Part shown: in pieces, positions 1 through 42,594 of the stretch
Layout of the letters: the number at the start of each line of letters is the position of its first letter
How positions within the stretch are numbered: position 1 is the stretch's first letter
From: Candidatus Zixiibacteriota bacterium
GTDB taxonomy: Bacteria; Zixibacteria; MSB-5A5; WJJR01; JAJRUJ01
NCBI GenBank assembly: GCA_020051695.1
Contig: JAGVQM010000034.1
Coordinates: forward strand, 1-42,594
DNA length: 42,594 nt
Reading direction: 5' to 3'
Notes under the pieces: model-generated
Database searches by the model: none
Seen by the model: the letters and a program-made list of their open reading frames with translations, nothing else
Told to the model about the DNA's origin: nothing
Program-made: the position numbers and the translations under genes

Positions 1-4
1 AAGA

Positions 5-607
5 TTGGGTTGCGGCCTTGAATCATTTCAGCATTATGTTCGAGGGAAGGTTCGAACCAACGTGAACCGGTCGCTTACACAAAATTCCGGACACACTCTG
101 ATTTGCTGGCCTAGTGTTGAACAGTGCATGTTCGACAAGATTTATGAATCGTTGACCATTGATTGCAAAGAACACCAGGTGGTCCTAATCGTACTATTAT
201 GTTCGAATATAGAATTTGTTTATGATTCCCTTTTGATGCGTCTCACTCTTCTATTTACCAGTAGCGCCGGCTGTACCGAATTGCTATTCAAGAAGATTGA
301 CGGTATAACACGCCGGATTGAGTTGTTTAAAGAAATCACAGGCATTAGCCTTAAAGACGCGATGAGTAAATGCAACTCTGAATGGTTTTATGACGATTGG
401 GATAATCTCCGTAAAGCGCGCAATGCATTTGCTCATGGCAGTAGTGAGTGGTTCATTACCTCAGAAAATTCGTTGGCTCGTATTGGAGACGGAGCTCCTG
501 TAACAATTTTCAAAAATCTGCCGGAAACAATTCGCTCAATTCATGCAGAATTTTTGGATGTATTCATGAACGTAAACAATTATGTGGTGGAAAATAATCT
601 GGGTTGA
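5..607 (+). CDS. HEPN-like hypothetical protein, possibly 5'-truncated by the window edge
   Basis: Function unknown. The frame is open to the window edge and the first usable start is TTG at 5, so the true N-terminus may lie outside; at least 200 residues are present. Residues 137-145 read KARNAFAHG, an R-x4-H motif (R139, H144) in a predicted helix. That pattern is characteristic of HEPN domains, many of which are RNases in toxin-antitoxin or defence systems. The rest is mostly helical. The gene is visibly more AT-rich than its neighbours (many TTA, ATA and AAT codons), which suggests acquisition by transfer. It converges on pckA with only 5 bp between stops. No partner gene (for example a MNT nucleotidyltransferase antitoxin) can be seen because the window starts here. 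The HEPN call rests on one motif. Confidence 0.55.
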   Translation: MGCGLESFQHYVRGKVRTNVNRSLTQNSGHTLICWPSVEQCMFDKIYESLTIDCKEHQVVLIVLLCSNIEFVYDSLLMRLTLLFTSSAGCTELLFKKIDGITRRIELFKEITGISLKDAMSKCNSEWFYDDWDNLRKARNAFAHGSSEWFITSENSLARIGDGAPVTIFKNLPETIRSIHAEFLDVFMNVNNYVVENNLG

Positions 608-612
608 TCAGC

Positions 613-2469
613 TCATCCATACCGCCAGCCGCGGTCGCGGGCCAGGCGGGGGTTGGGTTTCCAGTCGGTAAGGCGGGAGGCGGGCTTGTCTTTGGGCGGT
701 GGTGGGTCGGTTTTCTTGTCGGCAGCGGGCATGAAGACTTTCGTCTCCTGTTCCGGGGCGATGCGATATGATTGTTCGGCGGCGCGAACAATCTCCGGCA
801 TTAAACCTTCTTCAGCAACCTGCTCGGTGAACTTGCGGCGGCCGTTGACCAGATCGCGCAGGTAGGTGTTAATCTGCTCCCGCGAATAATATTTCTCCGG
901 CATGTACGCGCTTAAATCGGCGCCCTCGGCCGAAACGATCTCCTCTGTCCCGAGGAGACTGGTGCGGTAGACATTGGTGCCGCGTAAATCGCCGCGCTGG
1001 ATCGCGGCCATGGTGTTGATCGGCACGCGTTCGGTCTTGCGGACCATTTTCTTTTTGCCGTCGGGAGAAATCTCAATGATCTCGCCCATGCCGCCGGTGT
1101 TATATTGATAAAAATGCACCTTGCCGGGGTAATTCGCGGCCAGATTCATGATGATTTTATAAAAATGGTTCACCTTATGAGCGCGCGAACCGATAATGAA
1201 CGGATCGGTGCCCACTGTCCGCACGGATTCCCCGGCTTTCGCGGGATTCGAGGCATACGAATGTGATGATTCGCCCCATAAATATGCCAGTGCCGCCTGA
1301 ATGGGATTCAGCCGCTGGGAAAAGGTCATAATCGTGTTGCGCCGGGTGATAAAGGCGAAGACCAGGCCGTCGAGTTCATCGATCGGCGGCAGGTTCAGCG
1401 ACGGGTACCAGATATTCTTCATCGCGAACGGACCGCGCCCCTGCCGGACTTTCAACCGTTTGCGCATGATCACTGCCCGGCCGTTTCCGCACAGGTTTTC
1501 ATCAAGGAAATCAGGCCGCCCGTCGGCATCGATCATGACATTTTCGTACAGCGCGCTTTTATGCACGAGCGCGTTATACATTGCTTCCTGCAGCCTTTTA
1601 TCGACATCGGTCTTGACGAAATAATTTTGCTCCGACCCGTACGCCTCGCCGTTGTTTTTCAAAAAGCAAATATCATCCTGGCAGACATACGTCCGTTCGC
1701 CTTTGGACCAGTCCAAACCCAATTGATGACACGACCAGGTGCTTTTGCCTGTCGCCGAAAGCCCAAACAGCAACACGCCGTATTTTTTCAGTTTATTCGA
1801 TTTGTGGTCCCGGATCACCACCACTTTGGTGCCGGCATGCAGCCCGAGCATGCCCAGTTCATCGGCCGAGTGCATCCCCTGCCGCAGGAAACCTTTCTTG
1901 TCCTCGCCCATGTAATCCGAGCCGAGGACGATATTCAATTTATGTTCGGGGAGGGTCAGGACCTGCTGGCGGATCTGATGTTCCTCGGGGATATGGATCA
2001 GCATGAACTCCGGCCCCGGCGCTTTGGTGACCGGGCCCATCGTATGGGCCCACATATACGCCTGCCGGTGATTTTTTAAATCGGCAATGGACATATACAG
2101 CGTGCATTTGGGGTTATATTCCGGGTTGTCGCCCATCTGCCGCCGCAGCCGCACAAACGGCAGCGTTTCCATGAGGTGCAACACTTTTTCAAGCTCGCCG
2201 GGGGCGGCGGCGATAATTTTTTTCTTTTCATCGGACAGATGAAACTCGCGGATTTTCTCGCCGCCCAGGTAACAGGTCTTGCCGCCGATACGGCTGGAGA
2301 CTGTCGAACGCCACCCCCACGACCCGAATTTGGTGTGCACACCGGTCTGGATCGCCGGTTCGCGCAGGTCCTCCAATTCGACATCGCGGATGTTCGGGCC
2401 GTGCAACCGCCGCTGCAGGTCGCGGTAAAACCGGTCGTACATCGGCACATCATATAGCGAATCAGACAT
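613..2469 (-). CDS. pckA: Divergent ATP-dependent phosphoenolpyruvate carboxykinase
   Basis: Predicted to convert oxaloacetate plus ATP to PEP, CO2 and ADP (gluconeogenesis, cytosol). The 618-residue protein is longer than typical PckA (about 530-540). The kinase-1a loop GLSATGKST is at residues 236-244 (GLSGTGKTT in classical enzymes). It is preceded by a GMLGLHAG segment whose His212 matches the metal-binding histidine region, and followed by the kinase-2 aspartates QDDICF (265-266) and an FVKT segment matching CYAKT. The block ALYENVMIDADGRPDF aligns by eye with the PckA ALLENV region. The classical GRSPKDK substrate loop is not recognisable, so the substrate should be treated as probable. 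A proline/lysine-rich tail of about 40 residues ends the protein. It is the last gene of the operon, 6 bp after ndk, with AAGGA about 10 nt before the ATG. Confidence 0.78.
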   Translation of the reverse strand: MSDSLYDVPMYDRFYRDLQRRLHGPNIRDVELEDLREPAIQTGVHTKFGSWGWRSTVSSRIGGKTCYLGGEKIREFHLSDEKKKIIAAAPGELEKVLHLMETLPFVRLRRQMGDNPEYNPKCTLYMSIADLKNHRQAYMWAHTMGPVTKAPGPEFMLIHIPEEHQIRQQVLTLPEHKLNIVLGSDYMGEDKKGFLRQGMHSADELGMLGLHAGTKVVVIRDHKSNKLKKYGVLLFGLSATGKSTWSCHQLGLDWSKGERTYVCQDDICFLKNNGEAYGSEQNYFVKTDVDKRLQEAMYNALVHKSALYENVMIDADGRPDFLDENLCGNGRAVIMRKRLKVRQGRGPFAMKNIWYPSLNLPPIDELDGLVFAFITRRNTIMTFSQRLNPIQAALAYLWGESSHSYASNPAKAGESVRTVGTDPFIIGSRAHKVNHFYKIIMNLAANYPGKVHFYQYNTGGMGEIIEISPDGKKKMVRKTERVPINTMAAIQRGDLRGTNVYRTSLLGTEEIVSAEGADLSAYMPEKYYSREQINTYLRDLVNGRRKFTEQVAEEGLMPEIVRAAEQSYRIAPEQETKVFMPAADKKTDPPPPKDKPASRLTDWKPNPRLARDRGWRYG

Positions 2470-2475
2470 TACCGT

Positions 2476-2898
2476 TCATTCCTTGGGCAGGATTTCATCC
2501 TCGCGAAAAAAAAATGCGACCTCGACTTTGGCCGTGGTTTCGGAATCGGAACCATGCACGACGTTTTTTTCAATCGAGGTGCCGAACTCGCGTCGGATCG
2601 TGTTGTATTTCGCTTTGGCCGGGTCGGTGTGGCCCATCAACTCCCGCCAGCGTTCGATGGCGCCGTGCCCGCCGAGGACCAGCACCATAATCGGCCCGGA
2701 AGTCATGAACTCGACCAGCGACTTGTAAAACGGTTTGCCCTGGTGGACCGCGTAAAATTTCTCGGCGCGTTCCCGGTCCAGCCACAGGACTTTGGTCCCG
2801 CGAATAATCAGCCCCGCGCGTTCGACCTTGTCGATGATCCGCCCGGCCAGTTTGCGCCGCATGCCGTCGGGTTTGATGATTCCCAGCGTATTGGCCAT
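2476..2898 (-). CDS. ndk: Nucleoside diphosphate kinase
   Basis: Transfers the gamma-phosphate between NTPs and NDPs through a phosphohistidine; cytosolic. At 140 residues it has the normal family length. The N-terminus has the IIKPDG motif (residues 7-12), and the active-site histidine is H115 in NVVHGSDS. The start is supported by AGGGG 7 nt upstream of the ATG. It lies 9 bp after the aminotransferase fusion and 6 bp before pckA, so it is almost certainly co-transcribed with both. In this context it could balance nucleotide pools around a kinase-type carboxykinase, but that link is inference, since ndk is a housekeeping gene often found in mixed operons. Confidence 0.96.
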   Translation of the reverse strand: MANTLGIIKPDGMRRKLAGRIIDKVERAGLIIRGTKVLWLDRERAEKFYAVHQGKPFYKSLVEFMTSGPIMVLVLGGHGAIERWRELMGHTDPAKAKYNTIRREFGTSIEKNVVHGSDSETTAKVEVAFFFREDEILPKE

Positions 2899-2907
2899 GG
2901 ATTGCCC

Positions 2908-5253
2908 CTATCCGATTAACTCCCGCACCCGCGCCTTGAGCGCCTCCGGCGGGATCGCCGCAACATTGACTTTATAGGCCTGAGCCACGCGGAACAGTTG
3001 ATGGAAATTGCGCCGCTGCAGGTCTTGGGCATCAGCCGAATCGGTCAACAGATACGGGTTGAAGAACGGCTGAGTCTTGAACGGCGACATCCCCGGACCG
3101 TCGGGCAGACGATATTTGCCTTCGGCCACCCAGTTGAGCGCATCCTCGGTCGAGAGTTTCTCAATCGCCGGCGCATGTGGTTCGTAATGCAGCAGGGCGA
3201 CCGCGGTCAGTCGCGTGCGCTTGGTATAGCGCTGCGGCCCGTGAATCCATGACGGGTCGACCATCGCGCGGGAATCGGTTGATCCCCAATAACAATACGG
3301 ATCGCCGAGGTCCAGCGGGTTTTCCTCGGTCAGACCCTCGATATTGGTCCACTCAGCGCGTTTGGTCACCACGTTCTCGCACTTGCTGCGGTCAAAGATA
3401 CGGGCATACCGTTCATTGTTGCGCGCCACCACGGTCTTAAGATAGAATTTCCGTTCCGGAGCATCGGCGATAGCCTCATTCCCGCGATAGCGGACGAAAA
3501 TCCAGTCGTTGGTGACAAAGCGGGCGTCCTCGTCGTTGAGCAGCCGGGTAAATGTCGAGCCGCGTTTCATGCCTTTGGGGCCGATCAGCGCCAGTCCCCG
3601 GCCGTTGAAATCGACACACGCTGCGCGGACGCTGTGGATGTCAAGCATCCGCTCGCTGGCCAGCGCGGCCATGGTCAGCGCCCACGAACGCACCTGGCCA
3701 TAATATGACGTGTTGAACAAAATTCCCGTGCGCATCTCGGCGTTGAAATAGCCGTGCGACGTTCGGCCGGGGACACCGTCGACCGCATAAATGACCCCAT
3801 GCGGCTCCAGATCGGATTCCAGTTGTGCGGGGTAGAAATTTTCGATCCAAAAATCGTTTAAGTGCGGAACGTTGGTCCGCAGCTGGATAATGATCCCGTT
3901 GATATTGGCGTTCCATTCGAAATAGCGGTCAAACGGCAGCGCGGCCTCGGCTTCCTGCACCAGGATATCGCGTTCTTCAATGCTGATGTTTGCATCGACC
4001 GGTACATTCGTGCGCGGATGGCTCCGGAAATTCTGCAGGGACACACGTTTGAACCGTGGCGATTCTTTCAGCCGGGCCATCGACTCGATGAGGCGGTCGG
4101 TGCCCTCCTCGATTTTGTCCATGGAGGTCGCATAGGATAGGCGGATGTTGTCATCGGTGCCGAACGCGCTGCCCGGCACGATGGCCACTGCCGCCTCGCG
4201 TAACAGGTAATACGCCAGCCCGTACGAGTTGCGGATTTTCATCCCGCTATATTCGGTGTTGTAATAAGCCGAAGTATTCGGGAACAAATAGAATGCGCCT
4301 TCCGGCGTGTGGCAATTGATCCCGGGGATGCGGCGCAGTTTGCTTAACATATAGTTGCGCCGGGCCTGAAACTCGGCAACCATCCGGCCGATTTCCGACT
4401 GGCTGCCCGAGAGCGCCTCGGCGGCGGCCTTTTGTGCAATAGAGTTGGCGTTCGATGTCGTGTGCGACTGGACGATACCCATTGCCCCGACCAGGTCGCG
4501 CGGTCCGGCGGCATAGCCGATGCGCCAGCCGGTCATCGAATACGCCTTGGACACACCGTTGATCGTGATTGTTTTTTCCTTGATCCGGTCGGACAGCGAG
4601 GCAATCGCGTGAAACCGGTAGTCGTCATAAATTATTTTACTATAGATTTCGTCGGCGATGATATACAACCCTTCGGCGACCGCCTGCTCGCAGACCTCGC
4701 GCAGCCGGTCCGGATGATAGGCGGCCCCGGTGGGATTGCTCGGATTATTGATAATAATGGCCCGGGTATTGAAACTAATATTTGCTTTCAATTCCTCGGC
4801 AGTCAGGCAAAAACCGTTTTCTTCACGCGTAGGAACGATTCGTGGCGACCCGCCCAGCATCAAAACTTGTTGCGGATACGACACCCAAAAAGGTGAGGGG
4901 ATGATGATTTCATCATCGCGGTTAATCAGGGCCGACAGCGCGTTAAACAGACTCTGCTTGGCGCCGGAGGAGACAATGACCTGTTGCGGCGTATACTCGA
5001 CACCATAATCCTCGCGATAGCGTGTGCAGATTGCCTGCTTCAGTTCGGGGATGCCGTCATTGGCGGTATACCCGGTGAAATCGGCATCCAGAGCTTTTTT
5101 TGCAGCGTCTTTGATGCTCTGCGGCGTGGGAAAATCGGGCTGGCCGGCGGAGAAGTTGATGACATTAATCCCCTGCGCTTGCATCGCTTTGGCCTTGGCG
5201 TCGATGCGCAAGGTCGGCGAAAGTTCCAGACGGCCGATCCTGTTGGAAATCAT
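2908..5253 (-). CDS. Aspartate aminotransferase fused to a PEPCK/HPr-kinase-like domain
   Basis: A single 781-residue frame with two parts. Residues 1 to about 394 form a complete class I PLP aminotransferase: NPSNPTG at 170-176, DEIY at 201-204, the PLP lysine K236 in GVSKAYSMTGWRIGY and the carboxylate-binding arginine R371. They resemble the bacterial Ib aspartate aminotransferases, which usually end here. Residues about 400-781 resemble the downstream PckA. LALIGPKGMKRGST (554-567) sits where the P-loop should be but lacks the GxxxxGK[S/T] pattern. ARFVTNDWIFV followed by FYLKT matches the kinase-2 and FVKT blocks. This second domain is probably catalytically altered or regulatory. The ATG start overlaps the flotillin stop by 4 bp (ATGA). 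The domain homology is judged by eye; a lost stop codon between two genes is the main alternative. Confidence 0.85.
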   Translation of the reverse strand: MISNRIGRLELSPTLRIDAKAKAMQAQGINVINFSAGQPDFPTPQSIKDAAKKALDADFTGYTANDGIPELKQAICTRYREDYGVEYTPQQVIVSSGAKQSLFNALSALINRDDEIIIPSPFWVSYPQQVLMLGGSPRIVPTREENGFCLTAEELKANISFNTRAIIINNPSNPTGAAYHPDRLREVCEQAVAEGLYIIADEIYSKIIYDDYRFHAIASLSDRIKEKTITINGVSKAYSMTGWRIGYAAGPRDLVGAMGIVQSHTTSNANSIAQKAAAEALSGSQSEIGRMVAEFQARRNYMLSKLRRIPGINCHTPEGAFYLFPNTSAYYNTEYSGMKIRNSYGLAYYLLREAAVAIVPGSAFGTDDNIRLSYATSMDKIEEGTDRLIESMARLKESPRFKRVSLQNFRSHPRTNVPVDANISIEERDILVQEAEAALPFDRYFEWNANINGIIIQLRTNVPHLNDFWIENFYPAQLESDLEPHGVIYAVDGVPGRTSHGYFNAEMRTGILFNTSYYGQVRSWALTMAALASERMLDIHSVRAACVDFNGRGLALIGPKGMKRGSTFTRLLNDEDARFVTNDWIFVRYRGNEAIADAPERKFYLKTVVARNNERYARIFDRSKCENVVTKRAEWTNIEGLTEENPLDLGDPYCYWGSTDSRAMVDPSWIHGPQRYTKRTRLTAVALLHYEPHAPAIEKLSTEDALNWVAEGKYRLPDGPGMSPFKTQPFFNPYLLTDSADAQDLQRRNFHQLFRVAQAYKVNVAAIPPEALKARVRELIG

Positions 5254-6641
5254 GATTTGTTCTCGTCCGAAACCGGGGGTTGTCCGCCGGCTGATTTGTC
5301 GGCGATTTTTTTCAGCCAGTTTTCCAAGTCGAATCCGGACAGCGATTTAACGACCGTCGGCAATTGCGACATCATCGCGGCCAGCTCTCCGGTAATCTTG
5401 GAGGTACCCATTTTACCGTCATTGGAGATCATGATGATTTTATCGATCTTGGAAATCGGCGCGGCCATTTCACGGGCCAATTCGGGCAATTTTTCGTACA
5501 TCATCTGGATCAGCGCCGGCTGGGAATAGGAATTCCACGATTCGGCTTTCTTGCGCAGTGCGTCGGCCTCGGCCTCGCCCAGCTTTTCCACCAGTTCGGC
5601 CTCGATTAAGCCCTGCATCCGTTTGGCTTCGGCCATACCGCGGGCCTCGGCTTCGACACGGAACTGTTCGGCCTCGGCGGGCTTGCGGACTTTGGCTTCC
5701 AGTTCCTGTTCGACACGGGTGATTTCCTTTTTCTCCAGTTCGATAGCCGTATCTTTTTCAATAAGGCGGACTTTGGCTTCCTCCGCTTTTAATGTCTGGT
5801 TGAGTTTATGGCGCTCAAGTTCATAGGCAAAATCAGCATCGGCTTTTTTACGATTTAGCGAGATTTGCAGTTCGGCCTTTTTCAGTTCCATTTCCTGGTT
5901 GACTTCCGCAACCCGGGTGTCGGCCTGGATCTTGGCGATATCGCCTTCCTTTTTCGCTTCGGCGGATTTGATGATCGCGTCACGGGCGGCCTCGGCCTCG
6001 GCGACTTCGGCGTCACGGCGCGCCTGCACGATGCGCGGCCGGCCCAACGCCTCTAGATACCCCGACGGATCGGTGATTTCCTTAAGGTTGAACGACAGCA
6101 GGTTCAAACCCATGTTGGTAAAATACGCGCCGACATCATCGAATACTTTGGCAGTGAAATCTTTGCGGTTTTTATTCAATGATTCAAGGTTCGTTGCGCC
6201 GATCAACGCCCGCGTCGAACCTTCCAGTGTGCGCAGGGCCACATCGCGGATATCAGTTAGCGGTTTTCCCAAAAACTGCTCGGCGGCCAGATGAATCGAG
6301 ACTTCATCACTGGCGATCTTGACTTCCGCCGTCCCACGCACCGTACACCGGATGCCGTTGGTGGCAATGGCGTCCTCGACCATGATTTCCATGGGAACGA
6401 TTTCCAGCGGCAGCACTTGCGCCTGCTCGGTGAACGGGTTGACAAAGGTGCTGCCGCCGATACGGTAGCGATAGCCGATCTGGCGTTTAGTGCCGTCAGG
6501 CATGGTGATCGTTCGCTTTTTTCCCCCGGAGATAATCAGCGCTTCATTGGGTCCGACTTTGCGGTAGTTTTTCAGCACGAAAACCACGATGGCGGCCAGG
6601 ACCACCACTGCGGCAAGAGCGGCAATCAATAGGGGGTTCAC
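5250..6641 (-). CDS. Flotillin-like SPFH/band 7 membrane scaffold protein
   Basis: Likely a membrane-anchored scaffold that organises functional microdomains. I place the start at GTG 6641, preceded by GGAGGAG 8 nt upstream, giving 463 residues. Longer in-frame starts run into the promoter at 6709-6738. The N-terminal segment is one hydrophobic helix (residues about 3-25). The SPFH domain follows to about residue 200, then a long Ala/Glu/Lys-rich coiled coil (about 210-400) typical of flotillins, and a hydrophilic tail. It is the first gene of the operon and its stop overlaps the aminotransferase start. The family is known for raft-like scaffolding, and here it could tether the downstream metabolic enzymes to the membrane. 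That is inference from operon order only. Confidence 0.88.
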   Translation of the reverse strand: MNPLLIAALAAVVVLAAIVVFVLKNYRKVGPNEALIISGGKKRTITMPDGTKRQIGYRYRIGGSTFVNPFTEQAQVLPLEIVPMEIMVEDAIATNGIRCTVRGTAEVKIASDEVSIHLAAEQFLGKPLTDIRDVALRTLEGSTRALIGATNLESLNKNRKDFTAKVFDDVGAYFTNMGLNLLSFNLKEITDPSGYLEALGRPRIVQARRDAEVAEAEAARDAIIKSAEAKKEGDIAKIQADTRVAEVNQEMELKKAELQISLNRKKADADFAYELERHKLNQTLKAEEAKVRLIEKDTAIELEKKEITRVEQELEAKVRKPAEAEQFRVEAEARGMAEAKRMQGLIEAELVEKLGEAEADALRKKAESWNSYSQPALIQMMYEKLPELAREMAAPISKIDKIIMISNDGKMGTSKITGELAAMMSQLPTVVKSLSGFDLENWLKKIADKSAGGQPPVSDENKS

Positions 6642-6650
6642 GATTATGTC

Positions 6651-6657
6651 TCCTCCA
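6651..6657 (-). promoter_or_regulatory. Strong Shine-Dalgarno for the flotillin gene
   Basis: On the minus strand GGAGGAG lies 8 nt before the GTG at 6641. It decides that start over upstream in-frame candidates and shows that translation begins with MNPLLIAAL. Confidence 0.75.
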
Positions 6658-6668
6658 AAATGATTAAA

Positions 6669-6688
6669 GGCGGCAACATTCTGCCGCC
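6669..6688 (-). promoter_or_regulatory. Hairpin in the 5' leader of the flotillin operon
   Basis: GGCGGCA and TGCCGCC form a 7-bp stem with a 6-nt loop. It lies between the predicted transcription start and the Shine-Dalgarno. There is no T-run after it, so it is not a standard terminator. It could stabilise the mRNA 5' end or bind a regulator. Confidence 0.45.
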
Positions 6689-6708
6689 AAACAACTAATT
6701 TCACTTGG

Positions 6709-6738
6709 AATATAGCAATATGTCCGAACAAAAGTCAA
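6709..6738 (-). promoter_or_regulatory. Sigma-70-type promoter of the flotillin-aminotransferase-ndk-pckA operon
   Basis: Read on the minus strand: -35 TTGACT (6733-6738), an 18-nt spacer, and -10 TATATT (6709-6714). Transcription would start near 6702, giving a leader of about 60 nt with the 6669-6688 hairpin and the strong SD. Both boxes match the consensus at five of six positions. Confidence 0.6.
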
Positions 6739-7099
6739 TAATTCTCTGTCAGAATCCGTGAACTCAGCCAGTTTGCGCGGGGTAAAACCCGCCTCTCGGA
6801 TGATATGAAAAAGCCGGGTCAAACTCATGTCGGATTATCCGTCGAAATGCCCCATAAGATTTTATCTCCATATATCTTATGTCGATTGACAGTTGAGTTG
6901 TTTTCCCCGAAACCAGCCGCTTTTGCGGGGAGAAGTTTCAGGTCGTTTGTGCCGCCTATCCAGCCGAATCACCGGCGTTTTTTTATTTACGGGGTTATTT
7001 CTCCTCATGGGGCGATACGAGAATTTTGTGATGTTGTTCACAAAATCAGTCAGATATGGGTTGCTAATTGGCCCCTTGCCGTCAGGATCGACCCCGGGG
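6739..7099. other. Intergenic region between the flotillin promoter and lepB
   Basis: About 360 bp with no convincing gene. Short frames on both strands have no ribosome binding site and no recognisable protein. A small GC hairpin (GCGGG/CCCGC, loop GTAAAA, near 6777-6792) is present, and AT-rich patches occur around 6860-6900. No tRNA was found. Confidence 0.5.
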
Positions 7100-7756
7100 C
7101 TACAGCCCATTGCCCAGACGGTCCCAGCGGATGCGGGAATTAAAGTGGGTCACATTGTAAAAGACGATGGAAAACAGGGGAAAGATGTACGGGCTTTCCC
7201 ACTTGGGCGCGTTGGGATCGGGCGTCCACGACCAATAAATGCCCAGCCCGCGGCCTTTGATTAATTCCTTGTCGAGGAATCCCCAAACCCGCGAGTCGCG
7301 GGAATTATCACGGTTATCACCCAGGACAAAAACGTGACCGGGGGGGACCCGGAGCGGGGCGAAATTATCGCGATTGGACAGGTTGCTGGGCAGAATTTTG
7401 GTGTCGGCATAGGTGATCGACGGGGCGGGTGTTTCCTCCACGCCGTCGATATACAACACTTTGTCGCGTATTTCAACGACCTGGCCCTCGATGGCCACGC
7501 AGCGTTTGACGTAGTCCTTGTTGGGGTTAAGCGGGTATTCGAAGACAATGACATCCCCCGGCGCCGGTTCGCGATAGTGGTAGGTGAATTTATCTACCAG
7601 CAGGTAATCCCCGACCAGCAGAGTATTTTGCATCGATTCGGTGGGGATGTGATAGGCCTGCACCACAAATGTGCGCAGGATTACCGCGATGATCAGGGCC
7701 ACAACGATGGCCTCAATATACTCCCGGCGGGCGGAACGGATTTTTGCGCGTACCAT
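7100..7756 (-). CDS. lepB: Signal peptidase I
   Basis: Inner-membrane serine protease that removes signal peptides from secreted proteins. The ATG at 7756 gives 218 residues, the usual length; an upstream in-frame TTG adds 13 unlikely residues. One N-terminal membrane helix spans residues about 14-32. The catalytic serine is S41 in PTESM, the general-base lysine is K84 in DYVKRC, and the conserved box E, GDNRDNSRDSR, is at 147-156. The gene is divergent from the sugar-nucleotide gene at 7905 and separate from the flotillin operon. The many secreted proteins in this window would be its substrates. Confidence 0.97.
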   Translation of the reverse strand: MVRAKIRSARREYIEAIVVALIIAVILRTFVVQAYHIPTESMQNTLLVGDYLLVDKFTYHYREPAPGDVIVFEYPLNPNKDYVKRCVAIEGQVVEIRDKVLYIDGVEETPAPSITYADTKILPSNLSNRDNFAPLRVPPGHVFVLGDNRDNSRDSRVWGFLDKELIKGRGLGIYWSWTPDPNAPKWESPYIFPLFSIVFYNVTHFNSRIRWDRLGNGL

Positions 7757-7904
7757 ATGTATATTCTTTTCCTCAGGCCCTGGATGTGCACCCAAACCCT
7801 ATTTCTTCTATCGGCGGGGGAGCGCCGGGCTTTTAGCAGCGGTTGAAGTTTGGTTTCAGGGATGCCGGTTCGGTGCCGATTTTGCTGGTATGCGGGGGAT
7901 TAGT

Positions 7905-8909
7905 ATGTTTTTTTCCGGCATGGGCTATCGTGAAAAGACAGTGCTGGTTACCGGCGCCGGGGGGTTCATCGGCAGTTGCCTGGCCGAGCGACTGGCTGCC
8001 GAGGGTGCGCACGTTCGTGCGTTTTTGCGTTATAATTCGCAGGGCAGCAAGGGATGGCTGGCCGAAACCACTCCCGAAATTGCAGCCAATATCGAGATTG
8101 TCTGGGGTGATCTGAAAGACCCGGATGCCGTCCGCCAGGCGGTGCGTGGGGCCGATATTGTTTTTCACCTGGGGGCGTTGATCGCTATTCCTTTTTCCTA
8201 CCAGAATCCGACCGATTTTTTCCAGACCAATGTGCTGGGTACCCTGCACGTGGCCAACGCCTGCAGGGAATTCGGGGTCGAGCGGCTGGTGCATACCTCC
8301 ACTTCCGAGGTGTACGGCACGGCGCAGCAGGTACCGATGACCGAGGCCCATCCCCAGACCGCGCAGTCGCCATATTCCGCCTCCAAAATCGGCGCAGACC
8401 GGGTGGTCGAAAGTTATATCCACTCCTACGATTTGCCGGCGGTGATCCTGCGGCCGTTTAATACCTACGGCCCCCGCCAGTCCGAGCGGGCGGTGATCCC
8501 GACAATCATCAGGCAAGCCCTGTCTGCCGATGCCCTGCGCCTGGGGTCTGTCCACCCTACGCGCGATTTTACCTACGTTGACGATACAGTTTCAGCTTTT
8601 TGTGCCGCTGGACTTGCCGAAAAACTGAGCGGCAGGACCGTACATTTCGGCACGGGCCGGGAAACCTCAATTGGACAGGTTGCGGAAATCGTCTGCAAGC
8701 TGTCGGGCCGCGAACTGCCGGTCGAATTGGATGATGTCCGGGTACGCCCGGCCGCCTCGGAGGTCGATCGCTTGCTGTGTGACCCCACCGTTTTTCGGCG
8801 CCTGACCGGCTGGCTGGCGGAAGTGACCATCGAGGACGGCCTGCAGCGTGTATATGACTACCATAAGGCGCACCCGATTCCGGCGGGCCGGCGAGAATTC
8901 GTTATTTGA
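7905..8909 (+). CDS. NAD-dependent sugar-nucleotide 4,6-dehydratase (LegB-like SDR)
   Basis: Extended short-chain dehydrogenase acting on a nucleotide sugar, probably a 4,6-dehydration feeding surface polysaccharide synthesis. With the ATG at 7905 (GGGGGA about 6 nt upstream) it is 334 residues; an ATG at 7920 is possible, and a longer frame would overlap lepB. The Rossmann motif TGAGGFIG is at 16-23, the HTSTSEVYG segment at about 130-138, the catalytic YSASK at 157-161, then RPFNTYGPRQS. By memory the closest style is the LegB/UDP-GlcNAc 4,6-dehydratase group; GDP-mannose 4,6-dehydratase is a less close match. The partner enzymes of a legionaminate pathway are not in this window. First gene of the plus-strand cluster to 13664. 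Confidence 0.85.
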   Translation: MFFSGMGYREKTVLVTGAGGFIGSCLAERLAAEGAHVRAFLRYNSQGSKGWLAETTPEIAANIEIVWGDLKDPDAVRQAVRGADIVFHLGALIAIPFSYQNPTDFFQTNVLGTLHVANACREFGVERLVHTSTSEVYGTAQQVPMTEAHPQTAQSPYSASKIGADRVVESYIHSYDLPAVILRPFNTYGPRQSERAVIPTIIRQALSADALRLGSVHPTRDFTYVDDTVSAFCAAGLAEKLSGRTVHFGTGRETSIGQVAEIVCKLSGRELPVELDDVRVRPAASEVDRLLCDPTVFRRLTGWLAEVTIEDGLQRVYDYHKAHPIPAGRREFVI

Positions 8910-9024
8910 CGCGGCGATTTGTCCGTATAGAATTGGGGATGCAGGGCCGCAAGGCCCCCGCCGATAATAAGATGTAGGGCATGTTGTTGGCACACGGAGC
9001 ACACTCATTATTGAAGGAGAAACC

Positions 9025-9978
9025 ATGCGCTATCTGGTGACCGGCGGAGCGGGCTTCATCGGTTCAAATATCGTCACTACCTTGCTGGAGCGGGGGCAGG
9101 AAGTCCGGATCCTCGATAATTTTACCACGGGCCGGATGGCGAATATTTCCCCGGTGCTTTCGGACATCGATTTGATCGACGGCGACATCCGCGATTTCTG
9201 GACCTGCCTGGATGCTGCCCGGGATTGCGACTACGTCCTGCACCAGGCTGCGCTGCCGTCGGTCCCCCGGTCGGTCGCCAACCCGCAAACAACCAACAGA
9301 ATTAATATCGATGGTCTGCTCAACATGCTGGAGGCGGCGCGCCGGCGGAAGGTCAGGCGCTTTGTTTTTGCCTCGTCGTCGTCGGTGTACGGCGATACCC
9401 CCACCCTGCCCAAAATCGAAACGATGCCGCCGAACCCGATGTCGCCCTATGCGACGACCAAACTGACCGGGGAGTTTTACTGCCGGAATTTTTTTGAACT
9501 GTATGGCCTGCCCACCGTGTGCCTGCGTTATTTCAATATTTTTGGTCCGCGACAGGACCCCAATTCCAATTACGCGGCGGTCGTGCCTAAATTTATCACT
9601 TCCCTGCTGACCGGGCGGCGGCCGACGGTGTACGGGGACGGCGAGCAATCACGTGATTTCACTTATATCGAAAACGCAGTCGAGGCCAACATCCTGGCTT
9701 GCGAGAGTGAGCAGGCCCCCGGCGGCGTGTACAACGTGGCCTGCGGCGACCGCTTTACGCTCAACCAGCTGATCAATGTCCTGCAGGAGATAATCGGTTC
9801 CTCGGTCAAGCCGTTCTACACCGATGAACGGGCGGGTGATATCAAACATTCCCTGGCCGATATCCAGGCCGCCAAGAACGGTCTGGGTTACGAGCCGCGA
9901 ATCGATTTCAAACAGGGACTGGCGAAAACCGTCGCATGGTACCGCCTCGCGGAAAACCGGGTGGAAATCCCGGTTTAG
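9025..9978 (+). CDS. UDP-sugar 4-epimerase (WbpP/GalE-like SDR)
   Basis: Interconverts C4 epimers of a UDP-hexose or UDP-N-acetylhexosamine for glycan synthesis; cytosolic. At 317 residues it has the family's normal length. The NAD-binding TGGAGFIG is at 6-13, SSSSVYGD near 117-124, the catalytic tyrosine and lysine Y142 and K146 in YATTK, and then LRYFNIFGPRQDP. The segment ALPSVPRSVANP is typical of WbpP/TviC-type UDP-GlcNAc(A) epimerases. AAGGAG lies 6 nt before the ATG. The 115 bp separating it from the previous SDR gene hold nothing recognisable, and the two genes probably act on the same sugar pool. Confidence 0.88.
   Translation: MRYLVTGGAGFIGSNIVTTLLERGQEVRILDNFTTGRMANISPVLSDIDLIDGDIRDFWTCLDAARDCDYVLHQAALPSVPRSVANPQTTNRINIDGLLNMLEAARRRKVRRFVFASSSSVYGDTPTLPKIETMPPNPMSPYATTKLTGEFYCRNFFELYGLPTVCLRYFNIFGPRQDPNSNYAAVVPKFITSLLTGRRPTVYGDGEQSRDFTYIENAVEANILACESEQAPGGVYNVACGDRFTLNQLINVLQEIIGSSVKPFYTDERAGDIKHSLADIQAAKNGLGYEPRIDFKQGLAKTVAWYRLAENRVEIPV
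9954..9976 (+). other. Hairpin spanning the end of the epimerase gene
   Basis: AAACCGGG and CCCGGTTT form an 8-bp stem with a 7-nt loop just before the stop codon. Only three T's end the stem and the next bases are GC-rich, so it is a poor intrinsic terminator. It may act as a 3' mRNA stabiliser or be a chance coding hairpin. Confidence 0.3.
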
Positions 9979-10135
9979 CGGGAGCGTGCATTTTGCCCGT
10001 GGGATCCAGTTGTTTGTCGTGCCCTTTTTACATCGCCTAAATGATTGTCGGGGGGATTCCCGCTGACCTCCAATATTCACCGACATCCCCGGCACTTGTC
10101 CCAATGAATAACCGGTGCAGATAAAAGCAGACAAC

Positions 10136-11254
10136 ATGAACCCGGCGATCGGACAAAGCGCGACTGGAGAAGCGGTAACTGGAATAGCGGTGCCGTTCAT
10201 CTCGGTGGTGCTGCCGGTCCGCAATGAGGCGGCAACGATCGAGGCGTTGATTGCTTCGCTGCTGAAACAGGAGTATCCCCCGGATAAATTTGAGATACTG
10301 GTTTGCGATGGGTATTCGACCGATGAGACTTTTGCCCTGGTCGAAAAAATCCATGAAACCGACCCCCGGGTCATGCCGCTGCGCAATGAGGGCCGCCGTT
10401 CCTCGGCCGGCCGCAATGTCGGCTACCGCCATGCCCGGGGCGAGATCGTCCTGTTTGTGGACGGTCATTGTATCATCCCCGACCGCCGCCTGCTGAGCGC
10501 CACCGCGGAGTTATTCGCCACGACCGGCGCCGATTGCCTGTGCCGTCCCCAGCCCTTAGCCCCGGACGAGGGCGGCGGATTCTGGTCGGCAGCCATCGCC
10601 ACAGTGCGGGCTTCACGGCTGGGCCATAGCCGGAGTTCATATATTTTTTCCGAGGAGGAGGGATTTGTCTCCCCGGTTTCGGTCGGCGCGGCCTATAAAA
10701 AGGATGTCTTTGAGATTATCGGCGAATATGATGAATCGTTCGATGCCTGCGAGGACGTCGAATTCAACGTGCGTGTCGAGCAGGCCGGATTACAATCGTA
10801 TATTTCACCGAGGTTAAAAATTTTCTACCACGCCCGCCGCGGGCTGGGCGGCCTGTTCGCCCAGATGAAACGGTATGGCCGGGGCCGGTTCCGCCTGCTG
10901 CAAAAACATCCCCACACGCTGGAGTGGCAGACAGCGGTCCCCGCGCTGTTTTTAATCGCGACGCTGGGCGTTTTGCTGCTTTTGGCGTTCGTCCCGCCGT
11001 TGCGGGGGCCGATACTATTAGTGGCCCTGGCGGGCTATCTGGTGGTTTTGACGGTTATCATCCAGACCGCTCGGGTCGAAAACCGGCGGGGGTGGCCCGT
11101 ATATCCGCTGGTGCTTTTTGTGGTTTACTGGGGGTTGGGTTGGGGTTTTATTCGGGGAGTGCTGGTTGACGGATGCGCCGGTATGTTTCGCCTCGGGCGG
11201 GACAAGAATCGACCGCGGCAGAAAAAACCGGCACGCCGGACACGAAATACCTGA
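10136..11254 (+). CDS. Family 2 glycosyltransferase with C-terminal membrane helices
   Basis: Transfers sugar from a nucleotide donor, probably to a lipid carrier or growing polysaccharide on the inner face of the membrane. The N-terminal GT-A domain starts with ISVVLPVRNEAATIEAL, has the CDGYSTDET segment, the metal-binding FVDGHC, and later YDESFDACEDVEFNVRV, matching the ED acceptor motif. Two or three hydrophobic helices follow (last 100 residues), then a basic tail. The ATG at 10136 gives 372 residues; a GTG at 10115 would add seven. Neither has a clear ribosome binding site. It lies between the epimerase and the exosortase, as is common in exosortase-linked EPS loci. Confidence 0.88.
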   Translation: MNPAIGQSATGEAVTGIAVPFISVVLPVRNEAATIEALIASLLKQEYPPDKFEILVCDGYSTDETFALVEKIHETDPRVMPLRNEGRRSSAGRNVGYRHARGEIVLFVDGHCIIPDRRLLSATAELFATTGADCLCRPQPLAPDEGGGFWSAAIATVRASRLGHSRSSYIFSEEEGFVSPVSVGAAYKKDVFEIIGEYDESFDACEDVEFNVRVEQAGLQSYISPRLKIFYHARRGLGGLFAQMKRYGRGRFRLLQKHPHTLEWQTAVPALFLIATLGVLLLLAFVPPLRGPILLVALAGYLVVLTVIIQTARVENRRGWPVYPLVLFVVYWGLGWGFIRGVLVDGCAGMFRLGRDKNRPRQKKPARRTRNT

Positions 11255-11285
11255 GGTCATTGACGTACGCACGGCAGACACGACC

Positions 11286-12170
11286 ATGACACAGACCGGA
11301 AACGATATTCCGACCGCCGCCCCGCGCCCCGGCGTTCGCGCGTGGCATCTTCTTTCGGTGATTATCCTGCTGGCGTATTTTCCGGTACTGCACGATCTGG
11401 TGCTTGATTGGTCGACCGATGACAACTACTCCCACGGATTTTTAGTCCCGCTGGTGGCGGCGTATTTTTTGTGGCGTGATCGTGAACGGTGGCGTAAAGC
11501 CATCTTCCACTATTCGCCTGCCGGCTGGGTTATGGTGCTGGCCGCGCTGGCGCTTTTCATTGTCGGCACTGCGGGTGCGGAGTATTTCACTGTGCGCTGT
11601 TCGCTGGTGTTTTTAATTTTCGGCCTGACCTGGACGTTCGGCGGGCGGCCCGCAATCCGGCTGGCCTGGTTTCCCATCGCCTATTTGCTGTTCATGATCC
11701 CTGTGCCCTACGTGATCTACTATTCGGCGACTTTTCCAATGCAATTGCTGGCCTCGAAACTGGCCGGGAAGGGACTAGCGATTGTCGGCGTGCCGTTAGT
11801 GCGGCAGGGGAATGTGATCCACCTGCCGGGATATGCGCTGGAGGTGGCCGAGGCCTGTTCGGGGTTACGTTCGCTGGTGGCGCTGTTGGCGCTGGGCGCG
11901 GCATATGCGCGGCTGACCCAACCCGGGCTGGGCTGGCAACTGGCGTTGTTCATCTGCACCATACCGATTGCCCTGGCGGCCAATGTATTTCGTGTCTGGG
12001 CTACGGCGCTGGGGGCGTATGCCATCAGCCCCAAAATCGCCGAGGATTTTTTGCATGAATTTTCCGGGGTCGTCGTATTTGTGATCTCGTTTATCCTGTT
12101 GTTCGTTATCGGAGGAGTCTTTTACTGGTGGCAGCGTCGAAAACATCGCTCGTCACGGCCTGTGTCCTGA
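11286..12170 (+). CDS. Exosortase (XrtA/EpsH family transpeptidase)
   Basis: Multi-pass inner-membrane cysteine protease/transpeptidase that cleaves proteins carrying PEP-CTERM-like tails and is thought to attach them to a surface glycan or lipid. The ATG at 11286 gives 294 residues. About eight hydrophobic helices are visible. The catalytic residues are C191 in EACSGLRSL, R236 in NVFRV and H257 in HEFSG, and the N-terminal NYSHGFLVP motif (47-55) is conserved in the family. The 3' end overlaps the EpsI gene by 43 bp. No PEP-CTERM substrate is encoded in this window, so the target is unknown. Confidence 0.95.
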   Translation: MTQTGNDIPTAAPRPGVRAWHLLSVIILLAYFPVLHDLVLDWSTDDNYSHGFLVPLVAAYFLWRDRERWRKAIFHYSPAGWVMVLAALALFIVGTAGAEYFTVRCSLVFLIFGLTWTFGGRPAIRLAWFPIAYLLFMIPVPYVIYYSATFPMQLLASKLAGKGLAIVGVPLVRQGNVIHLPGYALEVAEACSGLRSLVALLALGAAYARLTQPGLGWQLALFICTIPIALAANVFRVWATALGAYAISPKIAEDFLHEFSGVVVFVISFILLFVIGGVFYWWQRRKHRSSRPVS

Positions 12171-12802
12171 TCGTTGCGGCCGGGGCGTTTGCCTATTTCC
12201 TGCGCTATTCGCGCGTGATGCCCGACCGGGGGCCGGATTTTTCGCAGATCCCGCTGGTTTTGGGGCAGTGGGAAGGCGAGGAGCGGCGGTTTGGCGAGAT
12301 CACCTATGATGTTTTGGGCGCCGACACCACGACTTACCGTGTATATTTCGACCCGCAGGGCCGGAAGATGTTTTTGTTTCTGGCTTATTTTAAGTCGCAA
12401 AAATACGGCGGGCAGATCCATTCCCCGCGCCACTGCCTGCCCGGCGGCGGCTGGACGATCGAATCACATGAGCGGCGCGAGCTGGACGGGCCGGAGGGCC
12501 GGCCGGCGATTCCGGTCAACTTGCTGAAAGTCACGCATGGCAACTATGTCGAGTACATGTGGTACTGGTTTGTCACTCGCGGCGGGGTCAACCCCTCGGA
12601 GTACGGCTTGAAACTCGATTTGGTGTTGAATTCGCTCCAGTTGAAACCAACCGACGCGGTCTTTGTCCGCTTTAATCTGGAAACTGCGGACGGCCCGGCC
12701 GAAACTGAAAAAATCTGCCGGGAGTTTGCCGCGCTGTTGATGAAATACCTGGATGCCGCTTTGCCTTTCGGCCCGGCCGGGGATAACAAAAGCGATGGTT
12801 AG
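12128..12802 (+). CDS. EpsI domain protein (exosortase-associated)
   Basis: Periplasm-facing partner of exosortases, often fused to them; its exact chemistry is unknown. There is one N-terminal membrane anchor (residues about 8-25) and the hallmark HSPRHCLPGGGW at 98-109, with a conserved Cys (C103) and His. It is 224 residues, normal for EpsI. The start is a GTG with GGAGGAG about 11 nt upstream, inside the exosortase gene, so the two are translationally coupled. Its end overlaps the next gene by 8 bp. This confirms that the upstream gene is a true exosortase. Confidence 0.93.
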   Translation: MAASKTSLVTACVLIVAAGAFAYFLRYSRVMPDRGPDFSQIPLVLGQWEGEERRFGEITYDVLGADTTTYRVYFDPQGRKMFLFLAYFKSQKYGGQIHSPRHCLPGGGWTIESHERRELDGPEGRPAIPVNLLKVTHGNYVEYMWYWFVTRGGVNPSEYGLKLDLVLNSLQLKPTDAVFVRFNLETADGPAETEKICREFAALLMKYLDAALPFGPAGDNKSDG

Positions 12803-13664
12803 GGACCTGTGGCTCGCCCTGCGGCCTGCGCAGTGGATTAAAAATACCGTTGTTTTTGCCGGTGTTATTTTCGCTCTGGAATACCATGATTGGCACAAGC
12901 TGCTGCTGGCCGGTATCGCCTTCCTCTGTTTTTGCCTGATTTCCTCAGCGGTCTACCTGCTGAACGATGTTCTCGATCGTTCGCGCGACCGGGCCCACCC
13001 CGCCAAGAAAGACCGGCCGATCGCCGCGGGGCGGATTTCCGTGAGTGTCGCTGTAATCACCGCAGTCGTGCTGGCGGCAATGAGCATCGGGCTTTCTTTA
13101 ATCTCATTCGATTTTTCATTCCTCTGGGCCCTGCTGGGTTATGTGGCGCTGAATGTTGTTTACTCCGTGGCCTTGAAACATGTGGTCATCCTTGATGTCA
13201 TGTCGATTGCCGGGGGGTTTGTCCTGCGTGCGGTCGGGGGGGCGCTGGCGGTGGTGGTGCCGATCTCCTCGTGGCTGTTGATTTGCACCACGCTTTTGGC
13301 CTTGTTCCTCGGGTTCGGCAAACGGCGGCATGAACTGCTGGTGCTGGGGGAGCAGGCCAACGATCATCGGGGTATCCTCACCGAATATTCGCAGTATTTC
13401 CTGGACCAGATGATCGGCGTAGTCACCGCCTCGACCGTGGTCGCCTATTGTTTTTACACATTGTCCTCCGAGGTCCAGCAGCACCTGGGCACCGATAAAC
13501 TGGTGTTGACCGTGCCCTTTGTCCTCTACGGCATCTTCCGCTATTTATACCTGATCCACCAGCGCCGGGTCGGCGGCAATCCCACGCACGTGTTACTGAC
13601 CGACAGGCCGTTGATGTTCACCGTGCTCCTGTGGCTGGTGGCGGTGCTGGTGATTTTGGGGTGA
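12795..13664 (+). CDS. UbiA-family prenyltransferase, decaprenyl-phosphate phosphoribosyltransferase-like
   Basis: Predicted polytopic membrane enzyme transferring phosphoribose (from PRPP) onto a polyprenyl phosphate, as in mycobacterial Rv3806c. From the ATG at 12795 it has 289 residues. RPAQWIKN (10-17) and the Asp-rich motif NDVLDRSRDRAHP followed by KKDRPIAAG (57-79) are characteristic of this subgroup. A second motif lies around GKRRHELL. About nine membrane helices are present. The start overlaps the EpsI stop by 8 bp, so it belongs to the same operon. It would supply a lipid-linked pentose for the polymer or for the exosortase reaction; this role is inferred. The next enzymes of a DPA pathway (epimerase DprE1/2) are not evident. 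Confidence 0.87.
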   Translation: MVRDLWLALRPAQWIKNTVVFAGVIFALEYHDWHKLLLAGIAFLCFCLISSAVYLLNDVLDRSRDRAHPAKKDRPIAAGRISVSVAVITAVVLAAMSIGLSLISFDFSFLWALLGYVALNVVYSVALKHVVILDVMSIAGGFVLRAVGGALAVVVPISSWLLICTTLLALFLGFGKRRHELLVLGEQANDHRGILTEYSQYFLDQMIGVVTASTVVAYCFYTLSSEVQQHLGTDKLVLTVPFVLYGIFRYLYLIHQRRVGGNPTHVLLTDRPLMFTVLLWLVAVLVILG

Positions 13665-13690
13665 CGGCAGGGGCCGTACATTTTGTTATA
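13664..13690 (+). terminator. Weak intrinsic terminator after the exosortase operon
   Basis: ACGGC and GCCGT form a 5-bp stem with a 4-nt loop (13664-13677) at the stop codon, followed after three bases by TTTTG. The stem is short, so efficiency is uncertain. Confidence 0.35.
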
Positions 13691-14022
13691 TAAAAATATC
13701 CACGAATCTTCGTCAGCGCACTCTTCAGTTCTGCCGTTTCTCGCGGCAATCAATATTGTGGTCGACATCTTGTAACAAACCGGGAAGAACCCCGTGTGTG
13801 TGGTCATGGCCTGTGTTGTACAGGTGAGTGAAACAGTCCGCTCATTTCGCGGTCCCCCTAGCAGAGTCGTGGGGTACTTGACCCCAATGCCAAGTCTAGC
13901 AGATCGCCCCCCCGAGTTCGCCTGCTATGGTGGACGAACGTGGTTTCGACGATTCATCGTACGGCTTGTCGGGCGTTCGTCAAAACCACAGGGGTTTTGA
14001 CCTACAAACTACGGACTTTGAT
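13665..14022. other. Structured intergenic region between convergent genes
   Basis: 358 bp with no credible gene. It holds TGGGGT/ACCCCA (13870-13886, 5-nt loop), GACGAACG (13933-13940) pairing with CGTTCGTC (13974-13981), and TCAAAACC (13980-13987) pairing with GGTTTTGA (13993-14000). The last two pairings compete for the same bases. None is followed by a T-run on either strand. It could be a pair of weak terminators or a remnant of a structured element. Confidence 0.45.
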
Positions 14023-16296
14023 TTATCCATTTTCTTTGCCTTTGCGGTTGGCAATGAAATATAAAAACAACGCCAATCCGGCAAAGGGGATGAGCGCCCA
14101 CAGTTCACTATGCGCCAATGGTCCAAGCCACGTGGATTTGTCGAACGCGTCGTTCCAATTCAAAATGTAAAATATTGCCTGCGTCAGTCCGGCGATAGCG
14201 CCGCCGGCGATCAGTCCCGAGGCCAGCAGCACGCCTGGTGAGAACTCCGATTCGGTGCTCGAGATTTTGCGTCTTTTGTCGACGATCAGCCGGATAACGC
14301 CGCCGACAAAAATAGGTGTGGACGTGGAGATGGGCAGATACAGACCGACGGCGAACGGCAGCGACGAGACACCCACTAACTCCATCAGCAGGGCCAGAGC
14401 AATGCCGACCATGACCAGCGCCCAGGGCAGTTTGTGGGTCAGGATGCCGTCGATAATCAAACTGAACAGCCGTGCCTTGGGGGCATCATATTTAGTGACC
14501 GGGGTCAATTTATGCGAGATACTGCCGGTTTCATCGACCACGTAACGTCCCGCCTCAACGCCGTCCCGCCCGGAAGGTAATTCCAGCACTTTGCGCGGGC
14601 CGTCCGCGGTCCGATAGGTCGGAGCCGACTCCGGCAGGACACCGGCGTTGAACGAAGTATATGGCGCGCCCGACACGCGATCGGCGCGCTCGACATCGGT
14701 GCCGCAGACGCCCGGATCAATGAGGTAGACAATCTTGCCCTGATCGTTGACCAGGTAGCGGCCGGTCGGGATATTCTGTGTCGGCTCGGGAATGGAGATC
14801 TGTCGGTATGATCTCCCATCGTAGTTCACGACTTTGGCGTCGGCCGGGATCTGCGCGGTGAACTCCGGATAATTGCGGGCAGAGAATGTCGTCATCGCCT
14901 CGTTCAGCGACAGCAGTGTCCAGCCAATCACCACCGCGCTGGTGAGGACCCCGACCATGATCCCCAGTTGCTGACGCGACGGTGTCGCCCCGACGAGGAA
15001 TCCGGTTTTCAAGTCCTGAGAAATAGTGCCGCCGTTGGAGGCAGCGACGCAGACCAATGCGGCGGTAGTGAGCGCCATGGCGCGGAAGTCGACGCCGGTC
15101 CAACCCACCGCCAGAAACAACAGGCAGGTGATCAGAAGTGTTGCCACGGTCATGCCGGAGATCGGGTTGGACGATGACCCGATTTCGCCGGTAATGCGGC
15201 TGGAGACGGTGACGAAGAAAAACCCGAACATGACGATCAAGAGTGCGGAAACGAAATTGATCTGCAGGATCGGAGCGACCCAGATCGCCAGGATCAACCC
15301 CAGGCATCCGCCGAGGACCCAGGTCAGCGGCATATCGCGTTCGGTGCGCGGGATGGCGACAACCGTGCCGGTGCGCGCGGCCTTTAATGATCCCATGCCG
15401 CGTTTAAAGGCGCCGATGATCGAGGGGACCGAGCGGATCAGACTGATGATCCCGCCGGTGGCGACCGCGCCCGCCCCAATGTAGAGGACATAGGCGTTGC
15501 GGATCGCGCCCGGAGACATGTCGCGGATCAATTGTGTTGCGGGGAAGATCGCCTCGGTCAACCCCTCACCGATGACTTTGATAAGCGGGATGATGACGAT
15601 GAAGGCAAGCGCGCCGCCGGCCATCATATTCGCGGCAGTCTTCGGGCCGATGATATAGCCGACGCCCAGCATCGGCGGGGCGACTTCGGCTGAGATTGAC
15701 GCGCCCTTGAAAAAGCTGAAAGGCCAGTCAGTAGTCTCTTTCCAGAACCGGGTAATCAAGTTGAGGAAGCCGTAGAGGAATCCGATGCCGGCGCCGAGGA
15801 AGACTGTTCGCGCCGAGGTCCCACCTTTGTCGCCGACGATGAGCACATCGGCGCAGGCGGTACCCTCCGGGTAGGTCAGTTTGCCGTGCTCCTGCACGAT
15901 CAGTCCCTGGCGCAGCGGGATCATCATCAGCACACCGAGCATCCCGCCCAGCAGGCCCACGAGGAGGATCCTCATGAATTCCAGTTCCTGCCCCATCAAC
16001 AGCAGCGACGGCAGAGTAAAGGCTACACCCGCGGCGATCGACTCGCCGGCCGAGCCGACAGTCTGCACCATATTGTTTTCGAGAATCGTCGCCTTGCCGA
16101 GCGCGCGGAAAATCGTAATCGATAACACCGCGATCGGAATCGACGCCGATACGGTCAGTCCGACTTTCAACCCCAGGTATACCGATGAGGCCGCGAAGGC
16201 AATGCCCAGGACTGATCCGAGGACCAAGCCCTTGACGGTCATCTCCCGGAGACTCTGCCCGGCAGGAACATACGGTTTAAACGTAGTCTCAGACAT
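14023..16296 (-). CDS. OPT-family oligopeptide (or metal-chelate) transporter with an inserted soluble domain
   Basis: Inner-membrane secondary transporter of the OPT superfamily, usually moving peptides or metal chelates with protons. The 757-residue protein has about 14 hydrophobic segments. The N-terminal half has SVYLGLKVGLTVSASIP (38-54) and ENNMVQTVGSAGESIAAG (73-90), both typical of bacterial OPT proteins, and later SSSNPISGMTV (374-384) and ASNGGTISQDLKTG. Residues about 470-605 are a hydrophilic insertion between membrane segments. Inside it two similar blocks, PTGRYLVNDQGKIVYLIDPG (510-529) and EAGRYVVDETGSISHKLTPV (581-600), look like an internal repeat. It is transcribed alone, away from the exosortase operon. 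The substrate cannot be told from sequence. Confidence 0.92.
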   Translation of the reverse strand: MSETTFKPYVPAGQSLREMTVKGLVLGSVLGIAFAASSVYLGLKVGLTVSASIPIAVLSITIFRALGKATILENNMVQTVGSAGESIAAGVAFTLPSLLLMGQELEFMRILLVGLLGGMLGVLMMIPLRQGLIVQEHGKLTYPEGTACADVLIVGDKGGTSARTVFLGAGIGFLYGFLNLITRFWKETTDWPFSFFKGASISAEVAPPMLGVGYIIGPKTAANMMAGGALAFIVIIPLIKVIGEGLTEAIFPATQLIRDMSPGAIRNAYVLYIGAGAVATGGIISLIRSVPSIIGAFKRGMGSLKAARTGTVVAIPRTERDMPLTWVLGGCLGLILAIWVAPILQINFVSALLIVMFGFFFVTVSSRITGEIGSSSNPISGMTVATLLITCLLFLAVGWTGVDFRAMALTTAALVCVAASNGGTISQDLKTGFLVGATPSRQQLGIMVGVLTSAVVIGWTLLSLNEAMTTFSARNYPEFTAQIPADAKVVNYDGRSYRQISIPEPTQNIPTGRYLVNDQGKIVYLIDPGVCGTDVERADRVSGAPYTSFNAGVLPESAPTYRTADGPRKVLELPSGRDGVEAGRYVVDETGSISHKLTPVTKYDAPKARLFSLIIDGILTHKLPWALVMVGIALALLMELVGVSSLPFAVGLYLPISTSTPIFVGGVIRLIVDKRRKISSTESEFSPGVLLASGLIAGGAIAGLTQAIFYILNWNDAFDKSTWLGPLAHSELWALIPFAGLALFLYFIANRKGKENG

Positions 16297-16530
16297 GATG
16301 TGATTCCCTGACCTTCCCCCAATGACGTGACAGTTGGTTAAGAATGCGTCCTGGCTGTTTCGGGGATGACCGGCGGGGTATTATGGTATCCGAGTCATAA
16401 CCGTGGTCGAATTGCATTCTCACCTGCCTGCTATTTTTGCTATCTAATCTTGCCGTTTCCCCGGCTCCAGAACCAATAATCATTATACAGCGTCATCGTG
16501 ACGATATTCCCCCGGCTACCGCGCCGGCAA

Positions 16531-16554
16531 CTCAGTCCTGCGCGCATAACTGAG
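16531..16554. promoter_or_regulatory. 24-bp near-perfect dyad, candidate operator
   Basis: The half sites CTCAGTCCTGCG and CGCATAACTGAG are reverse complements at 10 of 12 positions, centred on TGCGCGCA with no spacer. The length and symmetry suit a dimeric regulator. It lies in the divergent region between the OPT gene and the NtrC-type regulator. Confidence 0.4.
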
Positions 16555-16577
16555 GTACAGTCAGCCCTTCACCGCCG

Positions 16578-16603
16578 GCCCTGGTCTACCGCTGCGCCAG
16601 GGC
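16578..16603. other. Inverted repeat with 12-nt loop
   Basis: GCCCTGG and CCAGGGC form 7-bp arms. There is no T-run on either side, so it is either an operator or a structured leader. It sits 24 bp from the 16531-16554 dyad. Confidence 0.35.
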
Positions 16604-16938
16604 GTAACATGGTCAATTGAAGAAAAGTCGGCAAGTTGTTTGTGGACCCAACTCGTTGAATTCCTTTCTTTGCCGCACCTGCTTAAATCAGTTTAAGTCG
16701 CTATGGTTCATTATCTTTCGCAAATCATATTTGATTGCCTGCGTCATCCCTGCTGCGGGCACAATGGTAACACACGCCAACGTGGAATCTTGCGAATCCG
16801 GGGTGGTTTATCTTAATCCCTCGTCTCCGCGAGATCCACTTTTCCGGTGTGATACGATTTGCAGATATTGGATAAAGCCCCTGCAGGTAACCGCCGATAT
16901 ACGCAACGAAGGGCTGGTTTTACGCAAGTGAGGCACCG

Positions 16939-18357
16939 ATGGATAATGGGGTGAAATTACTGATCATCGATGATGATCCGAAAGTATCCTGGATCCTCTC
17001 GGAAGGGCTTTCCGAAGAGTTTCAGGTGCTCTCGGCGCGGGACGGGTCGGAGGGTATTCAGGTTGCCTCGACTGAAAAACCCGAATTAATCCTGCTGGAT
17101 ATCCAGATGCCGGGGATGACCGGCCTGGACGTGCTGCAAAAAATCAAGGCTGCGAGGCAAAGCTCCGATATCATCATGCTCTCCGGGCATGGTGATATCA
17201 AGAATGTCGTCGAATCGATGCGGCTGGGGGCTTCGGAGTTTATCTCCAAGCCGTTCGACGTCAAGGAAGTCGAAATCCATCTGCGCAATATCATGCGCAA
17301 GCGCGAACTCGAGGAAAAAGTCGAGGAACTCGAAAGCGCGCTGGGGCGCGGCAAATCACCGCTGGACAATATGGTCGGCGATACGCCGGAAATGGTCAAA
17401 ATCAAGAACTTGATCGAGGAGATCGCCGACAGCGAGCTGACCGTGCTCATCCGTGGGGAAAGCGGCACCGGCAAGGAGATCGTCGCGCGCCTAATCCATG
17501 AGCTGTCATCGCGGAAAAAGGAAGCGTTCACCAAGGTCAACTGCGCGGCCATTCCCCGCGATCTATTGGAGGCCGAACTATTCGGTTATGAAAAAGGCGC
17601 ATTTACCGGCGCCAACCGGACCAAACCGGGACGGTTCGAAGTCGCCAGCAAGGGCACGATCTTCCTCGATGAAATCGGCGAGATGCCGATGGAGCTGCAG
17701 TCGAAACTGTTGCAGGTGCTCGAACAACAGGAATTCGTCCGGGTGGGCGGGGTGCAGAATATCAAAGTGGATGTCCGCATTGTCTGCGCTACGAACCGCA
17801 ACCTCGAAGAGGCGATGGCCGCCCGCGAGATGCGCGACGATTTGTATTATCGGTTAAACGAAATCACGATTACCCTGCCGCCGCTGCGCCGCCGTGCGGA
17901 AGATGTCCCCCTGTTGTGTGACATATTTATCCGGAAATACAACACGCAGTATCATAAGGAATTTTCCGGGTTGTCGCCGGAAGTCATGGAGCGGCTGCTG
18001 GAGTTCTCCTGGCCGGGCAACGTGCGCCAGTTGGAAAACCTGGTGAAGCAGGTGGTGGTGCGGGATGATGAAAGTATCATCGATGATATCATCAGCCGCA
18101 ACGCGACGATCCTGCAGCCGGTCGAGACCGTGGTTGCGCATAATCCGGGCGACGCGGCCGGAGGGGACGGCGAACGGCCGTACTCACTGAAAAAACGCGT
18201 AAGTGAAACTGTGGCCCGCGAGGAGATTTCCCTCATCAGCGAGGTCCTGCGCAAGACCAACTGGAACCGGCGCAAAGCCGCAGAAGTGCTCGAAATCTCT
18301 TACCGCTCGCTGTTGTACAAAATCAAAGAATACTCTCTTTCGGCCAGCGAACTCTAA
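16939..18357 (+). CDS. Sigma-54-dependent response regulator, NtrC family
   Basis: Phosphorylation-controlled activator of sigma-54 promoters. The receiver domain (1-120) has the acidic pocket DDD at 11-13, the phospho-acceptor D54 in LILLDIQMPG and the conserved K104 in FISKPF. The AAA+ domain follows, with Walker A GESGTGKE (173-180) and the sigma-54 contact loop GAFTGA (220-225). The C-terminal Fis-type helix-turn-helix contains NWNRRKAAEVLEISYRSLLY. At 472 residues it is a full-length family member. The start is preceded by GAGG. No histidine kinase is adjacent, so it is an orphan regulator here. The presence of GAFTGA says it really works with sigma-54. Confidence 0.96.
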   Translation: MDNGVKLLIIDDDPKVSWILSEGLSEEFQVLSARDGSEGIQVASTEKPELILLDIQMPGMTGLDVLQKIKAARQSSDIIMLSGHGDIKNVVESMRLGASEFISKPFDVKEVEIHLRNIMRKRELEEKVEELESALGRGKSPLDNMVGDTPEMVKIKNLIEEIADSELTVLIRGESGTGKEIVARLIHELSSRKKEAFTKVNCAAIPRDLLEAELFGYEKGAFTGANRTKPGRFEVASKGTIFLDEIGEMPMELQSKLLQVLEQQEFVRVGGVQNIKVDVRIVCATNRNLEEAMAAREMRDDLYYRLNEITITLPPLRRRAEDVPLLCDIFIRKYNTQYHKEFSGLSPEVMERLLEFSWPGNVRQLENLVKQVVVRDDESIIDDIISRNATILQPVETVVAHNPGDAAGGDGERPYSLKKRVSETVAREEISLISEVLRKTNWNRRKAAEVLEISYRSLLYKIKEYSLSASEL

Positions 18358-18655
18358 GTCCGGCCCGGCGGTAATCATAATCGGGCAGGGACTTGCACCG
18401 AATATGTAAGACCTTGCAAAACCCGGACATTTTCTCTTGAAAACGACGGTTTTACACTGTCCAAAACCCCCGGCATTCGGAGCAGCCCGTCCGGCGCAAC
18501 CTCGCGCCGGTATTGAGTATCGACCGTTTTGCCACCGCCGGCAGCCCGCGATCCCGCATCTTTCCCGCAGGGACGGCATGGATGTTGCTGAATCGTGCCG
18601 TCAAAGCGGTTGACCACACCACTTGGGCGCAGTGGTCCCCGGAAAGCATAGTTGA
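18358..18655. other. Intergenic region with a GC hairpin
   Basis: 298 bp without a gene. CCGGCGC and GCGCCGG (18491-18510) form a 7-bp stem with a 6-nt loop but no T-run. The bases upstream of 18656 show only a weak GGAAAG ribosome binding site. No sigma-54 consensus was found. Confidence 0.4.
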
Positions 18656-19189
18656 ATGATTACACCGGACGACAACACTTTCACCGAGGATGATTTTGAA
18701 GCCGAGAATTTGGCCGGCGATTTGCCCCAACGGCTCGAAGTGTTCACGTACAGCCACCGCCGCTTTGCAGTCCGGGCTGCCCAGGAATTGTATCGTGCCG
18801 AGCGCTACCGGCAGTATCTCTCGCTCATTACAGTGCGGGGCGATTTGCTGGGACTGGCCGGTCCCAATGGGTCGCGCAACGGCGCCCCGGCAATTTTGCA
18901 GGACCTGGCTTACATGGTCCGCAGTGATTGCCGGACCTCGGACCTGGTCTCCGGTGTGGAGGACGGAAAATTCGCGATCCTGCTGGTTGAGACCGGCCCG
19001 GAAGGCGCGCAGCAGTTCCTCGCGCGGCTGGAAACGATGGTCGGCCTGTTTTTGGCCGGTGGGAACAGCCCCTCCGGGTACAATACCCTGCCGGTGGAAG
19101 TAGTCACGTTCCCCGACCAGGGGTGCAATGTCATCTCGCTCGGGGCTTCGCTGGAATCGTTATACCGCCGTTCCAGTGTGCGCTCCTGA
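18656..19189 (+). CDS. Degenerate GGDEF-like protein
   Basis: The 177-residue protein ends in a region that follows the GGDEF fold pattern: LQDLAYMVRSDCRTSDLVSG (81-100), then EDGKF at 102-106 in the GGDEF position followed by AILL, and GPEGAQQFLARLE. The active-site motif is replaced, so diguanylate cyclase activity is unlikely; it may be a binding or regulatory module. The first 60 residues are acidic and helical and resemble nothing I know. The ATG has weak GGAAAG upstream. It follows the NtrC regulator on the same strand by 298 bp, so the two may be functionally linked but are probably transcribed separately. The GGDEF relation is by eye. Confidence 0.6.
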   Translation: MITPDDNTFTEDDFEAENLAGDLPQRLEVFTYSHRRFAVRAAQELYRAERYRQYLSLITVRGDLLGLAGPNGSRNGAPAILQDLAYMVRSDCRTSDLVSGVEDGKFAILLVETGPEGAQQFLARLETMVGLFLAGGNSPSGYNTLPVEVVTFPDQGCNVISLGASLESLYRRSSVRS

Positions 19190-19209
19190 TGTCTCACGCT
19201 GTTTTCTTC

Positions 19210-19632
19210 TTACATCCCGGCTTTGATCTTCGCCGCCTGACCGTCCAGGGCAAAACGATTCGGCATGGCGCGATTAGCGCTGCTGAAGCGAAATCCCGCG
19301 CGGTCGCCGGAAAGCCGGGGAATGACATGCAAATGTAAATGAAAGACCTCCTGTCCGGCAACGGCGCCATCGGCCAGCAGCAGGTTCGTTCCCTCATCGG
19401 GGATATCGCTGTTGCGGATGGCCCGCTCGATTTGCATGGCGACCTGGAAAATCCGGCCGCCGATCGCCGGAGGGAGGTCCCGCAGTGACGGGTAATGACC
19501 TTTCGGAATGACCAGCGTGTGACCGGGATTGACCGGGAAGATATCCATGAAAGCCAGCACCTCGTCATCCTCGTACACCACGCTGGCCTGGGCTTCGCGG
19601 CGGATGATGCTGCAAAAAATACAATCGTCCAT
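19210..19632 (-). CDS. HIT-family nucleotide hydrolase/transferase (HINT-like)
   Basis: Small cytosolic enzyme that hydrolyses nucleoside phosphoramidates or dinucleotides. It has 140 residues. The histidine triad HLHLHVIP uses H98, H100 and H102. The N-terminal CIFC (C4, C7) is the usual zinc pair of this subgroup, and NPGHTLVIPKGH (35-46) is conserved. The C-terminal extension, about 30 residues after the triad, is basic. It converges with the degenerate GGDEF gene (20 bp between stops) and is transcribed alone. Confidence 0.93.
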   Translation of the reverse strand: MDDCIFCSIIRREAQASVVYEDDEVLAFMDIFPVNPGHTLVIPKGHYPSLRDLPPAIGGRIFQVAMQIERAIRNSDIPDEGTNLLLADGAVAGQEVFHLHLHVIPRLSGDRAGFRFSSANRAMPNRFALDGQAAKIKAGM

Positions 19633-19763
19633 GCTCCCGCCCCGTGATTGGGGTTTACATTTATTTCAATGAGGGATATATAGAATAAAGGGGGACAGGG
19701 AGCAACACTGGAAATGTCGCGGAAAACACGGTCACATGATCATTTTACCGCAAAGGAACGACG

Positions 19764-20522
19764 ATGAACGACAAAACGTATCCCGCATCTTTTGCGGAAT
19801 TATCGCATGAAGAACTGGTCAGGAATGTATTGGACGGCATCCGCCGCACCATTGCGCATTACGGGATCTGGTTTCGCGAAGTCGAGCACCAGTTGGGCGG
19901 GGAGAAAGCGCGTGAGGTGGAAGCCGAGGCCGGGGACCTGGCCTGGGACATTATCCTCAAACGGCTGGCCGAGGTGCTGGGTTTCGAAATCGACCACGGC
20001 GTCCCGCGCACCCTGTGGGAAAAAAGCGATGAACAGTTGCAAACCCTGCTGAAAGCGGTAGCGGTCAACTGGCTGGTCAATGATGGTGTGTGGTTTCAGG
20101 CCGTTGAGAAACGGCACGGTATGGATTGCGCCAAGCGTTGCAATGATACCGCCTGGGCCCGGCTGTCGCCCTATGAGGCCACCCGGATTAAAAAACTCCT
20201 CGGACTGCCTGATCGACCCGGTTTGGCCGGATTGAAAACTGCGCTGCAATTCCGGCTGTACGCGAAAATCAACGAACAATCATTTGAAGACGTCGATGAA
20301 CGATCATTCATTTTTCGCATGAACGACTGCCGGGTGCAAAGCGCGCGCAAGCGCCGGGGGCTGGATGATTACCCCTGCAAATCGGGCGGGTTGGTGGAAT
20401 ACACGACATTTGCCGCGACGATTGATCCGCGCATTACGACCGAATGTCTCGGCTGTCCGCCGGATGAGCATCCTCCCGAGTGGTTCTGCGCGTGGAAATT
20501 TACCCAAGAAGAGGGGTTGTAG
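19764..20522 (+). CDS. DUF6125-like cysteine-containing cytosolic protein
   Basis: 252 residues, no signal peptide or membrane helix. The N-terminal half is helical, with a repeated pattern (GIWFREVEHQLG and GVWFQAVEKRHG) that suggests an internal duplication. The C-terminal third carries conserved-looking cysteines in MNDCRVQ, DYPCKS, TECLGCPPDE and WFCAW, which may bind a metal. I recognise the ending as that of a widespread uncharacterised family (DUF6125, distantly like L-2-amino-thiazoline-4-carboxylate hydrolases); this is from memory. AAGGA lies 7 nt before the ATG. It stands alone between a HIT gene and a convergent DUF2807 gene. Function unknown. Confidence 0.7.
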   Translation: MNDKTYPASFAELSHEELVRNVLDGIRRTIAHYGIWFREVEHQLGGEKAREVEAEAGDLAWDIILKRLAEVLGFEIDHGVPRTLWEKSDEQLQTLLKAVAVNWLVNDGVWFQAVEKRHGMDCAKRCNDTAWARLSPYEATRIKKLLGLPDRPGLAGLKTALQFRLYAKINEQSFEDVDERSFIFRMNDCRVQSARKRRGLDDYPCKSGGLVEYTTFAATIDPRITTECLGCPPDEHPPEWFCAWKFTQEEGL

Positions 20523-20565
20523 TCCAGCGACCTGCCGGGCAATTCACATCTTAACCTGCCCAGCA

Positions 20566-21405
20566 CTAAATGCCGCGCGAGCGCCGGCTGCCGCCGATTC
20601 TTCGTACGTCCCCCGAACTATTTTCCCGGGCATCCACTTTGGGATCCCCGGCGTATTGCACGTCACCGCTGCTGGAAATGTCCGCGCCCAGGTAATCGCT
20701 GACCTGGATAATGGCATTGCCGCTGGAGGAGATGCTCACCTCCGCCTCGCGGCTGGCCAGGTCGCGGGCGCGGTAATCGCCGGAACTGCTGATACTGATA
20801 TCCTGCGTTTCCACCTCGCCGCCGGCGATGCGGATATTGCCGGAGCTGCTGATATCGACAGCGATTGATGTGGCATGCAGCTCGCCCATCGTGACATCAC
20901 CCGAACTGTTGATGGTGATCCGCACATGTCCGGCTTCCAGATCGCCCAGGTCCAGACAACCGGAGCTGCTGACTTTAATGACGAACTTGTCGGCCTTCAA
21001 ATCCGGCGCCTCGATGTCGCCACTGCTGGAGATTGTAATTGCTTCCAGTTCCCGGACTGTCATGTAATAATTGATTGCCCGCCGCGTGCGTAAGCTGACG
21101 TTGCGGGTGTCGATAGTCAGCTCGCCGCCGGTGACATCGGTTTCGATATATTCCAGCAGGTTTTCCTCGGCCTCGATTTCCAGCAAGGTGGTATCGCCGA
21201 TTTCAATATACAGTGTGCCGATGGTGCCCAGTTCGACGGCGTTGATTTCGCCGACCGGCCGCTTTTCCGAGAGCAGTTTGCCCGAGCCACGGACCGTGCG
21301 GTGGTTAAAAATTGAGCCGTCCAACCCCACACAACTGTTCATTCCGGCGAACAGGAATACCGCTAGCCCGATAAGTACCGGCATTTTTTTTATCGCATCC
21401 TCCAT
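20566..21405 (-). CDS. DUF2807 (head GIN domain) secreted or lipid-anchored protein
   Basis: Exported protein of unknown role, annotated in this family as a putative auto-transporter adhesin head domain. The start is taken at ATG 21405 (279 residues). An ATG at 21384, with GGAGG 14 nt upstream, would give a shorter signal peptide. The N-terminus is a signal sequence ending in MNSC, a possible non-ideal lipobox. The body has eight copies of a [SN]SSG[DNC] turn spaced about 15-20 residues, the pattern of stacked beta-helix rungs. A basic serine/arginine-rich tail ends it. It converges with the DUF6125-like gene. The GIN-domain call rests on the repeat. Confidence 0.85.
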   Translation of the reverse strand: MEDAIKKMPVLIGLAVFLFAGMNSCVGLDGSIFNHRTVRGSGKLLSEKRPVGEINAVELGTIGTLYIEIGDTTLLEIEAEENLLEYIETDVTGGELTIDTRNVSLRTRRAINYYMTVRELEAITISSSGDIEAPDLKADKFVIKVSSSGCLDLGDLEAGHVRITINSSGDVTMGELHATSIAVDISSSGNIRIAGGEVETQDISISSSGDYRARDLASREAEVSISSSGNAIIQVSDYLGADISSSGDVQYAGDPKVDARENSSGDVRRIGGSRRSRGI

Positions 21406-21542
21406 ACACAAAATCAAATGTCATCTGATTATCAGTACGGAAAAGGGGGCGGGAGGTTGCCTGGGACAAGACAGACTTCGGTCTTTATGTGGTAAAACGT
21501 TATAGGATTTGGACGTACGAGGTCTCGGCTAGGATGGCAGAT

Positions 21543-23108
21543 TCATAACCGAAAATGCACAAACACCTCCGGCAGCGTGTCGATCAGGTCCCCGGCGGCC
21601 ATGGAAATCTGCCCGAGTTCATCTGCGGCCAGGTCGCCGGCCATGCCGTGCAGGTAAACCCCGCAACAGGCGGCGTCCAAGGGGGAGAGGCCCTGACCCA
21701 ACAGCGCGACGATAATCCCGGTGAGCACATCGCCCGTGCCGCCGGAGGCCATCCCTGCATTGCCGGTGGGATTGAGGCAGGCGATGCCGCCGGGATCGGC
21801 GACAAAGGTCGGCGCTCCTTTAAGCACGCACACGCAGTTGAACATCTGCGCGGCTTGTTGCGCCCAGGTTTTGCGGTCGGCGATGATTTCATCAAGCGGC
21901 GTGCCGATAAGGCGGGATAGCTCCCCGACGTGGGGCGTAATGATCAGCGGTGCGGAGTTTTGTTTTAAAACCGTGTTGTCCTTGGCAAAGGTGTTGAGGC
22001 CGTCGGCGTCGAGCACAGTCGGGATAGTCCGCCGGGCAATGACCCGCCGCACCAGTTCCTGAGTTTCGAAATGCTGCGAAATCCCCGGTCCGACCGCCAG
22101 GGCGTCAATATCCTCAAGATATTTCATGACTTCACCCAGTGCGCGCCGCGCCAGTGTGCGCTTTTTGCCGACTTCAGGCAAGGGCCGGGTGAGCGCCTCG
22201 GTAAGTTTGATTTCCAGAATATCGTTCAGCGACTCGGGGCAGCCGACATATACCAGTCCCGCCCCCGAGCGCACCGCCGCATTCCCGGCCAGCGCGGCCG
22301 CACCGGTCATGCCTTGCGAACCGGCCAGGATAAACACTTTGCCGCAGGAGCCCTTGTGGGCATCCGGGGCACGTTCGGGCAGCGCGGCATTAACGTAGTC
22401 CTCGGAGATTACATATGCATTGATCTTTTCCCCGGTTATTGCCTGCGGGGGGAAACCGATATCGACGGTTTTCAGCAACCCCGTCAAGCCGCGCCCGGGA
22501 TGGAGATAATGGCCATACTTGGGGCAGCCGAAAGTTACGGTCAATTCCGCGGCGATTGCCTCGCCCTCGATCTCGCCGGTATCGGCATGCACGCCGGAAG
22601 CGATATCGACCGCCACCACCGGCTTACCGGCGCCGTTGATCGCCCGCACCACGGCGGCAGCTACACCTTCGATTGCGCCTTTGAATCCGGTGCCGAAGAT
22701 GGCATCAACGATAATGTCAAAATCGGCAAACGCGGGGATATCATTTTCATTCAAAATTTCAGTGACCGCGGATTTATCGTTTAACCGTTCGTAATTGGTC
22801 AGCGCATCACCTTTGAGCCGGGTTGTTTCGCCAAGGAGAAAATACGACACCTCCGCGCCCCATTCGCTCAGATAGCGGCCGCAGACGAAGCCATCACCGC
22901 CGTTGTTCCCCCGCCCGCAGACCACCGCGATGGAGGTGTCGCCGCATTCGCCCTGTAGCAGCTCATCACGCAGGTGTTCGGCGACGCCACGCCCGGCGGC
23001 TTCCATCAAGTCCAGGCCGGGAATGCCCATCCCCTCGATGGCCCGTTTATCGATATTTTGCATTTGCCCGGCGGTGACGAGGGGGGGCATGTATCTCGGT
23101 GCGGTCAT
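21543..23108 (-). CDS. nnr: Bifunctional NAD(P)H-hydrate epimerase / ADP-dependent NAD(P)H-hydrate dehydratase
   Basis: Repairs damaged NAD(P)H hydrates: the N-terminal half epimerises R- and S-NAD(P)HX, and the C-terminal half dehydrates the S form with ADP. The ATG at 23108 gives 521 residues, the usual length of the fused bacterial form; an upstream TTG adds three. GRGNNGGDGFVCGRYL marks the epimerase. LAGSQGMTGAAALAG and NPTGNAGMASGGTGDVLTG mark the ribokinase-like dehydratase. It is last in the minus-strand run, 53 bp after pyrF. It shares NAD chemistry with the sirtuin at the head of the run, though not with the genes between. Confidence 0.95.
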   Translation of the reverse strand: MTAPRYMPPLVTAGQMQNIDKRAIEGMGIPGLDLMEAAGRGVAEHLRDELLQGECGDTSIAVVCGRGNNGGDGFVCGRYLSEWGAEVSYFLLGETTRLKGDALTNYERLNDKSAVTEILNENDIPAFADFDIIVDAIFGTGFKGAIEGVAAAVVRAINGAGKPVVAVDIASGVHADTGEIEGEAIAAELTVTFGCPKYGHYLHPGRGLTGLLKTVDIGFPPQAITGEKINAYVISEDYVNAALPERAPDAHKGSCGKVFILAGSQGMTGAAALAGNAAVRSGAGLVYVGCPESLNDILEIKLTEALTRPLPEVGKKRTLARRALGEVMKYLEDIDALAVGPGISQHFETQELVRRVIARRTIPTVLDADGLNTFAKDNTVLKQNSAPLIITPHVGELSRLIGTPLDEIIADRKTWAQQAAQMFNCVCVLKGAPTFVADPGGIACLNPTGNAGMASGGTGDVLTGIIVALLGQGLSPLDAACCGVYLHGMAGDLAADELGQISMAAGDLIDTLPEVFVHFRL

Positions 23109-23161
23109 ATTAGCCAATCTGTGCTCTGTAATTGTGTTATTTTACTCTTCGGCTTCCCGGT

Positions 23162-23974
23162 TCAGCCATTGAGTGCTTCGTTAATTGCCGTCCGGTATTC
23201 CAGCGCCTTTTTCCGCGCCTGCTGCGCAAAGTCCTCGCCGTTCCCGGCGTAGATGATGTCCCGGCTGACATTAAACACCGCCCGGAGGGTGCCGTTGGCG
23301 GTTGCAACAGCGACCGCGGCTTTAACCTCCCCGCCCTGCGTGCCCAGTCCGGGGACCAGCAGCGGCCCGTCGGGGAAGGCCGCGCGGATTGCACGCAATT
23401 GGTCAATATGCGTGGCCCCGGTGACCAGCCCGACCTCGCCTTGTTCCCGTAGTCGGCGGGACATGACGATCACCCGCTCATATAAAGCCGGGGTTTGTCC
23501 TGCGCCAAACTGCAGATCGGCGGCGCCCGGATTGGAAGTCACACATAACACGAAAATACACTTGCCCGAGAATTCCAGAAACGGTTCCAGCGAATCCCGG
23601 CCCAGATAGGGGCTGACCGTGGCGGCATCCGCGCCGAGATGGTCAAAAAGAAACCTGGCGTACATCCGTGATGAATTACCGATATCCCCGCGTTTGGCAT
23701 CCAGAATAACCGGGATATTTTCCGGCATCTCGGCCATAATGTTTTCCAATTGCCGGATGCCGTCCGCGCCGTACGCCTCGAAAAACGCCAGGTTCGGTTT
23801 ATAGACACAGGCGATATCTTTGGTCGTCGCGATGATCTCACGGCAAAATTCATAGAGAAAATCTTTTTTGTCCCGCAGGTGGGTGGGGATTTTTTCGCGC
23901 TGGGGATCCAGTCCCACGCACAGCATACTGTTGTTGTCCTGTTGCGCCTGCTGTAATTTTTCGAAAAAGCTCAT
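23162..23974 (-). CDS. pyrF: Orotidine 5'-phosphate decarboxylase
   Basis: Last step of UMP synthesis: OMP to UMP plus CO2. I start it at ATG 23974, which overlaps the pyrD stop by 4 bp (ATGA), giving 270 residues. The frame continues upstream, but that part overlaps pyrD and is not protein-like. The catalytic motif LDAKRGDIGN is at 91-100 (D92, K94), and SPYLGRDSLEPFL follows. This is the longer subgroup (about 270 residues) seen in actinobacteria, myxobacteria and relatives. It is coupled with pyrD and pyrK. Confidence 0.97.
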   Translation of the reverse strand: MSFFEKLQQAQQDNNSMLCVGLDPQREKIPTHLRDKKDFLYEFCREIIATTKDIACVYKPNLAFFEAYGADGIRQLENIMAEMPENIPVILDAKRGDIGNSSRMYARFLFDHLGADAATVSPYLGRDSLEPFLEFSGKCIFVLCVTSNPGAADLQFGAGQTPALYERVIVMSRRLREQGEVGLVTGATHIDQLRAIRAAFPDGPLLVPGLGTQGGEVKAAVAVATANGTLRAVFNVSRDIIYAGNGEDFAQQARKKALEYRTAINEALNG

Positions 23975-24888
23975 GATAGTTCGATCGCTCCTATCAGGTC
24001 GGTGACGCGCGGGACCTGGTGTGTCCGCAGGTAGTCGCGCAGTTGATCGACCGCGTCCACACAAGCGGTCGGTTGCCGGAATGTTGCGGTGCCGACTTGC
24101 ACGGCGGTCGCGCCGGCCAAAAGGAATTCCACGACGTCTGCGCCGGAACATATCCCGCCGATCCCGATCACCGGAATTTTCACGGCGCGCGCAATTTTCA
24201 TTACACAGGCCAGGGCCACCGGTTTGATCGCCGGGCCGGAAAGGCCGCCGGTGATGTTCGATAACCGGGGACGGCGTGTCTCGATATTGATCGCCGTACC
24301 GACCAGCGTGTTGATCGCCGAGACCGCATCCGCGCCGCCGTCCTCGGCCGCCCGCGCCAATGCGGCAATGTCGTGCGTATTCGGGGTCAGCTTGGCGATC
24401 AACGGCAGTGTGGCGGCTTTTCGCACTGCCGCAACACATTCCGTAATCCACCGGGGATCGGCGCCGTTGTCCAACCCCTCTTTGACATTGGGGCAGGAGA
24501 GGTTCAATTCCAGAAAATCGATGCCCGGGATGCCGGCCAGCCGCCGGCCACAAGCCACATAATCCCCGGTCTCGCGCCCCACCACATTGACGATGATCCG
24601 GGTCCCCGACTGGCGCAGGAACCCCAGCTTATCGGCAATGAATCGTTCCAGCCCGACGTTTTGCAACCCGATGCAGTTGAGCATGCCGGCGGCGGTCTCG
24701 GCCAGACGAGGGGCGGGATGACCGGAGCGCGGCTCGAGCGAGATCGATTTGGTGACAAACCCTCCCAGTTTTTTCAAGTCGAGCACCTGCGCCAATTCCT
24801 CACCGGTGCCGCAGGTCCCTGAGGCAGTCATGATCGGGTTGGCCAGGGTGACTCCGGCAATGGTTACACGCAGATCGGGAGCTTTCAT
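23971..24888 (-). CDS. pyrD: Dihydroorotate dehydrogenase, class 1B catalytic subunit
   Basis: Oxidises dihydroorotate to orotate with FMN. The ATG at 24888 (GGAGGTG 5 nt upstream) gives 305 residues. A catalytic cysteine, C132 in NLSCPN, marks class 1. The adjacent pyrK marks subclass 1B, which passes electrons to NAD. GLSGPAIKPVAL and GIGGICSGADVVEFL are the phosphate/FMN-binding segments. It overlaps pyrK by 4 bp upstream and pyrF by 4 bp downstream, so the three are translationally coupled. Confidence 0.97.
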   Translation of the reverse strand: MKAPDLRVTIAGVTLANPIMTASGTCGTGEELAQVLDLKKLGGFVTKSISLEPRSGHPAPRLAETAAGMLNCIGLQNVGLERFIADKLGFLRQSGTRIIVNVVGRETGDYVACGRRLAGIPGIDFLELNLSCPNVKEGLDNGADPRWITECVAAVRKAATLPLIAKLTPNTHDIAALARAAEDGGADAVSAINTLVGTAINIETRRPRLSNITGGLSGPAIKPVALACVMKIARAVKIPVIGIGGICSGADVVEFLLAGATAVQVGTATFRQPTACVDAVDQLRDYLRTHQVPRVTDLIGAIELS

Positions 24889-25706
24889 AAAAGCACCTCC
24901 CGCGCGTCGAAAACCGGGCCGTCGTAACACACTCGTTTGTATTTATCGTACCCATCACATGCAGGATTCGCGGCAACGACACATCCCGAACAAACCCCGA
25001 ACCCGCACGCCATCATCTCTTCCAGTGACAATTGTCCCCGGCAGTGGTTTTGCGCAAGCCATCCCTGCAACGCCCGCAGCATCGGAACCGGTCCGCAGCC
25101 ATACACCATCGTCTCGGCGGGAGACCGTTTTTTTTCGCTGAACGCCTTGTCCAGCAACTGGACCACGTTACCGTGAAAACCGAATGAACCGTCATCGGTA
25201 GACCACAACCGTTGCACACCATCGATTTTCGGAACACGCAAGCGCTCGGTTTTGCTCCGCGCCCCGACCAGCAGCGTAATGTCCGGCGGAGACTTTTTCT
25301 TATTGGCCATTAAACGTCTGGCCCAGAAATCCAGCGGCGGCAGACCTACCCCGCCGGCGACGAGCAGCACATGCCGGCAGCCGTCCGGCAGAGTAAAGGT
25401 ATTGCCCAGCGGCCCAAGAACCGGCAGTTCCGCTCCGGCATCCAACCCGGCGAGCTGTGCGGTCCCCCGGCCGACCACCGCGAACAGGATGGAAAATGTC
25501 CCCTGCCGCGGCACGGTGGAAAACACCGACATCGGCCGGGGCAGAAACGGTTCAATGCCCGGTGCGGTGAGGACCTGGACGAATTGGCCGGGTTGCGCCT
25601 GCCGGGCGATTGGCCGGTGAAGAAAGGTCAGGATATATGCGGTAGCGCTTGCTTTGGTCTTACGGACCACTCGGGCCGGACTACTGGTTGTTAAATGCGG
25701 GATCAT
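24885..25706 (-). CDS. pyrK: Dihydroorotate dehydrogenase electron transfer subunit
   Basis: FAD and 2Fe-2S protein that takes electrons from PyrD to NAD. The ATG at 25706 gives 273 residues; an adjacent in-frame TTG precedes it. The flavin-binding RPMSVFS is near 57-63, the NAD-binding GGVGLPPL follows, and YGCGPVPML is conserved. The C-terminal cluster ligands are the cysteines in CGFGVCSGC and the later RVCYDGPVF. It overlaps the end of the TPR lipoprotein gene by 26 bp, which ties that protein to the pyrimidine genes. Confidence 0.95.
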   Translation of the reverse strand: MIPHLTTSSPARVVRKTKASATAYILTFLHRPIARQAQPGQFVQVLTAPGIEPFLPRPMSVFSTVPRQGTFSILFAVVGRGTAQLAGLDAGAELPVLGPLGNTFTLPDGCRHVLLVAGGVGLPPLDFWARRLMANKKKSPPDITLLVGARSKTERLRVPKIDGVQRLWSTDDGSFGFHGNVVQLLDKAFSEKKRSPAETMVYGCGPVPMLRALQGWLAQNHCRGQLSLEEMMACGFGVCSGCVVAANPACDGYDKYKRVCYDGPVFDAREVLL

Positions 25707-28700
25707 CAAAAATGTTTTCAGGTTGTTTTGCCGGGGGTGTCACTCGCACGTCATACTGATACCAGATATTCAATGACTCGGGGGCGATTGAATCCGGGTC
25801 AAAGAATGTCTGCTCCACCGCCACCGTGGCGTTCTGGTCAATATCGGGCCGCATACTGGGACCCACCAGTTCAAAGTCGGAGATCCGGCCGGTGAAATCA
25901 ATTAATATTTTGAAGATCACGTTACCGCTCCAGGGTTCACTGCCCAGCTCGGATTCGGGATAGATGAATTGTCCCATAGTCTTCGGCCGGGGCGCTCTGG
26001 GCAAACCGGCGCGGGTTGTATCGGTTTGTTCGGCGGTAATGGCAGCCATTGCCGAATCGAAGGCCGCGTCCTTGGTTTCGGTCGCCATGACGGCGCGCTC
26101 GCGTTTCTGGCGTTCGGGGAGGCCGCTGCCCATTTTCACTTTGGCCGCATCAGCATAGGGCGTTCCCGGGAAACTGTCCACATACGCGGCGAATTTCAGG
26201 TACAGTGTCGAATCACCCCCGTAAAAAGACTTTTCCTCGGTAACCAGCGAGGCGAACGCCGCCTGGGGTGCGTAGACACTCTGTGGAAATTCCCGGACGA
26301 TTCTCTCGAATAGCACTTGCGCTGAATCCGGGCGATCTTCATCAAACAACAAGCGTTCGGCCCGGCTGTACATTGCGCCGGGATAACCGGTGTCGGCGGG
26401 TGTACCGGCCAGCCCCAGACGTTCGACCGCCGCTCCGGCATAATCGGTCCGCCCGTACTCTTCCAGGACCCGGCGATATATTTCGGCAGCAGCCGTCGAA
26501 TCCCGGAAATAATCTTCCCGCAAAGACGCCGAGGCAAACAAGGCCCGGGGAAGATGGGCACTGCCGGGAAAGCCGGTGATCAATTCCTCGTAATAAAACA
26601 AGGCAGAGTCAGGTTCACCGAGGACCGTATGGTAGGCCTGGGCCAGATTGAAATACGCGGTCGTCAGTTTATCGACGATGCCGTCACGTTTTTCTTTTGC
26701 GGCCAGCGCGTTCTTCGCCGCCGGAGTCAGTGCGATGGTTAATGTCGTATCGATCACATATGACGTGTCAAAAAACATTGTTGTATCGACGGCGTAGGCC
26801 GGGGCAGTCGGTGCTGGGGAATCCTGAGCGTTCGGATCGGCGGCAACCGCTGAATCGGCGGTCGGTATGACCTGCGCGGAAACCGGTTTGGCCGTGGAGT
26901 CCGGGACGGCCTCGAGCACAATCGCCGTATCCGGGGCCGACAAGGTATCGCCGGGCTGGCCCGGCTCCGGCATGCCGGAGGTCAACGCCGAATCCAGCGC
27001 CGAGTCGGCAGCGGCAAGGGCCGGGGCAACAGGGGCATCCGTTGAATCGCCGGGGGGCACCGTGGCGACAGAATCCATTTGCGGGGCGGGTTCTCCCGGA
27101 ATCTCGCGCAATAACGCCATCGGTGAGGCCGTGACCAGGACGGTATCAACCACATACGTCGTGTCGATGACCGTGACGGTATCAATGTTCACCGTCGTGT
27201 CCGCCGTATGGTTCGGATCGTAGGGGAGTTCTTCCGGTTTGGGAGCTGCCGTCTCGGCTTTTGCCACGATTTCCAGGGAATCAGGCATCTGCTGTGCGGC
27301 CGTACTATCCAGATCGGTGACGAGTCCGCCGGCGGTGGCCGCGGAGTCGGTCACCAACAATGAATCACTTGCAGATGCCAGGTCCGGAGAATCGTCCGGC
27401 ACTTGCAGTGAATCAACGGCTGCCTGAGCTGTTGATTCGGGCAGGGTCGTGACGAGAACAGAATCTTCTCTGATGACCGCCATATTGCTGTCGGCTGCGG
27501 CAGTCGAATCGATCGTGAAAGTCGAATCCCTTTCGAGCATGGTATCGGGGGGCATCGCGGCGATCAGCGAATCACTCGTGTTGCTGGAATCGATTACGTC
27601 TTCCGGGAAATCATTCCCGGCGGCGAGACCCGTAGTATCTGCGATGGTGGAATCGACCCCGCCGGTCGTATCCGCACCGGCGATGGAGTCGTTTTGCGCC
27701 GCTGTCTCAGCTTGGAGTGCGGCAAAGCCCTCGGGGTCGTCGATGGCCATCAATTCGGCGAGGCCGTCGGCGATTTGCTTTTGATAGCCCTCAATCGTGG
27801 CCAGGGTGACCGACAAGTCGATGGCTTTCTCGGCGAATTCGCTGCGGGCGAATTCCTGTTTGGCCTGCGCGTAATATTCGCGCGCGGCCGGAAAATCAAA
27901 ATAGTGCTTCTGATGGAGATAGCCGATCCGGTAGAAGGCCTCGGCCGACCATTTCGTTTTGGGGAAGGCTTCGGTGACGTCGGTGTAGACATCAGCAGCT
28001 TCATCGTACCGTCCCGCCCGCTCCAATCCTTCACCGATTTTAAGCTTCACCACACCCAGCGAGTCAAAATACAAATCGCTTTTGGCCAGGGCGTTCAGCA
28101 GGACCAGACCGGAATCGATGACGTCATTGCCGAAGTACGCCTCGGCCATGCGCACCCGCGTGGCATAGATGAGTTCGTTCGACGGGTTCTCCTGCAGGGT
28201 CAGATACAATTGTTCGAGGGCTTTGTCTTCCTCTCCGGCGAGTGTGAAGGCCTCACCGGCCTTGAACCGTGCGCCGGCACTGATTTCCTCAGATTTGAAA
28301 TCGTTTGCGACCGTCAGGTAGGCGATGGCCGAGGAATCATACTTTTTATCCTCCAGATACAGACCTGCCAGCCGGGACCAGGCCTCGGCCCGCCATTTCT
28401 TTTTGGCCGCGGTGGCAGCCAGCCGACGCAGGCGCTCGCGGCCAGCCAGCCGCTCGCCCAGTTCCACGCGGCAGACCGCGATCCAGAAGTCTGCTTCCTC
28501 GAGATATTGACTTTTGGGATGGTTGGTGACGATTTCATTGAACGCCCGCTGGGATTTATCGAATTCGCCCATGCGGAAATACCCCAGCCCGATGTAGTAA
28601 TATGCGTCATCGACCCACTTGCTCCCGGGGTGACGGTCGATGATTTTGGCGAAGTGTTCGATGGCGCTCTGATAGGCCATGTTGCCGGCCCGCCGCTGGG

Positions 28701-28866
28701 GTGCGGCCCGCCCCGTCGTGCCCAGGCGCTGCTCCTGTTGTTCGGCCTCAGCGAATTTCTTTTTGGCGTTGAAAAACGTATTGTAATATACACAGCCGGC
28801 CGCCAGCAGGCAGCATGCCGTTAAAACGATCGTCATTACCGATGCCCGAGCGTAAACATTCTTCAT
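25681..28866 (-). CDS. Large TPR lipoprotein with Asp/Ser/Thr-rich middle and TonB-like C-terminus
   Basis: Envelope protein of unknown function. From ATG 28866 (AGGA about 9 nt upstream) it has 1061 residues. A lipoprotein signal ends in LLAAGC (C25). Residues about 60-385 are tetratricopeptide-like helical repeats in the style of YbgF/BamD (for example HPGSKWVDDAYYYIGLGYF). Residues about 385-715 are low-complexity, rich in Asp, Ser, Thr and Ala, with repeated DS and DT pairs. A second TPR block spans about 715-930. The last 100 residues contain GNVIFKILIDFTGRISDFEL, the pattern of the TonB C-terminal domain, although there is no TonB-type membrane anchor or proline-rich spacer. One base separates its start from the radical SAM stop. 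Confidence 0.85.
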   Translation of the reverse strand: MKNVYARASVMTIVLTACCLLAAGCVYYNTFFNAKKKFAEAEQQEQRLGTTGRAAPQRRAGNMAYQSAIEHFAKIIDRHPGSKWVDDAYYYIGLGYFRMGEFDKSQRAFNEIVTNHPKSQYLEEADFWIAVCRVELGERLAGRERLRRLAATAAKKKWRAEAWSRLAGLYLEDKKYDSSAIAYLTVANDFKSEEISAGARFKAGEAFTLAGEEDKALEQLYLTLQENPSNELIYATRVRMAEAYFGNDVIDSGLVLLNALAKSDLYFDSLGVVKLKIGEGLERAGRYDEAADVYTDVTEAFPKTKWSAEAFYRIGYLHQKHYFDFPAAREYYAQAKQEFARSEFAEKAIDLSVTLATIEGYQKQIADGLAELMAIDDPEGFAALQAETAAQNDSIAGADTTGGVDSTIADTTGLAAGNDFPEDVIDSSNTSDSLIAAMPPDTMLERDSTFTIDSTAAADSNMAVIREDSVLVTTLPESTAQAAVDSLQVPDDSPDLASASDSLLVTDSAATAGGLVTDLDSTAAQQMPDSLEIVAKAETAAPKPEELPYDPNHTADTTVNIDTVTVIDTTYVVDTVLVTASPMALLREIPGEPAPQMDSVATVPPGDSTDAPVAPALAAADSALDSALTSGMPEPGQPGDTLSAPDTAIVLEAVPDSTAKPVSAQVIPTADSAVAADPNAQDSPAPTAPAYAVDTTMFFDTSYVIDTTLTIALTPAAKNALAAKEKRDGIVDKLTTAYFNLAQAYHTVLGEPDSALFYYEELITGFPGSAHLPRALFASASLREDYFRDSTAAAEIYRRVLEEYGRTDYAGAAVERLGLAGTPADTGYPGAMYSRAERLLFDEDRPDSAQVLFERIVREFPQSVYAPQAAFASLVTEEKSFYGGDSTLYLKFAAYVDSFPGTPYADAAKVKMGSGLPERQKRERAVMATETKDAAFDSAMAAITAEQTDTTRAGLPRAPRPKTMGQFIYPESELGSEPWSGNVIFKILIDFTGRISDFELVGPSMRPDIDQNATVAVEQTFFDPDSIAPESLNIWYQYDVRVTPPAKQPENIFDDPAFNNQ
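26730..27715 (-). repeat. Low-complexity coding segment inside the TPR lipoprotein gene
   Basis: About 330 codons dominated by Asp, Ser, Thr, Ala, Val and Pro, with irregular DSxxxxDT spacing rather than an exact tandem repeat. It separates two TPR blocks and is probably disordered or extended in the periplasm. Confidence 0.7.
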
Positions 28867-28867
28867 C

Positions 28868-29803
28868 TTATAAATCCTGGACCCAGCCGTTTTCCAGCCC
28901 GGCGGCCTCCATGGCTGCGCGGGCCCGTTCATATTCTTTTTCGGTAATTCGCCGCCCGATCTTGGCCATTTCGTGCGCCCGGTGTGTCGGATAATATTGG
29001 CTCATCAGACTGATGTACGTCTCCGGAGACACTTCGCGGGCCAGAAAAGTAAAAATCCCCTCCGACCCGGACAGCCCCTCCGGCAGGATCAGGTGCCGGA
29101 TAATCAGTCCCGAAACCGCAATGCCGTCGGCATCGGTTTTTAAAACGCCGACCTGCCGGTGCATTTCGGCGATGGCCAAGCGATTTATCGCCGGATAATC
29201 GTCGGCCCGCGAATACAGGGCGGCGACGGCCGGGTCGTCATAGCGCATATCAGCAAGATAGATATCCATGATGCCGTCGAACCAGCGCAATGTTTCGACC
29301 AAATCATACCCCGAGGTATTATACACAAAAGGCACGCGCAGGCCGTTCCGCCGGGCAGTAATACACGCTTTGAGGATGTGGACGGCATAGTGCGTGGGTG
29401 TCACAAAATTAATATTATGCGCCCCGGCGCGCTCTATGTGGAACATGATCTCGACCAGTTTGTCCGGGGCAATCGGCGTACCCTCGACTTCCTGCGAAAT
29501 GGTATAATTCTGGCAATAGGCGCAGCTCATCGAGCACCCGGCGAAAAAGATGGTCCCCGAACCCCGGCTCCCCGAAAGCGGCGGTTCCTCGCCATGATGT
29601 AGGTTCCAGGACGAGACCAGGATTTCATTGGCGGCCTGGCATTCGCCGGTTTCGCCCTCGGCACGGTTGGCCAGACACCGCCGAGGACAAATCTGGCAGG
29701 AGGTCAAGGCGGCGGAAGCCCGGACCATGCGCTTGCCCAGCTCCGGGGCGTTACAATCGAGCCGTTGATATCCGCTTACGGTTTTGTCTGTCGCTTTATT
29801 CAT
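28868..29803 (-). CDS. Radical SAM protein, PflX/PFL-activating-enzyme-like
   Basis: Iron-sulfur enzyme that would make a 5'-deoxyadenosyl radical; substrate unknown. The ATG at 29803 overlaps the sirtuin stop by 8 bp and gives 311 residues. The radical SAM cluster motif is CSMSCAYC (C90, C94, C97), followed by QNYTIS. Upstream cysteines C36, C39, C43 and C55 may hold a second cluster. This matches the PflX group of uncharacterised activating-enzyme homologues. No glycyl radical enzyme is encoded in the window. Being directly coupled to a sirtuin is notable. Confidence 0.88.
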   Translation of the reverse strand: MNKATDKTVSGYQRLDCNAPELGKRMVRASAALTSCQICPRRCLANRAEGETGECQAANEILVSSWNLHHGEEPPLSGSRGSGTIFFAGCSMSCAYCQNYTISQEVEGTPIAPDKLVEIMFHIERAGAHNINFVTPTHYAVHILKACITARRNGLRVPFVYNTSGYDLVETLRWFDGIMDIYLADMRYDDPAVAALYSRADDYPAINRLAIAEMHRQVGVLKTDADGIAVSGLIIRHLILPEGLSGSEGIFTFLAREVSPETYISLMSQYYPTHRAHEMAKIGRRITEKEYERARAAMEAAGLENGWVQDL

Positions 29804-30539
29804 GAGGAAAATATTCGGCGATCCGGGGCAGTATTTCTCCGGTAGGGCCGCGGAAAACCTCATCACACATACCCGACAACGGAGTGTCTTCCGGGTTGAT
29901 TTCCACGACATATGCCCCGCCGCGTTTGGCGACCAACGGCAACGACGCCGCCGGCTGGACGACCGCGGAAGTCCCCAGTGAGAAAAACAACTCGCATGTT
30001 TCGGCTTTGGACCACGCTTGTTCTATCATTTGAACGGGCAAAAGTTCCCCGAACCAGACAACATCGGGGCGCAACAGCCCGCCGCATTCACAGGTGGGCA
30101 GGTTTTCCGGGTCAAATATCGCGGGCCACTCGGCGGGACGGTTGCATTTGGCACACTTGTTTTTCTGGATATTCCCATGCAATTCAAAGACTTTCGTCGA
30201 TCCCGCCTTGCGGTGCAACCCGTCAACGTTCTGGGTGACTAAAGCAAATTCCTGGAAATAGGTCTCCCAGCGGGCCAGCGTTTTATGCCCCGGATTCGGC
30301 TGGACCGTGCTCATCAGTTCACGGCGATAATTGTACCATTCCAGCACCAGACGGGGGTTGGCCATGAAGGCATCGAAATTAGCCAGTTCTTCCGGCCGGA
30401 ATTTCGACCACAAACCCTCTGCTCCTCGAAACGTCGGCACGCCCGATTCGGCCGAAACCCCCGCGCCGGTTAAGACTGCCACCCGGGTCGTGGGTACCAG
30501 CAAGCGCCGTAATCGCTCGGAAATCGCCAACTGTTTCAT
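29796..30539 (-). CDS. cobB: NAD-dependent protein deacylase (sirtuin, class III type)
   Basis: Removes acyl groups from lysines using NAD. The ATG at 30539 gives 247 residues; the longer upstream frame runs into the divergent DUF5683 gene. NAD motifs are GAGVSAESGVPTFRG (25-39) and TQNVDGLH (102-109); the catalytic histidine is H121 in ELHGN. Zinc ligands are C129, C132, C150 and C152. Y69 and R72 in WYNYRREL match the Tyr/Arg pair that binds succinyl or malonyl groups in SIRT5 and CobB, so desuccinylase activity is likely. It is the first gene of the minus-strand run to 21543. Confidence 0.96.
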   Translation of the reverse strand: MKQLAISERLRRLLVPTTRVAVLTGAGVSAESGVPTFRGAEGLWSKFRPEELANFDAFMANPRLVLEWYNYRRELMSTVQPNPGHKTLARWETYFQEFALVTQNVDGLHRKAGSTKVFELHGNIQKNKCAKCNRPAEWPAIFDPENLPTCECGGLLRPDVVWFGELLPVQMIEQAWSKAETCELFFSLGTSAVVQPAASLPLVAKRGGAYVVEINPEDTPLSGMCDEVFRGPTGEILPRIAEYFPHE

Positions 30540-30633
30540 CGCCGGGGAATATAAAGGGTAGCGGTGCCGAAAACAAACGTCGGGGTGGACATTTGGCCGC
30601 CCGGAGGCATAATTCGGGGGTGGAGAAAAAACA

Positions 30634-31323
30634 ATGCGGCGACAACAATTTAGTTCATGTCTTTTCCTGTTTCTGATGACCGGCGTTGCGTTGTTTTCGC
30701 TTGTCGTGCCCGCCGCCGCCCAGAGCGACTCGACAAAAGTCCTACAGTCTCCGGTCATTCTTAATGCCGATTCCATTGCCGCAGGGGGGGCCACATCCGA
30801 CTCGGCTTCTCCCGCATTGGATACCCCGCCGTCTTCGACGGATCAGGCAACCCCCGGTACCCCACTCCGCCAGGGGCGGACGGTGGGTCATGCAAATCCG
30901 GATACCAGCTTCTGGCAAAAACCGACCGGCGCGCTGTTCAAGTCAATCATTGCCCCCGGCTGGGGCCAGTACGCCAACGGGAAATACCAGAAAGCGGCGA
31001 TCATCTGCGGCCTTGAGAGCTTTTTCATTGTTAAATCGGTGCAATATTTTGTAAAAACCCGCGACCGGTTCGATACGTTCAAGCAAACTCAGGAGCGCGC
31101 CGATTTCGACGCCTATGACAACGCGCGTTCCAACCGCAACAAGTATTACTGGTTTGTGGCCGGGACGATTTTTTACAGCATGTGGGATGCGTTCGCCGAT
31201 GCGCACTTGAAGCCGTTCGAGGAAATCAAGGACGATGCCGAGTTCTGGGGGTTGGAGCCCGGCGACCGGCGTCGTCGGGTTTCCCCGCCGGAGTTGTCGC
31301 TGGCATGGACGGTGACGTTTTAA
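30634..31323 (+). CDS. DUF5683-family secreted/membrane protein
   Basis: 229 residues with a signal peptide ending at AAAQ (about residue 29). A Ser/Thr/Pro-rich linker covers residues about 30-85. Then comes the DUF5683-like core, KSIIAPGWGQYANGKYQKAA (104-123), with two hydrophobic segments: one around CGLESFFIVKSVQYF and one around YYWFVAGTIFYSMWDAFADA. GGTGGAG precedes the ATG. It is divergent from the sirtuin. Part of the linker (codons about 75-86, bases 30856-30890) matches an intergenic repeat at 32036-32070. Function unknown; the family is common in the Bacteroidetes side of the tree. Confidence 0.8.
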   Translation: MRRQQFSSCLFLFLMTGVALFSLVVPAAAQSDSTKVLQSPVILNADSIAAGGATSDSASPALDTPPSSTDQATPGTPLRQGRTVGHANPDTSFWQKPTGALFKSIIAPGWGQYANGKYQKAAIICGLESFFIVKSVQYFVKTRDRFDTFKQTQERADFDAYDNARSNRNKYYWFVAGTIFYSMWDAFADAHLKPFEEIKDDAEFWGLEPGDRRRRVSPPELSLAWTVTF

Positions 31324-31358
31324 GCTCACGACACGACACCCGGGGTCACAATGAGATG

Positions 31359-31383
31359 CGTAGGGTGGGCACCGCCCACCATT
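31359..31383 (+). repeat. REP-like palindromic repeat, left copy flanking the RAYT gene
   Basis: 25 bp containing the palindrome TGGGCACCGCCCA after CGTAGGG. An identical inverted copy lies at 31994-32018, and another identical copy, in the same orientation as that one, lies at 42434-42458. It ends 33 bp before the RAYT start. Confidence 0.85.
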
Positions 31384-31416
31384 GACAAATAATGACATGA
31401 TTTATTATATCTTGGC

Positions 31417-31992
31417 ATGCCTAATTACCGACGAGTGTTTTCCCCGGGCGGGACATTTTTCTTCACTGTCGTGACATACCAACGACAGCCGATCTTTGCT
31501 GTTGAAGCCGCACGTGCTTGTCTGCGGCACTCATTTCGGCAAATTGAAGAAATCATGCCGTACGAAACATTGGCGTTTGTACTTTTTCCGGATCATCTGC
31601 ATTGTATGTGGAAATTGCCGGAAGGCGGCTCCGCTTATTCCACACGCTGGGGACGCATCAAATCTGGATTTACCAGACAATGGCGTCAATGCCACGCAGT
31701 GACCGCCGGTCTTTCGCAGTCGAGGCGCAGACATCGAGAGAGCAACTTATGGCAACGGCGTTTTTGGGAACATACGATCAGAGATGAGATGGATTTTCGA
31801 AATCATATTGATTATGTCCATTATAACCCGATCAAGCATGGTTATGTGCATTGTGCTCACGCGTGGCCGCATTCGACATATCAGCGTTGGGTGCGTGAGG
31901 GATTTTATTCAAATGATTGGTGCTGCCAATGCGACGGAGCAAAAACCATTACGCCGCATTTCACGGGATTGAATGAAGCGGATATGGAATGA
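31417..31992 (+). CDS. REP-associated tyrosine transposase (RAYT, Y1/HUH family)
   Basis: Single-strand DNA endonuclease related to the IS200/IS605 transposases. It has 191 residues. The HUH pair is H60 and H62 in FPDHLHCMW. WQRRFWEHTIRDE (112-124) is conserved in RAYTs, and the catalytic tyrosine is probably Y136 in YVHYNPIKHGYV. The gene is intact with no frameshift. Its stop codon ends two bases before the right REP, and there is no clear ribosome binding site. The closest relatives in other genomes sit beside REP palindromes, as seen here. Confidence 0.93.
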   Translation: MPNYRRVFSPGGTFFFTVVTYQRQPIFAVEAARACLRHSFRQIEEIMPYETLAFVLFPDHLHCMWKLPEGGSAYSTRWGRIKSGFTRQWRQCHAVTAGLSQSRRRHRESNLWQRRFWEHTIRDEMDFRNHIDYVHYNPIKHGYVHCAHAWPHSTYQRWVREGFYSNDWCCQCDGAKTITPHFTGLNEADME

Positions 31993-31993
31993 G

Positions 31994-32018
31994 AATGGTG
32001 GGCGGTGCCCACCCTACG
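31994..32018 (-). repeat. REP-like palindromic repeat, right copy flanking the RAYT gene
   Basis: Exact inverted copy of the 25-bp repeat at 31359-31383, starting two bases after the RAYT stop. Confidence 0.85.
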
Positions 32019-32024
32019 TTGCTG

Positions 32025-32090
32025 CTCCCGCATTGGGTACCCCACTCCGCCCGGAGCGGATGGCGGGTCATTCAGGATCCGATACTGGGG
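32025..32090 (+). repeat. Repeat shared with the DUF5683 coding sequence
   Basis: 32025-32043 matches 30809-30827 at 18 of 19 bases. 32036-32070 matches 30856-30890 at 31 of 35 bases without gaps. The two matches overlap at a TACCCC direct repeat, as if the 28-bp stretch between them in the gene had been lost. A third short match, GGTACCCCAC, lies at 42483-42492. It also contains a TCCGC/GCGGA hairpin. Confidence 0.6.
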
Positions 32091-32163
32091 CAGATGTGGA
32101 CATCTGCCGCCCACGGAATTTCCGACAATCACTTTCTTGTGCTCACTGTGGGGCAGATGTGGA
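32086..32163 (+). repeat. Direct repeat of a 15-mer, first copy forming a hairpin
   Basis: TGGGGCAGATGTGGA occurs at 32086-32100 and at 32149-32163. The first copy continues into ACATCTGCC, giving a 9-bp stem (32089-32108) with a 2-nt loop. The second copy has lost this pairing. It is noncoding and looks like another small palindromic repeat family. Confidence 0.55.
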
Positions 32164-32206
32164 TCCGCCGCGGCAGACGGGTCACAACGTGTCACAGCCG
32201 TGCTTA

Positions 32207-32261
32207 CAAAAACAATCGGCGGGCCGGGTGATGTTTGAAACATCGACCGCAGCCCGCCGAT
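32207..32261 (-). terminator. Intrinsic terminator of htrA
   Basis: Minus strand, 30 nt after the htrA stop: ATCGGCGGGC and GCCCGCCGAT form a perfect 10-bp stem (ends 32215 and 32261) enclosing a second stem GATGTTT/AAACATC. It is followed by TGTTTTTG. Confidence 0.75.
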
Positions 32262-32290
32262 GTGGCGTTTATGCAGATTAACCTCAATAG

Positions 32291-33790
32291 TTAGAGGGTG
32301 TAGACAATAAACATAGTACCGCCTTCGCGCCAAATGCGCAAGAGGATCCGCTCGCCTTTTTTGCGATCACCGGCCAGCGCGGTGAAATCCTGCCGGTTTT
32401 TGACAGCCCGCTTGTCGACTGAGACTATAACATCGCCTTCGCGCAGTCCGGCGCGGTAGGCCGCGCTCGCCGGGCCGATTGCCGTGACCACCACACCCGC
32501 GATATTTTCGCCAATCTCATAGCGGCGTGCCAGTTCCCCGGTCAAAGTGCTTATCGAAAAGCCGAGCAGATCATCCAGGCCGGAGCCGCCGGCGGCCACC
32601 ACCGGATCATCGGGCAGCCGTCCGAGTTCGACGGCAAGCGTTAATCGTTGTCCGTCACGAAAAACGGTAAAATCGACTTTTGTCCCCGGCGGGGTGGAGG
32701 CAATCACGTTGCGCAATTGGGCGGTATTGCCGATTTTGACGCCGTTCATCATCAAAATGATATCGCCTGCCGCAAAACCGGCTGTGGCCGCGGGACCATC
32801 TTTCACCACATCGCTGACCAGTACACCTTCCGTGCTTTTGGTGTCGAAGGCCTCGGCCAGCGCCTCGTCCACGTTTTGGATCATCACGCCCAGCCAGCCG
32901 CGGATCACTTCGCCGTCGTTGATCAGCGAGTTTTTTACATATATCGCCATGTTGACCGGCACGGCGAAGCCGATACCCTGGAACCCCCCGCTCTGGGAGA
33001 CGATGGCGGTATTGATGCCGACCAGTTCGCCGTCGAGGTTGACCAGCGGCCCGCCAGAATTGCCGGGGTTAATCGCCGCATCGGTTTGGATGAAATCTTC
33101 ATAGTCGGCCAGCCCCACGTTGGAGCGGCCCTTGGCGCTGACAATGCCCTGGGTCACACTGTAGGCCAGGTTCTCACTCATCGGGCTGCCGACCGCCATC
33201 ACGATTTCGCCGACTTGCAGGTCGTCGCTGTTTCCCACGGCAATCGGTTTCAGGTTGTCGGCGTCGATGCGCAAGACCGCAAGATCGGTCTTGGAGTCGG
33301 CGCCGATGACTGTGGCCAGGTGGCGGCGGTCGTCAGAGGTCCGGACATAAATCGAATCGGCGTTCTGCACGACATGATTGTTGGTGAGAATGTAGCCGTT
33401 GCTGCTGATGATTACCCCCGACCCCAGGCCGCGCTGACGGTACTGCCGCTCGCGGGGTTCGTCCTGTCCGCGCGGCTGCTGCGGCCCGAAAAACTGGTCG
33501 AAAAAGCTGTCGCCGCTGAACGGGAACTGGAACGGACTAGTATCCTGAACCGACATGACGCGTTCGGTGGATACAGTGACCACGCTGGGTTTGACATCCG
33601 CCACCAGTTCGACGAAGGCCTGATTGAGATCCCGCAGGGTGTGAAGCGGACGGTCCTGCCCCTGAACCACGGGGCCGATGACATTCTGGGCCGGTGTGTT
33701 GGCGGCAGTCGCCGCCAGCATGACCAAAGCGACGGTGGCGGCGACGATCGCGCGCCGCGCCCGTTGAGTTGTAGCTACCAGGACTTTCAT
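32291..33790 (-). CDS. htrA: DegP/HtrA-family periplasmic serine protease
   Basis: Degrades or refolds misfolded envelope proteins. The ATG at 33790 has AAGGAGG 7 nt upstream and gives 499 residues; a longer frame adds nine. A signal peptide ends near AANTPAQ (about residue 35). The trypsin-like triad is H139 in TNNHV, D169 in KTDLAVL and S245 in GNSGGPL. The LA loop region contains a Gln/Arg-rich stretch (104-120). Two PDZ domains follow (about 290-390 and 405-495), as in DegP/DegQ. It is transcribed alone with its own promoter and terminator, and is likely stress-induced. Confidence 0.96.
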   Translation of the reverse strand: MKVLVATTQRARRAIVAATVALVMLAATAANTPAQNVIGPVVQGQDRPLHTLRDLNQAFVELVADVKPSVVTVSTERVMSVQDTSPFQFPFSGDSFFDQFFGPQQPRGQDEPRERQYRQRGLGSGVIISSNGYILTNNHVVQNADSIYVRTSDDRRHLATVIGADSKTDLAVLRIDADNLKPIAVGNSDDLQVGEIVMAVGSPMSENLAYSVTQGIVSAKGRSNVGLADYEDFIQTDAAINPGNSGGPLVNLDGELVGINTAIVSQSGGFQGIGFAVPVNMAIYVKNSLINDGEVIRGWLGVMIQNVDEALAEAFDTKSTEGVLVSDVVKDGPAATAGFAAGDIILMMNGVKIGNTAQLRNVIASTPPGTKVDFTVFRDGQRLTLAVELGRLPDDPVVAAGGSGLDDLLGFSISTLTGELARRYEIGENIAGVVVTAIGPASAAYRAGLREGDVIVSVDKRAVKNRQDFTALAGDRKKGERILLRIWREGGTMFIVYTL

Positions 33791-33904
33791 GATTGTTCCT
33801 CCTTCAAGTTCCGACACCAGATTGTATTATCGATTGGTGATGCCGGTTCCAGGAAAGCGGAGCAAAACCCGTGCAAATCATGGAGGTTTTCTGTAACTTG
33901 ATGT

Positions 33905-33934
33905 ATTATATATTCTTGAGCAAATGTTCGTTAA
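33905..33934 (-). promoter_or_regulatory. Candidate promoter for htrA
   Basis: Minus strand: -10 TATAAT (33905-33910) is a perfect match. The -35 TTAACG (33929-33934), at 18-nt spacing, matches four of six. The leader would be about 110 nt. It could also be an extended-AT region recognised by another sigma factor. Confidence 0.4.
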
Positions 33935-34028
33935 CAGACTTTGTGTCAAACAGGCAGGTAAAATTGAGCCAAAATGGCGTACACCGGCAGATTTGCCAGG
34001 CAGGCAGAGAAAGTGTAATCAGCCAGAT

Positions 34029-34057
34029 AAAAACCCCGGCCGCCTTGGCGGACGGGG
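34029..34057 (-). terminator. Intrinsic terminator of the small lipoprotein gene
   Basis: Minus strand: CCCCGTCCGCC and GGCGGCCGGGG (34034-34057) form a strong stem with an AA loop and one mismatch, followed directly by TTTTT (34029-34033). It starts 23 bp after the stop. Confidence 0.88.
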
Positions 34058-34080
34058 CAGAATTCTCCCGTGAGAACCGA

Positions 34081-34455
34081 TCAACCTTCGCCTACGTTGC
34101 CGCCGCCACCCTTGGAACTGACGATAAAAATATCCTGAGTTACCGCGCCGGTGATATTCACCGTGGTGGAGAAATACTCATAATCATCCTTGGTGGCCGA
34201 CAGTGTCTGCGAACCCAGCGGCAAACCCTCAAGTACGTAGCCCCCGTTGATGTCTGTGGTCGCGGATGCCCCGGCGCAACTGACATACACGCCGGAAACC
34301 GGATACGGGCTGTTGGCTTTGAATACCGTACCGCTCAGACTGCCGTTGCCGCCATTGGTCCCCTTGTCGCCGCCGCAGCCGCTGATCACCAGCAAACCCA
34401 GCACGACAACACAACACATCCCGATTCTTAGGAGGTTCCATCTCCCGGAACTCAT
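34081..34455 (-). CDS. Small lipoprotein with carboxypeptidase regulatory-like (Ig-like) domain
   Basis: Exported protein of unknown role. The ATG at 34455 has GGAGGT 7 nt upstream and gives 124 residues. The signal sequence ends in the lipobox LVISGC (C27), followed by a Gly/Asn/Asp linker. The rest matches the CarboxypepD_reg beta-sandwich: GSLSGTVF, PVSGVYVSCAG, TDINGGYVLEGLPLGSQTL and a DDYEYFSTTVNI strand. These domains are common adhesion or scaffold modules on surface proteins. The C-terminus is a short Gly-rich tail. Its terminator is immediately downstream, so it is a single-gene transcript. Confidence 0.85.
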   Translation of the reverse strand: MSSGRWNLLRIGMCCVVVLGLLVISGCGGDKGTNGGNGSLSGTVFKANSPYPVSGVYVSCAGASATTDINGGYVLEGLPLGSQTLSATKDDYEYFSTTVNITGAVTQDIFIVSSKGGGGNVGEG

Positions 34456-34580
34456 GTTTTTTACCTCCCCTCGTCCAATATCCCAATATGCCATAATATT
34501 GCAAAATATACATTTTTACGGTGCGGGTCAAGTCTCATTGGACAAAAATTTAATGCTATCCTGTTATGCGTTACATGCGC

Positions 34581-37070
34581 CTAGCGTCCTTCCGGATTGG
34601 TTTCGGACTGCGGTTGTTCGCGCGGACCGGCGTTTTTGACATAGCGATCCAGCCAGTCGGTCATCTCATATAGTATATGCATGACTGATTCGCGCGCCCT
34701 ATACCCATGGCTTTCATGGGGTAACAGCACCAGTCGGGCGGTGGCGCCGAGGCCCTTAAGCGCGCCGTAAAATCGTTCACTTTGCAGGGGAAACGTCCCG
34801 GAATTATTATCCGCCTCCCCGTGGATAAGTAAAATCGGCTCGTTGATTTTATCGGCGTGCATGAACGGCGACATGGCAAAATAGACCTCAGGCGCCTCCC
34901 AGAATGTGCGCTCCTCAGACTGAAAGCCAAATGGGGTTAGCGAACGGTTGTACGCGCCGCTGCGGGCAATCCCTAATCTAAACAGGTCGGAATGGGCCAG
35001 CAGGTTGGCGGCCATAAACGCCCCGTATGAGTGCCCGCCGACCGCGATTTTATCGGGGTCGGCCACGCCGCGCCGCACAACTTCATCGACCGCTGCCTGA
35101 GCGCTGGCGACGAGTTGTTTGACATAGCTGTCATTGGGTTCCTCCTCGCCCTCGCCGATAATCGGCATCGTCGGGTCATCGAGGATGGCGTAGCCATGTA
35201 CCAACCAGAACAGCGGGGAATGAGCGCTGATTCTCACGAAGCGATACGGTGAATCGGTCACCTGTCCGGCGAAATCGGCGTCTTTGTACTCCTGCGGGTA
35301 CGCCCACATCAACATCGGCAGCGGGCCGTCGGCGGGGGAATAGCCGGCCGGAAGGTACAACGTGGCGGTCAGATCGACGCTGTCGGCGCGTTTGTACCGA
35401 ATCAGCTCCTTTTGCACTTGTGCCAGTTGCGGAGTCGGATGCGGAAACGAAGTAACAGCCGTCGATTGGTTTTGATTCAGTTCACGAAGGTAGTAATTTG
35501 GCGGCTCACTGACTGATTCCCGGCTGGTCAGCAATTTTCTGTTATCCACATCGATCAGGCGCACCGGGCGTTCATAGGATGGTGCTTCGGAATGGAACAG
35601 CCGCGTGGTTTCGTGCGTCTGCAAATTGTACCCATCAAGAAACGGCCGGTCGCCTTCAGGAGATGCGCCGTCCCCGGAAAGGAACAGGGTATTGCCGTTG
35701 TCGGCGGTCAACAACACCCACGTTCCCCATTCGGTGGGGCGGAGTAGCGGAGTGCCGGGATCGTTATACCGGTCTTCCCAGGACTGGTCAATCAGGACCA
35801 TCGGTTCGGCTGCCGGCGAACCCGGAGCAAAAGCCGTGATTTTGTAATTTCTGGTTTTCCACCAGCTTTCGGTGACCAACGCCAGATCGTCGTTGCCCCA
35901 CAAGATATTGCTATAGCGCGTCTTCAGGGTAATCAAGGCCGCCGGTTCACCAGCAAATGGCGCGGGGAGCATAAAAACCCGGTCGCGTTCGTCGGCTTCC
36001 ACGCCGGCATCGCCGCCGTCCAGGGCTTCCACCCAGCACAACGTGGCCGGAGCATCGGCGCGCCAGCTTACATCACGCCGTCCGGTCCGCACCGAACCAA
36101 AGGTAATAGGGATATTATCAGCCAGCGGCACCTCGGCGACGGTGTACGCGATGTTGCCGGTCTGGTCCCACACTTCAATTGTGTGCGGGAACCGGTGATA
36201 GGGGACGGAGTAGGAGAACGGACGATGGATCCGCTCCACGAGGATATATTTGCCATCCGGCGAGGATTCGGCGCTGATAATCCCGGGGTTCCCCAACGGC
36301 GTCAGTTTGCCCTCCAAAGTGAGCAGGGCCAGTTGGGAGGTGGCATAATATTCGAACACGGCTTCGTCGTAGGCGTTTTTCAACAAGTCCTGGTAGGTCT
36401 GTGCCGGGGTTTTGCGACCGAGGTTTTCCTGAATCACCGGGCCTGCGGGCGCCAGTGGTTCGGTCGCCACCGGGCCGCGCCCGGCGACAATGGTGAAGAT
36501 CAGGAGCGTTTGGCTGTCGGAAAACCACTCATAACAATTGCCGTATGCGTCATTGATCGGCAAGGCCGACAACCGGCGGGCGGTACAATTATTCAATTGG
36601 GCTACCCATAATTCGAGGTGGTCGGCAAAAGTAAGAGTAAAAGCTATGGTGCGGCCGTCGGGGGCCCAACCGACATTGCTGATTTGGGGATCTTCCGGCA
36701 ATCCGGTAATCGGTTGTTCGGCGCCGTCCGGGAATTTTTTCAGCGACAACGCATTGTAGTAGTTCCCGCGGCTGGGGCCGTTGGTGCGCGGGTTGATCCG
36801 CAAACCGGCGATGCGCAGTTCGGGCTGAGCTACTTCCTCAATAGGCGGCAGGCCGGGCCGATACATCAGCAGCAACCAGGCATTATCCGGACTGACTGAA
36901 ACCCCGGGAGTCGTGGGGGCATCGGCCAATTGGGCGATGGCCATCGGGGGCATCATATATTTTTGCTGTTCCTGGGCAATCGCCGGGATACCGATCGTCA
37001 GCCGGTATGCCAGGATTAGTCCACTGAGCAGCCCAATCCTGATCATCAAAACGCGGCGTACATCTTTCAT
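34581..37070 (-). CDS. S9-family (prolyl oligopeptidase-type) serine peptidase
   Basis: Exported peptidase that probably cleaves short peptides in the periplasm or outside. It has 829 residues with a signal peptide ending near AIAQ (33). An N-terminal seven-blade beta-propeller-like region (about 40-560) holds many WAPDGR/SPDGKY-type repeats. The C-terminal alpha/beta hydrolase follows, with the nucleophile S681 in GGHSYGAF, D754 in HGEADNNSG and H788 in PHESHGY. The architecture is closest to the S9C glutamyl-endopeptidase/acylaminoacyl-peptidase group. GAGAGGA lies about 8 nt before the ATG. It is divergent from the YiiX-like gene. Confidence 0.93.
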   Translation of the reverse strand: MKDVRRVLMIRIGLLSGLILAYRLTIGIPAIAQEQQKYMMPPMAIAQLADAPTTPGVSVSPDNAWLLLMYRPGLPPIEEVAQPELRIAGLRINPRTNGPSRGNYYNALSLKKFPDGAEQPITGLPEDPQISNVGWAPDGRTIAFTLTFADHLELWVAQLNNCTARRLSALPINDAYGNCYEWFSDSQTLLIFTIVAGRGPVATEPLAPAGPVIQENLGRKTPAQTYQDLLKNAYDEAVFEYYATSQLALLTLEGKLTPLGNPGIISAESSPDGKYILVERIHRPFSYSVPYHRFPHTIEVWDQTGNIAYTVAEVPLADNIPITFGSVRTGRRDVSWRADAPATLCWVEALDGGDAGVEADERDRVFMLPAPFAGEPAALITLKTRYSNILWGNDDLALVTESWWKTRNYKITAFAPGSPAAEPMVLIDQSWEDRYNDPGTPLLRPTEWGTWVLLTADNGNTLFLSGDGASPEGDRPFLDGYNLQTHETTRLFHSEAPSYERPVRLIDVDNRKLLTSRESVSEPPNYYLRELNQNQSTAVTSFPHPTPQLAQVQKELIRYKRADSVDLTATLYLPAGYSPADGPLPMLMWAYPQEYKDADFAGQVTDSPYRFVRISAHSPLFWLVHGYAILDDPTMPIIGEGEEEPNDSYVKQLVASAQAAVDEVVRRGVADPDKIAVGGHSYGAFMAANLLAHSDLFRLGIARSGAYNRSLTPFGFQSEERTFWEAPEVYFAMSPFMHADKINEPILLIHGEADNNSGTFPLQSERFYGALKGLGATARLVLLPHESHGYRARESVMHILYEMTDWLDRYVKNAGPREQPQSETNPEGR

Positions 37071-37287
37071 GGGACGTCCTCTCTCTATTAAAACAATCGT
37101 GGAAATCCGGAAAATTCCGTTGCCCGAGTTTGAATCATAGACGGGAGAATAGGGTTTTTCTTATGCCCAAACAAATCTTTTTTGCCTGGGCAGACTGGAC
37201 GACGGTGGATTTCGGATTTGCCAAAAACTATGATGATTGAATTCCAGTACTTGACCCGGACGGCAAAATCCGGCTCAATACCCGGTA

Positions 37288-38784
37288 ATGACTGGCGGCG
37301 TGAAAATCCTCCGGCGTTTGGCCCGGTCGGCGGGGATCGGCATATTCACGCTGGGCCTGGTTTACCTTCTGTTGTTAATCCCCGAAACCTATCCGGAGGT
37401 CCCGCAACAAAGTGAGCGGCGCCCGTTCGCCTGGAATCAGGATGAATTATGGTCACAGCTGGAGGAACAGTTCGACCAGGCCCGCCGTGATGACGGCGCA
37501 ACACTCGGGCCGCGCGCGGATTCGCTGCTGGCCGGCTTTCGCGCACTGTTGGATATTGCCGCCGGGCGCGCCCTCGCCCCGGAGGATACGTTATGGGCCA
37601 CGGTGGAACGCGCGTTTTTCTCGCCGGCGCCGGTGATCGCGGTCCGGAGCGAACGGTTGCCGGAGTATGCGGCGTGTTATACGCAGCTGCGGATTGCGGT
37701 CAAAAGTCAGTCGCAGCACTGGGACATGTCCGCGGTTGCCGCGCGGGCGCGTTTATATCGGCTGCTGTACGGGAGCCGCGCGGCGGTCGAAGAGGTCATG
37801 CTGCAGGCGACGGCCGATATCGTCCCCGCCCTGATTGACGGCTCGGCGGAACCGTCCGCGACACCGGCGGCATCCTTCCTCGGGGTCACCGTCCACAGCG
37901 GTGATATCCTGGTCTCCCGTGGCGGCGCGCCGACCTCGGCGCTGATTGCCCGGGGCAATGATTTCCCGGGAAATTTTTCGCATGTTGCACTGGTGTACGT
38001 CGATGATCAAACGCACGAAATCTCGATTATTGAATCACACATTGAACAGGGTGTCGCGATCGCCACACCGGAGGAATACCTGGCCGATAGGAAACTCCGC
38101 GTGCTGGTGTTACGGCTGCGCGCGGATGTGCCGCAGCTTGCCACCGATCCGCTCGTTCCGCATACAGCGGCGCGCCTGGCGCTGGATGAGGCACGCTCGC
38201 GCCATATCCCTTATGACTTTGCCATGGATTTTGCCGACGATCGCCAGTTGTTCTGTTCAGAGGTGGCGTCCGCGCCTTACCGTAAACTCGGGATTACGCT
38301 GTGGATGGGCTTATCGCATATCTCCTCACCGGGCCTGCGTGCCTGGCTGGCCGGTTTCGGGGTCAGACATTTCGTGACCCAGGAACCATCGGATTTGGAG
38401 TACGACCCGCAATTGTGCGTCGTCGCCGAATGGCATGACCCGCGGTTGCTGGCCCAGGACCATCTGGACAACGCGGTCATCGATGTTATGCTGGAAACGG
38501 CCGACATGCATCCGCAATTGCCCTATGCGATGACCATGTTACCCGTGGCCCGGCTGTCCAAAGCGTATAGTTCGATCTTGAACCTTTGCGGAAAAATCGG
38601 ACCGGTGCCCGAGGGGATGAGTGCGGCGGCGGCGTTGCGGAATGTGGCTTTCTCGGCGAAGCACGCGGCAATCAAATCCCGGACGAAACAATTGGCTGAT
38701 GAATTCAAACAACGCCGGGGGTATGCTCCGCCATACTGGGTGATCGTCCAACTGGCCCGCCGGGCGCAGTCGGACACGGAGTGA
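37288..38784 (+). CDS. YiiX/YebB-like NlpC/P60-superfamily cysteine hydrolase
   Basis: Predicted papain-fold (permuted) hydrolase, likely acting on lipids or peptidoglycan at the envelope. It has 498 residues with an N-terminal membrane anchor (about 18-31). The helical region 40-195 is of unknown fold. The catalytic block then comprises SGDILVSRG (204-212), FSHVAL with H232, and FCSEVAS with C323, which is the typical order for permuted members such as YiiX. A helical C-terminal region (about 400-498) is extra. No good ribosome binding site precedes the ATG at 37288; a GTG at 37300 is possible. Confidence 0.82.
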   Translation: MTGGVKILRRLARSAGIGIFTLGLVYLLLLIPETYPEVPQQSERRPFAWNQDELWSQLEEQFDQARRDDGATLGPRADSLLAGFRALLDIAAGRALAPEDTLWATVERAFFSPAPVIAVRSERLPEYAACYTQLRIAVKSQSQHWDMSAVAARARLYRLLYGSRAAVEEVMLQATADIVPALIDGSAEPSATPAASFLGVTVHSGDILVSRGGAPTSALIARGNDFPGNFSHVALVYVDDQTHEISIIESHIEQGVAIATPEEYLADRKLRVLVLRLRADVPQLATDPLVPHTAARLALDEARSRHIPYDFAMDFADDRQLFCSEVASAPYRKLGITLWMGLSHISSPGLRAWLAGFGVRHFVTQEPSDLEYDPQLCVVAEWHDPRLLAQDHLDNAVIDVMLETADMHPQLPYAMTMLPVARLSKAYSSILNLCGKIGPVPEGMSAAAALRNVAFSAKHAAIKSRTKQLADEFKQRRGYAPPYWVIVQLARRAQSDTE

Positions 38785-38802
38785 CCCTGCACTGGACGAT
38801 AT

Positions 38803-38952
38803 TTACCGCAGGTGTTCTTTGGCAATGGTGTGCGATGTATTGCTGTCGAGTTGATTGGAAACGGAATCGACTGCCTGCCCCACCACCCGTGGTCCCCAGG
38901 TTACCAGCGCGTAGACGATCAACAGGTAGAAGAGAATTTTTTTCGGACGCAT
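38803..38952 (-). CDS. 49-residue single-pass membrane peptide
   Basis: Starts MRPKKILFYLLIVYALVTW. A positively charged N-terminus and one hydrophobic segment (about residues 6-19) are followed by a Ser/Asn/Gln-rich C-terminal half, which suggests a membrane-anchored small protein facing the periplasm. GAGGTG lies 5 nt before the ATG, which makes it credible despite its size. A longer in-frame extension to 39141 has no ribosome binding site. It converges with the YiiX-like gene (18 bp between stops). Function unknown. Confidence 0.5.
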   Translation of the reverse strand: MRPKKILFYLLIVYALVTWGPRVVGQAVDSVSNQLDSNTSHTIAKEHLR

Positions 38953-39243
38953 GGAGCACCTCATCTTCCGGTCTGACCCCAGACCTACCCCCCGGATTTG
39001 CCGCAGGCCGTATGGTTTTTCTCCGCAACAACCGCAAGCAAGACTGGTGCCCGTTTTGACGCCATCGGGAAACGCCTGCATCTGATGATGATGCATTACA
39101 TTGTCGGCCGCGGCGTGCCGTGTGGGCAAGCTGCTCGCCAATATTCTATGGTGTTGTTCCCATACATCGCAATCGTGGTCTTGTTTTTTCGCCTTTTTCC
39201 CAAATGCCGCGATCCTGGTTGCTGGCGGGTGTTGGGGTTATGA
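38953..39243. other. Intergenic region upstream of the small membrane peptide
   Basis: About 290 bp. Nothing recognisable was found apart from the ribosome binding site of the 49-residue peptide. Frames on both strands look random. Confidence 0.4.
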
Positions 39244-39281
39244 AAAAGTCCCGCACACGCGCAGTGTACGGGACTTGAAAA
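39243..39281 (-). terminator. Intrinsic terminator of the DUF1579 gene
   Basis: Minus strand, about 40 nt after the stop: AAGTCCCGTACAC and GTGTGCGGGACTT form a 13-bp stem with one mismatch and a short GC-rich loop. The run TTTTTCA follows. The motif GAAAAAGTCCCG at its edge recurs at 42508-42519. Confidence 0.85.
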
Positions 39282-39319
39282 TACCAGGTTGTTCGGGACA
39301 AAGATCCAACGCGGCTTTG

Positions 39320-39931
39320 TTACTTGCGCCGCGTGTACACGATTTCCATGGTCTTCATTTCATTCCCGGATTCGTCGGTGACATACATCTCCATTTTGCA
39401 GTTGTCGCCGCCGATTTTGGTCATGACCGTGCGGCTCGGGATGTCTTTGCGGCCGGCCATGGGGTCATCCATTTTTCCGGTATAATGAACGACGGTCCCG
39501 GCGGAATCGGCCACACCGCGCATCAACAGCATGCCGGTGCTCATATCATCGAACCACAGATCGAAATATTCCTGCCGAAACTTGTCGTAGCCGGTGATGC
39601 CCAGCCCTTTGAAGGTCCGGCCCATCATGTTGCCCTCAAAATCGTGGCGCAGGTAGCGGCCGCCCAGCATCAACGAAAACGTCCCAACGCCCGTGGAAGT
39701 CATCGGCGGGGCGGAGGGCTCCATCCACATCGAGACCTCGGCATCCCACGTCCCGACCATTTCAGCCAACTGTTGATGTTGTTTGGCGGGTGCGGCCATG
39801 TCTTCCCACATTTTCATCATTGCCGCCATATCCGGCTGGCCGGCGTCGGCCGGCTGAGCGGCTGCCTGGTTTGCCGCCATCCCGAGGGCCAGGACAAAAA
39901 TCAGACCGTACATCAGTGTTTTGGTGTTCAT
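39320..39931 (-). CDS. DUF1579-family secreted protein
   Basis: 203 residues with a signal peptide ending at AAAQ (about 26). The body matches DUF1579: LAEMVGTWDAEVSMW (near 56-70), GGRYLRHDFEGNMMGRTFKG and FDLWFDDMSTGMLLMRG, a lipocalin-like beta-barrel pattern. It is methionine-rich. CAGGAGGATGG stands right before the ATG. It has its own terminator. The family has no proven role. Confidence 0.9.
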   Translation of the reverse strand: MNTKTLMYGLIFVLALGMAANQAAAQPADAGQPDMAAMMKMWEDMAAPAKQHQQLAEMVGTWDAEVSMWMEPSAPPMTSTGVGTFSLMLGGRYLRHDFEGNMMGRTFKGLGITGYDKFRQEYFDLWFDDMSTGMLLMRGVADSAGTVVHYTGKMDDPMAGRKDIPSRTVMTKIGGDNCKMEMYVTDESGNEMKTMEIVYTRRK

Positions 39932-40288
39932 CCATCCTCCTGTTAAATTAGTTTTGGCGGATATACGAAGAATTTGCCTATTTAGTCAATCACATTTTGG
40001 TCATTTGATAAAGACGTGGGTAATTTCTTGGGAATACTCCAGTTATGCGGAAGTCATACGTCCTGGACAGGTGTGGGTGTTCCTCCAGTTTGCCCGTGCC
40101 GGCAACTTTATGAGCGCGTGCGGTCGCAGCGAAACCAGCGCTTTTCCCTGGGGAGCTTGCGACCGTCCACAGCACACAGCGCTTGTATATTGCGATTGCC
40201 CGCAAAAACGGTTTTGCCGGTGCGTGTTTTTTATATTTATTGCCGGGCAAATGGAACAAGTAGCCAAACTCAAGCGGGAGGTCAACTA
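39932..40288 (+). other. Long leader region of the surface-protein gene with structured elements
   Basis: 357 bp. CGGTCGCA (40121-40128) and TGCGACCG (40158-40165) form an 8-bp stem enclosing CCAG/CTGG. Further downstream, TTGCCCG (about 40197) and CGGGCAA (about 40243) enclose a CCGCAAAAACGG-like hairpin and a T-rich run. A strong GGGAGGT precedes the ATG at 40289. I see no match to a known riboswitch class. The open frame running through here is not protein-like. Confidence 0.45.
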
Positions 40289-41764
40289 ATGCGCAGCATG
40301 TTGAAATCAATAGTGTGTGTCCTGATACTATGCGCGGTTTCCGCCACATTGGCTTTTGCCGAGGGTGTCCCCCAGTTGGTCAACGTGCAGGGTTTGCTCA
40401 CCGACAGCGGGGACGAACCGGTCGCCGACGGTGCGCATGAGGTGACCTTCGCCGTCTACAATGTCGAGAATGGGGGCAGCGAACTGTGGAGCGAAACCCG
40501 CACGGTGAGCACCGAGGATGGGCTGTTTACGATTATCCTCGGGGAAACGAACCCGCTGACCGAATCTTTATTCGCGTATCCTGATTTATGGCTGGGGATC
40601 ACGGTGTCCGGGGATACCGAGATGACCCCGCGCCAGCGGCTGACCAGCGTGCCGTACGCCCTGAACGCGCCGGGAGCAGGCGGGTCGGGGAGCGGCTGGG
40701 TGGTAGACGGCAATAATCTATATGCAGAAGATGAGAATTATAATATCGGGATCGGTACCGATTCGCCGAACTGGAAACTCGATGTTGCCGGTGATATCAA
40801 CGCCTCGGATTCGCTGATTGGAAATAAACTCCGCATCGGCAGCGCCTCAGTGGAAGGCAAATTGGCGTTATATGGCCCACTGACCAATGGCCCGTTTTTC
40901 GAACTGAACGAACGCTGGAACGGCGGTTGTGATTTTTTCCTGCGTGATGCCAACGGCAATGTCGCGGTCGGTTTTCAGTCAATCAATGCCTACGGTGCGG
41001 GCGGGTACGGGTGGCTGAACCGCAACGACGGCAGTCAGGGTATTGCATTGATGGGCAGTCTTGGCAGCGATAATGAACCAAAATTGAACATTACGGGTAC
41101 CAGCCGGTCAGTCGAGTTCGATATGGCTGAAAGCGGTGATGATGCCGTGCAACTGCCCTCGAGTTCGATCAGCAATTCAGAAATAAAAAACGAGCCTGGA
41201 GTATCAAATAGCGTGCAAACATCATCCGAGGTGCTCGGCAATTCGCCCGAACAACTGGATAATATCTATATCAATTGCCCGAGTGATGGATATGTGCTGG
41301 TATTTGCCGTGTTTAACATGGTCACATGGCATGGTGGAGATGAATTCGCCTATTTTAAAATTACCAGCGAAGCCAGTGCGTCTTTCCCGTCGACGTACTC
41401 GTATTCCAAAACATATGTGAGTACGTTGCCATGTTGTCAGTACATTGAGCCGATCATGCTCTTCCGCTATTTCAGTGTCGATGCGGGCGGCCAATATTTT
41501 TATCTGTACGGCCAGGAAGGTTCGGGGCACAGTTCTGTTGATGATATTATTCTGTCCGCCGTGTTCATACCTTCGTGGTATGGACCCTTGTTTCCGGGGG
41601 TGTCAGAGGCGGAAGATGGAACGGAATCATTTGAATCCGCGCCATCGGAGATGGAACGGATCATCGACGAGCGAGTGAAGCTGGAAACGAAGGCCATCGA
41701 AAGCCGGTTTGAGCAGCGCCTGGCGGCGTTGAAAGAGGAACTACCGCAGGCCAACGGGAAATAA
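40289..41764 (+). CDS. Large secreted surface/tail-fibre-like protein
   Basis: 491 residues from ATG 40289 (GGGAGGT 6 nt upstream). A signal peptide ends near LAFA (24). The first 120 residues carry the conserved module VPQLVNVQGLLTDSGDEPV, with SETRTVSTEDGLFTIILGE and TPRQRLTSVPYALNA. This module heads many secreted proteins in uncultured FCB-type bacteria. Next comes a repeat-style fibre region (NIGIGTDSPNWKLDVAGDIN), as in tail-fibre proteins, then a beta-rich domain (300-440). The C-terminus is a charged coiled coil (about 455-485, SEMERIIDERVKLETKAIES) that may trimerise. There is no S74 autoprotease. Probably exported and oligomeric; its role is unknown. Confidence 0.78.
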   Translation: MRSMLKSIVCVLILCAVSATLAFAEGVPQLVNVQGLLTDSGDEPVADGAHEVTFAVYNVENGGSELWSETRTVSTEDGLFTIILGETNPLTESLFAYPDLWLGITVSGDTEMTPRQRLTSVPYALNAPGAGGSGSGWVVDGNNLYAEDENYNIGIGTDSPNWKLDVAGDINASDSLIGNKLRIGSASVEGKLALYGPLTNGPFFELNERWNGGCDFFLRDANGNVAVGFQSINAYGAGGYGWLNRNDGSQGIALMGSLGSDNEPKLNITGTSRSVEFDMAESGDDAVQLPSSSISNSEIKNEPGVSNSVQTSSEVLGNSPEQLDNIYINCPSDGYVLVFAVFNMVTWHGGDEFAYFKITSEASASFPSTYSYSKTYVSTLPCCQYIEPIMLFRYFSVDAGGQYFYLYGQEGSGHSSVDDIILSAVFIPSWYGPLFPGVSEAEDGTESFESAPSEMERIIDERVKLETKAIESRFEQRLAALKEELPQANGK

Positions 41765-41817
41765 TAGCACGTGACTGTATCAAGTCGGGATTGTATATTG
41801 ATAAACGGAGGTACAAC

Positions 41818-42390
41818 ATGAAATATGCGATAGCGATTGCCTGTATCCTGCTTTTGTGCCTGGCGGGAACAGCCGGGGCATCAAATTATAATATCGAGTG
41901 GAAATGCATCAACTCCGGCGGGATTTTGCAGCAATCCTCGGCCAATTATGGGGCTAAAATCACACTGGCGCAGCCGGTGGCCGGGAACTGCCAGGGCGGC
42001 AGCTACAAAGCACATCTGGGTTTTTGGTATTGTGTGAAAAGTTATTTGGGTGTGGGCATTCTGGAACCGCCGGTTGCTGGTGACGGCATCCCCAAAGCAT
42101 TCCGGTTGGAACAAAACTACCCCAATCCGTTCAATCCCGGCACGACCATCGAATATGCACTGCCGCAGCCCGGCTGGGTAACTGTGGCGGTCTATAACGT
42201 AATGGGGGAGAGGATGGTCACGCTGGTCGATGAATATCAGGCGGCGGGATATTACCGCACGACCTGGGACGGCCGCGACGACCGCGACGACCGCGACGAC
42301 CGCGACCGTACGGCGCCCAGCGGGATTTATTTTTACCGGCTGGAGACCAACGGCACCATGACGACCAAGAAGATGATTTTGCTGAAATAG
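41818..42390 (+). CDS. Secreted protein with T9SS type A / FlgD-like C-terminal sorting domain
   Basis: 190 residues. The ATG at 41818 has GGAGGT 6 nt upstream, and the signal peptide ends near AGA (22). Residues 23-85 are a small domain with two cysteines of unknown role. The C-terminal domain has YPNPFNPGTTIEYALPQ (the hallmark start), then VTVAVYNVMGERMVTLVDE and the last strand MTTKKMILLK, as in T9SS type A sorting tails. The loop between strands is expanded by a DDR tandem repeat. It follows the surface protein on the same strand by 53 bp and is probably co-transcribed with it. Confidence 0.88.
   Translation: MKYAIAIACILLLCLAGTAGASNYNIEWKCINSGGILQQSSANYGAKITLAQPVAGNCQGGSYKAHLGFWYCVKSYLGVGILEPPVAGDGIPKAFRLEQNYPNPFNPGTTIEYALPQPGWVTVAVYNVMGERMVTLVDEYQAAGYYRTTWDGRDDRDDRDDRDRTAPSGIYFYRLETNGTMTTKKMILLK
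42271..42306 (+). repeat. In-frame 9-bp microsatellite encoding Arg-Asp-Asp repeats
   Basis: The unit CGCGACGAC is repeated three times and followed by a partial unit CGCGAC, giving RDD RDD RDD RD in the sorting-domain loop. It is prone to slippage, which would change the loop length without breaking the frame. Confidence 0.7.
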
Positions 42391-42594
42391 TCTCAGGTAG
42401 GGTGGGCATTGCCCACTGTCGCAGATTACGAAAAATGGTGGGCGGTGCCCACCCTACGGCTACTCATCTAGCGCAATATACAGGTACCCCACCGCTTGGG
42501 GCCTGTTGAAAAAGTCCCGATATTGTCATTGCGAGCGAAGCGAGCAATCTTACACGTTGATGGTATCAATGAACTACAAAAAGATCGCGACGTC
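42391..42594. other. Repeat-dense intergenic tail at the window end
   Basis: No gene seen. It contains a REPIN-like pair (42397-42458), a CCCCA/TGGGG hairpin with a 5-nt loop (42487-42501), GAAAAAGTCCCG (42508-42519), and ATTGC/GCAAT arms around GAGCGAAGCGA (42528-42548), a short palindrome type common in bacterial intergenic DNA. Confidence 0.55.
42397..42458. repeat. REPIN-like inverted pair of REP repeats
   Basis: The left copy (42397-42417, GTAGGGTGGGCA then TTGCCCACT) and the right copy (42434-42458, identical to the repeat flanking the RAYT gene) face each other with a 16-bp spacer. The whole element is an imperfect palindrome of about 62 bp. This is the arrangement that RAYTs are thought to mobilise. 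Confidence 0.75.

Follow-up and report, generated by a model that had tools for sequence, protein, structure and literature searches.

An aspartate aminotransferase-type domain fused to a PEPCK-like domain with a degenerate P-loop, in a conserved gene group with flotillin and a divergent PEPCK

The gene studied here encodes a class-1beta aspartate aminotransferase domain fused to a C-terminal domain with the fold of PEPCK, in which residues of the nucleotide and metal sites are replaced in the window's clade (the window is the whole stretch of 42,594 nucleotides that was analysed). The C-terminal domain is conserved, and the fusion gene is accompanied by partner genes encoding a flotillin and a divergent PEPCK. 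We give about an even chance to the reading that these genes form a conserved oxaloacetate module, in which the C-terminal domain of the window's clade would be a non-catalytic coupling part or a regulatory or sensing part. The link of the fusion to oxaloacetate metabolism is supported indirectly, by synteny and by co-occurrence with a divergent PEPCK that appears catalytically intact; the coupling, the direction of flux and the substrate are what we infer from this arrangement.

The fusion gene is located on the minus strand, between a flotillin gene, whose stop codon overlaps the fusion ATG by 4 bp, and a gene encoding a nucleoside diphosphate kinase (NDK), which starts 9 bp downstream of the fusion, a position conserved in the window's clade. 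The gene encoding the divergent PEPCK follows 6 bp after the NDK gene (Table 1). The initial annotation had correctly delimited the fusion as a single open frame, which contains no internal stop. It had also placed a PEPCK gene two genes downstream, and this stands with one refinement: the gene at 613-2469 encodes a divergent paralogue, since a canonical ATP-PEPCK is encoded elsewhere in the same genome (G000:C5:4311-5702, L172; PF01293, E 1.6e-222) and the module is thus not its sole PEPCK. With 276 bits against a cut-off of 369, the divergent PEPCK falls short of NF006821; it aligns with the E. coli-type PEPCK at an hhalign E-value of 2.8e-21 and keeps the catalytic residues R65, Y207, K212, K213, H232, D268, D269 and R333 and the P-loop.

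Table 1. Features of the fusion gene and its neighbours in the window (residue numbers of the fusion protein; PEPCK residues in E. coli numbering)
Feature	Position	Strand	Basis or remark
Flotillin / SPFH protein	5250..6731	minus	Band_7 and Flot, FloT-like
Whole fusion gene, 781 aa	2908..5253	minus	Uninterrupted frame; frame of about 780 aa kept in relatives
Class-1beta aspartate aminotransferase domain, residues 1-395	4069..5253	minus	Pfam Aminotran_1_2, 4.1e-73
PLP Schiff-base Lys236	4546..4548	minus	SKAYSMTGW motif
PEPCK-like domain, residues 400-781	2911..4056	minus	AlphaFold2, Foldseek, hhalign
QLRTN..HL.DFW.EN block, residues 457-472	3838..3885	minus	Alignment; highly conserved in the fusion family
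R522-S523, equivalent to PEPCK K212, K213 (Mn ligand lost)	3685..3690	minus	Profile alignment
R543, equivalent to PEPCK H232 (Mn ligand)	3625..3627	minus	Alignment
Degenerate P-loop GPKGMKRGST, residues 558-567	3553..3582	minus	Alignment
N582-D583, kinase-2 position (PEPCK D268/D269)	3505..3510	minus	Profile alignment to the divergent PEPCK
RSKCEN block, residues 622-627, aligned with PEPCK LxENV	3373..3390	minus	Alignment
C-x4-C-x5-C-x8-C region, residues 618-660	3274..3402	minus	Mostly lost here
Nucleoside diphosphate kinase	2476..2898	minus	Pfam NDK, 6.8e-52
Divergent PEPCK	613..2469	minus	Pfam PEPCK_ATP, 3.1e-23

The N-terminal part shows a full-length match to Aminotran_1_2 (residues 30-388) that includes the PLP lysine motif, GVSK-AYSMTGW, invariant in the alignment across all fusions having the region, so that the complete aminotransferase with a PLP lysine at position 236 read from the sequence in the initial annotation is borne out. 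The nearest solved structures are aspartate or aspartate-prephenate aminotransferases (6f77, 1j32, 6f35 and 5wmh). Class-1beta enzymes of this type (6f77, 1j32, 5wmh) have in common with the fusion the N-terminal domain, the PLP lysine and the carboxylate-binding residues, and Lys99 and Arg371 are present in its aminotransferase sequence. These solved relatives have a single domain and a length of about 380-475 residues, and the PEPCK-like tail of the fusion is absent from them. Aspartate is assumed as the substrate.

For residues 391-781, no family of Pfam or NCBIfam scored above cut-off, and a BLASTP comparison of the fusion with the downstream divergent PEPCK gave no match; homology therefore had to be established from profiles and structure. 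The AlphaFold2 model of the C-terminal domain, made from 13 sequences, shows a mean pLDDT of 75 and a pTM of 0.80. The best 50 Foldseek matches of this model in the PDB are all PEPCKs, with E. coli PEPCK 6v2m at an E-value of 3.5e-15 and ATP-type PEPCKs aligned at TM 0.61-0.68 over about 400 columns with about 15% identity; in the Foldseek viral library just two matches are significant, both to PEPCKs. By hhalign, a profile of 69 C-terminal domains aligns with canonical PEPCK over 312 columns (pairwise E 4.5e-11) and with the downstream divergent PEPCK over 254 columns (E 3e-4), with the motifs in the right order, and the negative controls (reversed and unrelated profiles) gave E-values of 0.15 or worse. 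Judged by the predicted structure together with the profile alignment, the C-terminal domain belongs to the PEPCK fold. The resemblance first noticed by eye is thus real, the idea of a domain unrelated to the PEPCK/HprK fold fails, and the motifs had been well placed: GPKGMKRGST corresponds to the PEPCK P-loop GLSGTGKTT, NDW to QDD-I (kinase 2) and FYLKT to YFVKT. A prediction of the full-length fusion (pTM 0.47) gave no usable domain interface.

The C-terminal domain shares with ATP-PEPCK (PF01293; E. coli PckA) the fold and the order of the motifs, Y207, P-loop, kinase 2, FxxKT, ENV and R333. It differs in its low identity, in its length (380 vs 540 residues), in its fusion to an aminotransferase and in Pfam, where nothing above cut-off was found against PF01293. 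HPr kinase/phosphorylase and HprK-related kinases (TIGR00679, TIGR04352, TIGR04355) belong to the same superfamily, and some members show weak matches to them around the P-loop; however, these are far below the cut-offs (for TIGR00679 and PF07475, best 8e-4, in 3 of 13 members), the domain is larger and its P-loop is degenerate here. The divergent PEPCK is both a genetic partner and a distant homologue of the C-terminal domain, but is encoded by a separate gene and has a complete active site.

In the window's protein, R564 occupies the place of the Walker lysine (K254) and G565 that of the threonine (T255), so the canonical GxxGxGK[ST] is absent. The Mn ligands K213 and H232 are substituted, by S523 and R543, and D269 is kept as D583, the second kinase-2 aspartate; Y207 (Y517) and the substrate-binding R333 (R662, in the window's clade) are also retained, and the region of Arg65 is outside the profile alignment of the domain. 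Across the family, the K213 equivalent is not a lysine in nearly all fusion sequences inspected, the H232 equivalent stays histidine in L026, L029, L030 and most Acidobacteriota with GRT, and the R333 equivalent is histidine in Aminicenantes. Since the Walker lysine is changed to arginine, the threonine to glycine and K213 and H232 are replaced, PEPCK catalysis is very unlikely in the window's clade, which supports the suggestion of the initial annotation that catalysis by the second domain was lost or changed.

The form of the P-loop is clade-specific. Canonical GTGKS or GKST (and GKA) are found in Zixibacteria families f3, f4, f11 and f15, GTKKT in Aminicenantes-type genomes and GSGRT in other Acidobacteriota, and the GxKRG form of the window's clade has one origin (support 99) in a tree from which the P-loop columns were left out. 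Since several Zixibacteria keep a canonical P-loop, kinase activity may persist in their version of the domain. Downstream of RSKCEN, most lineages outside the window's clade show a four-cysteine motif, C-x4-C-x5-C-x8-C, a possible metal site, which is eroded in the window's clade. Two Zixibacteria genomes contain a stand-alone protein of 580-600 aa of the HprK/PEPCK superfamily (L128:1423-3222 and L129:1645-3387), encoded next to ABC transporter-like genes. Both GTGKST and DD are intact in this protein, for which Pfam gave nothing above cut-off; it is the closest relative of the fused domain, with which it aligns at an E-value of 1.8e-31.

Of 132 Zixibacteria genomes, 40 contain the fusion, and two further matches correspond to the stand-alone relative; in the Acidobacteriota phylum (Acidobacteriota/Aminicenantes), the fusion is present in at least 32 of 297 sampled genomes. 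Its frame is nearly always 770-800 residues where the contig permits. A FastTree phylogeny built on the aminotransferase domain unites the fused forms in a single clade (support 99). This clade contains only one true stand-alone aminotransferase, that of G046 (L168:1428-2639), two other short members being cut by contig ends, and since it is nested among fused relatives, the C-terminal domain was lost later there. The fusion is real and old: it arose once, and its second domain has since been lost once. The possibility that a lost stop had joined two separate genes was considered and rejected, since relatives in many genomes share the frame of about 780 aa and a single clade. A simple Nei-Gojobori count applied to pairs of the window's clade gives the C-terminal domain a dN/dS of 0.02-0.12, comparable to that of the aminotransferase domain; this amounts to strong purifying selection and indicates that the C-terminal domain is functional. 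Higher values, with a maximum of 0.25, were obtained for some very close pairs from Acidobacteriota. Invariant blocks are spread through the entire domain in the alignment. One genome sampled as Acidobacteriota phylum, G119 (L068, L191), contains the operon of the window's clade with flotillin, fusion, NDK and divergent PEPCK, which points to horizontal transfer or mis-binning.

A flotillin gene is directly upstream of the fusion in 17/17 wide-flank loci, from both phyla; among relatives, only G031 clearly departs from this, with no flotillin match. The divergent PEPCK gene is in the same operon as the fusion in the window's clade, G167 and G196, and is divergently transcribed beside flotillin in G264, G288, G121, G036 and G057; in G009 and G050 it occupies a separate locus. 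Of 58 relatives, 20 have the fusion, and 17 of these also encode the divergent PEPCK, which none of the remaining 38 does. In the Acidobacteriota set of 297 genomes, 23 encode it, 19 of them with a fusion match, and G239, in which the start of a fusion is at a contig end, makes this 20 of 23. Fisher tests of the co-occurrence, which ignore phylogeny, gave 6e-12 and 1e-17 before G239 was added. Fourteen genomes of the Acidobacteriota phylum have the fusion and no divergent PEPCK match, and several Acidobacteriota/Aminicenantes of this kind retain both fusion and flotillin. A GTP-type PEPCK is found instead in all five such fusion genomes checked (G099, G100, G175, G273, G374), and neither type was matched in the fusion genome G098. 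Three genomes (G148, G173, G194) show the divergent PEPCK and no fusion match, so the two are not obligate partners. In G046, the aminotransferase is kept and no match was found for the second domain, flotillin or divergent PEPCK. Four Acidobacteriota genomes of about 1.9-2.0 Mb (G150, G107, G123, G342; L192-L195) encode another PEPCK subfamily, which shares about 39% identity with the divergent PEPCK; recoding by in-frame TGA in these genes was considered and rejected, the TGAs being ordinary terminal stops.

Oxaloacetate is a branch point of gluconeogenesis, the TCA cycle and amino-acid synthesis; it is produced from aspartate by aspartate aminotransferase and is the substrate of PEPCK. The conserved genes would handle oxaloacetate and aspartate by pairing a flotillin-type membrane scaffold with the PEPCK-tailed aspartate aminotransferase and the intact divergent PEPCK, together with NDK in the window's clade. 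The aminotransferase domain would interconvert aspartate and oxaloacetate, and the divergent PEPCK, oxaloacetate and PEP. On the simplest reading, the C-terminal domain would have begun as a P-loop protein and become non-catalytic in the window's clade. That it has lost the ATP site and is nevertheless strictly conserved, next to an intact PEPCK, suggests that it serves in coupling or regulation and is not a second catalyst. Such a pseudoenzyme domain may form a link between the aminotransferase and either the partner PEPCK or the flotillin scaffold, or may instead bind oxaloacetate or PEP and thereby regulate the aminotransferase. A more specific picture, a membrane-scaffolded metabolon in which flotillin recruits the aminotransferase and the pseudo-PEPCK pairs with, controls or feeds the dedicated divergent PEPCK, is put forward tentatively and is somewhat doubtful; if true, a PEPCK-fold pseudoenzyme would have emerged as the kinase site of a fused domain decayed.

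The aminotransferase could also be mainly of the prephenate or another 2-oxoacid type, which class-1beta aminotransferases also include, its link to oxaloacetate then being incidental. An aspartate/prephenate enzyme (5wmh) is among the close solved relatives and the window's genome encodes a second class-I aminotransferase paralogue. We nevertheless consider this unlikely, given that the nearest NCBIfam models are aspartate aminotransferases (with the equivalog cut-off missed, 411 vs 550), that Lys99 in GAKQSLF corresponds to the GGKQ lysine of aspartate aminotransferases, and that the neighbouring divergent PEPCK appears to have intact oxaloacetate chemistry. A similarly low probability is given to a C-terminal domain that is still an enzyme, a kinase of the HprK/PEPCK superfamily acting on the aminotransferase product or on a protein, with its nucleotide site altered in the window's clade. 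The substitutions described above in this clade, among them those of the Walker lysine and of the Mn ligands K213 and H232, speak against it, as do the absence of the Walker lysine from the GRT clade too and the scarcity of lysine at the K213 position. It would agree with the weak HPr kinase HMM matches at the P-loop, with the canonical P-loops and DD kinase-2 of other Zixibacteria, with the KT of Aminicenantes and with the intact site of the stand-alone relative L128.

Fold and substrate logic would also suit a bifunctional protein that converts aspartate to PEP on one chain, but the Mn ligands and Walker motif of PEPCK are gone in the window's clade, the R333 equivalent is replaced in Aminicenantes and the same operon has a distinct gene for an intact PEPCK, which makes it highly improbable. 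That the C-terminal domain is a decaying vestige is scarcely credible: the P-loop and the cysteines are progressively lost and the complete domain once, in G046, but its low dN/dS and its invariant blocks indicate constraint throughout.

The folds of both parts are known, and what is new is the domain at family level, which has no Pfam family, and the architecture; in open-access PMC papers, no description was found of the fusion, of its PEPCK-like domain or of flotillin with these enzymes. A producer of oxaloacetate fused to a relative of its consumer and kept in two poorly studied bacterial phyla is a test case for channelling or product sensing, and relatives whose P-loops are either canonical or decayed in one of three ways make the passage of a PEPCK-fold domain to a non-catalytic part traceable; to our knowledge, no PEPCK-fold pseudoenzymes have been described. 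Elsewhere in the window, the protein encoded at 37288-38784 on the plus strand contains a permuted papain-like amidase domain, C92, of the YaeF/YiiX type, for which the Pfam match is weak (1.9e-9).
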